Shown here: one piece after another, positions 1 to 64,000 of the stretch | Numbering within the stretch: the first letter of the stretch is position 1 | Layout: every line of letters begins with the position of its first letter | From: Patescibacteria group bacterium | GTDB lineage: Bacteria; Patescibacteriota; Microgenomatia; UBA1406; GWC2-37-13 | Direction of reading: 5' to 3' | NCBI GenBank assembly: GCA_026004435.1 | Contig: BPJD01000001.1 | Location: 124,001-188,000, forward strand | Length of the DNA stretch: 64,000 nucleotides | Notes under the pieces: model-generated | Databases searched by the model: none | The model's input: only the letters and a program-made list of their open reading frames with translations | What the model was told of the DNA's origin: nothing | Position numbers and translations under genes: made by a program

Positions 1-31
1 ATGACTCAAAGTTAATTTCACGGGATTAGTT

Positions 32-715
32 TTACAAAAACAGATAAAGATAAAAAATTATTGTTATAATTAAACCTCCTGTAAAAACAAATTTAGCTAA
101 TTTTCTGTTTAAATACTCTGTGACTCTAAATATAAGTAAGAAAATGCAAAGTATAAAAATAATAAAGCTTAGGTCAGGCAGTGAGCTGTGAGTTGTCATC
201 CAGATTTTCCATTTTGAGATATTCTTAAGCAGAAAGTGAATTATAACTAAAATAAACACAGTTCTTACTCCTCGATACTGAATCTTCCACCAAAGACTTC
301 GAGGCAGTTTGGCAATAATCTTTTCAAAAGACAATATAAATAGTATGGTTAAAATAAGTATTGCAGTAATTGCGGCATAAAAACTGGGATTAAAGGTTTG
401 AAAGTATCTGTTTAAGTTATAGTAATTAGGCAAAAATGACAAAAAAGTATGGATAACAGCAAAAATAAAGCCTGATATGCCAATCTCCTTTCTAAAGGAT
501 ACCAGTATGTCCGGCCAGTTGTAAAGTCTGCTTAAAGGTCCGATGAACAAAACAGTGATTATAAGAAGTAAAGCTGTATTAGCCACAGCTTTGTTGATAA
601 TGTATAAATTCAGAGTATTTTTTTGCAAAAATAGATAGAGAAGGCAGAGAAAGAAAAAATTCACGCCTAAAAAAAATCCAAACAAATACTCTAAAAATGT
701 TTTTTTATCCTGCAT
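32..715 (-). CDS. Ferric-reductase-like membrane protein (MsrQ/YedZ-type)
   Basis: This is a 227-residue protein with about six hydrophobic segments and almost no soluble part. Histidines lie within two membrane segments (AVIHTFLSFL near residue 87 and LVIIHFLLK near 160), as expected for haem-binding helices of the ferric reductase-like/MsrQ family. In that family the protein carries electrons through the membrane to a partner. No MsrP-like partner is visible. It is transcribed divergently from the secreted protein starting at 802. The fold assignment is reasonable but the substrate is unknown. Confidence 0.55.
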   Translation of the reverse strand: MQDKKTFLEYLFGFFLGVNFFFLCLLYLFLQKNTLNLYIINKAVANTALLLIITVLFIGPLSRLYNWPDILVSFRKEIGISGFIFAVIHTFLSFLPNYYNLNRYFQTFNPSFYAAITAILILTILFILSFEKIIAKLPRSLWWKIQYRGVRTVFILVIIHFLLKNISKWKIWMTTHSSLPDLSFIIFILCIFLLIFRVTEYLNRKLAKFVFTGGLIITIIFYLYLFL

Positions 716-801
716 ATTTAGATCTTAAATACTTAATCTTAAAAAGTAAAGCAGTATTTAAATTGCTTACCTTTTGGTTTAAATGCTGTACAATTATAGT
801 T

Positions 802-2031
802 ATGACAAAAGAAAAAATTATCAACTATATAAAGGTTGGTCTGATTTTAAGTTTGTCTTTGGTTTTGGTGCTTGTTTTAAATCGTTTTTTTATTGGCGAT
901 ACTCCTTATCTAAACAAACCTGCTGTTGTAGCAATGATTGTAAAGACTCAAGGCTTGTTGTCTTCGATTGCTGATTTAGTATTACAATCTGAGGTTGATA
1001 CTGATAAAACCTCAGATAACTTAATCAGCCGAAATAATAAAGGCATTACTTGGCAGGAGCCTAAATTAAAGCCAACTGCTGTTATCTCAGATCTTAAGAC
1101 GAATACTGCAGAAATCAGGCCTAATGATTATTTAACTCAGTCAGAGTCTGATGGCAATTTAGATCAAACTAATAGAGTTGACCAGACTCAGACTAATAGA
1201 GTTGACCAGACTGAAACTAACAGAGTTGACCAGACTCAAACTAATAGAGTTGACCACAACTATGAATCTGATATTGTTGCTAATGATTATGGCAATGATT
1301 CAGTTGAAAATGAAACTTCACAAGTTAATCAGGAGACATCATTTTCAAGTTTTAGTTGTTCTAATCTTCCAGAAAAAAAATTTTCGCTTTTGTCTGCCAA
1401 TTACGAACCTGATAACTTTCCCTTAAGCGGCGATTTAAAATCAAATCCAGATGTTAATCTTTATTTGCGCGGCTTTGAGCCTAATAATGAAGCAAAGGAG
1501 CTGATTGACAGAACGCATAATTATGGTTTAGACTATATTGATCCTCCTCAGATCAGTACTGTGTTTAAGGATAAACAGCCTCAGATTGCAAATACTTATC
1601 ATATCTTTGAGTGGGATTTTAACAAAAAAAAATCTTTAGCTCCTCTAATAGCTACTCCAAACTTTAAGGTTCATATGTTAGGTCTTAAAGCAGTCCCGGG
1701 TGATAAGATCTATGCTCCTTATACCGGCAGATCAATCGGCAGTGGAAAAGCATACTTGGTTTTGTTTGCGGATTCAAATAATATTTTACTGACAAACTCA
1801 AGAGCAAATGCCTTAAACAGCGGGTATCTTGTTTATTTTTTAGATATCTGCGTTTATCCAAGCTTGGTCAATCTTTATAATTCTGCTGATTCTTCCGGCA
1901 GAACATCTTTGCCTGCCTTAGCAGTTGGTGAAGAGTTTGCTGTTTCAAGAACAAATGAGGTTAAGATCGTTGTCAGGGACTCTATGTCGTTTATGGATAT
2001 TCGTTCTAGGCAAGACTGGTGGAGAAAGTAA
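802..2031 (+). CDS. Secreted/anchored repeat protein, unknown function
   Basis: I start this gene at ATG 802 rather than at an upstream codon (697). A -10 box TACAAT (789-794) ends 7 nt before 802, and the N-terminus from 802 (MTKEKIINYIK, then a strong hydrophobic helix) is a good membrane anchor. The protein is 409 residues long. After the anchor comes a low-complexity Asp/Asn/Thr-rich linker with four TNRVDQT-type repeats. A compact C-terminal domain of about 200 residues follows (KAVPGDKIYAPYTG; a Trp-rich end). I do not recognise the domain. It is probably exported. Confidence 0.7.
   Translation: MTKEKIINYIKVGLILSLSLVLVLVLNRFFIGDTPYLNKPAVVAMIVKTQGLLSSIADLVLQSEVDTDKTSDNLISRNNKGITWQEPKLKPTAVISDLKTNTAEIRPNDYLTQSESDGNLDQTNRVDQTQTNRVDQTETNRVDQTQTNRVDHNYESDIVANDYGNDSVENETSQVNQETSFSSFSCSNLPEKKFSLLSANYEPDNFPLSGDLKSNPDVNLYLRGFEPNNEAKELIDRTHNYGLDYIDPPQISTVFKDKQPQIANTYHIFEWDFNKKKSLAPLIATPNFKVHMLGLKAVPGDKIYAPYTGRSIGSGKAYLVLFADSNNILLTNSRANALNSGYLVYFLDICVYPSLVNLYNSADSSGRTSLPALAVGEEFAVSRTNEVKIVVRDSMSFMDIRSRQDWWRK
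1168..1257 (+). repeat. 24-bp coding tandem repeat, about 3.75 units
   Basis: The unit begins ACTAATAGAGTTGACCAGAC and is repeated at 1168, 1192, 1216 and 1240 (the last one partial), with one or two base changes per unit. It is in frame and encodes TNRVDQTQ-type octapeptides in the linker of the protein starting at 802. Copy number could vary by slippage. Confidence 0.9.
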
Positions 2032-2700
2032 TCAGATTAATTTTTTGGATTTAAAACTTAGAAAAGTTGTTTGCGTAAAAATAATATGATCAAGCAGATC
2101 TATGCCAAGTATTTCTCCTGCAGATTTAAGTTTCTGGGTAACTGCAATATCTTCTTCTGATGGCGTTGGATCACCTGATGGATGGTTATGTCCAATGATA
2201 ACTGAGGTGCAAAGGTATCTTAATGCTGGTTCAAATACTTCACGCGGATGGGCCAAACTCTGATTGATTGTTCCAATTGTAATAATCTCGGTTTTTATGA
2301 GTTTACTTTTAGCATTAAGGTATAGTCCGATTAGGTGTTCTTTATTAAAATTAACAATATTTTTCATAACTTTATATGCATCATTGGCTGAGTTGATATA
2401 AACTTCATCTGGCTTTGGTTGTTGATAGACTCTTTTACCCAGTTCTAAGGCTGATTTTATCTGAGAGGCTTTGGTTAGTCCAATGCCTTCAATGTTAGCT
2501 AACTCAGATACTGAAACTTGTTCAAGCTGTGTTAGCTTGTATCTTTTTAAAATTAGTTTTGCCAGCTCTATAGCACTTTTCGCTTTTGTTCCTGTTCTTA
2601 AAATTATTGCTAACAATTCATAGTCTTTGAGGTTTTCTCCGCCTTTCTCTACCAATTTTTCTCTAGGTCTTTGAAATTTAGGCAGATTTTTTATCTTCAT
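2032..2700 (-). CDS. radC: RadC-family JAB/MPN-domain protein
   Basis: This is a 222-residue protein of the RadC (UPF0758) family. It has an N-terminal helix-hairpin-helix-like region (NIEGIGLTKASQI, near residue 70) and a C-terminal JAMM metal-binding motif (IGHNHPSGDPTPSEED, near residue 165). The family was named for DNA repair, but its biochemical role is unsettled. I chose ATG 2700 instead of an in-frame codon at 2718: on the minus strand a TATAAT box ends 7 nt before 2700, and MKIKNLPKFQRPREKL is the usual family N-terminus. It ends tail-to-tail with the gene ending at 2031. Confidence 0.9.
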   Translation of the reverse strand: MKIKNLPKFQRPREKLVEKGGENLKDYELLAIILRTGTKAKSAIELAKLILKRYKLTQLEQVSVSELANIEGIGLTKASQIKSALELGKRVYQQPKPDEVYINSANDAYKVMKNIVNFNKEHLIGLYLNAKSKLIKTEIITIGTINQSLAHPREVFEPALRYLCTSVIIGHNHPSGDPTPSEEDIAVTQKLKSAGEILGIDLLDHIIFTQTTFLSFKSKKLI

Positions 2701-2911
2701 AGACTTTATTATAAACATCTTTTTTTGTTTTATGCTGATATTTGCAGTGATATGTTAATCGGTTTTTTCCCAAAGTCTTTTCTCTTTTTTATAAATAAAC
2801 CTTACAAATTCATTAAATTCTTGTCTGTACTGGTTAAGTTTAATTTTTTTTCTTTTCTGGTATAGATGTGTTGTAGTTGAGAACCTGGAGCTATGAGTTG
2901 AAAACTAATCT

Positions 2912-3208
2912 CTAAATCAAAACAATTAATTTTTGATCATAGCCAGTCTTTATTGATTTATAAAACTGCTCAAGGTAATCAGCCATTCTTTTTAAGTCAG
3001 GCTTAAGTGAGTTTGCCAAACTATCCTTAACCTTGTTAATTTGCTGGTATAAATAATCAATGTTTTTGTCAAGTGTTTTTTTGCCGATCTTATTAATTTT
3101 TTGATTTAGCTTAGTTAGTTGTTTCTCAAGCTTTTGATTTTGGTCGTTGGCTTTGGCCCAAACTGAATCCAAGGAGAGATATAGCCGTAAGTTAGATGTC
3201 CCTGACAA
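2912..3208 (-). CDS. Small coiled-coil-like hypothetical protein, possibly truncated
   Basis: This is a 98-residue, Lys/Gln/Asn-rich, probably helical protein (KLEKQLTKLNQKINKIGKK) with no recognised domain. The frame is open a little upstream of the first start codon and is then lost close to the IS remnant beginning at 3278. It may therefore be the 3' part of a longer gene cut by that insertion. Expression is unproven. Confidence 0.35.
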   Translation of the reverse strand: MSGTSNLRLYLSLDSVWAKANDQNQKLEKQLTKLNQKINKIGKKTLDKNIDYLYQQINKVKDSLANSLKPDLKRMADYLEQFYKSIKTGYDQKLIVLI

Positions 3209-3277
3209 GATTGAGTTGTAGTAAACCCTAGCATATTAAAGATTACGACTGAGTCTAGAATTCCAGCATCAATTCTT

Positions 3278-4084
3278 TGTATAGGTTACATACATATGGC
3301 ACTTTTGAGGGTAATTTTTAAGTATGTAATCTATTGGTGATATATTGCCTAAACTTTTGTGAACTCTTTTGGTCTTATACCAGATAAGATAATCAATAGC
3401 TCTTTATTGAATTCATCTAAAGAGATTAAAATACTATCTTCTTTTAAATCTACAAACTCCTCTTGAAGAGTTCTGTTTGCTCTCTTTACATATGAGTTTA
3501 TCTTTGGACATCTAGGATATGAGTACAGGTGTTTTATTCCTTTGTTCTTTAGATATCTGTCAAACTCTCCTTCAAACTAACTCCCGTTATCTGTTTGAAC
3601 TGTATGTATTCCTTCTTTAAAAGGATATACTAACTCCAACTTCTTAAAAAACTCTAAAGAAATCCTGCTTGTTAACCTTGTATATGCCAAACAGAACTGA
3701 AATCTTGTGTTTATATCAACAGCAGTTATGATATATAGCTTTATTCCATATACAAATCTTATTATGGTATCTATCTTTATATATCCTGCTGATTTTATTT
3801 TTGGACTTTTTCTTATCTTGTTTTTGTATTTAATCTTTCTGCTTGTCTATTTTTTTGCAGGATTATGATAAAATCTTCCCTTTCAGTAGTAGAAAAGATT
3901 CTATCTTCTTATCAACTTACCTATGGTTGATAATAGATCTTTCATAATTCGCTTATTATACAAAGGGGTACCATACCATACATGCTTGAGTCTTATTCGA
4001 ACACCGATTGATCCTTTCACTTTCTTTTACTTTTCTCCCTCTTTCTTAATACCTTAAAGTGCCATATGTTTCGTAACTTTTTCA
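3278..4084 (-). mobile_element. Decayed IS481/IS3-like insertion sequence with 33-bp inverted repeats
   Basis: The ends are imperfect 33-bp inverted repeats with TG...CA termini. Both contain ATATGGCACTTT and GTTAC at the same spacing (3278-3310 and 4052-4084). On the minus strand, pieces of a DDE integrase can be read: AVDINTRF (first Asp), VQTDNGS (second Asp), and RANRTLQEEFVD with the catalytic Glu region. A stop replaces the residue after TDNGS (TAG, 3577-3579), and further stops and shifts are present, so it cannot be autonomous. No target duplication is visible at the present ends. A second end fragment lies at 33038-33198. Confidence 0.75.
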
Positions 4085-4089
4085 GAAAA

Positions 4090-4192
4090 TGTATAAGTGG
4101 TGTACATCGGGAACACTCTCATTAGCTTATAATTTTCATTATTCAACTCAACTGGTAATTGATAATTAAGTGATTGCCTAAATCTTATAAGT
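4090..4192 (-). mobile_element. Terminal fragment of the 485-bp repeat element
   Basis: About 100 bp match the TGTATAAGT end of the elements at 29065, 41075 and 55224 (for example the shared stretch AACACTCTCATTAGC and then GATAATTAAGTGATTG). The copy stops near 4192. It lies 5 bp (GAAAA) from the end of the IS remnant 3278-4084, so two related elements are packed together. Confidence 0.7.
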
Positions 4193-4330
4193 GGGAAGAT
4201 TTTCTAAAGAAGAGAGTTTTTACCTGATTTTTCATATCTGAATCTCTACTTGTAGAAAGTAACAAACGCTATTTTTTTTTTGCTATAATTAGTCTTGTGT
4301 TAAGTGCTCCTTTATTATACAATCCTCTCT

Positions 4331-4942
4331 ATGAAAAAAGCTTTAAATCAAGAAGTTAGTCTCAATCAAGAAATTGAAATAAGGGCTATTCTTAATGATA
4401 AACAAAGAAATATTCTAGAAAAAAAACTTTCTAATATGGGGGTCGAACTTAAAGAAAGAGTGAACATTTTTGATGTATATCTTTGTCCGGTAAGAGTTCA
4501 ATCATTTCAAGAAATTGAGATGCAAAAAGTGGGTTCTTTTATTTTACGTATTCGCAAGCAAATTGCCAATGAACAAACACAGGTAACGGTTAACACTAAA
4601 ATTATTACCAGCGAAGGCGACCACAATTCGTGGGAAGAACATGAAATCAAAATTTCTTCTTTTGATGAAGCGGTGGCAATCTTTCAAGCTATTGGGTTTA
4701 AAATATTTTTCACTCTGGAAAAAGAACGAGTTACTTATCAAGTCGCTGATATGACCGTATGTCTTGAAGATATTGCTGATTTTGGGCCGGTAATTGAGGT
4801 TGAGGTAATGGCAAACAAATCAAAAAGCCAACAGGCGAAACAAAAAATCAAAGCTTTCTTGAAGAATATTGGTATTAATGATGAGCAAATTGTTACAAAA
4901 AGTGTTACGAATATACTAATGCAAGAACGAGCAAAATTTTAA
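4331..4942 (+). CDS. CYTH-domain protein (CyaB/thiamine-triphosphatase-like)
   Basis: This 203-residue protein matches the CYTH fold: an N-terminal ExExR-type motif (EIEIRAIL), later Arg/Lys-rich strands (FILRIRKQ), and a C-terminal acidic strand (EDIADFGPVIEVEV). Such enzymes act on triphosphates such as ThTP, ATP or polyphosphate with divalent metal. The start at 4331 is set by TTGTGT (4295-4300), 17 bp, TACAAT (4318-4323) and then 7 nt to ATG, a leaderless arrangement. It converges with the kinase gene ending at 4950. The specific substrate cannot be read from sequence. Confidence 0.75.
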   Translation: MKKALNQEVSLNQEIEIRAILNDKQRNILEKKLSNMGVELKERVNIFDVYLCPVRVQSFQEIEMQKVGSFILRIRKQIANEQTQVTVNTKIITSEGDHNSWEEHEIKISSFDEAVAIFQAIGFKIFFTLEKERVTYQVADMTVCLEDIADFGPVIEVEVMANKSKSQQAKQKIKAFLKNIGINDEQIVTKSVTNILMQERAKF

Positions 4943-4949
4943 CTTTCTT

Positions 4950-5570
4950 TTATCGTTCTTTGTCTCGGCGTGGATGTATTTCTTGATTGTATTCAGCATC
5001 CCTTTGGATTCTACTTTGAATTTCACGTCTCAAAACCAAAAGTACCTTATCTAATTTACCTTCATTATTGATTAATATGTAAGGAATTCCCAGTTCCTGG
5101 TAAATATTAAAGATTTTAGTAGAAATCAGTTTATAGAACTGAATAAGTTCCTCGACCTGTGATGGTTGAATCCTCTCTGAAATTCTCTGTTTGAATGTTT
5201 GCCAAGATATTTGAACAAAAACAGCAACTGGGTCGAAAAATACTAATTGTCTCCTTAAAGCATCTTTGTATTGTGCGATGAGCTCAGGACTTCTCGCGGC
5301 CAGATAGCGAATATTTCCGATATGCCATGTTTCAATTAATGGGATGCGTTCTTCAGCCAAGAGAAATTCGTCTCGTGCAAGTTCGCGCCTCATCACCTCT
5401 CGGTCAAAATCTTCACCCGATTCCAAACAGTTGTAATTAACTTCTTTTCGAAGTTCTCCACCAACTTCAGGATAAAATATATATGTCTCAGGATCCTGCA
5501 AGGCAAGATTTTTTGCCAAAGTCGTTTTGCCAGCGCCATGTATGCTGTTAAATACGATTATTTTCTTCAT
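4950..5570 (-). CDS. P-loop nucleoside/nucleotide kinase-like protein
   Basis: This is a 206-residue AAA/NMP-kinase-like protein. The Walker A motif is near the N-terminus (NSIHGAGKTTLA, residues 8-19), and Arg-rich lid-like segments follow (EVMRRELARDEF; RRQLVFF). The family phosphorylates (deoxy)nucleosides, nucleotides or related small molecules. Only 2 nt upstream lies the stop codon of a gene fragment that looks like the C-terminus of a similar kinase, so the two were probably a tandem pair. Confidence 0.65.
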   Translation of the reverse strand: MKKIIVFNSIHGAGKTTLAKNLALQDPETYIFYPEVGGELRKEVNYNCLESGEDFDREVMRRELARDEFLLAEERIPLIETWHIGNIRYLAARSPELIAQYKDALRRQLVFFDPVAVFVQISWQTFKQRISERIQPSQVEELIQFYKLISTKIFNIYQELGIPYILINNEGKLDKVLLVLRREIQSRIQRDAEYNQEIHPRRDKER

Positions 5571-5572
5571 AA

Positions 5573-5742
5573 TTACTTTCTTTCTTGTCCTCTATTAATT
5601 TGTCCTTCTGGATAAAGATCCCACTCATAGAGGAAATTTATCAATTTATCCTTGAGTTCAGCCACAGTTGTTCCATCATTGACAATTGAAAAATTGGCCA
5701 TAGCAAGACATTCATTATTTTTTTGAGTAAAATCTAAGAATT
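5573..5742 (-). pseudogene. C-terminal fragment of a kinase-like gene
   Basis: The open frame reads ...ANFSIVNDGTTVAELKD...LYEWDLYPEGQINR and stops 2 nt before the kinase start at 5570. The style (a conserved IVNDGTT strand and a short C-terminal helix) resembles the end of P-loop kinases. The 5' part is missing: at about 5742 the sequence switches to a plus-strand TPR fragment, which marks a deletion or recombination junction. Confidence 0.5.
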
Positions 5743-5859
5743 ATGCTGGCAAAGAGTTATCAACAGCTTAATGATATGCAGAATGCCAGAGCTGTCTATG
5801 AGCAGATTTTGCAAAAAGATCCAGATAATGCTGAAGCAAAGTCTTTTCTTCAACAGTAA
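5743..5859 (+). pseudogene. TPR-motif fragment (38 aa)
   Basis: The frame reads MLAKSYQQLNDMQNARAVYE then QILQKDPDNAEAKSFLQQ and a stop, a near-perfect tetratricopeptide unit (final DPDNAEA turn). It is the 3' tail of a TPR protein whose body is missing. The join to the opposing kinase fragment at 5742 points to a genomic rearrangement. Intergenic DNA from 5860 to 5999 holds only promoter-like AT-rich sequence. Confidence 0.5.
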
Positions 5860-5999
5860 GGTTTGGTCTTAGGTTTGTTTAATCAGTTTAATTTAGAGTT
5901 AAATCTATTTATAACAGTACTTAATTTTCAGCCTTCCTTCACTTGATTATTAAAAACATATGGTAAAATAGTAACCTATAGAATTTTTATATATAAAAT

Positions 6000-7454
6000 A
6001 TGAATAGTTTTAGGAATCAAGTTTTAAATAGCATAACTAAGTTTTACTCAGTACTTATGATTAAGTCTAAGACACTATTGAAAAAAAGCCCTTTGTTGTT
6101 TTTGTTAATCATAAACAGCTTGCTTGTTTTAGCAATTATTTTAGGTAATTTAGTTGCTCAAGAGGCTGGTTCAGAACCTAGACCAGCGGAAAAGATCAAA
6201 GAAGTTGAGATCTATAGAGTTGGTGTTTCTGCCAAGGTCAAGGTTAAGGCTAAAGTTGAAAAGGACTCTAGTGTATTAATAACAGCTCTAACCTCTGGGA
6301 TAGTTAAATCAGTTGAGGTGTCTGAGGGAGATAAAGTACTTAAAGATAAAGTTTTGGCAAGATTGGCAAGCAACTACTGGGGAGCAAATGCAAATTATCT
6401 GCAGAGCAAGATTGCCAAGACTCAGCTTGAGACTACAAAAACTAACTATGAAGCTCAAAAACAGGTAATTGAAAAAAATAAAGAACTTGTTAAGTTGGGT
6501 CAGGATAACAGAGAGAACAAAGAAAAAATTTTAAAAGAAAGTATTGACAGAACTAAAGAGCTAATTAGTTTAAATGAAGATATTATTGCAACCTTAGACA
6601 ATTACCTTAACAACTATCAGGCAACTAATAGTGCTGGTATTAATGAGTCTTTGATTCTTTCAACTAAACAATTAAAATCACAGTATCTTTCTGTCAATAA
6701 TCAGCTAAAGGCTAGTCTATCTGACCTTGAGTATAGTGTTGAGAATAATACTTCAGATAAAATTGCTCAGTTAAATGATGAGATTGTCTTACGACAGCTT
6801 CAGCAGCAGGAAAAAACTTTGGAACTTCAGTTAAAATTAGCTGAGTTGCAGTATAAGCTGGCAAAGATCCAGGAATCATTAATGTATCCTTCAGCAATTT
6901 TTGAAGGAGTAATAGAAAAAGTCTATATTAAGCCAGGACAAACTGTTGCGGCCGGTTCTCCTTTGTTTTTGTTAAATGCTTACAACAATAAAGAAACTAA
7001 GGTGATTGCGTATGTATCTGAGTCATTAGCAAGCAATTTGTCTATTCAGGATCAAGCTAGATTATATTTTTCGGATAATTCTTATCTTGATTTGTCGCCT
7101 TATTATATTTCAAGCACAGCAGTTGACGGTAATCTTTATACTGTTTATTTTAAACTGCCTGGTCAGTACTTAAGCAAGGTTTCAGATAAACAGCAGATTG
7201 AGGTTGAGTTAACAGTTAAGTTTGCAGACTCTAGTTCTATTGTGCCTGTAATTCCTTTGGAAGCTGTTTATCTTTATAATGACAGATCTTATATTTTAGT
7301 TGTTGGTAATGACAATAGAGTTAAAGAAGTTGAGGTTAAATTAGGCAGGGTTATTGGTGGTTATGTTGCTGTTGAGTCGGGTATAGATCGTTCTGCTTTA
7401 GTTGTTTTAACTAGAAACGCAGTTGCTGGAGATAAGGTTAAGTTTGCTGATTAG
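6000..7454 (+). CDS. Efflux membrane fusion protein (HlyD/AcrA-type adaptor)
   Basis: This 484-residue protein has one N-terminal membrane helix (LLFLLIINSLLVLAIILGNL, residues about 31-50). A first half-lipoyl strand follows (ITALTSGIVKSVEVSEGDKV), then a long coiled coil (about 130-290) and the second half-lipoyl strand (FEGVIEKVYIKPGQTVAAGS). A beta-barrel and membrane-proximal region (PLEAVYLYNDRSYILVV) end it. In RND systems the adaptor contacts the pump. The stop is 8 nt before the RND gene, so they form one operon. A TATATA box ends 6 nt before ATG 6000. Confidence 0.85.
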   Translation: MNSFRNQVLNSITKFYSVLMIKSKTLLKKSPLLFLLIINSLLVLAIILGNLVAQEAGSEPRPAEKIKEVEIYRVGVSAKVKVKAKVEKDSSVLITALTSGIVKSVEVSEGDKVLKDKVLARLASNYWGANANYLQSKIAKTQLETTKTNYEAQKQVIEKNKELVKLGQDNRENKEKILKESIDRTKELISLNEDIIATLDNYLNNYQATNSAGINESLILSTKQLKSQYLSVNNQLKASLSDLEYSVENNTSDKIAQLNDEIVLRQLQQQEKTLELQLKLAELQYKLAKIQESLMYPSAIFEGVIEKVYIKPGQTVAAGSPLFLLNAYNNKETKVIAYVSESLASNLSIQDQARLYFSDNSYLDLSPYYISSTAVDGNLYTVYFKLPGQYLSKVSDKQQIEVELTVKFADSSSIVPVIPLEAVYLYNDRSYILVVGNDNRVKEVEVKLGRVIGGYVAVESGIDRSALVVLTRNAVAGDKVKFAD

Positions 7455-7462
7455 GTCTTCTT

Positions 7463-10400
7463 ATGGAAATAAATAGTTATCTTAAAAAACTAAAGTTTAA
7501 TCCTGATTTAGAAAATAGAGTCTATGCTAAATATTTGAAGAATTTTAGGATAACAATACTAATAATTTTATCTATTTTAATCTTTGGGTTGGTAAATATT
7601 TTTAATATACCCCGTAGGCTTAACCCTGAGGTAGATTTGCCTATTGTAACAATCTCAACATTTTATCCGGGAGCCAGCGCTTCTGAGGTTGAAACTCTTG
7701 TTACAGATCCTTTGGAAAAAGCTGTAAAAGGTCTTGCCAATATTGACACTTTACTCTCAAACTCCAGTGAAGGCAGATCAATAATCACAATTCAATTTAC
7801 CAGCAAAGTTGAGTCAAAAACAGCAGAAGATGAGGTTTCCTCTGCTGTGGCAAAGGTTACAGATCTTCCAGAAGGAGCCAGTCAGCCGCTTGTGCAGTCA
7901 ATTGACTTTGAGAATGAACCAATTTGGATTTTTGCTATTTATTCTAATAACTTTGCATCATTACAAAATTTAGCTGAAGAACTCAAAATTAAGTTAGAGG
8001 ATCAGCCGTATATTGACTCAGTGATATTATCTGGTGTTGGAGAAAATATTGTTACCATCAAATTATCTCCTGAAAAAATAGAAGAGAATAAGATAAATTT
8101 AGTTTTACTGCAGTCGTTATTAAAGGAGCAGTTAAACTCTTTTCCTGTAGGCAAGGTACAAGGAGGTAGGTATGAGTATAGTTTATCTTTAGCCAAGTCT
8201 GCTATTGATCTTAATGATTTAAGAAATCTTGCTGTAAGAACTGGATCAGGTCAAGTAATTACTCTTTCAGATATTGCAGAGATTTATATTCAAGACAGTA
8301 ATTTTAATTCTGCTTATTATGCTGATCCGTCAACAAAACCTTCACCCGCTGTTCAGTTTCAGGTTTTTCGGAATAAAAACTATGATATTGATTATGTTGA
8401 TAAACAATCTAAAAATCTAGTGTTGGAGTTTTTAAAGCCATATAATAATACTTATAAAATATCAAATATTGAAAACTCAGCTGAGTTAATAGAGGAACAG
8501 TTTTCAGAGTTGTTTAGGGAGTCTTTAAGTACAGTAGCTTTGGTTTTTACTGTATTGCTGATATTTTTGGGCATAAAACAAGCCTTAATTGCGGTACTAA
8601 CAATTCCATTAACCTTTTTATCTGCAATAGGCCTTATAAATATTTTTGGCTTATCATTAAATTTCTTAACCTTATTTGCGTTTTTATTAACATTGGGTTT
8701 GTTAATAGATGATACTATAGTTGTTGTAACAGCAATGACAAGATATTTTAACACAGGTAAATTTACACCTTATCAGACTGGAGTTTTAGTTTGGAGAGAT
8801 TTTTTTATCCCTCTTTGGTCTACCACAGCAACAACTATTTGGTCGTTTGTGCCTCTGCTGTTGGCCACAGGCATAATCGGAGAGTTTATTAAGCCTATAC
8901 CTATTGTTGTAACCTTAACAATGCTTTCATCAACCTCTATAGCTGTTTTAGTTACTTTGCCTTTAATGATTGTTGTATTTAATTACAAACAAATACCTTA
9001 TAGAGTTATTGTGTTGTTAAAAATAATTGGTTTATTGGCTGTACTTTTTCTCTTTTATTTTGTTTTTACAATCAATAGATTCTGGGCTTTAGCTTATTTG
9101 TTGTTTGTTATCCAGTTATACTTTGTGTTTGTTAACAGATTAGATCTTAAAAATAAAAAGAACTTTGTTTACTTTAACAAAATAACAAGTGTTATAAAGT
9201 ATTTAATTAATAAATTCTCTACAGGTATTGTTAATATTGAAGGAGTTTCATTAAGGTACAGACAGTTGCTGGTTAATATACTTGACAACGAAAAGTATGG
9301 CAGACAAATTCTTGCGTTTTTATTTATATTTTCAGTCATATCATACTTGCTGTTGCCGTTTGGTCTTTTAAAAACAGAGTTTTTTCCAAAAACAGACAGC
9401 AATATTATCTATGTTTCCTTAACTTTTCCAGCAGGTTATAAGACTGATCAGATGTTAAGTTTAAGTCTGCAGATTGCAGAAGATATTAGACAGATTTCAG
9501 ATATTAAGAGTTTAAGTATTGATCCTCAGATAGGATTAAATGAAAGATTAAACAGAACTAGTAGCCTTAACTCAGTTCTTTTTACCATTAATATTGGTAG
9601 TGAAAATCAAAGAAAAAGGCAGTCCTTTGAAATCTCAGAAGAGATAAGAAACAAGCTATCTAAGTACAGCAGTCAGGTAGAATATGTTGTGCAGGAGCTT
9701 TCAGGCGGTCCTCCTGCAGGAGCAGATATTCAGATCTCAATTTTAGGCGAGGATTATAAAGTTATTAATCAGATAGCAAATCAAGCTTTGACTTTTTTAA
9801 AAAATGATCCTGATATTACTCTGGCTGAGACCTCATATAAAGTTGGTAATGGACAGCTTGTTTTTGAGCCTGATTATAATGTGATGTCAGAGTATGGGCT
9901 AACCAAGCAAGATATTTATGCAATACTTAGTCTTTATTTTCAGGGAGTTAAGTTAATAGAGTCTGTTTTGCAAAATCAAGATGAGTATGAGTTCAGACTT
10001 TTTTTAAAAGATGAGCCTGACTTGACAACTTTATCTGAGTTGAAGATTAATACAAGCGCTGGAAGTTTTACTCTTGGATCCTTAGGCAAGTTTATTTATC
10101 AAGAAAACCCTATAAACTTAGAGCACGAAGACAGTAAGCGAAAAGTTACAGTATTTGCGTATGTTAAAAAAGGAGTCTCATCGGTTGAAAAAAATACACA
10201 ACTTATAACCTACTTAAACAAGTTGGAACTTCCCAGCGGTTATAGTATTAAAACAGGAGGAGTAAATCAAGAAAACCAAAGATCTGTTCAGTCAATTTTA
10301 CAGGCAATGTTGGCAGCCTTTATTCTTATTTTGGCAACTATGATTTTAGTGTTTAATTCATTTAGGCAAGCGTTTCTGGTTATAGTAAATATACCGCTTT

Positions 10401-10771
10401 CAATTTCTGGAGTGTTTTATGTTTTTGGTTTAACCAACACAGCTTTGTCGTTTCCATCTCTAATTGGTATTTTAGCCCTTTTTGGTATTGTTGTAACTAA
10501 TGCAATTGTTGTTTTAGATAAAATTAATCTGAATTTAAGACAAGGATTTAGTTTTAAAGAAGCTATTATTAATGGATCAACCAGCAGGCTGGAGCCAGTA
10601 TTGCTGACTTCTCTTACAACAATCTTTGGCTTGCTGCCGATAACTATATCAGATCCTTTATGGCGTGGCTTGGGAGGCGCTATTATTGCAGGATTGCTCT
10701 TTTCTGGAATTATTAAGCTTTTTTTTGTGCCTTTGGCTTATTACTTTATCTATAAAAAAAGTAGAGATTAA
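7463..10771 (+). CDS. RND-family efflux transporter (HAE1/AcrB-like)
   Basis: This 1102-residue protein has the RND layout: a first helix, a large periplasmic-type loop, helices 2-6, a second large loop, and helices 8-12. The proton-relay Asp pair is present in helix 4 (LLTLGLLIDDTIVVVTAM), and the matching helix 10 reads LFGIVVTNAIVVLDKIN. The docking-domain style motif GASASEVETLVTDPLE is clear near residue 70. It probably exports lipophilic substrates using the proton gradient. An extra hydrophobic stretch (about 510-560) enlarges the mid region. No TolC-like outer-membrane channel is encoded nearby. Confidence 0.9.
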   Translation: MEINSYLKKLKFNPDLENRVYAKYLKNFRITILIILSILIFGLVNIFNIPRRLNPEVDLPIVTISTFYPGASASEVETLVTDPLEKAVKGLANIDTLLSNSSEGRSIITIQFTSKVESKTAEDEVSSAVAKVTDLPEGASQPLVQSIDFENEPIWIFAIYSNNFASLQNLAEELKIKLEDQPYIDSVILSGVGENIVTIKLSPEKIEENKINLVLLQSLLKEQLNSFPVGKVQGGRYEYSLSLAKSAIDLNDLRNLAVRTGSGQVITLSDIAEIYIQDSNFNSAYYADPSTKPSPAVQFQVFRNKNYDIDYVDKQSKNLVLEFLKPYNNTYKISNIENSAELIEEQFSELFRESLSTVALVFTVLLIFLGIKQALIAVLTIPLTFLSAIGLINIFGLSLNFLTLFAFLLTLGLLIDDTIVVVTAMTRYFNTGKFTPYQTGVLVWRDFFIPLWSTTATTIWSFVPLLLATGIIGEFIKPIPIVVTLTMLSSTSIAVLVTLPLMIVVFNYKQIPYRVIVLLKIIGLLAVLFLFYFVFTINRFWALAYLLFVIQLYFVFVNRLDLKNKKNFVYFNKITSVIKYLINKFSTGIVNIEGVSLRYRQLLVNILDNEKYGRQILAFLFIFSVISYLLLPFGLLKTEFFPKTDSNIIYVSLTFPAGYKTDQMLSLSLQIAEDIRQISDIKSLSIDPQIGLNERLNRTSSLNSVLFTINIGSENQRKRQSFEISEEIRNKLSKYSSQVEYVVQELSGGPPAGADIQISILGEDYKVINQIANQALTFLKNDPDITLAETSYKVGNGQLVFEPDYNVMSEYGLTKQDIYAILSLYFQGVKLIESVLQNQDEYEFRLFLKDEPDLTTLSELKINTSAGSFTLGSLGKFIYQENPINLEHEDSKRKVTVFAYVKKGVSSVEKNTQLITYLNKLELPSGYSIKTGGVNQENQRSVQSILQAMLAAFILILATMILVFNSFRQAFLVIVNIPLSISGVFYVFGLTNTALSFPSLIGILALFGIVVTNAIVVLDKINLNLRQGFSFKEAIINGSTSRLEPVLLTSLTTIFGLLPITISDPLWRGLGGAIIAGLLFSGIIKLFFVPLAYYFIYKKSRD

Positions 10772-10814
10772 AGCCTTTACCTTAAGTTGTTGTTAATGTC
10801 GTAAATTTTTTTTA

Positions 10815-11018
10815 TTACTCTTTTACTCTATGAATCCACATATAAACTACTTCCTCTGCATTAATCCAGTAGGTTTCTGATCCTGCATCTAACTCAATTA
10901 ATCTGCTGTCATTGTGAAATTTTGTATTATGCAGATGAAGTTCAAATGTTTGTCCATCTGATACCTTTATCATAAGTTCTCCTGCTTTTTCAAGAGCACT
11001 TTTTATTTTATCGTACAT
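10815..11018 (-). CDS. Small conserved-type hypothetical protein (67 aa)
   Basis: This is a short, well-formed frame with a charged N-terminal helix (MYDKIKSALEKAGELMIKV). A beta-rich part follows (GQTFELHLHNTKFHNDSR, SETYWINAEEVVYMWIHR) and could be a small barrel. No family is recognised. It is convergent with the RND gene and may have its own promoter in the AT-rich 11019-11069 stretch. Confidence 0.5.
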   Translation of the reverse strand: MYDKIKSALEKAGELMIKVSDGQTFELHLHNTKFHNDSRLIELDAGSETYWINAEEVVYMWIHRVKE

Positions 11019-11069
11019 AGTTATTCTTAAAACTTATAAAGTTATAATTAATATACTATAATTTAAGTT

Positions 11070-11939
11070 TTAATTGCAATATAAATCATCTAATGTTTTT
11101 ATTCCTATAATTTCATTTGCCTCATTAAGTATTATTAGCCATCTTTTTGCATTAACTGAAATTTTCTGTGGATTATTTTCAATTATTGGAACTATTGTGA
11201 TTGTTGTTGCTTTTGTGGGAAAGTCTTCTGGAATTTGCAGCTCTTTTGTCTTAATGCCTGGTATTCTATGAAATTTTATACGGTGAAAAGTTGTTTCTCC
11301 ATTACTTGATTTTTCATTAATTATAACTTCATTTTCAGGAAATATTGGCAGTATTATTTGATCTTCTGGTGCTTTGTACTCAACTGATACTGTTATTATT
11401 GTATGGTCGATTAGTCTTCCTCTATTGTTAAACCAGAATCCCTCTGAGTTTGTTTTGCAGTTAAGATTTTTTAGTAACTCGGTTAATTCGGGTTTGTTGT
11501 AATAATCCATTTTTCAGTCCAGATTTTTTTCCACCTGTATATTCTATATATGGAAATACTTCTATATTACTTAGATCTTGTTTGCCGGCTGTCATTAGTC
11601 CTTGTTTAACTTCATCTATACTTTGTAAATAACAACAATTCTTTTTTTGAGGTATACTAATTGTTACTTCTTGTTCCTGAAGAGTTTGAACTATTTTTTT
11701 TTGTTATTATTCTCGCTTATTTTACTTTCATTGATGATTGAATTCGTGTCGTTTTTTTGAGGTACTGATTTGTTTGATCTGAATCCTTTATTTATTGTAA
11801 TAACCGTTAAAATGAATCCTGCTAGTAATGTTAAAAAAGCCCTTCTTGAAATTTTTTACTCTTGTTTTTCTTCATCATTTTTAAGTTGTTGAAACTCTTC
11901 TTCTCCAAAGCTCCATTCAAATCCAGTTTGTTTTCTCAT
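11070..11939 (-). pseudogene. Frame-broken anchored protein gene after aroC
   Basis: An ATG at 11939, 7 nt past the aroC stop, opens MRKQTGFEWSFGEEEF, which soon stops. A membrane helix (AFLTLLAGFILTVITI) continues in another frame, then a segment with PQKKNCCYLQSIDEVKQG in a third frame. The last 146 residues (11070-11510, MDYYNKPELTELL...) are intact in a fourth. Together they look like one signal-anchored protein cut by at least three frameshifts, two of them near A-runs. Either real decay or homopolymer sequencing error would explain this. Function is unknown. Confidence 0.6.
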
Positions 11940-11946
11940 AAATATA

Positions 11947-13032
11947 TTAACTTAATGTTTTTTGCCTAAGAAGGTGATCCATAATTACTAATGCGCTCAT
12001 TGCTTCAACAATTGGAACTGCTCTTGGCAGTACACAAGGATCGTGTCTTCCTGCAGCCTTTAAGGTTACTATTTGTTTTTGTCTGTTTACTGTTTGCTGG
12101 GGTTTTCTTATAGTTGAGACTGGTTTGAAAGCAACTCTAAAGTAGATTGTCTCTCCGTTTGATATGCCTCCTTGTATTCCTCCGGAGTAATTGCTTAAAG
12201 TTTTTACCTTGCCTGAGTTGTCTATAGTAAAAGGATCGTTGTGCTCAGATCCTTTCATCATTGTTCCTGAAAAACCAGAGCCTATTTCAAATCCTTTGAC
12301 TGCAGGTATTGAGACCATTGCTTTGGCTAAATCAGCGTGGAGTTTGTCAAATACAGGTTCTCCTAATCCTGCAGGAACATTTTTTATAACACCAGTGATA
12401 ATACCTCCGATGGAGTCGCCCTCATCTCTTATTTTTTCAATTAGCTTAATCATTTTTAATGCTGTTTGCTGGTCAGGGCATCTTACAATATTTGACTCTA
12501 TATCTTCTGATTTTAAGTTGTTTAAGTCTATGTTTTCAGCCTTAATATTACCTACTGCCTGGACAAAAGCTAAAAACTCAATATTGTGTTTTGTTTTTAA
12601 GTATTTTTTTGCTACTGCTCCTGCTGCAACTCTGCCTAATGTCTCTCTGGCGCTGGCTCTGCCTGATCCTCTCCAGTCTCTAAAACTGTACTTTTGTTCA
12701 TAAGTGTAATCTGCGTGTGATGGCCTGTATAAGTTTTTAAGTTCCTCATAGTCCTGTGGTCTGGCATCTTTGTTGTAAGCTAAAAGCAGTATTGGCGTTC
12801 CTGTTGTTTTGCCTTCAAATACTCCAGATAGTATATGAATCTCATCCTCTTCTTTTCTTTGAGTAGTAATCTCCGACTGACCGGGTTTTCTTCTGTCAAG
12901 TTCTTTTTGTATTTCTTCTTTGCTGATCTCAATTCCTGGTGGACAACCGTCTATTACTACTCCAACACATCCTCCGTGGGATTCTCCAAAGGTTGTTATT
13001 CTAAATATTTGGCCAAATGTATTTCCTGCCAT
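11947..13032 (-). CDS. aroC: Chorismate synthase
   Basis: This 361-residue enzyme makes chorismate from 5-enolpyruvylshikimate-3-phosphate using reduced FMN. All signatures are visible: [19 protein letters not shown] at the N-terminus, [18 protein letters not shown] near residue 123, and the C-terminal [17 protein letters not shown]. Length is normal. It is the last intact gene of the aro operon, 2 nt after aroD. Confidence 0.97.
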
Positions 13033-13034
13033 CC

Positions 13035-13712
13035 TTAAATTATATCAGAAAGAAGTTGTTTAATTTTTATCATTGTATCAATATTTATTTGACCTGGAGC
13101 TGAAGAGTTGAAGTTGTTGCTTGAGAATGTTAAGTAACAGTTGGTAAAAAATGCCGAGACTCTTGTAAGCTTTCCTTTTTCCCCCATTCCTATAATGATT
13201 TTCGGGTAGTTAATGTTAATTTGCAGCTTTAAAACTGAGTTGACATCATTGTTGTTGTTAGTCATTACAGCTATTTTAATTATCTTGGGTTTTTCTTTTT
13301 TCATTTTTGTGGCTAGATTGATTAAGTAGTTAAAACTATTTGTTTTGCTAAAGTTGTGCCATGAGAGTATAAGTTTGGTTTTATCAATAATTCGTTTTTG
13401 CTCTGTATTTAATCGTATATAATTTCGGTATTCCAAGTCAATAAGATCATAGTTTAGATCTTGTGCAGTTTTGATTAGCCTGAGTTTTTCTTCTAAGCTG
13501 TAGTTGTTTATTCCACCTTCTTTTTTATCTCTGATTGTAAGTATAACTGGTTTTGCTACTGTTTTCTTAAATTTTGCTAAAAATTGTTTGTTAAGTGTTT
13601 TTAAATAATCTGCTCTTAACTCTAATATCTCTGCAGTTTCTTCAAGATCTTTTGCTTGTTTGAGGCAGTCTCTGTTATTGTTGGCAGTTATTGATGTAGC
13701 AATAAGTGTCAT
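13035..13712 (-). CDS. aroD: 3-dehydroquinate dehydratase, type I
   Basis: This 225-residue class I dehydroquinase removes water from 3-dehydroquinate through a Lys Schiff base. Conserved features are ELRAD near residue 31, the catalytic His in LILSWHNF (near 115), the Schiff-base Lys in KIIKIAVM (near 143), and the late loop [11 protein letters not shown] with SAPGQI. It overlaps aroE by 4 nt. Confidence 0.95.
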
Positions 13713-14539
13713 TTGATTTTAAGTAATTTGTATAGCTGAGTCCTTAAAAAATCTTCGTCTGGAGTCTGGTTTGTGTAGATCTTAAACTGAAGTATAGCTT
13801 GATAAAGCAGCATCTCAAATCCATAAATTATTTTTGCCTCTGCTTTCTTGGCATTTTTTAAAAGTTGAGTTTCATACGGTGTGTAGACAATATCAAAGAT
13901 GATTTGATCTTTTGCTATATCTTTAGGGGTTAATAAAGAGTCTTTTATATTAGGATACATTCCAACTGGTGTTGCATTAATTACAATGTCATAGGATTTT
14001 AATAGATGTTTTTCATTAATTGATTTATACTCAGCTTTGAAATCAGAGGCTAGTTGCTTTGCTTTTTCTAAGGTTCTGTTAAATACTGTTATCTTTATTT
14101 TGTTTTTGGCAAGAGCGTAACAAACTGCTCTGGCAGCTCCTCCTGCTCCCAGTACAGCTGCTGTTTTATCTTTTAGAGTAATTCTTTTCTTTAAAGGAGC
14201 TTCAATACCATACCAATCAGTATTATAACCTATCAGTTTGCCATTTTTATTAAGAATTGTATTTACTGCTCCTATTTGCTTTGCAGTTTTATCTATTTTA
14301 TCTAAGTACTTTATTACATTAACTTTATGAGGTATTGTGCAGGTAATTCCATTAATACCCAGAGCCTTTGCTCCAGCAATTGCTTGTTTTAGCTGAGTTT
14401 TTTTTACTCTGCAGGCAAGATAGATAAAGTCTTTATCTAATTTGTGATGTTGATATGCTAAATTATGAAGCTGGGGTGAGATTGAGTGTTCTACTGGATC
14501 TCCTATAATTATGTTTATTTTAGTTTTAGCTGTTACCAT
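13709..14539 (-). CDS. aroE: Shikimate dehydrogenase (NADP+)
   Basis: This 276-residue enzyme reduces 3-dehydroshikimate to shikimate. The substrate domain has GDPVEHSISPQLHN and the catalytic Lys in TIPHKVNVIKYLD. The NADP-binding loop is LGAGGAARAVCYAL with FNRT after the second strand. The closing YGFEMLLYQAI is typical. It overlaps aroK by 14 nt and aroD by 4 nt, consistent with translational coupling. Confidence 0.96.
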   Translation of the reverse strand: MVTAKTKINIIIGDPVEHSISPQLHNLAYQHHKLDKDFIYLACRVKKTQLKQAIAGAKALGINGITCTIPHKVNVIKYLDKIDKTAKQIGAVNTILNKNGKLIGYNTDWYGIEAPLKKRITLKDKTAAVLGAGGAARAVCYALAKNKIKITVFNRTLEKAKQLASDFKAEYKSINEKHLLKSYDIVINATPVGMYPNIKDSLLTPKDIAKDQIIFDIVYTPYETQLLKNAKKAEAKIIYGFEMLLYQAILQFKIYTNQTPDEDFLRTQLYKLLKIK

Positions 14540-15047
14540 ATTTTCTATAAATTTTTATTATTTCATTTGTTATCTGGTTAGGTGTTTTGTTATCTGTTGT
14601 TATTTGATAATCAGAGTAATATTCATAAAGAGGAGTCCGCAGTTTAAACAATTGTTTTGCTGTCTTAATGTCTTTAAACAATGGTCTGCTGGTGTCTTTG
14701 ATTAATCTTGTTTTGATGGTGTTAAACTTTGTTTTTAAATAAAAGATTAAGCTGTTTTGTTTTAGATAATCAATAATAATTTTATTCATTACAACGCCTC
14801 CTCCTGTTGAGATAACTTTGTTTTTTAAGTCTTTAATTGACTTGGCTGTTTTAATCTCCAGTTCTCTAAAGTATAACTCTCCTTTTTTTGTGAAGATCTC
14901 GTTTATATCATTGTAGCTTGTTTTATCTAACACTAATTGATCCATCTCAATAATCTTTTTGTTTAGTCTTTTTGACAATAGTTTTGCTATGGTTGTTTTT
15001 CCTGATCCCATAAATCCTATTAGGCTAATGCTGTTTTTGCTGTTCAT
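14526..15047 (-). CDS. aroK: Shikimate kinase
   Basis: This 173-residue P-loop kinase phosphorylates shikimate at O3. Walker A is LIGFMGSGKTTIAKLL (residues 9-24), the shikimate-binding Asp and Arg lie in EMDQL and YFRELEIK, and the GGG motif is VISTGGGVV. The lid Arg is in KDTSRPLF. The ATG overlaps the aroA stop by 4 nt. Confidence 0.95.
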   Translation of the reverse strand: MNSKNSISLIGFMGSGKTTIAKLLSKRLNKKIIEMDQLVLDKTSYNDINEIFTKKGELYFRELEIKTAKSIKDLKNKVISTGGGVVMNKIIIDYLKQNSLIFYLKTKFNTIKTRLIKDTSRPLFKDIKTAKQLFKLRTPLYEYYSDYQITTDNKTPNQITNEIIKIYRKYGNS

Positions 15048-16444
15048 TTTGTAAAATCAACTTTAACTCCAATCTCAGTTAGTATCTGCCAAAACTCAGG
15101 AAAAGATTTGGCTACAACTTCAGGGTTGTTTATGGTCATTGGAATTCTTGCACCTGCTACTGCAAAAGCCATAGCCATTCTGTGATCATCATAAGTATTT
15201 ATCTCTGCTGATTTGGGGTTTGCGTCTGACTCAATTATGATAAAGTCTTCTCCTGTAAAGACATCTACCTGCATTTTTTTTAATTCAGTTTCTGTTGCTG
15301 TTAATCTGTCTGATTCCTTATGCTTTAGTGTAGAGAGTCCTGTAATTTCTGTTCTGCCTTTGGTAAAACAAGCTGTAACTGCAAGTGTTTGAGCTGTATC
15401 AGGCATAGCTTCCATATCAATAGTCAGTGGTTTTAGAATTTCTGTGCCAATTACTTCAATTATATTATCTTTACTCTTTTTATTTACTTTACAACCCATT
15501 TGTGCAAGTAAATCAGCATATCTGCTGTCAGATTGAATAGAGTCTATTGGTAAGTTTTTGACACCTATTTTAGATTTAGTTATTGCAGCTATTGACCATA
15601 AATAACTGCTGCTTGAAGCATCTGCTTCTATAAAGTAGTTTTTTGCAGTATATCTGCTGGAGTTTATCTTAAAAATTTTTGTTACTTCGTTTTTCATTAT
15701 TTCTTCAAGTTCTTTTTTAAAGTTGCTGCTGCAGCTGCAGCTTTGGCAGTTACAGCCTGTGTTACAAGTTATACTTGGATCAAACACAGTTTGTTTTTCA
15801 ACTTTTACTGAAAAGCTTTCCATAACAGCTAAGGTTATATCAGCGTATGGCTCAGACACCAGTTTGTCTTTAACTTTTATGTTTAGTTGTTTAAAGAACG
15901 GAGAGATAATAAGCAAAGCTGTTATAAACTGGCTTGAGATACTGCCTAGTACTTCAACCTCTTGTCTGGTAAAATCAAGGGTCTTTATAACCTTAAAAGG
16001 CAGTGAGTATGGTTTTTGCAAAAACTTAAATTTTGCTCCTAAGTTTTCCAGCGCCTGAAACAATGGCTTCATTGGTCTTTGTCGCATTCTTTCTGATCCG
16101 TCAAGAATTAGGTTTGGACAAAAAGCTGATCCATAGGCTGTTAAAAATCTAGCTGCTGTGCCTGCAGGACCAACATTATGCTCTATTTTCTTTTTTGTTG
16201 GCAGTTCATTTACAATGTCGTAAATCGTAAGATTGTTGCCTGACATTGTTATCTTTGCTCCTAATTTTTTTAGAAACTCTATTATAGTTTTGCTGTCATC
16301 AGATGTTGAGTAGTTTTTTAATACTGATCTGCCTCTGGCTAAACTTGCAATAAGCAGTGCTCTGTTAGTTATGCTTTTGGATCCAGCCAGTTCAATAATT
16401 TTTTCAACAGGTTGTTGTAATGGTTGTATTATTGCTTTTTGCAT
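15044..16444 (-). CDS. aroA: EPSP synthase with a Cys-rich insertion
   Basis: This 466-residue enolpyruvyl transferase has the family motifs SKSITNRALLIASL, VGPAGTAARFLTA, DGSERMRQRPMKPL, LGSISSQFITALL, HKESDRL and YDDHRMAMAFAVAG. It is somewhat longer than the usual 430 or so residues. The extra length is a segment near 222-250 holding five cysteines (227, 231, 233, 236, 238: C-x3-C-x-C-x2-C-x-C), not known in the family and metal-site-like. It overlaps aroB by 16 nt. Core function is secure; the role of the insert is not known. Confidence 0.95.
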   Translation of the reverse strand: MQKAIIQPLQQPVEKIIELAGSKSITNRALLIASLARGRSVLKNYSTSDDSKTIIEFLKKLGAKITMSGNNLTIYDIVNELPTKKKIEHNVGPAGTAARFLTAYGSAFCPNLILDGSERMRQRPMKPLFQALENLGAKFKFLQKPYSLPFKVIKTLDFTRQEVEVLGSISSQFITALLIISPFFKQLNIKVKDKLVSEPYADITLAVMESFSVKVEKQTVFDPSITCNTGCNCQSCSCSSNFKKELEEIMKNEVTKIFKINSSRYTAKNYFIEADASSSSYLWSIAAITKSKIGVKNLPIDSIQSDSRYADLLAQMGCKVNKKSKDNIIEVIGTEILKPLTIDMEAMPDTAQTLAVTACFTKGRTEITGLSTLKHKESDRLTATETELKKMQVDVFTGEDFIIIESDANPKSAEINTYDDHRMAMAFAVAGARIPMTINNPEVVAKSFPEFWQILTEIGVKVDFTK

Positions 16445-17475
16445 AAGAACTTTACTGCATCATTTATAATATCAAAGGTTGTGGTTTGTTCAGTCACAGC
16501 CTTGCCGATTTCTTTTAACAAAACCAACTTTGGTTTGCCACCTACTGATTTTTTGTCTTTAGCAATTGCTTTTTGAATAAAATCATAATCCGGCTTAAAC
16601 TCAAGTTTTGTTGGCAGATTATAATCTGCCAAAACTGTTATAATTTCGTCAAGACTCTCTGAGTTTAGATAACCAAGTTTTACAGAAATATATGTCTCAG
16701 CAATAATTCCTAAACTGACTGCATACCCGTGAAGCAGTGGTTTTTTTATTTTGTGTGAAAAAGACTCAAGACTGTGGCCAATTGTATGACCAAAGTTTAA
16801 AAGTTGTCTTAACCCGTTGGTCTCATCTTCATCGAGTTCAATAATCTCTTTTTTAATCTGGATTGATCTAAAGATAACCTGTTCTAATGTTCTGTCTTTA
16901 AGTTTTAAGTGGTTAAAGTAGTTCTTGTCCTTTATTAGGCTGTGCTTGATTATCTCTGCATAGCCTGATGAGAGCTGATCTTTAGGCAAAGTTGTTAAAA
17001 AGCTAGTATCTATGATTACTGCATTTGGTTGTTGAATACTGCCAATAATATTTTTTATATTTTTGTAATTTACGCCAGTTTTACCGCCGATACTGGCATC
17101 TACCATTGCAAGCAGTGTGGTTGGGCAGTTTATAAATCTTATTCCTCTGGCATATATGCTTTCAGCAAAACCTGCTGTGTCTGTAAATGCTCCACCCCCA
17201 ATGTTGACAACAAGACTTTTTTTCCCCAAGTTAAGTTTAAGAAAACTGTCTATTAACTTAAGAGTTGTTTTAATGTTTTTGTCTTGTTCAGTTATTGCAA
17301 GTTTTATAGTTTTATCTAGACCTAATGACTTTATTTGCAGGTTTTGATCAATTAAACAGAGTGTTTTATCTGGTTTGAGCTCAGATATAATTGTTTGCAA
17401 AGCAGGCCTTAATATATTTTTACCTATGAAAACAGGATATTTTTTTGCTTTTAAGTTAATAGAGATTGTTTTCAT
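16429..17475 (-). CDS. aroB: 3-dehydroquinate synthase
   Basis: This 348-residue NAD- and metal-dependent enzyme converts DAHP to 3-dehydroquinate. Key parts are the NAD-binding loop GGGAFTDTAGFAES, the stretch NCPTTLLAMVDASIGGKTGVN, SGYAEIIKHSLI, and the metal histidines in NFGHTIGHSLES and LLHGYAV. It is the first gene of the operon and divergent from the GT-C gene at 17555. A TAAAAT box lies about 17 nt upstream of the ATG. No DAHP synthase gene is in this window. Confidence 0.96.
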   Translation of the reverse strand: MKTISINLKAKKYPVFIGKNILRPALQTIISELKPDKTLCLIDQNLQIKSLGLDKTIKLAITEQDKNIKTTLKLIDSFLKLNLGKKSLVVNIGGGAFTDTAGFAESIYARGIRFINCPTTLLAMVDASIGGKTGVNYKNIKNIIGSIQQPNAVIIDTSFLTTLPKDQLSSGYAEIIKHSLIKDKNYFNHLKLKDRTLEQVIFRSIQIKKEIIELDEDETNGLRQLLNFGHTIGHSLESFSHKIKKPLLHGYAVSLGIIAETYISVKLGYLNSESLDEIITVLADYNLPTKLEFKPDYDFIQKAIAKDKKSVGGKPKLVLLKEIGKAVTEQTTTFDIINDAVKFLCKKQ

Positions 17476-17554
17476 TTATTTTGGTAATGGCTATTTTACA
17501 TTAGTTTTTAGTTTTCTGCAATAAGACCTATGTTGGTTTTTGTATAATTTAACA

Positions 17555-19063
17555 ATGGTGTCTTTTAGCAATGAATACCTAAAAAATGGTTTGTATGCAA
17601 TTGCTTTAGCTTTAGTGTTGTTTTTTATTGTTTATCTTCATTATAATTTAAGGTTGTCTTTCAGGTTTGGTGATGAGATTGCTCATTTTTATGCAGGGCA
17701 TCTGATGCTTAAAGGAAAAAAACTGTATACAGATATTCAGTTAAACCATCAGCCGATTCCTTACTTAATTAGCGCTGTTGTTGATATGGTTTTTCCAAGC
17801 AACACTTTATTAAGATTTATTACTTTGCAGAGGTTGGCTGTATTAGCTTATTCTTTGGGTTTTAGCCTTATACTGTTGTATATGTTTGGCAGAAGGGTTC
17901 TAGTTTTTATTTTGATTTTTGAGTTTACTAAGTTTTTTTTGCAGGGATATAAAAACCTTCAAGAAACATTTGCAGTATATGGATTGATATATTTAGTCTT
18001 TGATTTAGTTAAATTGTATCTTGAAAATCAGGACTCAAATCTGAGAAAAGTATTGTTTTCTTTTGCTGTCTTTATAGTTTTATTTTCTTTACTGCCTGCC
18101 TGGCCTGCTTTAGCAGTTTTAGTTAGCTTAAGGTTGATTAGAACAAAACCAAATAAATATCTTTTATTTTTGCCTTTTGCTTTGTTATTGGTATGTATGT
18201 CTTTTGTCATTAATTACTTTGATTGGTTTCGGGAAACAGTGTTGTATAATGTAAAGTACTTTATTCCCAACAGCGGAGAGTCAGTAAACTTGATAAAACT
18301 GTTCTTTTTGCCATTTTCTGCTTTTTTGCCGCCTTATAATTATTTAAAATTAATTCTTGGGTTGACAGTTTTGTCTTTAGTTATCTCTTTTTATTATTTA
18401 AAAAAGCACAGAATTTTACTAGTTTGTTTGATTTTTTGTTTTTATTTGTTAAACCCAAGGGTAGATGAGTTTGATTTTTTTAATTTTCATTTACTGCCTT
18501 ATTTTGGTTTTATTTTAGCCCTTGATTTTATTTTGTCAGCTTACCGAAGCTGGATTTTTTATTTAAAATATTTTTTGATTATTCTGATTATGAGTTTTGC
18601 TTTTTATAACAACTCAGATCTCTTCGCTAAAAAAAACTATGACGCTGAGTTTCATATTAATTATTATATTTCCCAAAAATATATTAATGCTGTTAATTTA
18701 GTTAAAGATGACTCTGACAAAGTATTAGTTATTCCTAATGACCCTTTAATTTACTATGGAATAACAACTCTACCTGCTGTTAGAGTGATTGAGTATTACC
18801 CTTGGGTGTATTATATACCTGAGGTTAGGGCTGAGCTTTGGCAGTTGTTGAAAAACTTACCTCCAGAAATAATAATTCTTACCTCTACTCATAATGTGGA
18901 TTTAAACAATGAAGTGGGCAGTTACTTAATTGGTCTTTTAAAAGATTATAAGCGTTTAAATACTACTAATGAAGATTATGAAATTTATTTAAGCAAAGAC
19001 AAAGCTGAGACAATACCATATGATAAAGTTAATCAGTTGCAAAATTTTGGATTTCAGTTCTAA
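17555..19063 (+). CDS. GT-C-type multi-pass membrane protein (PMT/ArnT-like)
   Basis: This 502-residue protein has about ten membrane helices. Its first extracytoplasmic loop has an acidic residue and short conserved stretches typical of GT-C glycosyltransferases (FRFGDEIAHFYAGHLMLKG; LNHQPIPYLISA). Such enzymes move sugars from polyprenyl-phosphate donors to acceptors outside the membrane. The start at 17555 is preferred because TATAAT (17543-17548) ends 6 nt before it; an upstream TTG codon at 17540 would lie inside the promoter. Acceptor and donor are unknown. Confidence 0.65.
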   Translation: MVSFSNEYLKNGLYAIALALVLFFIVYLHYNLRLSFRFGDEIAHFYAGHLMLKGKKLYTDIQLNHQPIPYLISAVVDMVFPSNTLLRFITLQRLAVLAYSLGFSLILLYMFGRRVLVFILIFEFTKFFLQGYKNLQETFAVYGLIYLVFDLVKLYLENQDSNLRKVLFSFAVFIVLFSLLPAWPALAVLVSLRLIRTKPNKYLLFLPFALLLVCMSFVINYFDWFRETVLYNVKYFIPNSGESVNLIKLFFLPFSAFLPPYNYLKLILGLTVLSLVISFYYLKKHRILLVCLIFCFYLLNPRVDEFDFFNFHLLPYFGFILALDFILSAYRSWIFYLKYFLIILIMSFAFYNNSDLFAKKNYDAEFHINYYISQKYINAVNLVKDDSDKVLVIPNDPLIYYGITTLPAVRVIEYYPWVYYIPEVRAELWQLLKNLPPEIIILTSTHNVDLNNEVGSYLIGLLKDYKRLNTTNEDYEIYLSKDKAETIPYDKVNQLQNFGFQF

Positions 19064-19094
19064 TTAGATTAGTTATAATTTAAGTTAGTTAACT

Positions 19095-19271
19095 ATGGTA
19101 GAAAAATATCGAGGAGATTTTAGTGTAAATTGGAATGACGAAGATCCAAAACCAGCAGATTCTGGTAATACTGGTAAAAGTGGATCAGAAGGTGATACTG
19201 GCAAAGGTCCGTCTGAATCTAGTGGTTCATCTTCAGACAATAATTCATCTGGAACAGAAAACAATAAGTAA
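19095..19271 (+). CDS. Small Ser/Gly/Asp-rich protein (58 aa)
   Basis: The frame opens MVEKYRGDFSVNWNDEDPKP, then a low-complexity tail of Gly, Ser, Asp and Asn, ending SSGTENNK. There is no membrane helix or signal peptide. TATAAT at 19074-19079 gives a promoter 15 nt upstream. It could be a disordered small protein; there is no family evidence. Confidence 0.45.
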   Translation: MVEKYRGDFSVNWNDEDPKPADSGNTGKSGSEGDTGKGPSESSGSSSDNNSSGTENNK

Positions 19272-19608
19272 AAGTGATTAATTAGATTTTAATTTAAGAT
19301 TAAGATTGTAATAAAACATAATAAGTATTAAAATACAAAGGTAAAAGAAGCATAAAAAGTGTATTAATTATTTTGGGTCTGTCTCATTTAACAGCGATAA
19401 AAAGTAGTGTTTTAACTCTGTACAATGAGTTAATATGAAGGTTAATAAAGGTTGACGAATTTTTATGGCAAGGTTTTGTTTTATGTTCAGTTGGATAATC
19501 AACTGAACGAAGAAGGTTAAGTTATATGATGGAGCCTTAAGAAATTGTCAAGAAATTATTAGTTAACAAGATCCTAGTTTTATAATTGAAAAGGAAACAA
19601 ACAAAGAG
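19272..19608. other. 337-bp intergenic region with a perfect 9-bp palindrome
   Basis: No coding frame is convincing here. It holds a perfect hairpin, GTTCAGTTG (19485-19493) and CAACTGAAC (19500-19508) with a 6-nt loop, and a weaker one near 19417-19434. There is no T-tract after the large hairpin, so it is not a standard terminator. It may be part of a small RNA or a protein-binding site upstream of rpmF. Confidence 0.4.
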
Positions 19609-19637
19609 TTGTTAATTTTTGGGTTTTAAGTTATAAT
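19609..19637 (+). promoter_or_regulatory. Promoter of rpmF-nusB-rnc
   Basis: The -35 TTGTTA (19609-19614), a 17-bp spacer and -10 TATAAT (19632-19637) form a good sigma-70-type promoter. The rpmF ATG follows at 19665, giving a leader of about 20 nt. Confidence 0.7.
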
Positions 19638-19664
19638 TAGTAATAATTGTCAGTTAATTCAACT

Positions 19665-19820
19665 ATGGCGGCAACTCCTAAAAGAAAAATATCAACAATG
19701 CGCAAAGGCAAAAGAATGAAATCTAAAATTGAAAAATTGCCTGAGGTTCAGTACTGTAAAAACTGTAATCAGCCAAAATTACCACATTTTGTTTGCCAAT
19801 CCTGTGGTCAAAAAACCTAA
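19665..19820 (+). CDS. rpmF: 50S ribosomal protein L32
   Basis: This 51-residue protein opens MAATPKRKISTMRKGKRM and has the zinc-ribbon cysteines in QYCKNCNQPKLPHFVCQSCG (CxxC...CxxC), the L32 pattern of zinc-containing forms. It is too short for many ORF callers. The nusB start overlaps its end. Confidence 0.93.
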   Translation: MAATPKRKISTMRKGKRMKSKIEKLPEVQYCKNCNQPKLPHFVCQSCGQKT

Positions 19821-20202
19821 TGTTGTAGACCAAAGACACAAAAAAAGATTACAAACAGTGCAGAATCTTTACTCTGCATTTTTTGGTCAGGGCAATTATC
19901 TAAATCAAGAACAGGAGATATTGGAAAAAACGCAAAAAATACTGGATAAGGTTGACCAGCTTGATTCTTATATTAAAAAATATGCGGTTAAACTTCCGTT
20001 TGATATGATACCTAAAATAGATTTGGCAATACTTAGATTAGGCATTTATGAACTTCTTTTTGAGGATGATCTGCCTGCAAAGGTTGTTATTGATGAAGCA
20101 ATAGATCTTGCTCACGAGTTAGGCACAGAAAGGTCTTACGCCTTTGTTAATGCAGTTTTAGGCAAAGTATATGATGAAATTAAAAAATCTAAAAGAACTT
20201 GA
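19804..20202 (+). CDS. nusB: Transcription antitermination protein NusB
   Basis: This is about 132 residues from a GTG at 19804, which overlaps the rpmF end by 17 nt; a longer TTG start would overlap rpmF deeply. The C-terminal NusB motif is clear: PKIDLAILRLGIYELLF, VVIDEAIDLAHELGTERSYA, FVNAVLGKV. NusB binds boxA RNA with S10 during rRNA transcription. The rnc gene overlaps its 3' end by 32 nt. Confidence 0.88.
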   Translation: MVKKPNVVDQRHKKRLQTVQNLYSAFFGQGNYLNQEQEILEKTQKILDKVDQLDSYIKKYAVKLPFDMIPKIDLAILRLGIYELLFEDDLPAKVVIDEAIDLAHELGTERSYAFVNAVLGKVYDEIKKSKRT

Positions 20203-20878
20203 ACGCAGTATTAGCGTAGTGTTTAATGACAAAGCTTTATTAAAACAGGCTTTGGTTCATAGATCTTATTTGAATGAATCAGATGTATTTAAGGAGTCAA
20301 ATGAGAGGTTAGAGTTTTTAGGAGATAGTTTGTTAAACTTTATAACAGCTGAGTATCTTTATTTAAATTATCCTGATGTTTCTGAGGGAGAGGCAACAGA
20401 TATTCGCTCCCTCTTGGTTTCTAAACCAGCTTTAGCTAAGACAGCCAGAAAGATTGATCTTGGCAGTTTTTTGTTTTTATCCAAGGGTGAGGTTGCATCC
20501 GGAGGAAAGGAAAAAGATACTCTTTTGGCTGATTCAATGGAGGCTTTAATTGCAGCGATTTATCTAGATCAGGGTTTAACTGTTTGCAAAGACTTTGTTA
20601 TAAGGTTTATAATTAAACCTTACCTTAAGGATCTATTAAAAGGTAATAAGGCAGTTTCAGAAAAGACTTTGCTGCAACAACTGACTCAGTCCAAGTATCA
20701 CCTTTTGCCAGAGTATAAAGTTATATCAAAACAGGGGCCAGACCATAAGGCTGTTTACGAAGTTGGCGTTTGGTTAAACAACAAGCTTTTGGCAAAAGCA
20801 AAAGGAAGCTCAAAAAAACAGGCTGAAAAAAACTGCGCCAAATTAGCATTAACTAAATTGCAATCTGATAAATTTTAA
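20171..20878 (+). CDS. rnc: Ribonuclease III
   Basis: This 235-residue enzyme has the RNase III signature ERLEFLGDSLLNF near residue 44 and the second acidic site in DTLLADSMEALIAAIYLDQG near 118. A C-terminal double-stranded RNA-binding domain follows (PEYKVISKQGPDHKAVYEV, then GSSKKQAEKNCAKLAL). ATG 20171 and 20174 are both possible. Its likely local substrate is the 27-bp stem flanking the 16S gene in this window. Confidence 0.96.
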   Translation: MMKLKNLKELERSISVVFNDKALLKQALVHRSYLNESDVFKESNERLEFLGDSLLNFITAEYLYLNYPDVSEGEATDIRSLLVSKPALAKTARKIDLGSFLFLSKGEVASGGKEKDTLLADSMEALIAAIYLDQGLTVCKDFVIRFIIKPYLKDLLKGNKAVSEKTLLQQLTQSKYHLLPEYKVISKQGPDHKAVYEVGVWLNNKLLAKAKGSSKKQAEKNCAKLALTKLQSDKF

Positions 20879-20886
20879 TGTATAAT
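20857..20886 (+). promoter_or_regulatory. Internal promoter of rpsP
   Basis: TTGCAA (20857-20862), 18 bp and TATAAT (20881-20886) lie at the very end of rnc and end 8 nt before the rpsP ATG. This would give a nearly leaderless rpsP mRNA. Confidence 0.65.
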
Positions 20887-20894
20887 AACCAGTT

Positions 20895-21188
20895 ATGTCA
20901 GCAGTTATCAGATTAACCAGGCTTGGTAGAAAAAACAGACCATTTTATAGAATAGTTGTTATGGATAAGCGCAGAAAGCGCGAATCTGTTTATATAGACA
21001 AGATTGGCCATTATGATCCTTTTGCCAAAGAGAGTGAACAATTAGTTATTGATAGTAATAAATTAAACCTTTGGCTGACACGGGGTGTTGAGCTGTCAGA
21101 AGGTGTAAGAAAGCTTTGGAAAAAAATAAATAGATCTTCAAAGGCGCAGGAACAGGCAAAAAAAAATACAGACAATACATCTAACTGA
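20895..21188 (+). CDS. rpsP: 30S ribosomal protein S16
   Basis: This 97-residue protein has the S16 N-terminus (SAVIRLTRLGRKNRPFYRIV) and the core motif YIDKIGHYDPFA, with a Lys/Gln/Asn-rich tail. It starts 16 nt after rnc with its own promoter. TGA is its stop, which shows TGA is not reassigned. It converges with pilO. Confidence 0.95.
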   Translation: MSAVIRLTRLGRKNRPFYRIVVMDKRRKRESVYIDKIGHYDPFAKESEQLVIDSNKLNLWLTRGVELSEGVRKLWKKINRSSKAQEQAKKNTDNTSN

Positions 21189-21197
21189 ACTGCTTAA

Positions 21198-21896
21198 TTA
21201 CTTTACAAAAGGATTTCCTTTTATAGGATAAAAGTTGTCTGAAGACTCTATTAGATCTATTTGTATCTTACTGCTGATCTCAGACAAGAGTGTAAGATCA
21301 TCTTTTGTTGGCAGTTCAATATTTGTAATATCATTGTCAATCGTCTTGGGATCATAATAATAAAAGGTTAGATCAATCTTTACATTGGTGGCTTCATTGT
21401 TATAATTAACTTCATTAATTGTTATGAGTTTGCCTGACTTGAAGTTATAGTCTTTTAAAAAATTTAAAAAACTCTTTGGAGAAGAGGTTCCTTCAATTGT
21501 GATTACTAATTTTCCTGTTGCTGAATCTGGTTTAACAGTGTATGAGACTGTAGCAAAGTTTGAGTCTCTGGCCAGCTTTTCAATTGCGGCAATAGTTTCA
21601 AACATATTATACTTATTGGGAATAAGCATATTGATTTGCTGGTAAAACTCATCAACAGCCTCGGTTGAGATGTTCATAGATTCAATTCTTTTTTTTACTT
21701 TTTCGTATCTGTCAATCTCTTCTTGGATATTTTTTATATTTTGTTTTTTTTCAAGAACAGATGTTCTAAAGTAGATTGATACAGAAAATAATATTGCAAT
21801 ATTAACTACAAGCAGAATGAAATAAATCAGGTGCTCTTTAATAAGAGCAATAGTGTATTTGTCAAAATAATTATTTTTCTTGTTGTTCATACTCAA
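21198..21896 (-). CDS. pilO: Type IV pilus assembly protein PilO-like
   Basis: This 232-residue protein has a short cytoplasmic N-terminus, one membrane helix (LIYFILLVVNIAILFSVSI), a coiled coil (KKQNIKNIQEEIDRYEKV) and a ferredoxin-like C-terminal domain. PilO forms the inner-membrane alignment complex with PilN and PilM. Assignment rests on topology plus position after pilN, which it overlaps by 26 nt. Confidence 0.75.
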   Translation of the reverse strand: MSMNNKKNNYFDKYTIALIKEHLIYFILLVVNIAILFSVSIYFRTSVLEKKQNIKNIQEEIDRYEKVKKRIESMNISTEAVDEFYQQINMLIPNKYNMFETIAAIEKLARDSNFATVSYTVKPDSATGKLVITIEGTSSPKSFLNFLKDYNFKSGKLITINEVNYNNEATNVKIDLTFYYYDPKTIDNDITNIELPTKDDLTLLSEISSKIQIDLIESSDNFYPIKGNPFVK

Positions 21897-22539
21897 AACT
21901 TAATTTGTTAAAGGTTCCTTCAAGATTAATCTCCAAATTTGAGTTGTCTGCATTTTGATCCAGAATAATGCCTTTTAACTCGAGTTTAGAAAACAAATTT
22001 AAAAAATCAGGATTCTCAATCAGATCAAGTAACTCTTTGTAAGCTTCTTGGTTGAAGGTATTAAAGACTAAGGTGGTTTTTTGGCTTGTATCAAGCGACA
22101 TATTTTTTAATTCAATTTTTTTGATTAATTGAGCTGATTGAGTAGCTGTAGAGGCAGAGTCTGTTGCTGTTTCCTCCAGAATCTGATCTGAGGATACATC
22201 TAGATTGATTAGGTCGATGACTTTAGTATAATATGCTTTGAAGTTGGCATCATCGTTATTTAGATAGTCTTTTAAGATTTTAATTTTTTGAGCTATTACA
22301 GCTAATTTCTGGTTTCTGGCTGTGTTCTGTGATATTGTCTCAATTAAGTCACTTCTTGCTTTAGTAATTTTTCTAAGTTCAAGGCTTAGTCTGACATTGT
22401 CGTAAATAATTTTAGCTGTTATTGCAAAAACCAGCAATGTTATTGCTACTACTGTTTTTCTAATGTATGAAAAAATCTTTTCTTTTTTTTCAAAGCCTGA
22501 GATGCGTCTGGAAAAATTTATGCCTTTTCTAAATTTCAT
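21871..22539 (-). CDS. pilN: Type IV pilus assembly protein PilN-like
   Basis: I start at ATG 22539 (MKFRKGINFSRRIS), which overlaps the pilM stop as TAATG; an upstream TTG at 22563 is less likely. The protein is about 222 residues, with a basic cytoplasmic N-terminus, one helix (TVVAITLLVFAITAKIIY) and a coiled coil. PilN binds PilM through its N-terminus. AGGAGG lies 12 nt upstream but also encodes the PilM end. Confidence 0.75.
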   Translation of the reverse strand: MKFRKGINFSRRISGFEKKEKIFSYIRKTVVAITLLVFAITAKIIYDNVRLSLELRKITKARSDLIETISQNTARNQKLAVIAQKIKILKDYLNNDDANFKAYYTKVIDLINLDVSSDQILEETATDSASTATQSAQLIKKIELKNMSLDTSQKTTLVFNTFNQEAYKELLDLIENPDFLNLFSKLELKGIILDQNADNSNLEINLEGTFNKLSFEYEQQEK

Positions 22540-23552
22540 TAGATTATCAGTCCTCCTAAACAATTAATAATATCATTGGCAAGGGCAGGGTTCTGATGTA
22601 GAATTTTGCTCTTATTAAGATCAACTAAGTTGTTTATATTTATCTGAGCTAAACTGCATTTAATTGTTTGGGCTGTATACTGCGGTAGTCCCAGCACTTT
22701 GTTTGCTCCTGAGGTAAATATAATGTTTTTAACAATTGAACCATATTTGCTTTGGGCAACATTCACCGATTGGTATATCTCTCTGGTAAAATCAGACAGT
22801 ATTGGTTTAAGTATCTCAGTTAAGTTGTTAGAATTAATCTGAGTTGCCGAAAGAATTTTTTCAGCTTCTGCTTTGGTAATGTTGGCAAACAAGGCTAGCT
22901 CTTTAATAAAGAGATTGTATCCGTTTTGAAAGGTATGAGAGTTGTAGATAAGCCTTCTTTGTTCATTGTAAAAATATACTGTCGTTGTATTGTAATCAAA
23001 GTTTATAAGCAGGGAGTCGCTAAGTTTAAGCTCACTGGCATAGGTTATGGTTTTTCCTAAAGCTGATAACTGGTTTTCAATTCTTTCTGGTATAAAGCCG
23101 ACTACCTCAAATAGATTAATTAGTTTCTGGATATGAGTTTTTTCAACAGCTACAATCATTATTAAAAGTTTTTTCTTGTCTATTGTTTCTTCAAGCACAT
23201 CAATGTCTATATTAACCTTGTTTAACGGTAAAGGAATAAACTGATCTGCCTGAAATCTTACAGCTGCGTAAAGTTCTTTTTCCCTTAAGTTTGGGTAAAT
23301 TTTAAAGTTGTTATAAGTTATTGCATCAGGAATAATAACAGATATTTTTTTGCTTTTGGTTCCAAGTTTATCAAGCACTGCTTTAAGCCTATGACCTTGA
23401 TTGTTGAAAATATTGGCATTATTGCTGAAATAAAAATCTTCTTCAGCTGGTTCTATAACAATATTGTCAATCTCAAACTTGTTTTTATTAAGCTGTCCTG
23501 TTATTGCTTTGATTTGATTAACAGATATTTCAACAACTGTGTTTTTTGCCAT
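22539..23552 (-). CDS. pilM: Type IV pilus assembly ATPase-fold protein PilM-like
   Basis: This 337-residue protein has an actin/FtsA-like fold. Visible are the first phosphate loop region (VVEISVNQIKAI), REKELYAAVRFQADQFIPLPL (a typical PilM stretch), the second loop (LLINFDYNTTTVYFYN) and the late IIFTSGANKVLGL. It is cytoplasmic and recruits PilN. It heads the pilM-pilN-pilO unit. Confidence 0.85.
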   Translation of the reverse strand: MAKNTVVEISVNQIKAITGQLNKNKFEIDNIVIEPAEEDFYFSNNANIFNNQGHRLKAVLDKLGTKSKKISVIIPDAITYNNFKIYPNLREKELYAAVRFQADQFIPLPLNKVNIDIDVLEETIDKKKLLIMIVAVEKTHIQKLINLFEVVGFIPERIENQLSALGKTITYASELKLSDSLLINFDYNTTTVYFYNEQRRLIYNSHTFQNGYNLFIKELALFANITKAEAEKILSATQINSNNLTEILKPILSDFTREIYQSVNVAQSKYGSIVKNIIFTSGANKVLGLPQYTAQTIKCSLAQININNLVDLNKSKILHQNPALANDIINCLGGLII

Positions 23553-23611
23553 AGTTTAATTAAAATATAAACTATTTTGATTAATTGTTCAATCAATTAT
23601 TTTCAGGTAGT

Positions 23612-24187
23612 TTACTCAAGTTTGAATTGATTTATTTTAAGAATAGTTGATCCTTTAAACATCATTGTTGGCACTGTCAAACTACTGGTTCTATAAATTG
23701 AGTTAAACGAGTATTCTATTAAAATATTGTCTCCATTTAATTTTTCAGCTGATATCTGAAAGTTTTCAATTGATATATTGTTGTCAGTTAATTTGTTTTC
23801 TGTTAAGTTTTCATAAACACTAATTTTATTTTCATTAGTTAAAATTGTTAATGTGTATGTTGGTACAGGGCTTTTGTTATACTCTATATATAAGCCGTTA
23901 TTTGATGTAATCTTTCCTCCTACATCTAACTCAATTACATTTGTAGGATTTGCCACTCCTACTGCTCTTACTTTTGATGTATAATTGGAGTTGTTTTTTT
24001 CAATATAGGTTTTTATTGCATCAACTGTTTCAGTAGAGTTTTCCAGCAAATTTTGTATTGCCAATAATTTTGCCTGCTCTCGAATAACTGAAATTATTGA
24101 GATAAACAAAGCAGGCAGGATTAGACCTAAAATTGCCAGAACTGTCAGCACCTCAATAAGAGAAAACCCAAGTTTTGTTTTTTTCAT
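23612..24187 (-). CDS. Minor pseudopilin (prepilin-type N-terminus)
   Basis: This 191-residue protein has a class III signal, KLGFSLIEVLTVLAILGLIL: cleavage after Gly, then Phe, with Glu at +5. The rest is a globular beta-rich domain. Its size resembles PilW/GspJ-type minor pilins. It overlaps the O-ligase-like gene by 4 nt and lies upstream of pilM in the same direction. Confidence 0.8.
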   Translation of the reverse strand: MKKTKLGFSLIEVLTVLAILGLILPALFISIISVIREQAKLLAIQNLLENSTETVDAIKTYIEKNNSNYTSKVRAVGVANPTNVIELDVGGKITSNNGLYIEYNKSPVPTYTLTILTNENKISVYENLTENKLTDNNISIENFQISAEKLNGDNILIEYSFNSIYRTSSLTVPTMMFKGSTILKINQFKLE

Positions 24188-26274
24188 AAGCTTTCTAATG
24201 AGTTTATTTCATTTGTAATATCAGGATTGTTAAGTTTTTTATTTACTTCTTCTAAATATTTGATAGCTTGTTCTTTTGACTCTGTAAGCAAAACATATTT
24301 AGAGTATAGCAGATGCGAAGGAATATAATCTGGTTTTAAGGCTATAAGTTGTTTCATAGTTGTATTTTTAATCTCAGTCAGTTTGTCTTTGTTATCTTGA
24401 TAGTAAAGGAACTTAAGAAAATTATACATATAAAAGGAGCTTATCTCTGTGGGGGCTATTTTATGAGCTTGTTCAAGTTGTTTGATTCCATACTCTAAAT
24501 CAGATTTTTGTAGATCAGCTTGGTAAAAATAAAAAGCATTCCTGCCAGCATTTTTTTTATAAATTATGTTGTAGGGTGATTTATTTATTGCTGATTCATT
24601 AATTTCTTTTATCTTATTTTTACTAATGTCGTAAATCTCTATTGCTGTGTTAGTCTCATCTTCATTAAGTTGTGTTACCAAAAGATATAGCTGAGCTTTA
24701 GCAGAAGATAGTTCAGTCTGATAATTAGGGTGGCTTAAAAGTTTTGACGCTTGCAATAAGCTGTTTTGAGCAGTTATGAAATCAGACTGTTTTTTAGCCT
24801 GCAATCCTTGTTCGTATAACAGATCTGCTCTAAATAATAACTGGATAAGATAAATTGAGATAAACATAAAAACTACTGATGCTGTTGTTTTAATATTTGT
24901 TATAAAATGTTTTTGATTAGACTGATTTTTGTCGTAAATAATAAGAGCAGCGTTCAGCAAAAAAATATACAAGGAAGTTGTAGTAGTAGAAAAGCTTGTG
25001 AAATTGTTGATATTAATATTTAAAAAACCTGCAGCAATTACTAGATAGAAGAGATTTTTTGTTTTCAAGTAACTGTAAAGGCTGATTATCATAGGCATAA
25101 TTACTAAAGCAATATAGGCTGAGAATCCTATTATGCCTTCTGTTGCCAGATAGTTTAGAAATTCATTATGAGCTTTATTGTAGATATAGTTCCATTCAGA
25201 GATCATATTATGCTCTGCTGGTCTGGTAAAAAAATAGGAAATGCCAAAGGTTTCTGGACCAGTGCCAAAGACAGGGTATCTTTTAAACAATTCCCAAGCG
25301 CCTTTCCAGACTATAAGTCTTATTTTGCCTGAGTCTGTTATTGGTTCTGATGTCTCAATCTCTGTTTGGTTGATCTGAACGCTGGTGTCTAATGATTTGT
25401 CTTGGCTAAGATCAGTTAGGTTTCTGATTCTTTCTGTTATAAAAGATTTATCAGTAAAGATGGCAAGTATTAAAATTATTGTTATTAGCAAATAATTTAG
25501 GTTAGGTTTAGCTATTTTTTTATTAAGATAACCTAAGACCAAGAACATAAAAACTGAGACAATCATAGCAAACTGTCCTGTAAGGGATCTTGTAAAGATC
25601 AGTGCAATAGAATTAACTGCAAGAAAAATAAGATAAATTATTAATGATCTTTTGTTTTTGCTTTTTGCTATAAGATAACTTAGAAAAACTAAGTTTACGC
25701 CTAAATAATTTGCCAACCAGTTAGGCTGACCTAATGTTGAAAATATGCGTTCTGCTGGTTTGAAGTTCTCTGTCCAGCAGGTATTAGTTATGGTGTTGGA
25801 TAACACATAACAGATCAGATCAATATTGTACTTGCTGAGAATTCCAATTATACTTACAAAAACTGATGTTAAGGCTGACAGTTGTAGTAATTTAAGCAAT
25901 TGCTTTTTGTTGAGTGTAAAGATTAATGAATAGAAAAGCAAAAAGTAATAAATTGATGATAATACTCCTCCATTGAACCTACCATAGTAGCCAAAAAAAG
26001 ATGTCCAACGGTCAATTGTAATAAAAACACCAAGCATCTGAACAATTGTAAAGATTAAAACAGCGTAGAATACTTTGTGATTTAAATATATTTTTTTTGG
26101 GTTGATTATAAAAGAGAGACCAAAGATAAAGGTTGTAAAAAGGTAAATAGTTATAAGTTTATTAAACTCAAATATCTCGGTTGTGTGTTTATAAAAAATC
26201 AATGGTGTTAAAATAAATAAAGAGTATGTTAAGATTAAAACAGTTTCTCTTAGTTTTTGTATGAAATCTTCCAT
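24184..26274 (-). CDS. O-antigen ligase/PglL-like membrane protein with TPRs
   Basis: This is about 696 residues from ATG 26274, chosen because TTGAAT-17-TATATT (26310-26282) ends 7 nt before it. The N-terminal two thirds have about ten membrane helices and a Wzy_C-type loop (PVFGTGPETFG; the hallmark His in YNKAHNEFLNYLATEGIIG). The last third is soluble with TPR-like helices. The family joins glycans to lipid A or to pilin. With pil genes directly downstream, pilin O-glycosylation is a fair inference. The open frame extends upstream to 26385. Confidence 0.75.
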   Translation of the reverse strand: MEDFIQKLRETVLILTYSLFILTPLIFYKHTTEIFEFNKLITIYLFTTFIFGLSFIINPKKIYLNHKVFYAVLIFTIVQMLGVFITIDRWTSFFGYYGRFNGGVLSSIYYFLLFYSLIFTLNKKQLLKLLQLSALTSVFVSIIGILSKYNIDLICYVLSNTITNTCWTENFKPAERIFSTLGQPNWLANYLGVNLVFLSYLIAKSKNKRSLIIYLIFLAVNSIALIFTRSLTGQFAMIVSVFMFLVLGYLNKKIAKPNLNYLLITIILILAIFTDKSFITERIRNLTDLSQDKSLDTSVQINQTEIETSEPITDSGKIRLIVWKGAWELFKRYPVFGTGPETFGISYFFTRPAEHNMISEWNYIYNKAHNEFLNYLATEGIIGFSAYIALVIMPMIISLYSYLKTKNLFYLVIAAGFLNININNFTSFSTTTTSLYIFLLNAALIIYDKNQSNQKHFITNIKTTASVVFMFISIYLIQLLFRADLLYEQGLQAKKQSDFITAQNSLLQASKLLSHPNYQTELSSAKAQLYLLVTQLNEDETNTAIEIYDISKNKIKEINESAINKSPYNIIYKKNAGRNAFYFYQADLQKSDLEYGIKQLEQAHKIAPTEISSFYMYNFLKFLYYQDNKDKLTEIKNTTMKQLIALKPDYIPSHLLYSKYVLLTESKEQAIKYLEEVNKKLNNPDITNEINSLESL

Positions 26275-27337
26275 TAATTTAAATATAAATAAATTTTTGT
26301 CTAAATTCAAAATAGATATCTTTAATTTTCCCAGATTTTGTTTTGATTTTGGTACTAATTTTGTAAGAATTGGCATAAGCGACAAGGGTGTTATTCAGGA
26401 GAATAATGTTATTGCTCATCATATTTACAGAGATAAGTACTTATTTTATGGAAAGGAAGCAAAGGAGCTAATTGGCAAGACTCCAAAAATAATAAAGATA
26501 ATTCATCCAGTTCAGAAAGGAGTTATCAATGACTTTGATGCGTTTTACAACCTACTAAGTTTTATAAAAGAAGATCAGTTGTTAGGCAGTTGGGCAAACC
26601 TTAAGTTTGCTCCATACTTTTCCTATGCTGTTGTTGGTATTCCAAATTTTGCCACAGAGATTGAACAAAGAGCTTCAAAAGAAGTTTTGCAGAAACTTGG
26701 CTTCAATCAGGTATTTCTTGTGCCTTCTGCCATAGCTTGTGCAGCCTCATTAGTAGATGATCTTTTTGTTAGTAAACCTTTTATAATTCTTGATCTTGGC
26801 GCAGGCAAGGTTGAGGTATCTATAATTAGTAAAGGCGGTGTTGTTTTAAGCAGATACCTTGATTTTGGAGGATTTTTTTTGGATGAAAGAATTAGGCATT
26901 ATCTCCATCTAAAGTATGCTGTTGCTGTTGGCTATGCTACAGCTGAGAGACTTAAAATTGAGCTTTTAAACTTTAACAACAGTGAAAAGCAGATTACTGT
27001 TAAAGGGAAGGCTTTGGATACAGGTTTGCCAAAAGAGATTAAGGTAAAAACCTCTGAAATTTTAGAAGCTTTGTATCCTTCAATTACCAGAATTGTTGAT
27101 GAAGTTAAAAACATTATTGAAGAATCTCCTCCTGAGATTGTTGAGGATATTACAACTAATGGTGTATATCTAGTTGGAGGTCTAAGTTTTATTGATGGTT
27201 TAGATAAATTTTTATCAGATGAGGTTAAGGTTAAGGTAAATAAAGTAGATAATCCGACGCGGTCTCAGATTGATGGCTTATTAAAGATAGCTAAATCTCC
27301 TCAGCTATTAAGGGTAGTAAAACTTCCTGATGTTTAA
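26261..27337 (+). CDS. MreB-like actin-family protein
   Basis: This is about 358 residues. MreB features are FCFDFGTNFVRIG (phosphate 1), GVINDFDAF, VVGIPNFATEIEQRASKE, LVPSAIACAAS, ILDLGAGKVEVSIISKGG (phosphate 2), YATAERLKIELL, and VYLVGGLSFIDGLDKFL. It probably organises cell-wall synthesis under the membrane. The start is uncertain: ATG 26261 or TTG 26297, where TATAAA (26284-26289) ends 7 nt before. Its 5' end overlaps the divergent O-ligase promoter. Confidence 0.8.
   Translation: MKSSINLNINKFLSKFKIDIFNFPRFCFDFGTNFVRIGISDKGVIQENNVIAHHIYRDKYLFYGKEAKELIGKTPKIIKIIHPVQKGVINDFDAFYNLLSFIKEDQLLGSWANLKFAPYFSYAVVGIPNFATEIEQRASKEVLQKLGFNQVFLVPSAIACAASLVDDLFVSKPFIILDLGAGKVEVSIISKGGVVLSRYLDFGGFFLDERIRHYLHLKYAVAVGYATAERLKIELLNFNNSEKQITVKGKALDTGLPKEIKVKTSEILEALYPSITRIVDEVKNIIEESPPEIVEDITTNGVYLVGGLSFIDGLDKFLSDEVKVKVNKVDNPTRSQIDGLLKIAKSPQLLRVVKLPDV
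26282..26310 (-). promoter_or_regulatory. Promoter of the O-ligase-like gene, overlapping a divergent -10
   Basis: On the minus strand TTGAAT (26310-26305), 17 bp and TATATT (26287-26282) precede ATG 26274 by 7 nt, a leaderless layout. On the plus strand TATAAA (26284-26289) overlaps it. RNA polymerase could probably use only one direction at a time. Confidence 0.6.
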
Positions 27338-27369
27338 TGGGTTAAATTTAGAATCTAACAGATATTCTT

Positions 27370-27396
27370 CAGTTAAGGAATAAAACCGGACTAGGA
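27370..27396 (-). other. Pre-16S processing stem, 3' arm
   Basis: These 27 bases pair with 28952-28978 across the 16S gene. They differ at one position, which in RNA is a G-U pair, so the stem is fully paired. This is the expected RNase III target bracketing mature 16S. Confidence 0.85.
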
Positions 27397-27417
27397 GTTT
27401 AAGGTAAGAACAAAAAG

Positions 27418-28945
27418 AAAGGAGGTGATCCAGCCGCACCTTCCAGTACGGCTACCTTGTTACAACTTAACCCCCATCACCATCGACTTCCTCCCCGCCT
27501 AAAACGGCGGGTTCAGAAATCAATGACTTTGGTGGCTTGATGGGCAGTGTGTGCAAGAGGCAAGAACGTATTCACCGCGGCATAGCTGATCCGCGATTAC
27601 TACTAATTCCGCGTTCATGAGGTCGAGTTTCAGACCTCAATCCCCACTGAGAACAGGTTTGTGGGATTTGCTCCCTGTTGCCAGTTAGCATCCCATTGTC
27701 CTGTTCATTGTAGCATGTGTGTAGCCCAAGGCGTAAGGGCCATGCTGACTTGACGTCTGCCCCTCCTTCCTCCCCGATAAAGTATCGGGGCAGTTTCCTA
27801 TGACAAATTTAACATAGGATGGGGGTTGCGCTCGTTGTCCCACTTAAGGGCACTCCTCACGGAACGAGCTGACGACAGCCATGCAGCACCTGTCTTGCCT
27901 TTCCGATTAAATCGGAATCATTCCGTATTTCTACGGAACTTGACGGCAAGATGTCAAGCCTTGGTGAGGTTCTTCGGTTTGTCTCGAATTGAACCACATG
28001 CTCCACTAGTTGTGTGCCTCCCCGCCAATTCCTTTGAGTTTCAACCTTGCGATCGTACTTCCCAGGCGGCTGGCTTAACGCGTTAGCTTCGCTACACCCT
28101 CCTGAAGAATCAGAAGAATGCGGCTAGCCAGCATGCGTTTAGGGCTAGGACTACCCGGGTCTCTAATCCGGTTCGCTCCCCTAGCTTTCGTGTCTCAGCG
28201 TCAGCTTACTTTCAGAGACTCGCCTTCGCCACTGGTGTTCCCTAGGGTATCAACGCATTTCACCGCTCCTCCCTAAGTTCCAGTCTCCCTAAAGTAAGCT
28301 CAAGCTAAAAAGTATTTCAGCCTTGTCCGAGGTTGAGCCTCGGGCTTTAAGCCAAAACTTTTTTAGCAGCCTACACGACGCTTTACGCCCAGTAATACCG
28401 GATAACGCTTGAGGCCCACGTATCACCGACGCTTCTGGCACGAAGTTAGCGGCCCCTTTCTAGTAGGATACTGTCAACCCACCTAAGAAGGCAGGCTTCA
28501 TCTCCTACCACAGCGGTTTACACTCGTAAAGAGCTTCTTCCCGCACGCGGTGTCGCGGGGTCAGGCTTTCGCCCATTGCCCACTATTCCTGATTGCTGCG
28601 CCCCGTAGGGCTGGAGCCCGTGTCTCAGTGCTCCTCTGGCCGATCATCCTCCCAGACCGGCTACCCGTCGTAGGCTTGGTAGGCCATTACCCTACCAACT
28701 ACCTGATAGGCCGCAGGCCCCTCCCTAAGTGAGCAGTTAAGCCCTTTATTCTGACTATAATGTCAGAAACTATAGAGTATTACCCCCGATTTCTCGAGGC
28801 TATCCTCTGCTTAGGGGCAGGTTCCTACGTGTTACTCAGCCGTCCGCCGCTACCCTAAACCACGAGGGATTAGGGACGCTCGACTTGCATATCTCAGGCA
28901 CACCGCCAGCGTTCATCCTGAGCTAGGATCAAACTCTTACCAAAA
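27418..28945 (-). rRNA. rrs: 16S ribosomal RNA
   Basis: This gene is about 1528 nt. The 3' end has the anti-Shine-Dalgarno GGATCACCTCCTTT, and the 5' end has AGAGTTTGATCCTAGCTCAG. Conserved cores such as ATTAGAGACCCGGGTAGTCC and the 1100 region are present, with helix changes throughout, including GC-rich hairpin tips (near 27495 and 27775). Length leaves no room for a large intron. No tRNA, 23S or 5S follows: the next gene downstream is the convergent MreB-like gene. Termini are estimated from conserved ends. Confidence 0.97.
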
Positions 28946-28951
28946 CTAGTT

Positions 28952-28978
28952 TCCTAGTCCGATTTTATTCCTTAACTG
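28952..28978 (-). other. Pre-16S processing stem, 5' arm
   Basis: This is the partner of 27370-27396. The stem lies 7 nt outside the estimated 5' end of mature 16S and about 21 nt outside the 3' end, a geometry suited to RNase III cutting. Confidence 0.85.
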
Positions 28979-29030
28979 TTAAGGTGCAGCAGCAAAACTG
29001 TATTAAAAAATTGTAGTTTTGTAGTATTGT

Positions 29031-29059
29031 ATTATATGTATAAATGCTCATATTGTCAA
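29031..29059 (-). promoter_or_regulatory. Consensus promoter of 16S rRNA
   Basis: On the minus strand a perfect TTGACA (29059-29054), 17 bp and a perfect TATAAT (29036-29031) give the best sigma-70 promoter in the window. The start of transcription is expected near 29024, about 80 nt before mature 16S. Confidence 0.9.
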
Positions 29060-29064
29060 GCTCT

Positions 29065-29549
29065 TGTATAATCCGGGTACATAGACAACAGTTTCATTAA
29101 ATTATAATTCTCATTATACTATTCAATAGGTGGCTTATAATTAACTGCCTGATGCGGCCTTTAAAGATATAAAAAATTAACCAATTTGTTAATCTCTTGT
29201 TTGCCTTTTTAAGGTCCATCTCTGTGATAATGCCTCAAAATTACTCATCCATCTGCATAAACTCCTCCTGTAAGCTCCTAGTAAATTTTTCATGTACTTT
29301 TTGCTTTGGCAAAATCAAGTGTTTTTCTTCTTCTTTTTTTTGGCCTTCTAGAAAGTATCCTTGTTTTGGTGAAACTTTTAACCAAAAGTCTTGGGAGACT
29401 ATGTCCTGAACCGAACTTGTTCTGTTTTAGGATTATATTTTATAGATAATGTCTCTGCATCTTTTAATGATTCTTTACCTAATTCCATATCGTTTGATGA
29501 TAAAAATTGATATAGAAGTGTTAGCTATGTATCTCAACTTGCACAGGCA
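29065..29549 (-). mobile_element. 485-bp non-autonomous element, copy R1
   Basis: This is the most diverged full copy of the family also at 41075 and 55224. One end is TGTATAATCC at 29065; the other reads TGCCTGTGCAAG on the minus strand, 4 nt longer than in sister copies. The 5-bp GCTCT lies on both sides (29060-29064 and 29550-29554), fitting a target duplication. The inside carries remnants of a DDE-integrase C-terminus. It sits between the 16S promoter and the promoter of the operon starting at 29598. Confidence 0.8.
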
Positions 29550-29562
29550 GCTCTTAAATTTT

Positions 29563-29591
29563 TTGTAAAATTAAGATAAATATCTTATAAT
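29563..29591 (+). promoter_or_regulatory. Leaderless promoter of the prenyl-synthase-like operon
   Basis: TTGTAA (29563-29568), 17 bp and TATAAT (29586-29591) end 6 nt before ATG 29598, so transcription should begin at or next to the A of the start codon. Confidence 0.8.
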
Positions 29592-29597
29592 ATTGAT

Positions 29598-30653
29598 ATG
29601 CAAGACGAAAAGAGTAAATATTTTCCTGGACCAGAGGTTAGTGTGGATAATCTAACTATTCTTGCTCGGAAGAGAATTTTCACTCCTATTATTGGAGAGT
29701 TCTATAATGAATTCATTAGAAATGGAACAAATCAAACTTTAGTAAAAATCCTAAAAAGGATTCCAGCAGAACATCATCCTCCAATTTTACATACTCTAAC
29801 TACCCATGTAACTAAAGAAAAACCTGTGTTTATTTACGGTATAGGAGTTTCTGTCGATACAAATAGAGCTAGCTTTGTCGCTGCAAGCACAGATTTGCTT
29901 TGGTGTTTGTCCTTAATGGTTGACGATATTATTGACGAAGATAATTTTCGAGCAAATATAAAAACTGCCTGGAGTATTTATGGGAAACAAGAAACTTACA
30001 GATCAGCAGAGGTTGCCTTTAGAACTCTTCAAGATTTGACTGAAGAAATTTTATCTCCCGTAACAAGGCAATTACTTATTGAAACCGTCGAAGATAGCCT
30101 AGAATCACTAGAAAATCCTGTTATAAGGAATATAGATTCTGATGTTGACGATATCTCGCGCAACATTGATCGTCGAGCACGATTTCATTGTGAATACCCC
30201 ATTAGAGCTTTATTTGATGGTAGAGAAAATGAAGAAATAATTTCTTTAGCCATAGACGCCCTCTTCTGTGTTAACAGAGCAGGACAAATCTTAAATGATG
30301 TCAAAGACCTTATACCATCACAAATTTATGGAAGAGATTTGTTTGCCGATGTACGCAGCGGCACAGCTACTATTCCATTAGTGATGCTCCGCGACGCATC
30401 AACAGCAGAAGAAAGAAAGATACTAAGAGAGTTGTTTAATTATGCTAATCTAACAACAAAACAAACAAATTGGTTACAGGAGTTTATTGCCACAAAGCTA
30501 CCAAGGAAGGAAATATACACTTTAATTTTAGAGGGCTATCGACAATTTTTAGATAAAATGAATAAAATAGTAACGCCTGAGTGCTTTGCTCTGTGCCAAA
30601 AATGGGTTGATTACAAAATCAGGCAAGCAAACTCATTATTATTTGAAAAATGA
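29598..30653 (+). CDS. Polyprenyl-synthetase-fold protein with altered motifs
   Basis: This 351-residue protein is related to trans-isoprenyl diphosphate synthases. The first Asp-rich motif is intact (VDDIIDED, near residue 112). The second is altered to LNDVKDL (near 233), and the following GRDLFADVRSGTATIPLVML matches the family but has Thr where Lys is usual. The N-terminal KRxRP-type diphosphate site is not seen. It may condense prenyl diphosphates or have shifted to another diphosphate substrate. It is the first gene of a four-gene set. Confidence 0.7.
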   Translation: MQDEKSKYFPGPEVSVDNLTILARKRIFTPIIGEFYNEFIRNGTNQTLVKILKRIPAEHHPPILHTLTTHVTKEKPVFIYGIGVSVDTNRASFVAASTDLLWCLSLMVDDIIDEDNFRANIKTAWSIYGKQETYRSAEVAFRTLQDLTEEILSPVTRQLLIETVEDSLESLENPVIRNIDSDVDDISRNIDRRARFHCEYPIRALFDGRENEEIISLAIDALFCVNRAGQILNDVKDLIPSQIYGRDLFADVRSGTATIPLVMLRDASTAEERKILRELFNYANLTTKQTNWLQEFIATKLPRKEIYTLILEGYRQFLDKMNKIVTPECFALCQKWVDYKIRQANSLLFEK

Positions 30654-31843
30654 TGGGAAACTCAATCTCCACAGAAGAATGCAAAATTTCTTATTTTGAG
30701 AAAATATCATCTCAAGCCGTTATTGAAGATTATTTAAAGAAACAGGGTTTCAATAGTCAATTAATCAAAGAAGGTTTGGCCCCTGAAACAAAAGTAAGTG
30801 TTGTAATCCCTGCTTATAATGAAACAGGAGTAATTACAAGATGTCTGCAAGCTTTGAATAAACAATCCTGTAGTGTTTTCGAAGTAGTGGTTGTTGATAA
30901 TGGAAGTACGGATGAAACCTTAAAAGAGGTGAAAAATTTTAGAGAATACGCTAATTACCCCTTACATATAATTGAAGAACCTATCGCAGGTGTTGCCACT
31001 GCTAGAAAAAGGGGTATGGATGAGGTTTTACGAAGACTTTTAGAAAGAAACGGAGAATTTCGCTATGCTTTAGCGGTAACAGATGCGGACACTATTCCCC
31101 CAAAAGAGTGGATAGAAAGAATCATTGGGGGATTTAATTCTAATGAAATTGGAGGATTAGCTGGCACTCACGGAGCCTCGAAAGAAGTTGAGGAAAAAAT
31201 CTATAAAGCAACAGGCATAAAAAATTATTTTAATGTTGTTCCACAGTTGATAGAGTTTATTGAAAGAAGAGGTGTTGGAAGAATAAAAATGTCTGGTCCA
31301 AACAGCGCCTTTATCGCAACCGCTTATGCCTTGGGAGGAGGTATAAAACAAGAATTTGACTCCGATGGAAAACCTAAATTAAGAGAGGTAAACAATTTAG
31401 GAAATAGAATCAGGAAATATGGTTATAAAATACTCCCTATGGGATCTCGGGTAATAAAAGATAGACGTAGGGAACTGTTTGAGATTATAAATAACTGTGA
31501 TGATTCTTACTTTCCTGAAGGTTTTTCTGCAAATGGAAGATTTAATGTTATACGAGGAAATGAGGTGGAATTACTAGATTTTGCTTGTAGAAATGTTTCA
31601 AAAGAAATCTGGGAATATTATCGTTATAAAATGATTTACAAGGTGCTTAGAAATTTTGTTTTTCAGCCCCTTGCTTCAGGTGAAATAACAGAAGGACAAA
31701 TTCAAGAACTTTTTGCAGCCGAGGAAATTAGCATCTTCTTATCTATCCATTCTTCTTCTTATAATTTTCCAAATAATCAGGATGCCTGCAAATTTTTTAG
31801 AAATTTTCTATCCCACTTGGAAGAAGTATTACAATTACAATAA
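30650..31843 (+). CDS. Family 2 glycosyltransferase
   Basis: This 397-residue GT-A fold enzyme has SVVIPAYNETGVITRCLQAL (nucleotide-sugar site), VVVVDNGSTDET, and the DxD-type motif in AVTDADTIPP near residue 145. It has no clear membrane helix, so it is probably cytosolic or peripheral. The ATG overlaps the previous stop by 4 nt (ATGA). Donor and acceptor are unknown; an acceptor bearing a prenyl chain is possible given its neighbour. Confidence 0.85.
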   Translation: MMGNSISTEECKISYFEKISSQAVIEDYLKKQGFNSQLIKEGLAPETKVSVVIPAYNETGVITRCLQALNKQSCSVFEVVVVDNGSTDETLKEVKNFREYANYPLHIIEEPIAGVATARKRGMDEVLRRLLERNGEFRYALAVTDADTIPPKEWIERIIGGFNSNEIGGLAGTHGASKEVEEKIYKATGIKNYFNVVPQLIEFIERRGVGRIKMSGPNSAFIATAYALGGGIKQEFDSDGKPKLREVNNLGNRIRKYGYKILPMGSRVIKDRRRELFEIINNCDDSYFPEGFSANGRFNVIRGNEVELLDFACRNVSKEIWEYYRYKMIYKVLRNFVFQPLASGEITEGQIQELFAAEEISIFLSIHSSSYNFPNNQDACKFFRNFLSHLEEVLQLQ

Positions 31844-31881
31844 TTACAATTATGATTATATAATTGTGATATAATTATATT

Positions 31882-32535
31882 ATGACAAACAAAGAGTTAG
31901 AAAACCTTGCCAGAGAATTGGTTTTAAAAGGATTAAATGCTCGACAAATACATGAAGCTGCTTTGGAATACCTGACGGAGGAAGAACTAAGTCAGCTTTG
32001 GAGTATTCCCCGCAAAAATATCTATGAGTTTGTGACTAACTGTTTGGATAGATTTGCTTGCAAACCCCCTTTTCTTGACCTGGGTTGTGGAAGAAGAAGT
32101 TATAAACCAGAAATTACAGAAAGATTTGGGGTGGATACGCTTTTTATTGCTCTAGATCACTACTTTCCAGACGATAAAACTAATCCTAAAAGATTACCTA
32201 ACTTATTAGCCGACGCTTGTTATTTACCCCTTCCTTCTTCGTCTATAAACACGGTAATCTGCACAGAATTATTAGAACATATAGAAAACGATAATGTGGT
32301 TATGGCAGAAATATCAAGGGTTACTGAAAAAAATGGATTATTAATCCTTACTCTACCAGGAGCTCATATACCAAAACATGATAAGCCTCCATATCAAATA
32401 GATCATAGAAGATACAGAAAAGAAAATCTAAATAATCTACTATCAACCCATGGTTTTGATATATTATATTTTGAAAATAAAAGTTTATTCGGTTTAGAAA
32501 TAAATTTATTTGCTGTTGGCCAAAAAGTAAGATGA
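31882..32535 (+). CDS. SAM-dependent methyltransferase (class I, type 11)
   Basis: This is 217 residues. Motif I is PPFLDLGCGRRSYKP near residue 63, the acidic loop after strand 2 is ALDHYFPDD, and the post-motif region is DACYLPLPSSSINTVICTELLEHI, with a late HRRYRKENLNNLL typical of type-11 enzymes. It has its own leaderless-type -10 (TATAAT 31870-31875, 6 nt before ATG). The substrate is probably the product of the adjacent enzymes. Confidence 0.85.
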   Translation: MTNKELENLARELVLKGLNARQIHEAALEYLTEEELSQLWSIPRKNIYEFVTNCLDRFACKPPFLDLGCGRRSYKPEITERFGVDTLFIALDHYFPDDKTNPKRLPNLLADACYLPLPSSSINTVICTELLEHIENDNVVMAEISRVTEKNGLLILTLPGAHIPKHDKPPYQIDHRRYRKENLNNLLSTHGFDILYFENKSLFGLEINLFAVGQKVR

Positions 32536-33023
32536 AAAGTATCTTCAACCTAATATCAAATATCTACTTTCTTGTTAAAAATAAGAGTCTGCCAGGATCT
32601 CTGGTAATTGTTTGTAAAGAAAATCGAGGCAAAAAAACATTTTTACTTGTCAAATCTGCTCATAGTAATGCGATAACCTTTCCCAGTGGCAATCTAGATC
32701 CTTGTGAAGACTTTTTTGAAGCTGCTATAAGAGAACTCTTTGAGGAAACAGGGTTGAAAATAAAAAAAGATAATTTGCTTTTGACGCCATTAATTCATAG
32801 TTTTAAATATAAAAATCTTCCTTTTCAAATAAAAAGCCAGCAAAGAGTGTTCTTTCTATTACTTACCACCAAAATAAATTATCTTAATCCACAAGACAAA
32901 GATATAGAATGGGCTCGCTGGTATAACTTAGATAAGACATTATCTTTACTGAGTTATCCTGAATTGAAGCTTACTTTTAAAAAGGCAGTCAAATATTTAA
33001 AAAGGTATGACCAAAGAATCTGA
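32532..33023 (+). CDS. Nudix hydrolase
   Basis: This 163-residue protein has a complete Nudix box, GNLDPCEDFFEAAIRELF then EETGLKI (Gx5Ex7REUxEExGU), near residues 52-76. It hydrolyses a nucleoside-diphosphate-linked or prenyl-diphosphate-type bond with Mg. It overlaps the methyltransferase stop by 4 nt and closes the four-gene operon. Confidence 0.88.
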   Translation: MKSIFNLISNIYFLVKNKSLPGSLVIVCKENRGKKTFLLVKSAHSNAITFPSGNLDPCEDFFEAAIRELFEETGLKIKKDNLLLTPLIHSFKYKNLPFQIKSQQRVFFLLLTTKINYLNPQDKDIEWARWYNLDKTLSLLSYPELKLTFKKAVKYLKRYDQRI

Positions 33024-33037
33024 TATTTTAAACGCAA

Positions 33038-33198
33038 TAGTTGAAAATAGATCTTTCATAATACGCTTATTATACAAAGGGGTACCATACCATACATGCT
33101 TTAGTCTTGTTTGAACACCGATTGATCCTTTCACTTTCTTTTACTTTTCTCCCTCTTTCTTAATACCTTAAAGTGCCACATGTTTCGTAACTTTTTCA
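33038..33198 (-). mobile_element. End fragment of the IS481/IS3-like element
   Basis: About 155 bp are nearly identical to 3924-4084, including the inverted-repeat end ending GTAACTTTTTCA. Only the transposase N-terminal side is kept. It separates the Nudix operon from the transglutaminase pseudogene and so marks an island edge. Confidence 0.8.
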
Positions 33199-33298
33199 GA
33201 GATAAAAAAATAAATCAGCTTAAAAAGTTAGAAAGTTTAAGGTTTAATGTTTTAAGTTTTATGTTTAAAGTTAGATATTGGATGCTATAATACTTTCA

Positions 33299-34106
33299 AT
33301 GAACTTTCGTTTAGAATTTAAAAATATAAAAAATAAAAAAATAATTTTCTCCCTTCCCCAATCAAATCATTATCAAAAAATAAAAAATTTTAAAATTAGC
33401 CCAAAAACTTATCAAATTCTCAAAGAAAAGGATTGGAGGAATGAGGTATTAATTTTTAGATTAAACGACATCAACCATCCCCTCCCACCCTCGACCTCAA
33501 AATTTTCCCCAACCGCTATCAAAAAGTATCCCTTTAAATTTTTCTTTAAAAGACTACAAAACAAAAAAACTTAAATTTATTAATAATCGCTTTATCAATG
33601 GGGAGGAAAAAAGAATAAAATCGCTTGCAAAAAAATTATTGGTGAAGAAAAAACTCTTTCTCAAATAACAAAAACTTTATAACTTTACTTTAGACTATCT
33701 AACTTATGGAAAACCCACAGAAGGACTTTATTCATACAAACAAGCCTTAACAGAAAAAATCACTGACTGCGGTGGCTTTTCTACTTTTTTATCCTCTCTT
33801 TTACAGCCATTAAACATTCCCTGCCGGCTGGTAGTTGGATTTATAATTAAAAAAAATCTTTTTACAAAATTTTTTTCTAATTTTGAATTTTGCATTTTGA
33901 ATTTTGATTTTTTAATGATGCACGCCTGGCTTGAAACTCAACTTCCCAATAAAGTTTGGTTTCCAATGGATCCCTCCCTTGAATGGAAAAGAAAAAAAGG
34001 ATTAACAAAACGTCAAGGCGGCTTTGGTTATATTCCGGCAGACCGCTTAGTTGTTTCTTTTGGTTGCGATTTTGATATAAAAATAGGTGGAAAAATTATA
34101 AAATAG
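33299..34106 (+). pseudogene. Transglutaminase-like protein gene, frameshifted
   Basis: The frame opens at ATG 33299 (TATAAT at 33286-33291 ends 7 nt before) and breaks near 33570; the rest continues in another frame with one stop near 33670. The triad regions are readable: TDCGGFSTF (Cys), MMHAWLETQLP (His) and PMDPSLEW (Asp), with RLVVGFIIK between. An intact form would cleave or cross-link Gln side chains or act as a papain-like protease. It ends 33 nt before the giant gene in the same direction, so the two may once have been a unit. Confidence 0.75.
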
Positions 34107-34119
34107 ATTTATTACAAAA
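34099..34119 (+). repeat. 21-bp direct repeat, left copy
   Basis: This 21-bp sequence (beginning TAAAATAGATTT, ending ATTACAAAA) recurs exactly at 39712-39732, just after the giant gene. The left copy starts in the stop region of the transglutaminase remnant. Confidence 0.8.
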
Positions 34120-34139
34120 ATCTGTTATTTTATTAAATA

Positions 34140-37100
34140 ATGGAAAGCCAAGAACAAATAAAAATTCAATCTCTTCAACAAGAACTAATAAAAACTCTAT
34201 TAACAACCCTTGTTGAAAATCCTACCTCTAGTTTTCGTCAACAATGGGCAGATTTATTAAGAAACAATGGCGACAAACAAAAAGTTTTAAACTTTGATCA
34301 ATATCCAACTCTTTCTTCTCTTTTAAACAGTCTATCTTTTTCTTCAAAAAGAGCTTTGTTTCAATGCTTATTTAGAGAATTACAAGAAAAAGAAATTACA
34401 TCTGCAGAAAAATTAATTAGGTTTTTAAGAGAACTTAGAGCCCCCCAAATACAAGAAAGAATAAGAATAATTTATAATCTTCCCTACTTTGTTGATCTTG
34501 ATTTTTTAAAAGTACTTATGATGCAAGTAAGAACAGGTTCAATCTCACTGGAAGATTTTTTAAAACTTTTAGGAGAAAATGGCCAGGTATCCAATAAAAG
34601 AATCAAAGAAGAACTTGAGCAAAAAACAGAAAGAAAAATTACTCACTTTCCAAAAGATCGCAGGGCAGAAATTACCCGTCAATATCAATCACCTGAACCT
34701 TTAAAACAATCAATTGCTGAAGCGGTTTCAAACTCTATTGATGCTATCTTAACTAAACAAGGGATTGAAAGATCTATTGGCCAATGGGGTAGAGGAATTA
34801 AAATGTTAACCGCTTATCTTGATCATCCTCAAGATTCAATTGTTGTTACAACTACAAAAGACAATCAAACCTGGCAGATTGAGATTAAAAAAGGCGGTGA
34901 TGGCAGATTTTATCTTCGATCAGAAAAAATTGACCAACCAAAAGAAGAACAAGAAGCTACCGGTACTACTGTTACCTTACAAAAACAACCATTAGACGAA
35001 GATTTTTTAGAACTACTTAAAATAAATTTAAAAACAAGATTTCGTTTTACTCCTGATGTTGAAATAAAAATTAATGATGAACCGATTAATGACTACGCCA
35101 ACCTTATCAATCTTTCAACCAATAAACCTTTAAAAAGAGAAAAAACCTTAGGCAATGTTGATATTAGTTTAAAACCCAATCAAGTCTCTATTAAAGATAA
35201 TGGTAGTGGGATGACACCTGATCAACTTTTATCAATGTTTATTCCTAATCTGGGTAGCAAACCATTTATTGAGATTACCCAAGATAATCGTCATTTATTT
35301 TTACCTCTGGTTGAGGTTTTTTATGAAGAAACTCGTCCAGAAAAAGAAGAAGCTTGTATTTACTTTAGTCGCAACCGAGAGGTAATTTTTTCTATTAGAC
35401 TTGATGATAAACTTAATCTTTTTAACCAACCGCTATTTTTTGAACTTGGTCCTCTTCTTGAAAGTTCTGATGCTAGATTACAAATAAAAATTAATGATAA
35501 TTTTAAAGAGGCAATTAAAAAAACAATTGATTTGGTTGTTGAAGGTGAGACTGAATCACTAACCAAAATTCAGGTACTCAATACTTTAACCGTTTATTTA
35601 CTTAAATCAGGTGGAGAAAAGTTAGGCGATAAAAGACAACAAACTTTCTTTATTACCCAAGATATCATTACTTACTGTCAAGAAAAAATCGCTCCTTTAA
35701 TTGAAGATCTTACTCATAAAGGCTATCGGTTTATTCCTAACAATCCTGAGTTTTCTTATCTAAAAATATCTACTGACCCCAAGACAATCTTTCTTGATTC
35801 TCATCTTTTTTATTTTAAACCGCAGAAAATTCCTGATTTTGAACAGATTCCTCCGTCTATTTTTCAAAGTTCAACTGGAAAAAAACTTTTTCTCGCTGAT
35901 TTTAAAGAAGAAGCACCATCACCAATTATCGCCTATGAAAACGGTTTTTTTATCGATAAAAAAGTATGGCAAAAGCTTTTAGATTTGAAAGAAAAATCGC
36001 CACAAGATTTTGAGGTTTTACTTACTGCTTTAAATCTTCGTCTTAATCCGGTTTCAACCTCATACGATCCTTATGAAGAACCCTTAAAAAATCTTCAGAA
36101 CATAATTGTTTTCAAAGACCAAATCCAAGAAGAAAGTGAATCACAAGAAACAAAACTACCACTATGGTTAACTTCTGAACAAAAAGAAAAAATAAAAAAT
36201 ACCTTTGAAGGTATTAAAGAGATTGCCGATTATGGAAATTCGGTTAATTCTGTCTCTTTTTCTCCTGATGGACAAAAGATTGTTTATGCTGGAAAAAGTG
36301 GTAAAGTCTATCTTTATGATCTTCAAACAAAAGAATCAAAGTCTATTGCTGATTATGGAAGTTGGGTTATTTCTGTCTCTTTTTCTCCTGATGGACAAAA
36401 GATTGTTTATGCGGGAGAAGATGGTAAAGTCTATCTTTATGATCTTCAAACACAAGAATTAAAGCTTATTGCTAATTATAGAAATAGAAGGTGGGTTATT
36501 TCTGTCTCTTTTTCTCCTGATGGACAAAATATTGTTTATGCGGGCAGCGGTGGTACAGTCTATCTTTATGATCTTCAAACACAAGAATCAAAGCTTATTG
36601 CTGATTATAGAAGTGGGGTTAATTCTGTCTCTTTTTCTCCTGATGGACAAAAGATTGTTTATACGGGAGAAGGTGGTACAGTCTATCTTTATGATCTTCA
36701 AACACAAGAATCAAAGCTTATTGCTAATTATAGAAGTTGGGTTATTTCTGTCTCTTTTTCTCCTGATGGACAAAAGATTGTTTGTGCGGTTATCGGTGGT
36801 CAAGTCTATCTTTATGATTTTCAAACAAAAGAATCAAAGTCTATTGCTAATTGTGGAAGTTCGGTTAATTCTGTCTCTTTTTCTCCTGATGGACAAAAGA
36901 TTGTTTATGCGGACACCGATGGTACAGTCTATCTTTATGATCTTCAAACAAAAGAATCAAAGTCTATTGCTGATTATAGAAGTTGGGTTAATTCTGTCTC
37001 TTTTTCTCCTGATGGACAAAAGATTGTTTATGCGGGAAAAAGTGGTAAAGTCTATGAAGCAACTGTTGATTATAAAATAAATTTTACTTTCTCAAAAGCT

Positions 37101-39704
37101 AGCAGTCTTCTTGAAGCTTTAAATGATCTTTATTCATCACCTCAGACAATCGTTGATGCTTTTTGTGAGTTTTTTGTTAAAGAAAAAAATGAAATTAATG
37201 AAAATTTGCTTACTGAAATTGTCAAGATATTAAAAGAAACTGAAACTTTAAAAAAACTTCAACAACTTACACAACAATTTCCTCAAATCTCCGAGTGGTT
37301 AAATGATGAAGAAAGAACAAAAACTCTAAACCAAATAATAACCAACACTCTCTACGCCTACTTTTTTGCCGTAAAAGAAAAAAATTTTTCTTCATTATTG
37401 CAGGAAAAAATTTTCGACAGCTCACTTTTTTACTTTCTTGATTTTTCCCTAATAAATCCTAATTTTGATTATGATAATCTTGAACAAATTATTAACAATT
37501 TCCCAATTTCAGAAAATCTGCTCAAACACCAAAGATATTTTTATCTTATCAATGGTTTTTTTGCCTGGGAAAAAGATCCTCAAAAAAGAGCTTTGTTTTT
37601 AGAAAAACTTTTTAAGATAAAAAACAATCCTAACTATCAAAAATATTTGGAATCTATTCAAGAGTATAACCAAAAAAAAATACAAGAGTTTTTTTCTCAG
37701 CGAACAATTGATAAAGCCATCAAGGGTCGTGCTTTGTTTGAGTATCTAAAAAAAGAGGGCGCAATTGCCATAGAAACCGCTTCTTTTGAAAGTCTTGATA
37801 GTGAATGGGGGATAAATGATAAAAATTCTTCTCTTTTTGCTCGTCCTCAAGTGCCACTTACAGAAATTTTTTATCAGTATCATATTAAAGGAAATAGAGA
37901 TTGGCAAGCAATTGTTGAGAAAATTAATCAAGAAGCTTCCACTCCTCTCAATCTTGAAACTTTTCGTCAAGAGTTAATCAAAGAAGTTAGCGGACAGGCA
38001 ATTGAAGAAGGAGTGGCTAAACGAGAAATGATTCAAAATGCCGTTGATGCCATAAAAAAAAGAGATGACATCAGTGAAGGAAGAATTGATATTAAAATAA
38101 GGATAGCTGAAAAAGACGGGGAGGAGTATTTGGTTGAAGAATTTTCTGACAATGGTACCGGTGTTTTAAATTGGGTAAAGTTCTTTATCCCAGGAGAAAC
38201 AACCAAACTTAAAGGTGATGAAGGTTTTTTTGGCAGCGGTGCTTTTAAAATATTTGAAGGGTCTGATAGAGTAGATATTTTATCATCCGATGGCAAAAAC
38301 ACTTTTTACTTTCGCTTTGAATGGCAAAACAACAATCTCGTCATTACTGAATCTCAAATTATTCCTAATCACCAAGGAGAAAAAGGCACCTCAATCAGAC
38401 GAATAAAAAAGATAAAAGAAGACACAATTAAAGAAATTGAGGCAGGAATTATTGTTGATGACTATGTTGCTTTTGCCGGATTAATTGCTGATGAAACAGT
38501 AGAAGGCAAAACAATAAAAATCTCTTTAAACAACGAACCTCTTCATCTTCAAAAAGAAAAACGATTAGAAGAAGACTTTATGGAGTTTGGCCCAATTATT
38601 TTAGTGGAAAGTTCTCTTCCTCCAACCATTGCTCATGGAATCGGTTTAAGAATGAGCGATTTGAATGAGATGTATCTTGAGTATGTTCCTGAAGATTTAA
38701 AACAACTTTTAAAAGACAAAAAAATCTCAATTATTCTTCCTTCGTCTTTACCTTTAATAAAAGATAGAAGTAGAATTGCCAATGAAGAACATCTGCTTGA
38801 ACCTTTAAAAAGAAAAATTGCCGGTATGGTAATCAAATTGGCCGCTCAAGAACTTATTCAAAACTTTCGACAAAGAATCGCTCAAGGAGTATCAAAAATA
38901 ATCTGGAAACCAAAAGGTTTTCCAGATGACTGGTTTATTAATCCTCAATACTCATCTCTTTCCCCCTCTGATGTTAAAAAAATAATAGAAATAATAAGGA
39001 AACTAAACAGTGGTGAGATTTTAAACTACGAGGAGCTTAACATTTTAAATCAGCCTTTTGATGTTACCAGCAGATTGGCAATGGTTATTGTTCGCATTAA
39101 AGTTCCTTTAAAAGATGGTCGACAATCAAATCTCCTTGTTGAAATAAACAAAGTTAAAAGAACCAAAAAATTACGGCAAATTTACCGAAGAAAATTTGAT
39201 CCACAAGTAAGATCTAGTTTATCTTCGTCAATAAATGGAAAAATAGATTTACAAGGCATTTATACCACAAATGGAAAAATAGATTTAGGCATTGATACCA
39301 CTTTATTACAACAACCAGGATCTATAGATATAGATCAAGGAGTTGGGGTTGCAAATTCCTTTTTTGGTAAACGTGATGAAAAAGATGTTAATGAGCAATT
39401 GTTAACTGAAAAACAAAAAAAAATCCTTGACCAACTTAGAAAAATTGCCGCTCTTTTTGGATTATCAGTAATTCCAAAAAAAGATATTGGTGCAAATGGA
39501 TATTTTCATAACAAATATTTCGTAGTTGATATTTCTGTTTTGGATAAGCCATTACCCTATGCTGCTGCAATATTTTTGCATGAACTAGCTCATTTTGGCC
39601 CAATCTATAATGATCTTTTTACTAATCAAGTTAGTGGCGTCTTTGGCGAATTGTATTATTGGGTTTTAGATCAGGTTTTACAACAATATCCAAAAATGAA
39701 TTAG
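34140..39704 (+). CDS. Giant GHKL-WD40-GHKL-metallopeptidase protein (1854 aa)
   Basis: Domains in order: a helical N-terminus; a first GHKL-like ATPase region with EAVSNSIDAI (N box, near 194), GQWGRGIKML (near 215), ATGTTVTL (near 273) and a late DNGSGM (near 354); a helical and beta linker; seven WD40-like units (about 694-977), each with VSFSPDGQKIVYAG and VYLYDLQT; a helical region; a second, canonical GHKL ATPase with EMIQNAVDAI (near 1295), FSDNGTGV (near 1335), DEGFFGSGAFKIF (near 1360) and GEKGTSIRR; and a C-terminal zinc-peptidase motif FLHELAHFGP (His1814, Glu1815, His1818) with a possible third ligand Glu1837. No membrane helix is seen. In the first GHKL copy the Asp-box comes after the G2-like motif, so it is permuted or degenerate. 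I know no named family with this order. A sensor or chaperone-like conflict protein is an inference. Confidence 0.85.
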   Translation: MESQEQIKIQSLQQELIKTLLTTLVENPTSSFRQQWADLLRNNGDKQKVLNFDQYPTLSSLLNSLSFSSKRALFQCLFRELQEKEITSAEKLIRFLRELRAPQIQERIRIIYNLPYFVDLDFLKVLMMQVRTGSISLEDFLKLLGENGQVSNKRIKEELEQKTERKITHFPKDRRAEITRQYQSPEPLKQSIAEAVSNSIDAILTKQGIERSIGQWGRGIKMLTAYLDHPQDSIVVTTTKDNQTWQIEIKKGGDGRFYLRSEKIDQPKEEQEATGTTVTLQKQPLDEDFLELLKINLKTRFRFTPDVEIKINDEPINDYANLINLSTNKPLKREKTLGNVDISLKPNQVSIKDNGSGMTPDQLLSMFIPNLGSKPFIEITQDNRHLFLPLVEVFYEETRPEKEEACIYFSRNREVIFSIRLDDKLNLFNQPLFFELGPLLESSDARLQIKINDNFKEAIKKTIDLVVEGETESLTKIQVLNTLTVYLLKSGGEKLGDKRQQTFFITQDIITYCQEKIAPLIEDLTHKGYRFIPNNPEFSYLKISTDPKTIFLDSHLFYFKPQKIPDFEQIPPSIFQSSTGKKLFLADFKEEAPSPIIAYENGFFIDKKVWQKLLDLKEKSPQDFEVLLTALNLRLNPVSTSYDPYEEPLKNLQNIIVFKDQIQEESESQETKLPLWLTSEQKEKIKNTFEGIKEIADYGNSVNSVSFSPDGQKIVYAGKSGKVYLYDLQTKESKSIADYGSWVISVSFSPDGQKIVYAGEDGKVYLYDLQTQELKLIANYRNRRWVISVSFSPDGQNIVYAGSGGTVYLYDLQTQESKLIADYRSGVNSVSFSPDGQKIVYTGEGGTVYLYDLQTQESKLIANYRSWVISVSFSPDGQKIVCAVIGGQVYLYDFQTKESKSIANCGSSVNSVSFSPDGQKIVYADTDGTVYLYDLQTKESKSIADYRSWVNSVSFSPDGQKIVYAGKSGKVYEATVDYKINFTFSKASSLLEALNDLYSSPQTIVDAFCEFFVKEKNEINENLLTEIVKILKETETLKKLQQLTQQFPQISEWLNDEERTKTLNQIITNTLYAYFFAVKEKNFSSLLQEKIFDSSLFYFLDFSLINPNFDYDNLEQIINNFPISENLLKHQRYFYLINGFFAWEKDPQKRALFLEKLFKIKNNPNYQKYLESIQEYNQKKIQEFFSQRTIDKAIKGRALFEYLKKEGAIAIETASFESLDSEWGINDKNSSLFARPQVPLTEIFYQYHIKGNRDWQAIVEKINQEASTPLNLETFRQELIKEVSGQAIEEGVAKREMIQNAVDAIKKRDDISEGRIDIKIRIAEKDGEEYLVEEFSDNGTGVLNWVKFFIPGETTKLKGDEGFFGSGAFKIFEGSDRVDILSSDGKNTFYFRFEWQNNNLVITESQIIPNHQGEKGTSIRRIKKIKEDTIKEIEAGIIVDDYVAFAGLIADETVEGKTIKISLNNEPLHLQKEKRLEEDFMEFGPIILVESSLPPTIAHGIGLRMSDLNEMYLEYVPEDLKQLLKDKKISIILPSSLPLIKDRSRIANEEHLLEPLKRKIAGMVIKLAAQELIQNFRQRIAQGVSKIIWKPKGFPDDWFINPQYSSLSPSDVKKIIEIIRKLNSGEILNYEELNILNQPFDVTSRLAMVIVRIKVPLKDGRQSNLLVEINKVKRTKKLRQIYRRKFDPQVRSSLSSSINGKIDLQGIYTTNGKIDLGIDTTLLQQPGSIDIDQGVGVANSFFGKRDEKDVNEQLLTEKQKKILDQLRKIAALFGLSVIPKKDIGANGYFHNKYFVVDISVLDKPLPYAAAIFLHELAHFGPIYNDLFTNQVSGVFGELYYWVLDQVLQQYPKMN
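36220..37070 (+). repeat. Seven near-identical WD40-coding repeats (about 120 bp)
   Basis: Seven in-frame units of about 120 bp (the third is about 6 bp longer) encode one WD40 blade each. The framework DNA is almost the same in each. Changes cluster at two sites per unit: the blade-top residues before VNSVSF or VISVSF (YGNS, YGSW, YRNRRW, YRSG, YRSW, CGSS, YRSW) and those after VYAG (KSGK, EDGK, SGGT, EGGT, VIGGQ, DTDGT, KSGK). Confidence 0.9.
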
Positions 39705-39711
39705 GGAGTAG

Positions 39712-39732
39712 TAAAATAGATTTATTACAAAA
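39712..39732 (+). repeat. 21-bp direct repeat, right copy
   Basis: This is an exact copy of 34099-34119, 7 nt after the giant gene's stop. It is followed, as on the left, by an AT-rich stretch and an ATG (39756), but that short frame runs into the GC-rich folded element and looks truncated. Confidence 0.8.
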
Positions 39733-39826
39733 GCCGATAATTAAATAAATTTAGCATGACAGTAAAAAAAGAAACTAAATATTATAACATTGTATTAATA
39801 AATCTTTCGAGGCGGACTCGCAATTT

Positions 39827-39953
39827 CGCACAACGTTTGCGTATATCTGATGTCCCGCTTTTCCATAATTTTACAATAAAGTGGGATATGGGTTGAGGCT
39901 CTGCAAGAGCCGAGCCAGATATACGCTGTTGTCCGACCCGAGCGACCATCGGG
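39827..39953. other. GC-rich folded element, attC-like three-way hairpin
   Basis: An outer stem pairs ACAAC plus GCGTATATCTG (39830-39849) with CAGATATACGC plus GTTGT (39916-39932). Inside are two hairpins: TCCCGCTTT/AAAGTGGGA (39853-39886, one G-T pair) and GGCTCT/AGAGCC (39897-39911). A further hairpin CCCGA/TCGGG follows at 39937-39953. GC content is far above the surroundings. The long imperfect palindrome with matched outer GTTGT/ACAAC resembles integron attC sites, but the core GTTGTCC does not fit GTTRRRY well. A structured RNA is an alternative. The rest of 39733-40073 holds no convincing gene. Confidence 0.5.
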
Positions 39954-40073
39954 AGCGAGAGCGCAACGATGCAAGCCCTTAGGCGTAGCGGAGGCGCAGT
40001 GTATTTTTTTGAAAATTTTTATCTATATTTGTTGAAGGATTTTTTATCTGAAATTTTGATTTTTTTGTTTGAA

Positions 40074-40820
40074 TTAATCTGTGAATTTAAAGGTTGAGAG
40101 GATTTGTTCAAGATTAGATTTTGCAAGGTTAATATCATCTAATGGATAATCGTAACTTATAAGTATTTGATTAGCTGGTAGTAGACCCTCGGGTTTATCT
40201 TCAAGCGGGATTAAAACAAAGGTATTGCCGCGGTTCGTAAACTCCTCAGGATTATCACACATTTCAGAAGGACCGACACCATCGGCTGTTGTGGCAACCT
40301 TAGTACCAACAAAAATTTCCTTCTGTTCACCGTATTTATAACAATAACCGAATCCAGTCACACGGTAAACATGAATACTAATTGTATGCCCATTAGCTAT
40401 ATTGGACAGAAAAAATATAGGAGCATCTGGGTCTTGATAAACATCGTTGATCTTCCAATTCTGAGGATAACTAAAACTAAATTTATATTTTCCGTTACTA
40501 TACGTCTTCAGATTTGCGGAGGATTCGTTTGTCGGTGTTGGTGACGACTCTAATGTTGGAGATAGTTGAGGATTTGATTTTGTTTCGTTTATCATTGAAA
40601 TTTGTTTTTCTAAAGAAGTAATCTTTTGTTCTAGGCTGCTGATAGCTTTTTCACTTGCAGATTTTTGCCAAAAGTAGACAGCTGGTCCTATTATCATTGC
40701 TGTCAGTAACACACTAATGACAATAAAGATTAGAGGCCTACTATTGGCTGGACTGGCTTGTTGAGGTTGAGCCTGTGTACTCATTGAAGTATGATTTAAT
40801 GATGATTCGTTAGTTTCCAT
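40074..40820 (-). CDS. Membrane-anchored protein with PsbP-like/YPxNW domain
   Basis: This 248-residue protein has a Gln/Pro/Ser-rich cytoplasmic start, one membrane helix (PLIFIVISVLLTAMIIGPAVYFW), a short coiled coil (SSLEQKITSLEKQISMINE) and a Ser/Pro/Thr linker. A C-terminal domain beginning YKFSFSYPQNWKI follows, common in surface proteins of such genomes, with two Cys. TATAAA ends 5 nt before ATG. The broken gene at 51718 has a similar layout. No function is assigned. Upstream, 40821-41074 has no gene. Confidence 0.65.
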   Translation of the reverse strand: METNESSLNHTSMSTQAQPQQASPANSRPLIFIVISVLLTAMIIGPAVYFWQKSASEKAISSLEQKITSLEKQISMINETKSNPQLSPTLESSPTPTNESSANLKTYSNGKYKFSFSYPQNWKINDVYQDPDAPIFFLSNIANGHTISIHVYRVTGFGYCYKYGEQKEIFVGTKVATTADGVGPSEMCDNPEEFTNRGNTFVLIPLEDKPEGLLPANQILISYDYPLDDINLAKSNLEQILSTFKFTD

Positions 40821-41074
40821 ATTTATTTATAATTCAAGCGTACTTCTGTAAAAAAATCAAAATTTCATTCCTTTATTTTAATCCTTCAACACCTTTTTCT
40901 CAAAAATTTTCAGAAAAATATGTCGTACAACTCTTTTCTATACGAATTGTTTGTACAATACTGACCTTTTAGTTGCATATTATACCAACTTAATATATAT
41001 AATCATAAACGACATTACAATTGTCTATTTATTAGTTTTAGTTTACCAATTTTTATTAAAAATATGCAAGAAAA

Positions 41075-41559
41075 TATATAAGTCGGTTACATCGGTAACA
41101 CTCTCATTAGCCTATAATTTTCATTATACCATTCAACTGGTGATTGATAATTAAGTGATTGCTGATATCTTATAAGATTGTAAAAGATTAACTATTCGGT
41201 TAATCTCTTGTTTGCATCTGTAAGGTCTGTCTCTGTTAATAAATCTTCAAAATATTCATCCTCCTGCATAAACTTCTTCTGTAAGCTCCTAGTAAATTTT
41301 TCATGTACTTTTTGCTTTGGCAAAATCAATTGTTTTTCTTCTTCTTCTTTTCTTTGGCCTTCTAGAAAGCATCCTTGTTTTGGTGAAACTTTTAATCAAA
41401 AGTCCTGGGAGACTATGTCCTGAACCGAACTTGTTCTGGTTTAGGATTATATTGTATAGAGAATGTCCCTGCATCTTTTAATTATTCTTTACCTAATTCC
41501 ATAGCGTTTGATGATATAAGTTGATATAGAAGTGTTAGCTATGTATCTCAACTTGCGCA
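41075..41559 (-). mobile_element. 485-bp non-autonomous element, copy R2
   Basis: This is nearly identical to the copy at 55224 in reverse orientation, with exactly the same 485-bp length. Ends: TATATAAGTCGG at 41075 (one base off the TGTATAAGT consensus) and ...ACTTGCGCA at 41559. No target duplication is visible. The inside holds only the C-terminal part of a DDE integrase with stops. A small open frame on the opposite strand is a shadow. Confidence 0.85.
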
Positions 41560-41646
41560 ACAACTCTAATATATTTTTATTGTATATAGGTTAAAAATTT
41601 AAATCGGGTTGCAAATATAAAATCTTATAGTAAAATATGTTTTGCC

Positions 41647-41703
41647 ATGAAAAGTAAGTTGGTTTTATCACTTATAGTCCTTTTTATTCTTGTCCTTGCC
41701 TAA
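41647..41703 (+). CDS. Short hydrophobic ORF (18 aa), leader-peptide-like
   Basis: The frame reads MKSKLVLSLIVLFILVLA and stops at TAA 41701. TTGCAA, 16 bp and TAAAAT lie just upstream. It is followed 45 nt later by a strong terminator and then the GCS2-like gene. It could be a leader peptide or the stub of a truncated exported protein. Confidence 0.35.
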   Translation: MKSKLVLSLIVLFILVLA

Positions 41704-41748
41704 AGCGGGCGGGAGGATGATAGGTGATAAAAACCAATCTTTAAAATA

Positions 41749-41773
41749 CCCCGCCCTAAAGGCGGGGTTTTTT
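41749..41773 (+). terminator. Strong intrinsic terminator upstream of the GCS2-like gene
   Basis: CCCCGCC, loop CTAAA, GGCGGGG, then seven T is a textbook rho-independent terminator. It lies between the short ORF ending at 41703 and ATG 41801, so it either ends a short transcript or acts as an attenuator. Confidence 0.85.
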
Positions 41774-41800
41774 ATTGATAAGTTTTACAAAGTTTTAAAT

Positions 41801-43657
41801 ATGGAAAAAGGATCAGGTTATCTTGAATATGGTTTATCTAACTTGCCTGTAAGGATTCCTGAATGGCCTGCAGAAGATTCAAAGCATAGGGTTCCTAATT
41901 ATGTTATTTCTCCTGATCAAGCTAAACAGATATTAAAGAGATTAAAAGAATCTTATCCAGATCTTTTTACTGAAGATCCATATGAAAATGGAAATGGAAA
42001 TGGGCAGAAGGAGACAAAGGTCTCTGAATGGATAGAGAGTCCGTGTAGAGATAATAATAAAGGTTGTGTTTACTTTGATGAGCAAGGTAGACCTTGGTTG
42101 GTAAAACATCCAAACTGGTGCGATCCAAGGGTTGCACATGAAAGGTTTGAAAAACCTGGTTTAGTGCCAGATTCAGCTGTTTACCCGATAGATGTAGTTC
42201 CAAGAGATTTAACTGTTGAGAGAAAGTTGGTCAATCCGCCAGAAAGATCAGAAGCTGCTGGATGTGAGCTGGAGTTTGCAGTTGGTAAATTTACAGGAAA
42301 TAAGGTTGTTCCTATTAATATCCAATATGTTTTAGATGATTTTAAAAAGTTTAGAGTTTCGGCTTCTATCGAGGGTTGGTTTTCTCAGTTTGAACATCCT
42401 TCTAAACCAAAGTGCACGTATTCGTCATTCTCTGATCATAGAGAAGTGTTGGTAAAAGGACTTTTAGTTATTTCAAAAACTTTAGGACCTTTTGATACAT
42501 ATCTGCTTCCTACAGGGGTTATGCCCTACTCAGGTATTGGCCAACCAAATTTTGAAAATCCTCATGTAAGGAATGTTTTAACTAAAGGTTTGGAAGTTTC
42601 TTTAGAGAGAGAATTAGATCTTGAAGAAGCCGCAGATATTTTAGCTAAATATGGTGTTAATGGTTTGCACATTACTGTAAATCTAAAAAAGGATGAAAAT
42701 GGTTTTGTGGGGGATGAAAGATTAAAAAGGGTTTTTGAGTTAACACATTCTCCTATTTCTTTTTTGTTAAAATCTTTGACCTTAAGCGGTAATCTGGAGT
42801 CTGCAGAAGCTTTAGTATTAGAAAGATTGTCTTATCGTGATATTCACAGAGCCGAGCTTCCAACAGCAAGGGTGGGTAGGGTGCGTCGACTTTTTGATGA
42901 GGAAGTTGTCACAGCTTTTGAGGAAGGTAAAGCTCCTTCTTTGGAAAGGGCTTCTCTTTGCGATGAGGAGGGTAAACCTGCCCGAGGCGTGCATAATCCT
43001 TTGGGAAGGCAGAAACAGTCGGGCAGAAATGAGTTTACAGCCTTTGATATTGAACCTAATGTAGATAAAATTTTGGCCTTGGAGTGTTTATTGTCATTGT
43101 TTACAACAGTGGTTGATAAGGCTGTTTTGGAAGGAAAGGAAGATTGGTTAATGGAAGGAATTGACGATGGTAAGAAATATTTGTTTTTTTCTTTTTTATC
43201 TAATGATAAAGAGTACAAACAATTATCTGATCTTGTTGAAACATATGGTGTTGATGGGTTGATTAAAATTAATAAAGAGCTTAAAACCGTTGGAGAAATA
43301 ATCCTTAATTTTATTGATTTTGTTCAGACAAAAGCTGAAGAATCCGGTATATTAAGTGAAGATTCCAATGAAGAGAAGGAGCTATTAAATTATTTGAGAT
43401 ATATAATAGGAAAACATTTAGAAGGCAGAACAGCTGATACTTTTGAGGAATATTTAGATCCTGAATCAGAACTTTATGCTGTAGGAACTGTTTCGGAAAT
43501 AGCCCGAAAACGCTATAAAGCTTTGCAAGAACAAGGTTTTGAAGGTGAGCAGGCTCGCATTCAGATTCTAAGGGAATTAGCTGTTGCTTATAAAAATCAT
43601 TTAGAAAAATTATATAATCAAATGAAAAATGAAAGCGAAGCGGAAAGAAATCCTTAA
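41801..43657 (+). CDS. GCS2-like carboxylate-amine ligase superfamily protein
   Basis: This is about 618 residues from ATG 41801; the upstream frame would cross the terminator. Central motifs resemble glutamate-cysteine ligase type 2/YbdK: AAGCELEFAVG (near 150), TYLLPTGVMPYSG (near 245) and NGLHITVNLKKD (near 287). A long C-terminal helical part is extra. Such enzymes join an amine to a carboxylate with ATP. The next gene is an M20 peptidase overlapping by 29 nt, so the pair may form and trim one amide product. The match is distant. Confidence 0.55.
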   Translation: MEKGSGYLEYGLSNLPVRIPEWPAEDSKHRVPNYVISPDQAKQILKRLKESYPDLFTEDPYENGNGNGQKETKVSEWIESPCRDNNKGCVYFDEQGRPWLVKHPNWCDPRVAHERFEKPGLVPDSAVYPIDVVPRDLTVERKLVNPPERSEAAGCELEFAVGKFTGNKVVPINIQYVLDDFKKFRVSASIEGWFSQFEHPSKPKCTYSSFSDHREVLVKGLLVISKTLGPFDTYLLPTGVMPYSGIGQPNFENPHVRNVLTKGLEVSLERELDLEEAADILAKYGVNGLHITVNLKKDENGFVGDERLKRVFELTHSPISFLLKSLTLSGNLESAEALVLERLSYRDIHRAELPTARVGRVRRLFDEEVVTAFEEGKAPSLERASLCDEEGKPARGVHNPLGRQKQSGRNEFTAFDIEPNVDKILALECLLSLFTTVVDKAVLEGKEDWLMEGIDDGKKYLFFSFLSNDKEYKQLSDLVETYGVDGLIKINKELKTVGEIILNFIDFVQTKAEESGILSEDSNEEKELLNYLRYIIGKHLEGRTADTFEEYLDPESELYAVGTVSEIARKRYKALQEQGFEGEQARIQILRELAVAYKNHLEKLYNQMKNESEAERNP

Positions 43658-44711
43658 ATTATCAGAAAGATTAATTAAAGTAAAATCTGTAAGTAGCAAC
43701 TATAAGGGATTAAAAGCTGTTCTTGCAGAGGTTGAAAAAGAGGTAGATAAGTTTTTTGTGAAATCATTTTCAAAATCTAAATCTCCCAGCCTTTTGGTTT
43801 ATAGCTCTGCTAGTTTACCTAAAAAATTCAAAGTAATCTTAAACGCTCATCTGGATGTTGTTCCGGGCAGGCCGCAGCAGTTTAAGCCTAAGGTGAATAA
43901 GGGAAGGCTTTATGGACGAGGTGCTTATGATATGAAAGCAGCAGCTGCGGTTGAGATCTTGGTGTTTAAAGAGCTTGCAAAAAAACTCCCCTACCCTATT
44001 GGGTTACAGCTTGTGACAGATGAGGAGGTTGGTGGATTTGCCGGAACAAAGCATCAGATTGAAAAAGGAGTCAGGGCTGATTTTGTAATTGCAGGAGAGC
44101 CAACGGACTTAGAGATTAATAACGCGGCAAAGGGAATCATCTGGGCAAAGGTTTATGCAACAGGAGTTTCTGCGCATGGAGCTTATCCTTGGCTGGGTGA
44201 AAATGCAATTTTAATAATAAATAAATTTCTTGATGAGCTTTTAAAAATTTATCCTGTTCCCAGATCTGAGGTTTGGAGTACAACTGTGAATGTAGCAAGC
44301 ATTCAAACAGAGAACACCTCCTATAATACAGTGCCGGATAAAGCTTTTGTTTTGCTTGATATTCGCTATATACCTGATGATAAGGAGAAGGTTTTGGAAG
44401 ATCTTAAAAGTTTAGCTAAAAAGTACAAACTTGATCTGGAGATAGTTTTGAAAGAACCTGAACATTTTACTCCCAAGACAGATCCTAATATTTTTCTGCT
44501 CCAAAAGGCAACTACGAAGATTAGAGGCAGAAAATCAAGGATTGTTGTAAAGCACGGAGGATCTGATATCAGGCATTATAATGCAGTCGGGTGCGAAGGA
44601 ATAACCTTTGGTCCTGTTGGTGCAGGCCATCATACCGAGGAGGAATGGGTTGATATTCAAAGCCTTGAGGATTTTTACCTTATCTTAAAGGAATATCTTC
44701 TTTCGCTATAG
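43629..44711 (+). CDS. M20-family metallopeptidase/deacylase (ArgE/DapE-like)
   Basis: This 360-residue enzyme has the two-zinc site: NAHLDVVPG (His and catalytic Asp), GRGAYDMKAA (bridging Asp), TDEEVGGFAG (catalytic Glu pair), AGEPTD, and the late KHGGSDIRHYNAVG. A dimerisation domain with ATGVSAHGAYPWLGENAI lies between. It removes acyl or amino-acyl groups from a small amide. Substrate class cannot be fixed; pairing with the ligase gene suggests a shared pathway. Confidence 0.88.
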   Translation: MKAKRKEILKLSERLIKVKSVSSNYKGLKAVLAEVEKEVDKFFVKSFSKSKSPSLLVYSSASLPKKFKVILNAHLDVVPGRPQQFKPKVNKGRLYGRGAYDMKAAAAVEILVFKELAKKLPYPIGLQLVTDEEVGGFAGTKHQIEKGVRADFVIAGEPTDLEINNAAKGIIWAKVYATGVSAHGAYPWLGENAILIINKFLDELLKIYPVPRSEVWSTTVNVASIQTENTSYNTVPDKAFVLLDIRYIPDDKEKVLEDLKSLAKKYKLDLEIVLKEPEHFTPKTDPNIFLLQKATTKIRGRKSRIVVKHGGSDIRHYNAVGCEGITFGPVGAGHHTEEEWVDIQSLEDFYLILKEYLLSL

Positions 44712-44790
44712 CTTTTTTATTTATATTGTCTAGTTTCAGTTGTATAATTTAATCAATATTTAATGCATACAAAAAGAATTTCTTATTTTA

Positions 44791-45314
44791 ATGAGAAATC
44801 TATTAAAAAAAGGGGATGTTCTTTACTGGGTTCAGACAGGCTTAAGAGTAAATTATAACTATAGTCTTAAGTTTGCTATTGAAAAGGCAAATGAGTTAAA
44901 GAAACCTCTTTTGGTCTATTTTGTCTTAAAAGAGTTTGCGTGGGGAAATTTAAGGCAGTATGAATTTTTAAAACAAGGAACATTTGAGTTTAAGAACAAT
45001 TTAGAAAAAACAGGAGTTAATTTTTTAATCGAAAAAGGTGATTTTGATTTGGTTCTTAAAAGGTCTAAAATACTTGCTTAGTTGTTTCTGACTATGGTTA
45101 TCTAAAGGGGCAGAGAGCTTGGAGGAAAAGTCTGGCTTCTAGTTTAATTCAAGCTTTTTATGAGATAGAATCTGATCTTTTGATCCCTATAAGATTTATT
45201 TCTTCCAAATCAGTAACCTATGCTTTTCAAATTAGGAAAAAAGTTTTTGACCTGCTGATAAATTTTGTAAAAGACTTTTCCCTACCCCATCTTAAAAATA
45301 CTCAGAAAATGTAA
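44791..45314 (+). pseudogene. Photolyase (class II-like) N-terminal remnant
   Basis: The first 96 codons encode an antenna-type N-terminus: VLYWVQTGLRVNYNYSLKFA and KKPLLVYFVLKEF match DNA photolyases of the class II type. After a frameshift near 45080 it continues VSDYGYLKGQRAWRKSLA..., then is lost near 45314. The FAD-binding C-terminal domain is missing, so it is non-functional. Confidence 0.75.
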
Positions 45315-45499
45315 ACCAAAAGAGTGTCCAAGACTCACCTCGGGAGTGTAAAATTATTGACCTTAGTTGTTAGCCATAATAGTTTACCCAAATTCTACTT
45401 ATGAGGTAGAAACGATAATTTGTCTACTAGGCAAGTTTCCATACTCCTCTTTTATTTTTATTTTGGTACCTATCGTCGAAAAAGGATATTCTTTTTATT

Positions 45500-46790
45500 A
45501 TAAATCAAACAAAGCTGCGCCAACGTCAACATAATCAATTACTAATGTGTCAAAGCGAAGAATTCGTTTTATATCTCTATATTCTAGTAAAAGGTTATTT
45601 AACTTTATCAAAAGTTGTTCTGAGGGATTATCAATTGGGTAAACTTCCAGCTATAAAAACTGAATGTAAAATATTTTTTTGTTGGTAATTGCACCTAAGA
45701 TTTTATAATTTCTAACAACTTTGTTTTGATATTAGGCTCTTTTCTATTATTAAATCGCCATTCAATTTCTTTTAAGTATAAATAAAAGTTTTTCTTTGAT
45801 ATTCCATTATACTTTAATAAGAATTTTTTTGCATAAATCCAAAATCCCTCAATACCGTTAATATGATTGTATTTTTGTTTTCTAAACTCTTTTGTGTGAT
45901 CAATTTTTAATGCTTACCATATCTTGATAGAGAATTATATGATTTAAATTTATCAGTATAATAAACACAGCCTTTTCTTGTGTTTTTAATAATTTTTTTC
46001 ATTAAAGTTTTAGGGTTTTTTATTCTCAACAATTATTGTTTTAATTTGTCTTTCTCTTTCAAGTATTCCCAACACTATTTTCTTATTTTTACTTCCTCTA
46101 CCTCTTCTACCTTTTTTCTTCCTCCAAAATATGATTCATCTAATTCTATTTCACCTTTTAAGATTTTAGTTTCTTTTTTTAAATAATTGGCTATTTTTAT
46201 TCTTATTTTTTTGAAAAAACGATTAACTGTGTTTCTGTGTAATTTGACATATTTTGCTGTTTGTAATGCTGGTATACCTAAAAGAAAACAATCTATGAGT
46301 TTGTTGATTTGAGTTTTTGTTAGTTTGGTATACTTAAACATAATTGCACCTTTTATTTTAATTGATTTTTAATAATTTCAGGTGCAATTACCTAATTCTA
46401 TTAGGCTGAGAATGACCAGAACCGCTAATTTAAATATGTCTGATAGCTGTTAATTTACTTGTTCCTTCTTTCCTTAAAACAACGCTTTGTAATTCTTGAG
46501 GAGCAAATATTATTAAAGTTTCTTTTCCCTGTACGTTTATAAATAGCAGGTTTCTTTTTTTTTGTCCATAATGATAGAAGATCTCACATATTTCTTTAAT
46601 TACGTTTGGGAAAATTGTTGTGTAACTGCTTCAACAGTGTTTATTGGAACTCTTAAAATGTCTTCAATCAACTCTAACAATTCACGATCTGATAATGGAT
46701 GATCATAATAAGGTAGTGATAGATTTTCAAAATGGTATGTTTGATTTTGGTCTTCAGGATTAGGTTATCTCATTTTTCTTCAAAATCGCA
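45500..46790 (-). pseudogene. Unknown gene interrupted by IS1595
   Basis: Minus-strand coding traces flank the IS. The upstream part (about 46790-46400) reads PEDQNQTYHFENLSLPYY then PLSDRELLELIEDILRVPI with later shifts. The downstream part (45665-45500) reads LEVYPIDNPSEQLLIKLNN then RDIKRILRFDTLVIDYVDVG and stops. They share strand and style and are probably one gene split by the insertion. No family is recognised. 45315-45499 holds nothing clear. Confidence 0.45.
45684..46392 (-). mobile_element. IS1595-family (ISXO2/IS1016-like) element, 709 bp, decayed
   Basis: Perfect 13-bp inverted ends GGTAATTGCACCT (45684-45696 and complement 46380-46392) bound a minus-strand transposase. The first 88 residues (46341-46075) are intact and contain the family stretch GEIELDESYFGG. 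The rest is frameshifted, with GFWIYAKK and IEWRFNNRK-like traces of the DDE domain. The size equals IS1016-type elements. No 8-bp target repeat is visible. Confidence 0.8.
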
Positions 46791-47074
46791 TAAATATAAA
46801 TAACAAGACCTGATAGGGTCATTAGGAAAAGAAAGATTGAGCAAAAAGGCTCATTTGAATGTGTATATGGAGACCAAGAATAACAATCAGAATAGTTCGT
46901 GTGATAATACCGATTTTTAGCCCGGTTTTTATATTTATAGGTTAGAATTATAAAGGAATAATTTTTGCAATGTCAAACAGGTTTATAAGATTTGTTTTAT
47001 TTCCTTTTTTCCTTGCCTATTGGTTTGCTGGGTTGTGAAAGATTTTGTGGTTTTTTAGTGGTATAAGACTAATT

Positions 47075-47608
47075 TAATGAAATCTTTGAAAACATCCTAT
47101 CAGATTGGGTTGAATCTTCTACAATTAAAAAAGCCCATAAGAATTTAAAAGTAACTCAGGTCTATTGTTGGATTTACACAACGGATAAAAAAATTATTCT
47201 TGTCTTAAAAAGCGATCAAAAATGGCAGTTTCCTGGCGGGTATCCCCGAAAAGGCGAATCTTTAACAAAAGCCTTGATTCGCCAAGTGTTTGAGGAAACT
47301 TCTTTAGATATCAGCCCTTTGCTGATCAATTGAGTTTCTTTGGTTATTATGTGGTTAGTAAGATCAAGCGGGGTAAAGTTATTGATAAATATTTGCATCA
47401 GGTATTTTTTAAAACTACCCTATTTTTCCAATTAACTTAAATTATTTCCTCAAGAGAGAGAAGATGAAAAACCCAAAGATAAAATCCAAAAGGCACAGTG
47501 CTTTAGTATAAAAGAAGCTGTTGAAATCACTCCTTGGCTTGAGAATTCGGAAGAGCTAAGGAGTTTTATCAAGCAACTTGATAATTTGGTTCATAGCAGG
47601 AGTTAATC
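47075..47608 (+). pseudogene. Nudix hydrolase remnant
   Basis: The frame shows VTQVYCWIYTTDKKIILVLK and a Nudix box GGYPRKGESLTKALIRQVF then EETSLDI (Gln for the usual Glu after Arg). At least two frameshifts follow; the last part reads IKEAVEITPWLENSEEL. No start codon is found, so the 5' end is also gone. The region 46791-47074 upstream shows no gene. Confidence 0.65.
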
Positions 47609-47755
47609 CTCCTACCAATGAAACAAAGAGTGCCTTTTAAGAAAATGCTTAAAATTTGAGGGTTTAAGATCCAAGGTTGGAGCAGCAATTTGTTTTTAAC
47701 ACTCTATCTTAATTAAGTTAGAATTATAAAAATACAGAGTTCTTAAAATAATTTT

Positions 47756-48523
47756 ATGGAAATATTTAAAAAAGGTTGGGCGAAAAGTTCTAACAAAAAG
47801 AAATTGATTGTTGCTATTTTTTTTGGAGTCTTGTTTATCCTTTTGATTTGGCAAACAGGTTTGTTGGTATTTTTAAAACTTAAGCCTGTTCCTTGTGGAG
47901 GAGATTGGAATTATTGGATAAAATGTCCTTTTGGAAGTTATTGCAAAGAAAGTGAAAATCCTTTAGCTGGAGGAAGTTGTAAACCCTTTTTTATGAAACC
48001 TTTTGATAAATCACCGAAAACTCTTAGAAAAAGCCAATCTGATAGAATATCACCCAGAATATCTCTTTCTGCAAACAGGATATCTCCTTTTAGAAAAGAA
48101 GATGTAAAACAAATTAATGCAGAAAAAGAAATGAAATTTGATATTCTGTTTGCAGGAGAAGTTTATAACCCTTTACCTCTCTCTCAAGTTTTGCCAATTT
48201 ATAATCTTCAAGATTTAGAAAAAGTTAAAGCTATTCAAAATTTCTTATCAGAAGATCAAAAAAAGATTATAGAGTCTTTAGATTACTCTCAGTTTACTGT
48301 TTTGATTATCTCAGCTGGTCCGGTATCAACAGCAGGTTGGAAAGTAAAGGTTGAAAGAATAGAAAAGGAAGGAGAAGTTGGAAAAATATATCTTAGAAAA
48401 ATAAGACCAATCGGAATGGCTGCTGAGGTAATCTCTTATCCTTATGTTGTTGTAAAAGTTAAAAAGACTCCTGAGGTAAAAGGATGGAATTTGGTTTCTG
48501 AGAAAGAAAAGATATTAAATTAA
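47756..48523 (+). CDS. Anchored protein with PrcB-C-like domain
   Basis: This 255-residue protein has a basic start, a membrane helix (LIVAIFFGVLFILLIWQTGLLVFL), then a four-Cys segment (PCGGDWNYWIKCPFGSYC; later GGSCK), a Ser/Arg linker, and a C-terminal beta domain. SQFTVLIISAGPVSTAGW, VKVERIE and YPYVVVKVKK resemble the PrcB C-terminal family found in surface proteins. TAAAAT (47744-47749) ends 6 nt before ATG. Probably exported; role unknown. Confidence 0.6.
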   Translation: MEIFKKGWAKSSNKKKLIVAIFFGVLFILLIWQTGLLVFLKLKPVPCGGDWNYWIKCPFGSYCKESENPLAGGSCKPFFMKPFDKSPKTLRKSQSDRISPRISLSANRISPFRKEDVKQINAEKEMKFDILFAGEVYNPLPLSQVLPIYNLQDLEKVKAIQNFLSEDQKKIIESLDYSQFTVLIISAGPVSTAGWKVKVERIEKEGEVGKIYLRKIRPIGMAAEVISYPYVVVKVKKTPEVKGWNLVSEKEKILN

Positions 48524-48631
48524 ATGTTTACTCTTATAAAAATATTCAAATTTACTGTCAAGATTATTGGCAAGTTTGCATAAGATAAGAATTGGGAAAT
48601 AAGAGAGAGCAGATAATATATTGATATTTTT

Positions 48632-49618
48632 TTACATTATCAGATTAAAAAACCATCCAATCAAGACTATTCCCAAACTAACACAAGCAAAAAACAAAAC
48701 AAGAAGTTTTGTCTTCATTGCTCTTTTTAGAATCATAGCTTCAGGAAGGGAAAGTCCGACAGTTGCCATCATAAATGACAAAGCTGTACCAAAAGGAATG
48801 CCTTTGGAAACCAACGCTTCCATTATCGGAATTACTCCAACTGCGTTTGAATACAAAGGTATGGCCAAAATAGTGGCCAAAGGGACAGTCCAAAAACTGC
48901 CATTTTTTAAATATCTTTCAAAAAAACCTACAGGAACAAAACCATGAATCAATGCTCCTACCCCAACTCCTATTAAAACATAAACATAAATTTTTTTCGT
49001 TAAACTCCAGCCTTCTTGCCAAAATTTCTTTAAAAGCCAAAAAAAAGGTTTTTTTTTAAGCAAAAAACTTGAGGAATTCTTTTTTTTTGATTTTTCTATA
49101 ATTTCTCTTAATGACTCATCAATCTCTTTTTCTAATCCCGTTTTACCTAAAATTACTCCACTTAAAACACCAATTAGTATTCCTGTTGCTACATAAAATA
49201 AAGTTATTTTAAACCCAAAAAGACCAATAAAAATAGCAATTGAAGCTTCGTTTACCAGCGGTGAGGTAATCAAAAAAGCTAAAGTTACTCCAAGAGGTAT
49301 TCCAGCAGACAAAAAGCCGATAAATAAAGGGATTGAAGAACAGGAACAAAAAGGTGTAATTACTCCAAAAAAAGAGGCTAAAAAGTAATCAAAGCCATAC
49401 CAATTTCTTTTGGTTAAAAAATCACGAATTTTTTCTGTGGGAATGTAATAGCGGATAATAGCCATCAAATAGTTAATAACAATTAAAAGAGCTAATATTT
49501 TTAAAGAGTCATAGATAAAAAAATTTAATGCTTCGGCCAGATGAGTTTTAGGAGTAAGTTTTAAGACTGAGAAACTTACCCAGTTAGCAAATTGTTGCAA
49601 GGGGTAAAAAATATCCAT
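48632..49618 (-). CDS. ArsP/DUF318-type permease
   Basis: This 328-residue protein has about nine membrane helices with the family hallmark FFGVITPFCSCSSIPLFIGF (Cys-Ser-Cys-Ser near residue 92) and LITSPLVNEASIAIFIG. Known members export organoarsenicals or are of unknown substrate. It is the last gene of arsR-thioredoxin-permease, 36 nt after the thioredoxin gene, so it is expected to respond to the ArsR ligand. Confidence 0.85.
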   Translation of the reverse strand: MDIFYPLQQFANWVSFSVLKLTPKTHLAEALNFFIYDSLKILALLIVINYLMAIIRYYIPTEKIRDFLTKRNWYGFDYFLASFFGVITPFCSCSSIPLFIGFLSAGIPLGVTLAFLITSPLVNEASIAIFIGLFGFKITLFYVATGILIGVLSGVILGKTGLEKEIDESLREIIEKSKKKNSSSFLLKKKPFFWLLKKFWQEGWSLTKKIYVYVLIGVGVGALIHGFVPVGFFERYLKNGSFWTVPLATILAIPLYSNAVGVIPIMEALVSKGIPFGTALSFMMATVGLSLPEAMILKRAMKTKLLVLFFACVSLGIVLIGWFFNLIM

Positions 49619-49654
49619 TATAAATTTTTAAAAACTTTACAATTGAATAGTCTC

Positions 49655-49912
49655 TTATCCTAATTTTTCGTTGATTATCTCTTTTATTTTCTCTGTATCA
49701 TCTATAAATCCCACCATTACTGCTTCATCATCAATTGTCAAAACTGGAGATTGCATCAATCCCAACTCCATAATCTTTTTTAATCCTTCATCGCCTGTTA
49801 TATACTCTACTTGAATTGATAGACCCAGCTCTTCGACTGCTTTTTGAGTAATCTCATATAACCTTTTACAATTAGAACAACCAGAACCTAAAACAGCTAT
49901 TTTCATAGGCAT
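49655..49912 (-). CDS. Small thioredoxin-fold protein (redox-active disulfide protein)
   Basis: This 85-residue protein has the active site GSGCSNCKRLYE (CxxC near residue 12) and QSPVLTIDDE with the cis-Pro. It matches the short thioredoxin-like family often found with ArsP-type permeases. It is cytosolic and may hand electrons or metal to the permease or regulator. Confidence 0.85.
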   Translation of the reverse strand: MPMKIAVLGSGCSNCKRLYEITQKAVEELGLSIQVEYITGDEGLKKIMELGLMQSPVLTIDDEAVMVGFIDDTEKIKEIINEKLG

Positions 49913-49921
49913 TTGAAAAAC

Positions 49922-50242
49922 TTATAAATTTTGAAATTCTTTAAGAATTGCTAAAAGATTATTTCCTTTTTCTGTTAAAAAATATCTTTTAAATCTTCCC
50001 TCTTGTTTAAAATAAACAATTCCTTGTTTTTGAAACTCTGATAAATGATGGGAAATCAAAGTTTGCGATAACTCAGTTAATTGCATTAACTCACAGACAC
50101 AATGAGGATTTTCTAAAGCCAAAATTAAGGCAGTTTTTGAGGCTGAGCTAATTGTTTTAAGCTCTTTTTCAAGTTTTTCACAAAACTTTAAACTGATTTT
50201 TTTGTGCTCTATCTGGCAGTAGCACAATTTCTGAGTTAACAT
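49922..50242 (-). CDS. ArsR/SmtB-family transcriptional repressor
   Basis: This is 106 residues from ATG 50242; the open frame to 50422 crosses the promoter and is not used. The winged-helix is clear, with the ligand motif NPHCVCELMQ on the recognition-adjacent helix and LSQTLISHHLSEFQKQGIVY. An N-terminal CYC may add ligands. Metal or metalloid binding to the Cys should release the operator just upstream. Confidence 0.9.
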   Translation of the reverse strand: MLTQKLCYCQIEHKKISLKFCEKLEKELKTISSASKTALILALENPHCVCELMQLTELSQTLISHHLSEFQKQGIVYFKQEGRFKRYFLTEKGNNLLAILKEFQNL

Positions 50243-50251
50243 AGAAAAAAT

Positions 50252-50281
50252 ATTATATATGAACAATCTTTCATATGTCAA
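50252..50281 (-). promoter_or_regulatory. arsR promoter with overlapping operator
   Basis: On the minus strand TTGACA (50281-50276), 18 bp and TATAAT (50257-50252) precede the arsR ATG by 9 nt. The spacer holds a perfect 7-bp inverted repeat, ATATGAA-N6-TTCATAT (50257-50276). This is the expected place for an ArsR dimer to block polymerase. Confidence 0.8.
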
Positions 50282-50321
50282 GAGAAAGTATAGCAAAAAG
50301 TTTAATCTATAAAACCCAAAC

Positions 50322-50338
50322 TCCACCTCCCAGGTGGA
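50322..50338. terminator. Short GC hairpin between arsR and the plus-strand ORF
   Basis: TCCACCT-CCC-AGGTGGA is a perfect 7-bp stem with a 3-nt loop, with AT-rich flanks. It may end transcription or separate the divergent units; it lacks a strong T-run. Confidence 0.4.
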
Positions 50339-50344
50339 AAATAT

Positions 50345-50539
50345 ATGAAATATACTTCCCTTTATGAAACAAAAGACTATTATTCTTTTATAAACCGAGG
50401 TTTGGAAACATACCTTCGGCAAGTGGGTTTAAAGATAGAATTTGAGACTAATTTTCCGGGTGTTTTTTTAAATAGTGGTGGCAAGTCTTTGTTAAGCATT
50501 TTTTTAAAGGAGAAAAAGTTTTACAACGCTTTTCACTAA
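50345..50539 (+). CDS. Hypothetical ORF (64 aa)
   Basis: The frame opens MKYTSLYETKDYYSFINRGL and ends FLKEKKFYNAFH. It is fairly hydrophilic with no recognised domain. It could be the 5' remnant of a longer gene, since the surrounding 3 kb is full of decayed genes. Confidence 0.3.
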   Translation: MKYTSLYETKDYYSFINRGLETYLRQVGLKIEFETNFPGVFLNSGGKSLLSIFLKEKKFYNAFH

Positions 50540-50617
50540 AGATTTTTTAGATGGTATTTAGAGTCTTTAAAAATGATTTTAAAAATATCAAAATAGAATC
50601 TGCCAAAATAAACTCAT

Positions 50618-50959
50618 ATGAAGGATTATAAAGGAATAATTGTTGAAGAAAGTTTAGGAGATAATAGAGTTCTTAATAATTTAAAAATTATTGGGGTCAG
50701 GATATCAGAGTAGGAAAATCCAGTTGATAGATGGCATCTTTATACTGTGCAGGTTTCAAAAGATGAAATTGGTAGACTTTCTAAATATCTTAAGCCGGGT
50801 TGGTATATGCATTTTTGGCAAGAGCAAGATGTAATTGCAGTTTTTAAGGATAGAAAATTTGAGTTTAACTATGATGACAAATCTACTTGGAAGCCTGTTA
50901 TAGAGTATGGTTTATCCTTAGGAATACCAAAGGAAGAGCTTGATTTTCCTATAGATTGA
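50618..50959 (+). pseudogene. Conserved small protein gene with one in-frame amber codon
   Basis: ATG 50618 opens MKDYKGIIVEESLGDN; the frame runs to TGA 50957-50959 (113 codons) with a single TAG at 50711-50713. After it come PVDRWHLYTVQVS, KPGWYMHFWQEQD and PIEYGLSLGIP-like stretches, well formed and charged as in a real protein. Either a recent nonsense mutation or an amber read-through explains it; the first is simpler. Confidence 0.65.
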
Positions 50960-50994
50960 TAATTAATAACTGCTTTTGTTTTTCAGATCATTTT

Positions 50995-51640
<646 letters not shown>

Positions 51641-51717
51641 AAAGAAACAGAACTTTATTTTTGATCTTGTCTGTATAAAATAATAAATAAAAGGGATTGA
51701 AAATAAGGTTAAGCCAA

Positions 51718-52518
51718 ATGAGAAAAATAATATTTATACTCTTTTTAATTTTTGCAGTCGGATTTGCTGCTTTTTATTTTATAGCTATAAGACAAGCAAA
51801 GATAAACAAACCTGAACAAGATAAAATTAATTATGCACCAGAAAAAGAATAAGTTCCCTCTGTTGAATCTAATTCTCAAAATCAGGAAAAGTTTAACATT
51901 TATAAAAACAATCAGTATGGTTTTAGTTTTAAATATCCTTAAAATTTTATTCTAAGCCCAGAGGAAAAATGCGGTTGGATTTTAGTTGATGCTACAAAAG
52001 AAGAAAATTGTCTTGTTTCATTAAAGCTAATTTCTTCAGAGATAAACACAGATTATTTTCCTATTGCTTATTTTTGGTTAATAAGAGATTTTGATTCAGT
52101 TAATATCGGCGGCCAAATAAAAAGCATAGTCTATGACAGCCAGACAGGTATTTGGATAGAGGATTCTTTTAATTATAAAAAAAGATTGTCCGTTTACTCA
52201 CAAACAATCTCTGGCAACTCCATTATTAAGGCTGAAAATGAAGGTAGCTCCGCAGCTTATAATTATTACATTATTCCAGATTATGAAAAAAATCAGGTAG
52301 CAATTTTTTCTTTTCCTGTTGCTTTTAGACTGCGCTGTGATTTTATTGAGGATGATACTAAAAAATCCGAGTGCGAAGCTTATTTGAACTCTATTGTTCA
52401 GGATTTTGGTAAAGACGAAGATAGTAAGATGGCCTACTCAGAAGGTTGGATTCAAGAAGAGTACTTTACCAAAATTTACTCTGAGGCTGAACTTATTGTT
52501 AAGAGTTTAAGCTTTTAA
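51718..52518 (+). pseudogene. Anchored YPxNF-domain protein gene with two ochre codons
   Basis: ATG 51718 opens MRKIIFILFLIFAVGFAAFY (signal/anchor), and one frame runs to 52518 with two TAA codons, in EKE*VPS and KYP*NFIL. The related intact gene at 40074 has Gln at the second site (YPQNW), so CAA to TAA fits. The remaining 110 codons after 52186 are intact. It is probably a young pseudogene. Confidence 0.7.
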
Positions 52519-52534
52519 AATCTTCTTTATCTCC

Positions 52535-52559
52535 AAATTCCATCCTGGAGGTGGAATTT
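52535..52559. terminator. Bidirectional terminator hairpin
   Basis: AAATTCCATCC-TGGA-GGTGGAATTT pairs as a stem of about ten pairs with one T-T mismatch and sits between converging genes. T-rich sequence follows on the plus strand. Confidence 0.65.
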
Positions 52560-52570
52560 ATCTTTTTCTT

Positions 52571-53281
52571 TTACCCAAATATCCACTCCTCTACTCTTCT
52601 TTTCAACCCAAAATACTCCTCTTTCTCAAACTGCATATTGGCTATACAGTATCTTTTGGATTTAAGATGAGAGCAAAACATAGATTCATAAAGATCATAG
52701 GAGTCGTGGATAAACAGGCTGTTTGAGACTTTGTTGCTCCAGCTTACTTCAAAACAGTTTGAGCAGTTTATACTCTCGTTTACTCTTATTCCAAAACTGC
52801 AGTTTGAGCTATCTCTGCTTGCCAGCATAAAGGCACTGTTAAAAATTTTGTAGCAGAAAATGATATCTCGACTATCAAAGATAGACACACTTTTATAGAC
52901 ATTTCTTGAGTTGTATATACTGTCGGATTTTGCAAAATCTTTGCTGTTTATATTTTTTTCAGCTGTGTAAATCTTTATTTCCTCCCAGGCTTTTAGAATA
53001 TCCTCTATTGATTTTAAAGATCTTTTTTCTCTCATCCAGCCTGTTTTTTTAAACTCTTCGGCTATTGCCTTTTGTGAGGCTACTCTCTCTTCTTTTGAGA
53101 AAAAAGCATAGGTTTTCTCGCCTGTTAAAGCACAAATTTTCTCCTCAGCTTTTGGAATATCAAAGCTGAATTCTTCCTCTATCTTTTTAAGAGTAAGGTT
53201 TTTAAGCGTTGCTTCATCAACCGTGGGAAAAAATTGTTTTAAGATTTTAAAAGCTGTTTGTAAGGCTGTTTGTTTTGTCAT
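52571..53281 (-). CDS. Beta-helix-like repeat protein beside the ATPase gene
   Basis: This 236-residue protein has an N-terminal helical part (KAEEKICALTGEKTYAFFS; KKTGWMREKRSLKS). From about 115 to 205 comes a run of short Ser/Asn/Cys repeats (YNSRNVYKSVSIFDSRD..., CSNCFEVSWSNKVSNSLF), suggesting a right-handed beta-helix. It closes with SKRYCIANMQFEKEEYFGLK. I recall similar proteins near pilus/conjugation-type ATPases in CPR genomes (recall, not checked). It follows the ATPase gene by 9 nt. Function is unknown. Confidence 0.55.
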   Translation of the reverse strand: MTKQTALQTAFKILKQFFPTVDEATLKNLTLKKIEEEFSFDIPKAEEKICALTGEKTYAFFSKEERVASQKAIAEEFKKTGWMREKRSLKSIEDILKAWEEIKIYTAEKNINSKDFAKSDSIYNSRNVYKSVSIFDSRDIIFCYKIFNSAFMLASRDSSNCSFGIRVNESINCSNCFEVSWSNKVSNSLFIHDSYDLYESMFCSHLKSKRYCIANMQFEKEEYFGLKRRVEEWIFG

Positions 53282-53290
53282 AGTTCTAAT

Positions 53291-54997
53291 TTAACTGATA
53301 AAAATAGTCTTTCCTTTTATTGCAGGATAGAATTTTCCTTTTGCAAAAACCCTTGTAATAATCTCCCTTGGATTAAGGTTTATAAAAAGTTGTCTTTTTA
53401 GCTCCTGTTCTTGTTTTTGGTTATCAAATATGATCCTTGGTATCTCAAGCTCGAGATTTGAGCTGATTATCTTTGCTTCTTCATCCGAGACTTTAAAAAC
53501 AAAAAAGTTATAAACATTGGAAAGGGTTGCTTTAAGAAGTTTTTCAGAGACTTGAGTCAGATACTGCTGGGCGAGGCAGAGCCCTAAATTAAATTTTCTT
53601 GCCTCAGAAAGAATCGAGATTAAAGCTTCATTTTCAACTATTGAAACTTCATCAATAATCAAAATTATTTTTTTGTTTATCCGCCGCTTCTGGCTTATTA
53701 AAAATACCTGCTGGATAATCAGACCTGCGATAAGCTGAGTTGCTTTCTGCCCCAGATAGATTCTCTCTAAGGGAATACTTATCAGAAAGTTTTTGCTTAT
53801 TGATTCCTCAAGGTTAAGCGCGTTTGTCTGCTCTTTTGAAAAAGCCGGAATAAAGCTCATCTCATCGATTAGTGAGAGAATCGGAACAATTGCAGAGTCA
53901 TAGTAGCTTGTGATAATCTCCATAAACTCTGTCTAGAAAAAGTGCTTTAAAAAATCCTCTTGGGTTGTTTCAAGTAGTTTGTTTTTAAACTCGATATCAG
54001 TTAAGAATTTTTTCAAGGCTTCCAGATTCATCTTTTCCTGATTAAACAAAAGATAGAGGCTGTACTTTAAGACTCGCTCAAGCTTGCTGTTAAAGCTTTG
54101 GGAAAGAAGGGTTTTAAAAAGCAAAAGCGTAAGTTCGGTTGAGATTTTGGGCTCGCTTTGGCTTGGAAAAAGCTCGCAGTAGGAGTTTACAAAATCAAAG
54201 CTGATCTTTTCTTTTGAGATGTTTTGAAGGTTTTTTTCTATGCTAGCATGGTCGATCAAGACAACGCTGTATTCATCCGAAAAATGAGAAAGCTTTTCGA
54301 TAAAAAGCTGGATGAATTTTGATTTTCCTACTCCTGTTTGTCCGACAATAAGCGAGTGTTTTAAAAAATCAAAGGAGGAAAGATTTAGATAAAATTTACG
54401 GTTTGAGAAGGGAAAGGCTTCTATCTCAAGTAGAGAGAGATCATTTCTTTCTCCTAAAATTTCATAGGCTTTTGTAATATCAAGGCAGATTGGCAACTCT
54501 TCTTTTTGCAAAAGGTATTTGTTGCCAAAATCAATCTCTAAAAACCTTTCTATATTGGAAAAGACAGTTTTTTTTAAGACAAAGATTTCCCCATTCTCTT
54601 CCCAAAGAATTGAGAGTTTAAAAAAAGGAAAGAGTTTTAAAAAAAAGCCCTTTTCTATTACCAAGAATTTTAAGTTTTTGTTTTGTCTTGTTTTGCTCAA
54701 GAGCTCGTTTAAGTTTTTGTATTTTGTAAACTTAAAGTTTTTTGCCGGTTTGGCTTTACTTGCAATGGCTGGTTTTGGATCAATATCTTCATTTTTTTTC
54801 AAAAGCACATAGCCTATCTTTTCAATAAGTGGAGGCAGATCTTTTTCAACAAAAAGATTACAGTTTAAACTGTTTTCCTTGAACTCAAAGATTAAAGAAA
54901 ATCTTTTAGAAACTTTCTCTAGTTGTTTAAAAACCTTTTGCCATTGCTCGGCTGTAATTTTATCTTTCAGAAAATAAATTTTATATCCCTGTTTCAT
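53291..54997 (-). pseudogene. HerA/VirB4-type ATPase split by an in-frame amber codon
   Basis: One frame of 569 codons from ATG 54997 (an upstream ATG lies at 55015) is cut only by TAG at 53933-53935. The first part ends with Walker A SLIVGQTGVGKSKFIQLF; the second (start 53923) has Walker B KKIILIIDEVSIVENEALIS and the sensor-like stretch FNLGLCLAQQYLTQVSE. The protein resembles DUF87/VirB4 DNA- or protein-pumping ATPases. Without read-through, Walker A and Walker B sit on separate peptides. No other damage is visible. Confidence 0.7.
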
Positions 54998-55045
54998 ATG
55001 GCATAAGTATAGCATTTATAATATTTTTGTTTTTAATTTTTATTT

Positions 55046-55177
55046 TTATAAAGGGCTAAAGTCGATATAGCTTAATAACTCTTCAATTTCTTCAAGTTGT
55101 TTTGATATAAACTTGGATAAAAAGAGGCTTTCTTTTTCTGTTTTTACTCTTTTATTAGCTCTTATACGATCTTTCAT
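55046..55177 (-). CDS. Small charged ORF (43 aa)
   Basis: MKDRIRANKRVKTEKESLFL opens a short helical, Lys/Glu-rich frame that ends DFSPL. It lies between the ATPase gene and element R3 and has no recognised family. It may be a remnant. Confidence 0.25.
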   Translation of the reverse strand: MKDRIRANKRVKTEKESLFLSKFISKQLEEIEELLSYIDFSPL

Positions 55178-55223
55178 CTTATAATATCTTGGTACCTATG
55201 TAGGCATTAACCAAAAAAAGTAC

Positions 55224-55708
55224 TGCGCAAGTTGAGATACATAAGTAACACTTCTATATCAACTTATATCATCAAACGATATGGAATTAGGTAAAGGATC
55301 ATTAAAAGATGCAGGGACATTACCTATACAATATAATCCTAAACCAGAACAAGTTCGGTTCAGGATATAGTCTCCCAGGACTTTTGATTAAAAGTTTCAC
55401 CAAAACAAGGATGCTTTCTAGAAGGCCAAAGAAAAGAAGAAGAAGAAAAACAATTGATTTTGCCAAAGCAAAAAGTACATGAAAAATTTACTAGGAGCTT
55501 ACAGAAGAAGTTTATGCAGGAGGATGAATATTTTGAAGATTTATTAACAGAGACAGACCTTACAGATGCAAACAAGAGATTAACCGAATAGTTAATCTTT
55601 TACAATCTTATAAGATATCAGCAATCACTTAATTATCAATCACCAGTTGAATGGTATAATGAAAATTATAGGCTAATGAGAGTGTTACCGATGTAACCGA
55701 CTTATACA
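55224..55708 (+). mobile_element. 485-bp non-autonomous element, copy R3
   Basis: Ends are imperfect inverted repeats of about 28 bp with TG...CA termini: TGCGCAAGTTGAGATACAT on the left and, inverted, TGTATAAGTCGGTTACAT on the right, both running into GTAACACT. A 5-bp target duplication AGTAC flanks it (55219-55223, 55709-55713). The plus strand encodes only an integrase tail: FTRSLQKKFMQEDEYFEDLL, YNLIRYQQSLNYQSPVEWYN, with stops. It cannot move itself. Confidence 0.9.
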
Positions 55709-55713
55709 AGTAC

Positions 55714-55742
55714 TTGACAAATTTGATAATAGACTTTATAGT
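55714..55742 (+). promoter_or_regulatory. Leaderless promoter of the pilin gene
   Basis: TTGACA (55714-55719), 17 bp and TATAGT (55737-55742) end 6 nt before ATG 55749. The -35 begins at the base after the R3 target duplication. Confidence 0.85.
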
Positions 55743-55748
55743 AAAAAT

Positions 55749-56267
55749 ATGATGAAAAAAATAAATAATCAAAAAGGTTTTACATTAATTGAACTTTTAA
55801 TAGTTATTGCTTTGCTTGGAGCGTTAGCAGTTGGTTTGCTGGCAGCAGTTGATCCTTTTGAACAATTAAAAAAAGGTAGAGATACCTCAACAAGAAACAC
55901 AGCTGCTGAATTTTACGGTGCATCTATTCGTTACTACGCTCAGAGATCAAGGTTTGCTTGGGATGAAACTACTACACCTTTAGCTACTGGTACAGTAACT
56001 AGTTTAAATAATCTAACTGAAGCAATTTCATTAATGGCAGATGCTGGAGAATTAAAAGAAGATTTTGTTGAATTAGCTGGTACAGGAAATTTATCTAGAA
56101 TTTCACTATATTATGAGACTTCCCAAAAGCTAGTTGTTTGTTTCCAACCGGAATCAAAGTCCTTTAGAAATGATGCAAACACAAAGTACAATCAATTTGG
56201 TGTTGTTCAACCAACATCAGTGTGTCCTGATCCTAACTCCACATCTTGCTATTATTGTTTCAAATGA
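55749..56267 (+). CDS. Type IV pilin
   Basis: This 172-residue protein has a class III signal, NQKGFTLIELLIVIALLGAL: cleavage after Gly, Phe at +1, Glu at +5. A helix and a globular domain follow, ending in a Cys-rich tail (SVCPDPNSTSCYYCFK). The strong promoter suggests high expression, so it may be a major pilin. It lies 17 nt upstream of a DUF2723 protein. Confidence 0.85.
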   Translation: MMKKINNQKGFTLIELLIVIALLGALAVGLLAAVDPFEQLKKGRDTSTRNTAAEFYGASIRYYAQRSRFAWDETTTPLATGTVTSLNNLTEAISLMADAGELKEDFVELAGTGNLSRISLYYETSQKLVVCFQPESKSFRNDANTKYNQFGVVQPTSVCPDPNSTSCYYCFK

Positions 56268-56284
56268 TTGGGTTAGATTAAAGA

Positions 56285-58342
56285 ATGTTTTCTAGGGTTT
56301 ATAAGCAATACTTGAAATCAAAATTTTTAAAAAATCCTATTGAAGTTCTTGTTTTTGCAACTCCATTAATATTATATATTGCAACCTTGTCAAAGACTAT
56401 TTATGGCGGTGATGCAGGAGATTTCGGCTCTGCTGTGCTTACCAGAAGTTTTGCTCATCCGCCTGGTTATCCTTTTTATACAATGCTTGGTATCATCTTT
56501 GCCAAATTGCCATTTTATTCTTTTGTAGAAAAAATCTCCTTAATATCTGCTATAGCAACTACTATTTCTGTTTATCTATTATTTAAGATTATTTTAATTT
56601 TATCTGAAGGTTTTAAGTTTTTATCTGAAATTGAGAAAAGATTATTTGCTTTTTTAGCTATTCTCTTTTTTGTTTTCAATTATATTATTTGGCTTTACTC
56701 AATTACAATTGAAGTTTTTGCGCTAAACACAACTATAGTTTTGGCTTTGTTTTATTTTACTCTGCATTATCTTAAATTTAAGCAATTAAGGTATTTATAT
56801 ATAATCTTTTTTTTAATTGGACTGGGTCTTGCGCATCATCATACATTTATTTTAGTCTTACCTTCAATTCTTATATTGTTTAAATCTTATTTTAGAACGC
56901 GTATTAGTTTACGGTGGAATTTATTTTTATTAAGTTTATTTTGGTTTTTGTTGGGTTTATCTCCGTATTTATATGTATTTTGGGCATCTTATAATAATTC
57001 TGTGTTTAACTGGGGTAATGTGACTAATTTATCCTCTTTTTCTGAGTTGTTTTTTAGAAAAGCTTACGGAACATTTTTAGCGGGTCCGTTTATTTTAAAT
57101 ATTTTAGATCATAGATTGCTTCAGCTGAAAAACTTAATTATTTATATGATCTCGGATTTTACTTATCTTGGATTTATCTTTATTATTATTGGTTTAATTT
57201 TTGCTTTTACTTTAAGAAGTTTCTACTTCTATGCTTTAATTTTAGCTTTTATCTTAACTGGTCCTTTCTTTGTTTTTTATGCTAACTTTCCATTGCTTGA
57301 GGCATTTATGTTTGCTGTGATGGAGCGATTTTTGTTTTTGTTTTATGCTATATCTATTTTTTTTCTATACTTGGGCATTGTCGTTGTATATAAATTTATT
57401 TCTAAAATTAAGTTTAGTTCTAATTTTTCAAAGATCTTTATTGTTTTTTTTTATAATCTAATTTTAATAGTTTTGCTTTTATTTTTATTATTTAGAAATT
57501 ATTCTTCTTTAAAGTATTTAAGAATTGAGTTAATGCCTGAGAAAATGGTTGCTGATTTATTAGATTTTATTGACAACAACTCTATAGTCTTGTTAAACAA
57601 TGACACTCTTTCGTTTAGTGGATCTTATTATTTTTTTGCTAATGAAGGAAAATACTTTAATCAGGAAAATAAAATTGTTTTGTCTTCTTTTCGCTTACCT
57701 TTTAAATATTATTTAAATAATATAAAAACTAGGTATAAAAAAATAGTCCTGCCAGAAGATATTGATCTAACTAAGTTTTTGTTAGAAAACAAAACGAACT
57801 TTAATATTTACTCAAACTCAAGGTACAAATTAAACTCTGATGATTACGATTGGGTAAATATAGGTGTCCTTTATAAATTGGTTAAAAAAGATGAGAAGTT
57901 AGATCAAATTGGACTGACTAAAAGCTTTTGGAATAATTCTTATGTCAACGAAATCTTAAGGTTCATTGATTCAGATGAAAAAATATTTAGAAATCTTTAC
58001 TTATATGATATTCGTCGTATTTATGCAGTTGGTTTACAAAACTCAAGTTATACGATGTTGTTGGCTAAAGATTATCAAACTGCTCAAGAGTATTTAAATA
58101 AAGCTGAGGTTCTTTATCCTGTCGATGCAGACATTTATTATTTATATGCTGAACTGTTCTACCAACAAAATAACTGTGAAGCTTCTTACAAAAAGATTAA
58201 ATCAGCTTTAGATAAAAAACCTAATGATGAGGTTTATCTTAATTTTTTGGCAAAGTTAAGTGATAAATGCTTTCCAAAAGGTTCTGATAAATACAATGAA
58301 ATTAAAGATTATTTAGATAATGCTTTAAAAACACCTTTATAG
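56285..58342 (+). CDS. DUF2723/PMT-like GT-C membrane protein with TPR tail
   Basis: This 685-residue protein has about eleven membrane helices. The first loop has the family motif GGDAGDFGSAVLTRSFAHPP then GYPFYTMLG (near residues 39-70). The soluble end has TPR-like helices (AKDYQTAQEYLNKAEVLYPV; CEASYKKIKSALDKKPND). GT-C enzymes move sugars from lipid carriers; as the gene follows a pilin, pilin glycosylation is possible. It overlaps the opposing gene by 34 nt at its 3' end. Confidence 0.75.
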   Translation: MFSRVYKQYLKSKFLKNPIEVLVFATPLILYIATLSKTIYGGDAGDFGSAVLTRSFAHPPGYPFYTMLGIIFAKLPFYSFVEKISLISAIATTISVYLLFKIILILSEGFKFLSEIEKRLFAFLAILFFVFNYIIWLYSITIEVFALNTTIVLALFYFTLHYLKFKQLRYLYIIFFLIGLGLAHHHTFILVLPSILILFKSYFRTRISLRWNLFLLSLFWFLLGLSPYLYVFWASYNNSVFNWGNVTNLSSFSELFFRKAYGTFLAGPFILNILDHRLLQLKNLIIYMISDFTYLGFIFIIIGLIFAFTLRSFYFYALILAFILTGPFFVFYANFPLLEAFMFAVMERFLFLFYAISIFFLYLGIVVVYKFISKIKFSSNFSKIFIVFFYNLILIVLLLFLLFRNYSSLKYLRIELMPEKMVADLLDFIDNNSIVLLNNDTLSFSGSYYFFANEGKYFNQENKIVLSSFRLPFKYYLNNIKTRYKKIVLPEDIDLTKFLLENKTNFNIYSNSRYKLNSDDYDWVNIGVLYKLVKKDEKLDQIGLTKSFWNNSYVNEILRFIDSDEKIFRNLYLYDIRRIYAVGLQNSSYTMLLAKDYQTAQEYLNKAEVLYPVDADIYYLYAELFYQQNNCEASYKKIKSALDKKPNDEVYLNFLAKLSDKCFPKGSDKYNEIKDYLDNALKTPL

Positions 58343-60534
58343 TATCGGGTCCTGCTAAAGAAAAATTTGTAGAGCATTAGAGTTATTATAAAACCAGTAA
58401 GTCCTGCTGCAATGCCTGTTATGAAGTATTTGTTTGTATAGACAATTTTTACAGTATTTTCTCCAGATGGAAGATATATAGCTGATTGAATCAGGTTTGC
58501 TTCAACAAAGTTAGATTTGTTTGAGTTGACAAAAATATCCCACTCTGGAGTTAATAATTTGTCAATTATTACATAGCCAGGATGGTTGTTTTTTGTTTTA
58601 AACTCTAGATAGGTGTCAGTATTGCTAATAACTTTAATGTAATCAATTTTATTAATAATATCCTTGTTTAAATTTTCTAATTCTAATATAGCTATTTTGT
58701 CTGTAAACTGGTCTGATATTATTTGATTAAGATCTTCAAAATAAATTGCTGTTTTGATCTTATCAGGAACATATACAATGTCTTTATTATTTTTTGTTTT
58801 ATATAAATGAATTGTAAATATATATTTATTATTTTCAAAATTAAAAGTTTTAATATGATTCAAACAGTTTAGATTCGAGCTAGATATGAAATAATCTACA
58901 TTTATAATTTGCAGATATTTTGAAAGTTGTTCGCAATCGTTTGAATTAACAAGTGTTGTTAGAATTGACTCCAAATAAACTGTTTTTATTGGTTTTAAGC
59001 CGCCTGAGTTTATGGTGTAATCGCGAAGATCATAGATTAGTGATGAGTTAGCGTATATGTAGTTTCTAAAAAACAGATAAGCTGAGGTCTCTAAATCTGA
59101 TTGCCAGCCATTTGTCTTAAAAACTTTATTCCACTCCTTTGGCATATCTAAAGAGGCGATTTTAGCTTGTTTTGGTATATATTTAAGTATTTCAGGAGTG
59201 GTTTGAATCTTGTCTTTTGATATTAGCAAATGATAGTTTTTAATCTGAATTGTTAAAATAAAAAGGTTTATCACAAATAATATCAGTATCAATAGTTTCA
59301 GTAGGCGATTTTTATTGATAGTTTTGTTTAATATAATAGCTGTAAACAAGGTTAAAAAAAAGACAGTAGGTATAAGATATCTGCCTGGTGTTCTAAAAAA
59401 AATAAAGGGAGGCAGATTAAACAGAAAATAAAGCGGGGAGTATTTTCCTAAAGCTAATAAGAGAAAAAAAACTATTCCACCCAAGTTATAGGTTGCAAGT
59501 TTTGTATCTTTCTTTAAAAATTCTAAACTTATTATAAATTTAAGTATAGTTGTAAGTGATAATACTGAAAAAATATAACCAATATAACTGCCATTTTCCC
59601 AAAAAGTTGACCAAAAGGTGCTGTTAAAAACAGGGTAACTGCCATTTTTGGGGTTTCCATTGGCAAACGGAAGTATAAACTCAATTAAATTTTTAGGAGT
59701 AAAAGGAAAAGAAACTGCATAGTTGTAATCTATAGTTGTAAGTTTACCAGTAAACTGCAGATATTTGATAACTGGAAGTATATGAGGCAGGGTTAGCCAC
59801 ATACCAGCAATAAGGTTAAGATAAACTATTATTAAATCTTTGACAAAGTTTTTGGAGTTTGTAACTACAAAGATTGTAATAAAAAATCCTACAGTGAATA
59901 TACTTATAAATGAGGCTGGAATATGACCTGTAAATACAGATTGTTGGATTAAGACAGTTGATATTAAAAACCACTTTAGATCTTTATTTTTTAGCAACTT
60001 TATTAAACTGAAGCTTGTTATTGGAATAAGACAGTATGATTCAATACTATTTAAATGTACCCATTTTAATGAAAAAGCAAAACCCAAGGGAAAATTTAGA
60101 GCAATGATTAGACTTAATTTATTGTCAATATTAAGTTCTTTTAAAAGAAAGTATATTCCGATTGCTGTTGTGCACACAATAAAAACATAGATTAATGAGT
60201 AACCTAAATAAAAATCAGGGATTGATAGCAACAATAAATTAGGCAAGTACAATAAACCAGATTGAGATTCGCCCAAAAGTGGAAAACCATTTTGAAGCTG
60301 GTCTGTCCAAAATGGTAAACGAAAGCTGTGTAGGTTTTTCCAGATAAAATGTTTGTACATATAGTTTATATAGTAGGCATCGCTTTGTCCAAAGTCAGGA
60401 GTAAAGACAACTTTATTATAAAAAAAATAACAAAACACGAATAGAATATAGGCTATAAAAATTAGAGTTGTAAGGTTTATTTTGATTATCTTTAGACTCT
60501 TTAGCATAATTTTAAGAATAAATAAATATAACAC
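58309..60534 (-). CDS. YfhO-like multi-pass membrane protein
   Basis: This is about 741 residues (732 if the start is ATG 60507, MLKSLKIIK). It has about twelve membrane helices with the YfhO-type first loop FWTDQLQNGFPLLGESQSGL, and a beta-rich C-terminal domain before a last helix (GIAAGLTGFIITLMLY). YfhO proteins are GT-C-related and linked to glycosylation of surface polymers. It is convergent with the DUF2723 gene. Confidence 0.75.
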   Translation of the reverse strand: MLYLFILKIMLKSLKIIKINLTTLIFIAYILFVFCYFFYNKVVFTPDFGQSDAYYINYMYKHFIWKNLHSFRLPFWTDQLQNGFPLLGESQSGLLYLPNLLLLSIPDFYLGYSLIYVFIVCTTAIGIYFLLKELNIDNKLSLIIALNFPLGFAFSLKWVHLNSIESYCLIPITSFSLIKLLKNKDLKWFLISTVLIQQSVFTGHIPASFISIFTVGFFITIFVVTNSKNFVKDLIIVYLNLIAGMWLTLPHILPVIKYLQFTGKLTTIDYNYAVSFPFTPKNLIEFILPFANGNPKNGSYPVFNSTFWSTFWENGSYIGYIFSVLSLTTILKFIISLEFLKKDTKLATYNLGGIVFFLLLALGKYSPLYFLFNLPPFIFFRTPGRYLIPTVFFLTLFTAIILNKTINKNRLLKLLILILFVINLFILTIQIKNYHLLISKDKIQTTPEILKYIPKQAKIASLDMPKEWNKVFKTNGWQSDLETSAYLFFRNYIYANSSLIYDLRDYTINSGGLKPIKTVYLESILTTLVNSNDCEQLSKYLQIINVDYFISSSNLNCLNHIKTFNFENNKYIFTIHLYKTKNNKDIVYVPDKIKTAIYFEDLNQIISDQFTDKIAILELENLNKDIINKIDYIKVISNTDTYLEFKTKNNHPGYVIIDKLLTPEWDIFVNSNKSNFVEANLIQSAIYLPSGENTVKIVYTNKYFITGIAAGLTGFIITLMLYKFFFSRTRYYKGVFKALSK

Positions 60535-60601
60535 AAACAGATCTTGAAAACACAGTTCTTATTGATTTTGAAAATCTGAATTATAGTATATAATAAATTA
60601 T

Positions 60602-61123
60602 ATGCTTAAACTAATAAGAAAAAAATCTTCTGAGTACGGATTTTCTTTGATTGAGATGATGTTGGTAATACTGTTATTGGGAGTCTTGGCTAGTTTGATA
60701 ACAAATACTTTTGTAAACTCATTGAAAAAAAGCAGGGATGCCAGAAGAAAAGGTGATATTAAGGAAATTAAAAATGCAATTGAGATGTTTTATGCTGATA
60801 ATAATTTCTATCCTACTCCTACTTATGTTGCCTTTGGCTCAAGTTTGGAATACAATGGCAAGGTGTATATGAAAAAGCTCCCTCAGGATCCAAAATCTAA
60901 CTGTAGTTATAAGTATGTTTTAAATGCAAATAATGGAGAGTTTTATATACTTTCAACAATTGAGAATGATCAGGACGAATTTCCGGGAGTTTCTCAAGGT
61001 GGTTATTATGAGATTGGCTCCTCAAGTAATAAATACTACTGCACCAGAAGTGGATCAAACCAACCTTGTTTATGCAGATTTTATGACGGTAGTCCAAATG
61101 CTGTTCTGACTCCAGCTCCATAA
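60602..61123 (+). CDS. GspG-like pseudopilin
   Basis: This 173-residue protein has a prepilin signal, EYGFSLIEMMLVILLLGVLA, then the GspG-type stretch KKSRDARRKGDIKEIKNAIE and a Tyr/Cys-rich C-terminal domain. TATAAT (60589-60594) ends 7 nt before ATG 60602. It converges with the five-pseudopilin operon on the minus strand. Confidence 0.85.
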   Translation: MLKLIRKKSSEYGFSLIEMMLVILLLGVLASLITNTFVNSLKKSRDARRKGDIKEIKNAIEMFYADNNFYPTPTYVAFGSSLEYNGKVYMKKLPQDPKSNCSYKYVLNANNGEFYILSTIENDQDEFPGVSQGGYYEIGSSSNKYYCTRSGSNQPCLCRFYDGSPNAVLTPAP

Positions 61124-61124
61124 T

Positions 61125-61616
61125 TTAATACTCAAATCTGGAATAATCTCGTTTGATATTAACAGTATCATTGCCGGAAATGCCTTTCCAGGTTACAGTT
61201 ATATTGGCAGTTATTTTTTTGGTTGCTGAATCATAGCTTAAAACTAGATCGCGTTTATACCTGCCGGATAATGAATAATTATTATTACAGCTTCCTACAG
61301 CAGGCCAGTTTGAAACTGTTTCTGTATTAAAACAATAATTTCTGCTTGAACTACTGCCATTATTGCTGCCTGTTTTAGCTTGAAAGTCTGACCAACTTTT
61401 GTATCTTTCGTTTGTTAGCCAGTTTTCTAAACTTTTGGCATAATACTCCGCTAAAGCTCTGTATTGGGTGTTTTTTGTGTTTTTAATCGATGTAATAATC
61501 AGACCGGCTGCTGCAATTAAAATTAATGAGATTAGCAAAATAAAGGTTAGCAGTTCAATCAAGCTAAAGCCCAAATTGTCAGTTGCAGTTTTCTGATTTA
61601 ATCTCTGCTCCGCCAT
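61125..61616 (-). CDS. Minor pseudopilin (PilV/GspI-like)
   Basis: This 163-residue protein has the prepilin signal LGFSLIELLTFILLISLILI and a C-terminal beta domain. It is the last gene of the minus-strand pseudopilin operon and overlaps the previous gene by 38 nt. Probably part of the pilus tip or priming complex. Confidence 0.75.
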   Translation of the reverse strand: MAEQRLNQKTATDNLGFSLIELLTFILLISLILIAAAGLIITSIKNTKNTQYRALAEYYAKSLENWLTNERYKSWSDFQAKTGSNNGSSSSRNYCFNTETVSNWPAVGSCNNNYSLSGRYKRDLVLSYDSATKKITANITVTWKGISGNDTVNIKRDYSRFEY

Positions 61617-62109
61617 ATTTATTATTAAAAACTAATGACTTTGTGATGTTATTGTACTGAATTTTATAGCAGGCATTTGTTATATTTTCAATTATTTTGC
61701 CTGTTTTAATCTCAAATCTTAATGTATTGAATGGTCTTTGTGTAAACACTCCTTTTTCTAATAAATAATTAATAGGAGTTGGTGTTATATTTAAAATGCC
61801 ATTATTAGCACAAGCTGCTGTAATTCTATAGGCTTTATACTGGTTATTAACTTGATACAGTTCAAGCAAGTAGACAGTTGGTCTTACAGTTATTGTTTGA
61901 GAACTGCAGACCTGTGTGCTTTCTGCTCTGGCAAGTTGTGAAGCATACTCAACAGCTTTATTGAACTTTAACAACTCGGTCTCAATTGATTTGGTAGTAG
62001 TAAACCCTCTGTAATTGGCAATAGCAAGTCCGGTTGTTGCAGTTAAAATTATAATAACAAACAAAACCTCAATTAATGTAAAGGCTTTGTTAGGTCTATT
62101 TTTTCCCAT
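61579..62109 (-). CDS. Minor pseudopilin (GspH/FimT-like)
   Basis: This 176-residue protein has the signal KAFTLIEVLFVIIILTATTG, with Ala instead of Gly before the cleavage site, then LLKFNKAVEYASQLARAEST, typical of GspH. It overlaps its neighbours on both sides (14 nt upstream, 38 nt downstream). Ala at -1 is tolerated by some prepilin peptidases. Confidence 0.78.
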   Translation of the reverse strand: MGKNRPNKAFTLIEVLFVIIILTATTGLAIANYRGFTTTKSIETELLKFNKAVEYASQLARAESTQVCSSQTITVRPTVYLLELYQVNNQYKAYRITAACANNGILNITPTPINYLLEKGVFTQRPFNTLRFEIKTGKIIENITNACYKIQYNNITKSLVFNNKYGGAEIKSENCN

Positions 62110-62545
62110 TAGGGCCCAAACAGTATTTGCAATTAATAGTTGTCCCTGTGCTGGAGCAGTTAAGTATTACGCTACAGCTAGAGTTAAGAATTTCTTGAAT
62201 AGTTCCTAGGGTGTAATCAGAACATTGGCTACCTGTACAAGATACTGGTTGGTAAACATACTTGTACTGGGTGCTTTTTGGATCTGTTGGTATCGCACCA
62301 ATATAGGGACTAGGATTTGGTGTTGTTAATGTATATATGTTAGTTGGGTAATAATCATTGTTAACTCTATACATTTCCAAAGCTGATCTGATGGCTTCTA
62401 AATCTACTTTTCTTCTTTCATCTCTAGAACGCAGGATAGCATTATTGTAGTTTACTATTGCTATTGTAGCTATAATGCTTATTATACCTATAGTTACTAG
62501 CATCTCAATTAATGTAAACCCTTTTTTATTGTTTTTTAGTTTCAT
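62096..62545 (-). CDS. GspG-like pseudopilin
   Basis: This 149-residue protein has KKGFTLIEMLVTIGIISIIA and RSRDERRKVDLEAIRSALEM, the pattern of GspG pseudopilins, with Cys pairs in the C-terminal domain. Gene spacing is 81 nt after the preceding pilin gene. Confidence 0.82.
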   Translation of the reverse strand: MKLKNNKKGFTLIEMLVTIGIISIIATIAIVNYNNAILRSRDERRKVDLEAIRSALEMYRVNNDYYPTNIYTLTTPNPSPYIGAIPTDPKSTQYKYVYQPVSCTGSQCSDYTLGTIQEILNSSCSVILNCSSTGTTINCKYCLGPNGKK

Positions 62546-62626
62546 TTTATATTAATTATTAAATAAATAATTTGAGTAATTTGTTTTAGCTTTAACTAGA
62601 AATTGTTTTATAATCATTTTGCTTTT

Positions 62627-63034
62627 TTATTGTTTATTTGTTACACAAACTGTTGGCCCAACTTCTATACCACCTGCACACAATCTGTATGCGTTTCCAG
62701 TGCAGAGAGTTGTTGGGCAAGAATAAGGAGTGTTTTGGGGATCAAAAGGAACTGTTACCATAATACCTGCCGATGGATTAGTGCAGATTATCGCATTAAT
62801 CCTGTTACTAACTGGAGTAGGATAGCTATTGCCGCAGATAGCATAGTATTGTTCTAATGCATTTTGGATATCTTTGATATCACCTAATCGTTTTGCATCT
62901 CTGGCCTTTTTTTCAGCAGTGTTATAGGAGACTATTGAGATGCTTGTTAGTACAGCTATTATGCCTATAACTACTAACAGCTCTATTAGTGTGAATCCTG
63001 TTTGTTTGTTTTTTTTATGGCTCATTAAGTACAT
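62627..63034 (-). CDS. GspG-like pseudopilin
   Basis: This is about 135 residues (132 if ATG 63025 is used). It has QTGFTLIELLVVIGIIAVLT then AEKKARDAKRLGDIKDIQNA, and several Cys near the end. It overlaps the previous gene by 20 nt or less. Confidence 0.82.
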   Translation of the reverse strand: MYLMSHKKNKQTGFTLIELLVVIGIIAVLTSISIVSYNTAEKKARDAKRLGDIKDIQNALEQYYAICGNSYPTPVSNRINAIICTNPSAGIMVTVPFDPQNTPYSCPTTLCTGNAYRLCAGGIEVGPTVCVTNKQ

Positions 63035-63485
63035 AATATGCTTGGCATTGTGCTCCTTCAGGAGAGCTAAACCCTGCTGGAGGTGAACTTGTAATATTAG
63101 GTCCTTGTTTGTTAGCTTCCATACAAGCTGCTAATGTGTATGTCAGTGTTGTTGGCCTATTGTAAAAATACTTATAAGTACAACCATTGCCCATTGGATC
63201 GGCTGGAAAGGATTTCATTAATGGCTCATTATTTGGGCCTGTCCATTGCTGACAAGGTGTGATTGCCGCAAAGTTGGCTGGGTAGACTGGCGGTTGCACA
63301 GATTGTTTGTATAGCTCTAAGGCTGTTTGTATAGCTTTTAAATCATTCATTCTTTTAGAGTCTCTGGCTTTTTTTCTTGCCTGATTATAGTTGGCTACTC
63401 CAACTGCTACCAAAAAACCTATCATAGCAATAACAACTAATAACTCTATTAAAGAAAAACCCTGATAAAGATTATTTTTCATCAT
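63015..63485 (-). CDS. GspG-like pseudopilin
   Basis: This 156-residue protein has YQGFSLIELLVVIAMIGFLV then ARKKARDSKRMNDLKAIQTA. It begins directly after the holB stop with no gap, so the pseudopilins may be co-transcribed with holB. Confidence 0.82.
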   Translation of the reverse strand: MMKNNLYQGFSLIELLVVIAMIGFLVAVGVANYNQARKKARDSKRMNDLKAIQTALELYKQSVQPPVYPANFAAITPCQQWTGPNNEPLMKSFPADPMGNGCTYKYFYNRPTTLTYTLAACMEANKQGPNITSSPPAGFSSPEGAQCQAYYVLNEP

Positions 63486-64000
63486 TCAAATAATATTACT
63501 ATTTTTTGCATTTATCAAGAGGAAATCAAGTGTTAGCTGTGGGTTTAAGTTGTTTTCTTGAAGAAGATATCTTTTTTCCAGCAGTTGATGGATAAACTCT
63601 GCTTTTTTTTGTGAATAATTTTGTTTAATTGAGTTAAAAGCTGTCTCTAGTAACCGATCTGTTTTTTCAACTGCTGTTTGTTTGTCTTTGACTGTAAAAT
63701 TGCTCCAGTTAAGATCAATAGCTTGGGTATGGCTGAGGTTTCTTTGCCGCAAGTCTATTATCTGGCATCTTGATTGTATTGTAGGCAGAATCTTATTTAT
63801 GTTTTCTACTGTAAGGATAAACTCAATTTTACTTGATGCTTCTTCTAAAAGTTTTAGTGATGAGTTTTGGGCTTGGATGTTGGCTAGATCAAAGTTGTTA
63901 ATAATTATTCTAGTTGTTTCTTTTTTTAGTAAAGGAATCTGTTTTTTTAGGTTTCTTATGGTTTCAATCTTAATTAAATTATTTTCAGGATAGATCTCTA
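63486..64000 (-). CDS. holB: DNA polymerase III delta-prime-like subunit (3' part)
   Basis: The minus-strand frame stays open from the window end to 63486. It shows RIIINNFDLANIQAQNSSLK, LLEEASSKIEFILTVENINK and ILPTIQSRCQIIDL, matching the AAA+ sensor region of clamp-loader delta-prime/DnaX-type proteins. A first start codon at 63752 is only internal. The 5' part, with Walker A, lies outside the window. Confidence 0.82.
   Translation of the reverse strand, partial: EIYPENNLIKIETIRNLKKQIPLLKKETTRIIINNFDLANIQAQNSSLKLLEEASSKIEFILTVENINKILPTIQSRCQIIDLRQRNLSHTQAIDLNWSNFTVKDKQTAVEKTDRLLETAFNSIKQNYSQKKAEFIHQLLEKRYLLQENNLNPQLTLDFLLINAKNSNII

Follow-up and report, generated by a model that had tools for sequence, protein, structure and literature searches.

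The repeats described here derive from an IS481-like insertion sequence with a single transposase gene of the rve-type DDE kind, and are its non-autonomous remnants. Such elements very probably transpose in a promoter-directed and oriented manner, choosing promoters of the sigma70/sigmaA type. The initial annotation of the window, a 64,000-nucleotide stretch of a Patescibacteria contig, had suggested that the element picks targets beside -35 boxes. There is strong support for this, though the choice is more aptly described as one of sigma70-type promoters: -35 and -10 boxes stand at fixed positions, 11 of 11 duplication-confirmed sites in Escherichia coli agree, and the promoters are already there at empty sites. 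The layout common to 25 duplication-confirmed sites and 48 further right ends is the right end of the element, 5 nt, a -35 box, about 17 bp, and a -10 box.

Element copies in the window and source genome

The window has three copies of the element, R1 to R3 (Table 1), each about 480 bp long and decayed, in which a remnant of an integrase-type transposase gene, from its 3' end, can be recognised. By alignment and own-genome search, R2 is 98% and R1 86% identical to R3. As the three have an internal deletion in common, they appear to be MITE-like non-autonomous derivatives. The right end had been placed 5 nt from a -35 box in all three copies, which is correct, with the R2 hexamer matching the consensus at just 3 of 6 positions. 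Overlooked at that stage were R4, R6, and the nature of the 5 nt, which make up the target-site duplication. Since this holds for R3 and R1, the adjoining -35 is host target DNA and not part of the element. The base before TTG had been read as C each time. It is the final duplicated base and not a general feature: over 73 sites it is C in 34% and A in 38%.

The gene downstream of R1 is that for 16S rRNA (27418-28944, minus strand; Rfam SSU), and the pilin ATG downstream of R3 is at 55749. The right end of R2, TATATAAGTCGG, is the terminus with one mutation; nucleotides 41074-41070 separate right end 41075 from TTGCAT, and no target duplication was found in the R2 flanks. Between the usual left terminus of R1 and the left copy of its target duplication, again GCTCT, lie 4 extra bp, GGCA (29546-29549), as if the left end had moved, either during insertion or afterwards.

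Contig C4 of the 885-kb source genome (G000) holds a fifth copy. Its left flank is AGGAC and its right flank GGGAC, the latter followed by TTGATT-17-TATTAT, and it lies upstream of a 1,065-aa ORF that, from its sequence, we take to be RpoB. At offset 5, the truncated R4 reads TGAAAA, with no -35, and the right end of R6 (3278) is followed by TTGATG, with no -10 downstream.

Several further features were observed. The second IS481-like family, to which R6 belongs, occurs twice in G000 (window 3278-3930, minus strand, and L159, G000:C4:9100-12800) with the same in-frame stop pattern, and its right ends lie 5 nt from TTGATG in R6 and TTGCTT in L159. Several ORFs whose N-termini resemble those of type IV pilins (GFTLIE motif) are clustered at window 60602-63485 and 55749-56267; the one starting at 55749 has R3 at its promoter. 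A single 1,854-aa ORF at window 34140-39704 has repeated 'SVSFSPDGQKIVYA' units; by eye, the repeats resemble the WD40 type, and there are GHKL-like ATPase stretches.

Table 1. Element copies, target-site duplications, and adjacent promoter boxes in the window
Feature	Coordinates	Strand	Detail or basis
R1, non-autonomous IS481-like copy	29065..29545	-	Alignment, own-genome search, ends
R1 ends	right 29065; left 29545	-	Right end reads TGTATAATCCGG inward; left end TGTGCAAGTTGAGATA
R1 target-site duplication, right-end copy	29060..29064	-	GCTCT on +
R1 target-site duplication, left-end copy	29550..29554	-	
R1-adjacent -35 box	29054..29059	-	TTGACA, 16S rRNA promoter, host DNA
R1-adjacent -10 box	29031..29036	-	TATAAT, 16S rRNA promoter, 17-bp spacer
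R2, non-autonomous copy	41075..41559	-	Alignment, own-genome search, ends
R2 -35-like sequence	41064..41069	-	TTGCAT, 3/6 to consensus
R2 TAAACT	41045-41040	-	18 bp past TTGCAT
R3, non-autonomous copy	55224..55708	+	TGCGCAAGTTGAGATACATA...CCGACTTATACA; alignment, own-genome search, ends
R3 target-site duplication, left copy	55219..55223	+	AGTAC
R3 target-site duplication, right copy	55709..55713	+	AGTAC
R3-adjacent -35 box	55714..55719	+	TTGACA, pilin promoter
R3-adjacent -10 box	55737..55742	+	TATAGT, pilin promoter, 17-bp spacer
R4, right-end fragment	4090..4191	-	Truncated, 102 bp
R6, decayed remnant of second, related IS481-like element	3278..3930	-	In-frame stops

Transposase and element family

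An intact relative in the MAG RSWP21 is 1,293 bp long and encodes a 370-aa transposase, and the nearest named relatives with the element are Microgenomates and Shapirobacteria MAGs, all within Patescibacteria. A scan of the genome_contigs set gave three loci only, and the other genome in the genus of G000 had no matching copy. The transposase has the Pfam domains HTH_28, HTH_23, rve, and rve_3, a helix-turn-helix followed by an rve-type DDE domain, with D194, D253, and E288 invariant across 23 transposase sequences; the Pfam scan gave no Mutator-type domain. The best NCBIfam model for the transposase P0001 is IS481 (NF033577), at 175.4 bits, followed by IS3 at 111.8. As the IS481 score is under the curated cut-off of 224 bits, we call the elements IS481-like.

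The termini are TG...CA (TGT...ACA) with short imperfect inverted repeats, as in IS481; read inward, most copies start with TGT at the right end, and with TG at the left. The target duplication is 5 bp at 25 sites in Patescibacteria and 11 in E. coli. This falls inside the range of 2-15 bp described for IS481 elements but differs from their most common length, 6 bp (PMC10045372). At one locus (L030, G016:C45, ~1500-1560), the right terminus is tandemly repeated (CCGACTTATACCCGACTTATACA), and the outer terminus copy is still 5 nt from TTGACA-17-TATCCT.

Promoter signal at a fixed offset

The transposase search covered 372 genomes of the class, with 53 matching, and 333 of the phylum, with 37 matching; many of the sites lie on MAG contigs. 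Ends were placed by TG..CA, the inverted repeat, the left-end motif GATACAT, and the 5-bp duplication, and no sequence past the duplication was used. At 25 sites the 5-bp duplication is perfect and the end clean (class A), to which 48 further right ends placed by similarity were added, for a total of 73. Partial copies were added by end sequence (L002, L003, R4, L032, L035, L090, and L170), and pattern matches without a transposase (L066, L067, L070, L073, and L074) and ends matching at fewer than 15 of 20 positions were excluded. L059, the called end of which falls within the ORF, was taken out of class A, and its likely true right end was retained in class B as a counter-example. The exclusion filters concern the element side only, but their cut-off was chosen after the flanks had been seen, which makes the 25 sites confirmed by a duplication the cleaner of the two sets.

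In these 25 sites, the match to TTGACA averages 4.68 of 6 at offset 5, against 0.9-2.4 at all others, and the match to TATAAT peaks at offset 28 only, at 3.84; the left flanks carry neither a -35 nor a -10 signal. Over all 73 sites, exact TTGACA stands at offset 5 in 29 (shuffles: mean 0.02, maximum 1), and both boxes match at 4 or more of 6 positions in 46 (500 shuffles: mean 1.3, maximum 5). The pattern is far beyond chance. The initial annotation had proposed a test for enrichment of CTTGACA beside the same end; the enrichment holds for the -35 box, though not for the preceding C. By position, TTG is present at offset 5 in 88, 89, and 85% of the 73 sites. The offset is strictly 5 bp, with no spread to 4 or 6, and the orientation is single. 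Where there is a good -10, the spacer is 17 bp in 29 of 43 sites, and the bases at -15 and -14 lean to TG, an extended -10 (73 sites). The spacer sequences differ at every site, so that each site represents a separate host promoter. An ORF lies downstream in 62 of 69 sites, at a median of 46 nt past the -10; among these genes are some that we recognise from their sequences as, presumably, rpoB, lon, nusA, uvrA, and ribosomal-protein genes.

The -10 box is not confined to sites with a good -35. In 19 of 73 sites the -35 matches at 3 of 6 positions or fewer (for example, L061, CAAAGT-17-TATGAT; L104, TTTTTT-17-TATAAT; and L052, TTCATT-17-TATGAT). The best -10 at these sites averages 4.42 of 6, against 4.44 at strong -35 sites and 3.06 +- 0.21 in shuffles of the weak subset. 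The strengths of the two boxes show no simple trade-off (Spearman -0.12, p 0.33). Copies with no -35-like sequence at this offset had been named as what would speak against the association. A few exist, but the pattern over 73 sites stands; the right ends without it are R4, R6, L059, L048, L088, and L131.

The promoter predates the insertion

Comparison with empty sites had been proposed as a check on whether the -35 predates insertion, and it shows that the promoter came first. Element-free family members, such as L176 and L178, have an uninterrupted 16S promoter of the form TTGACA-17-TANAAT, and at two empty sites in E. coli, sthA and ybaQ, the joined flanks match other genomes at 100%, uninterrupted. 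At L181 (G003:C10), a related insertion lies at the 16S rRNA promoter of another genus, 5 bases from TTGACT, and is an independent event. The congener G001 gave no usable empty sites: no full 16S 5' region was matched there, and its pilins are only 36-44% identical.

Relatives in Escherichia coli and Campylobacterota

The same register is apparent far from Patescibacteria. A plasmid element of Nitrosophilus (Campylobacterota) has the duplication AATAA followed by TTGACT-18-TAAAAT. The E. coli elements, annotated as IS481 or ISKpn28-like, are 1,096 bp long with 5-bp duplications, and their transposase is 28% identical to P0001 and 35% to that of L056. A single genome can have them at up to 38 places; of the 37 copies in strain IAL7255, the analysis covered a part. 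At 11 of 11 distinct duplication-confirmed sites, offset 5 has TTG, and exactly 17 bp separate the -35 from a -10-like hexamer. L213 and L214 lie inside genes, with both boxes in register. At L218 the 5' end of the Rfam AgrB RNA is 8 nt past the -10, and at L214 that of isrK is 7 nt past it, so the promoter reading does not come from consensus matching alone. Copies without a duplication in which the pattern is missing are L194, L199-L203, and L217; most of the exceptions look rearranged or decayed.

ISKpn28-related elements (L195, L198, L208, L212, L214, and L218) recur at promoters of small or antisense RNAs, perhaps because these promoters are strong. L195, L198, L208, and L212 are beside hok-type genes, antisense to hok, where Rfam places the sok family. 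As the Rfam match is on the opposite strand, it is from established knowledge of hok/sok that we take these to be Sok promoters.

How the target is found

Two explanations that dispense with targeting of promoters can be weighed against this register. The initial annotation had offered, as one option, that the element end plus a -35-like sequence acts as a portable promoter half, and almost every copy does have a -35 next to that end, as an element carrying its own -35 would. Yet the duplication sits between element and -35 and the spacers vary, which makes the entire core promoter the host's, and the empty sites already hold the promoter. With sthA and ybaQ refuting it, we regard this explanation as next to impossible. 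Random insertion, with survivors only just upstream of promoters in compact genomes, has in its favor that insertions in genes or core promoters would be harmful and that most surviving sites are upstream of genes. Survival, however, cannot yield a single offset or a single orientation, and the in-gene sites L213 and L214 in E. coli show the same register, which makes this account extremely improbable too. A resemblance of targets to the element's own ends was also considered and rejected, as TTGA in the left end is at another offset and the ends of other subfamilies have none.

A subtler matter is whether the transposase reads the DNA directly, with NNNNN/TTGAC(A) as its target and promoters hit merely for carrying that word. 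The near-invariance of TTG at the offset is in keeping with this, as is the sequence specificity of IS481 and IS1002, with a 6-bp duplication at a consensus site, in work cited in PMC3053399. Nevertheless, a reader of the hexamer needs no -10, so the -10 enrichment at a fixed distance, equal at poor -35 sites, counts against it, as do the extended -10 bases and the retention of both boxes at L213 and L214, and we consider direct reading rather unlikely. Conservation of the -10 at weak -35 sites points instead to contact with the polymerase: the site is probably found through the promoter-bound RNA polymerase holoenzyme (sigma region 4/alpha-CTD) and not by TTGACA alone.

By whichever route, the transposase very probably steers the element to promoters of the sigma70/sigmaA type. 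The 5 bp that it cuts adjoin the -35 hexamer on its upstream side (about -40 to -36), and the right end, on the 3' side of the transposase gene, faces the promoter. Insertion therefore spares the host core promoter and replaces only the sequence upstream of about -40. With a 17-bp spacer, the staggered cut would fall where the contact of sigma region 4 ends, beside the proximal alpha-CTD site, and docking on the bound holoenzyme could account for both the exact spacing and the tolerance of weak -35s.

Relation to known systems and significance

Oriented insertion upstream of sigmaA promoters has been described for TnGBS ICEs, ISLre2 (p-MULT 3), and the ISKra4 group (p-MULT 4), and Guerillot et al. 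(2014) likewise suggested that the initiation complex of RNA polymerase is contacted (PMC3942029). These share with the IS481-like elements a fixed distance and a right end toward the sigmaA promoter, but they have Mutator-superfamily transposases, where those here are rve-type, and insert 15-17 bp from the -35, not 5 bp. As for IS481 and ISKpn28, the E. coli annotation, the best NCBIfam model, and the TG...CA ends speak for kinship, whereas the score of P0001 (175 versus 224 bits) and the mostly 6-bp duplications of described members set the elements apart. The literature found, chiefly open-access and exclusive of ISfinder, reports no promoter specificity for IS481-like elements. Promoter targeting is thus known in Mutator-type elements, and the IS481-like case is apparently new and of independent origin.

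Yeast Ty3, whose integrase is guided by TFIIIB/TFIIIC (cited in PMC3942029), likewise places itself just upstream of the transcription start and leaves the gene unbroken. Being a retrotransposon at eukaryotic polymerase III genes, it is a functional analogy, with no claim of membership. We lean, with some reserve, toward a broader reading in which an IS481-like lineage of the retroviral-integrase type, spanning Patescibacteria, Campylobacterota, and Enterobacteria, would be guided by the promoter-bound sigma70 holoenzyme. It would integrate between sigma region 4 and alpha-CTD, at about -40/-36, as a bacterial counterpart of Ty3 with an origin separate from that of Mutator-type TnGBS/ISLre2.

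Promoter-directed insertion has thus arisen in a second, unrelated transposase superfamily, apparently independently, and with single-base precision. As near relatives exist in E. coli, how the transposase finds the promoter is directly testable in a standard laboratory organism. In uncultured Patescibacteria, the insertions provide a natural marker of promoters at base-pair resolution, and their placement explains how such elements can persist in tiny genomes beside genes as important as that for 16S rRNA and, by sequence recognition, rpoB.

What the first reader, a model, noticed from the sequence alone, without database searches (positions are those of the whole stretch)
34140..39704. Giant GHKL-WD40-GHKL-HExxH protein: candidate new sensor/effector system
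One uninterrupted 1854-residue frame joins two GHKL ATPase modules, a seven-unit WD40 propeller and a C-terminal HELAH zinc-peptidase motif with a possible third ligand Glu 19 residues on. I know no named family with this order. ATP-driven conformational modules joined to a repeat sensor and a protease suggest a signal- or damage-triggered proteolysis machine, perhaps antiviral. The function is inference; the motifs are directly visible.
Basis: partly seen in the sequence, partly recalled or inferred. Interest (0 to 1): 0.88.

Follow-up and report, generated by a model that had tools for sequence, protein, structure and literature searches.

The report
Two-armed Hsp90-like protein, one arm shuffled
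A tiny symbiont-type (CPR) bacterium carries a rare giant protein with two Hsp90-like ATP motors, a recently copied propeller and a metallopeptidase-like tail, and the first motor appears to have its ATP-binding pieces wired in a new order, which no described family is known to do.

Summary
The window is from a Microgenomates (CPR) genome. It belongs to a rare family (6 members found): two soluble relatives share the full plan as far as sequenced (G025, Ca. Roizmanbacteria; G021, cut by its contig end), one soluble 1822-aa relative in another class lacks the propeller (G516), and two ~14,000-aa proteins carry the same GHKL-GHKL-HExxH cassette.

First, the N-terminal GHKL is rearranged: N-box, G2, G3, then the G1 hairpin plus lid, directly before the transducer; the three relatives without a propeller have normal order. 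Grp94 and NCBIfam Hsp90 profiles match in swapped order, and restoring the order in silico raises the profile score from 77 to 121. Second, the third zinc ligand is not the proposed Glu (Lys in the nearest relative) but a conserved TH, which is TN in this protein.

Most likely a single-chain Hsp90/sacsin-like ATP clamp coupled to a metallopeptidase. Antiviral use has no neighbourhood support. Structure models were too poor to confirm the fold.

The parts
34140..39704 (+). whole ORF, 1854 aa
   Evidence: conserved order in G025 (1925-aa open frame)
34140..34640 (+). N-terminal helical region (res 1-167), no family match
   Evidence: AF2 helices at low confidence
34719..34745 (+). GHKL1 N-box EAVSNSIDA (194-202)
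   Evidence: invariant E194, N198, D201 in the window protein, G025, G021
34779..34796 (+). GHKL1 G2 box GQWGRG (214-219), only about 11 residues after the N-box, so G1 and lid cannot lie between them
   Evidence: matches Grp94 IGQFGVG
34956..34979 (+). GHKL1 G3 region ATGTTVTL (273-280)
35148..35264 (+). relocated G1 hairpin + lid block LGNVDISLKPNQVSIKDNGSGMTPDQLLSMFIPNLGSKP (337-375)
35370..35640 (+). GHKL1 transducer-like region with invariant SxxR (R446)
   Evidence: de-permuted profile alignment runs through it
36222..37055 (+). seven WD40 blades, 123-bp units
37056..37940 (+). linker between propeller and GHKL2, no family match
38025..38396 (+). GHKL2 in canonical order: EMIQNAVDA, DNGTG, GFFGSG, KGTS
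38757..38771 (+). GHKL2 transducer IKDRS (540-544 +1000, Arg conserved in G025, G516 and G142)
39579..39593 (+). HELAH (1814-1818)
   Evidence: H/E/H invariant in the five sequences compared
39618..39629 (+). FTNQ: site of the conserved TH third-ligand candidate, Asn (N1829) here

Best explanation
A soluble single-chain ATP-driven clamp. Two Hsp90/sacsin-type GHKL-transducer modules in one chain probably pair with each other in cis when ATP is bound, as GHKL modules of Hsp90 and MutL do between two chains. The propeller between them binds a protein or peptide; clamp closure presents the captured protein to, or de-represses, the C-terminal HExxH domain. In the first module the G1 hairpin and lid were moved from between the N-box and G2 to after G3, so the lid now runs straight into the transducer; this should couple nucleotide state to the clamp more directly. 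Shown by sequence: motifs, their order, relatives. Inferred: fold, ATP use, cis-pairing, proteolysis, target.
For: Homology of GHKL1 to canonical GHKL1 of three propeller-less relatives: hhalign E 9e-10 in native order, 5e-16 after moving the G1 block back (score 77 to 121; 98 control rearrangements, medians 85 and 81, best 98.9). Against the protein's own GHKL2: E 0.01 over 19 columns to 7.5e-6 over 148. A profile of the three shuffled domains hits Grp94 in two stretches in reversed order: chain 49-98 (DTGVGM) = query 146-193, chain 122-210 = query 34-131, total E 4.1e-7. NCBIfam Hsp90 PRK14083 positions 104-225 fall on residues 210-337, before the G1 at 353. Order identical in three genomes. 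GHKL2 profile hits Hsp90 structures at 7e-6. H-E-H invariant in five sequences; TH in four of five. No signal-peptide-like or TM stretch in the soluble members. GHKL clamp cycling: PMC12733681.
Against: Structure prediction inconclusive: 677-aa model pTM 0.37; domain alone pLDDT 61, pTM 0.58, Hsp90 chains top Foldseek but only at E 0.02 and VIA-align Z 3-4. The peptidase domain was not modelled. N1829 replaces the conserved His, so the window copy may be a weak or dead enzyme. Cis-pairing is an analogy. No conserved neighbour gives a target.
Confidence: 0.5

Rival explanations
1. A sacsin/HtpG-like proteostasis machine: the GHKL modules remodel clients held by the propeller, and the C-terminal zincin-like domain is structural or inactive.
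For: G516 passes the NCBIfam cut-off for the sacsin N-terminal ATP-binding domain (53.9 vs 50 bits); sacsin also strings several Hsp90-like modules in one giant chain (PMC3710099); N1829 in the window copy.
Against: H-E-H kept in five sequences as far apart as 17% identity and TH in four; no DnaJ, HEPN or Ubl match in either half outside the propeller; very patchy, found in only 3 of 72 genomes of the family.
Confidence: 0.25
2. A conflict effector: a cassette delivered to or used against other cells or mobile elements, as polyvalent proteins and polymorphic toxins are, the zincin cutting targets or releasing domains.
For: The same cassette sits in ~14,000-aa proteins, one with an N-terminal TM segment (G092) and one with intein/PT-HINT domains (G142); zincins are the commonest domain of polyvalent proteins (PMC5512222); patchy distribution.
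Against: Window protein, G025, G021 and G516 have no signal or TM segment and no evident immunity or delivery gene beside them; no phage or plasmid hit; the polyvalent paper's text mentions no GHKL.
Confidence: 0.15
3. An antiphage sensor-effector, distantly like Tiamat (TmtA).
For: A TmtA profile touches a giant relative at E 5.1e-5 over about 100 of 1655 positions; a propeller that differs between members is plausible as a sensor.
Against: No TmtA match for the window protein; no recognisable defence genes beside it or G025 or G516.
Confidence: 0.1

Closest known systems
Hsp90/HtpG (Grp94, TRAP1; NCBIfam PRK14083)
   Same: GHKL motif set, transducer-like part with conserved Arg; nearest solved sequences
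   Different: Two modules per chain, propeller and HExxH tail; far below the family cut-off (40.2 vs 455 bits); first module has G1 after G3
Sacsin (Hsp90-like repeats; NCBIfam NF047352)
   Same: Several Hsp90-like modules in one giant chain; relative G516 passes the domain cut-off
   Different: Window protein does not pass (15.4 vs 50); no HEPN, DnaJ or Ubl found; has propeller and HExxH; first module shuffled
Tiamat (TmtA) antiphage protein
   Same: Weak GHKL-region match of a giant relative
   Different: Window protein not matched; no defence context
Zincin-like metallopeptidases of polyvalent proteins (PMC5512222)
   Same: HExxH in a multidomain chain, several HExxH motifs per giant relative
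   Different: Third-ligand candidate is a TH (Asn here), not the Glu described for that group; no phage or conjugation context for the window protein
Recently amplified WD40 propellers (PMC9218822, PMC6805158)
   Same: Seven blades, core 78% identical as protein, 88% as DNA
   Different: Host protein is new; relatives carry different propeller-like repeats at the same place

Membership tests
GHKL (Bergerat) ATPase, module 1 | N, G1, G2, G3 motifs present | tested here: met
GHKL (Bergerat) ATPase, module 1 | motif order N-G1-lid-G2-G3 | tested here: not met
   order is N-G2-G3-G1-lid in three genomes
GHKL (Bergerat) ATPase, module 1 | Bergerat fold | tested here: inconclusive
   pTM 0.37/0.58; Hsp90 hits weak
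GHKL (Bergerat) ATPase, module 2 | motifs in canonical order | tested here: met
HSP90/HtpG | passes family cut-off; one N-M-C chain forming homodimers | tested here: not met
   40.2 vs 455 bits; two GHKL modules per chain
Sacsin-type | NF047352 domain over cut-off | tested here: not met
   window protein 15.4 vs 50; G516 53.9 meets it
Tiamat (TmtA) | full-length TmtA profile match | tested here: not met
Zincin metallopeptidase | HExxH | tested here: met
   H/E/H invariant in 5 sequences
Zincin metallopeptidase | third metal ligand conserved | tested here: inconclusive
   TH in 4 relatives, TN in window; E1837 is Lys in G025
Zincin metallopeptidase | zincin fold and cleavage | not tested
WD40 propeller | seven PF00400 repeats | tested here: met
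Polyvalent protein | phage or conjugative-element context | tested here: not met
   no hits in phages or plasmids; ordinary neighbours

The most novel reading that the evidence does not exclude
A natural, non-circular permutation of the GHKL ATPase fold: the G1 hairpin plus ATP lid has been moved behind G3 so that the lid is joined directly to the transducer, inside a single-chain two-armed clamp with a swappable propeller and a metallopeptidase tail.
Probability: 0.65. Interest if true: 0.75.

Novelty: new variant of a known kind. Interest (0 to 1): 0.62.

Why it matters
GHKL ATPases (gyrase, Hsp90, histidine kinases, MutL, MORC) are treated as one fold with a fixed motif order in which the lid links G1 to G2. 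A working enzyme with the G1-lid block moved next to the transducer would show that this order is not obligatory and would be a natural experiment on how the lid passes ATP state to the rest of the clamp. It also suggests an Hsp90-like clamp fused to a peptidase in reduced CPR genomes, where no such system has been described as far as I could find.

Tried and rejected
The search for related loci with the C-terminus in genome contigs and viral contigs, and with the N-terminus in viral contigs: nothing. Phage and plasmid tblastn: no match. Class and phylum hits L015-L019 and L038, L040, L041: ordinary GHKL proteins such as GyrB, MutL-type, a histidine kinase and a ~500-aa GHKL family. G787: not a relative. 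The remaining weak hits were not read. Full N-terminal AF2 model and its fold searches: uninformative. Diversifying selection on blades: window 18 nonsynonymous vs 2 synonymous alternatives, P 0.07; G025 shows the opposite, so not claimed. Retroelement diversification: no RVT_1 in the genome and no second copy of the repeat DNA. Alternative that the 337-375 block starts a second degenerate GHKL: the stretch before it aligns with the end of the canonical domain and has no N-box helix in the model; not fully excluded. PHROGs: no useful match.

Full report
WHAT WAS CHECKED. The ORF 34140-39704 is a single open frame of 1854 aa starting at ATG. The window is contig 1, 124001-188000, of an 885-kb genome judged 98% complete. 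Its nearest full-length relative comes from a record titled Candidatus Roizmanbacteria and a second from a Microgenomates bacterium, so this is a CPR (Patescibacteria) genome (inference from the relatives, which share its family). Pfam finds seven WD40 repeats; TRF finds a 123-bp unit repeated 6.7 times at 88%. GHKL signals are weak for Pfam (N-terminal half HATPase_c E 0.0009) but clear with profiles: GHKL2 against Hsp90 structures 7e-6. HELAH is at residues 1814-1818.

RELATIVES. In 57 close genomes, only G025 matches the C-terminal half (42%) and only G025 and G021 the N-terminal half. In the 72 genomes of the family searched, 3, in three genera, carry the N-terminal half with strong scores, and the genus mate G001 does not. 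G025 has the full plan (1925-aa open frame); G021's frame runs off its contig after the propeller-like region. Wider profile searches found a standalone 1822-aa protein in another class (G516) and two ~14,000-aa proteins in another family of the class (G142, G092). These three have GHKL1, a long linker in place of the propeller, GHKL2 and HExxH, in the same order. The giants' GHKL1 matches the window's N-terminal half best (E 8e-6), and their GHKL2 its C-terminal half over 394 columns (E 5e-5), so the architecture looks inherited, not convergent.

THE SHUFFLED FIRST MODULE. Canonical GHKL order is N-box, G1 and lid, G2, G3 (established knowledge of the superfamily). In the window, G025 and G021 the N-box (EAVSNSIDA) is followed after about 11 residues by G2 (GQWGRG), then G3, and only then by the hairpin with DNGSGM and a lid-like helix, immediately before the transducer-like part. 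Several tests agree. (i) hhalign against the giants gives the two halves as separate, non-sequential hits. (ii) Moving the 39-residue block back between N-box and G2 in the alignment raises the score against the canonical relatives from 77 to 121 and E from 9e-10 to 5e-16. 50 moves of the same block elsewhere had median 85 and best 98.9; 48 moves of other blocks to that site had median 81 and best 94. (iii) The same operation turns a 19-column match with the protein's own GHKL2 into a 148-column one, E 7.5e-6. (iv) Searching the PDB with the three shuffled domains, Grp94 is hit twice in swapped order, total E 4e-7. (v) NCBIfam's Hsp90 model positions 104-225 match residues 210-337, upstream of the G1 at 353. 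Because three genomes share the order with 34-42% identity to the window, it is not an assembly error. It is not a circular permutation: block order A-B-C-D has become A-C-D-B. The literature searches I ran found no permuted GHKL; absence from that library is not proof.

STRUCTURE. AlphaFold2 with three rows gave a poor 677-aa model (pTM 0.37) and a middling model of the domain alone (pLDDT 61, pTM 0.58). Its best Foldseek rows are Hsp90 (E 0.02) and most VIA-align rows are Grp94/TRAP1/Hsp90 at Z 3-4. These programs are expected to follow chain order, and the values are too low to count as confirmation. Predicted elements (N-box helix 192-205, G2 helix 218-226, sheet, G1 hairpin 338-355, helix 360-367) fit the reading.

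THE C-TERMINAL DOMAIN. H, E and H of HExxH are the invariant residues of that domain in the five sequences compared. The next conserved feature is TH followed by an aromatic: THNDTF (G516), THTPEF (both giants), FTHQVDGPF (G025), but FTNQVSGVF in the window. The automatic alignment does not put all five TH in one column; the register is my reading. So the third ligand is more likely the TH histidine, and the window copy carries Asn there; its activity is doubtful.

THE PROPELLER. The seven blades are 78% identical as protein and 88% as DNA in the core. G025 has different, internally repeated blades (IMIYDPESNKLEDTGQ) and G021 diverged ones at the same place. Independent recent amplification of blades is a known process (PMC9218822). 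The propeller looks like an exchangeable recognition part. Selection for diversity was not demonstrated.

CONTEXT. Neighbours in the window (polyprenyl synthetase, glycosyltransferase, methyltransferase, NUDIX-like; then a PsbP-like membrane-anchored protein and M20 peptidase) are ordinary. By eye, G025 sits by rsmI, a topoisomerase and CTP synthase; G021 by a nucleotidyltransferase pair; G516 by MltG-like and nucleotidyltransferase genes. Nothing is shared, so it probably acts alone. Soluble members have no signal or TM stretch. Of the giants, G092 has an N-terminal TM segment and G142 contains intein/HINT domains, which leaves a conflict role open.

MECHANISM AND VERDICT. The best reading is a single-chain Hsp90/sacsin-like clamp: two GHKL-transducer arms, a propeller that captures a partner, and a metallopeptidase-like end. 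Order and homology are shown; fold, ATP use, cis-pairing and cleavage are inferred. The striking part is the relocated G1-lid block, which would wire the lid directly to the transducer.

Noticed in passing
L027-L029 (G142:C33 765-42602, open at its 5' end) and L030-L034 (G092:C3 66264-109109): Single open frames of 13,945 and 14,281 aa in Microgenomates genomes, with intein/PT-HINT domains (G142), an N-terminal TM segment (G092), several HExxH motifs and the GHKL-GHKL-HExxH cassette.
   Followed up: partly
window 41067-41559 and 55224-55716: 493-nt inverted repeat, 98% complementary, 13.7 kb apart, flanking genes for a 655-aa protein, M20 peptidase, transposase-like and HerA-like fragments: IS copies or an invertible/composite element.
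   Followed up: no
window 36222-37055: Differences between WD40 blades are skewed to changes from A (15 of 25 base changes, nominal P 0.002, post hoc), reminiscent of retroelement diversification, but no reverse transcriptase is found in the genome.
   Followed up: partly
L010 4693-5564 (G021): Nucleotidyltransferase (AbiEii-like by eye) and small partner gene next to the relative: possible toxin-antitoxin pair.
   Followed up: no
L043 3681-5906 (G516): GHKL2 of G516 has a long insertion between N-box and a degenerate G1 (DPVGM).
   Followed up: no
window 44791-45081: Short photolyase-like N-terminal fragment (by eye), apparently a broken gene.
   Followed up: no
window 1164-1256: 24-bp tandem repeat x3.9 inside a 444-aa sortase-like (by eye) ORF.
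   Followed up: no
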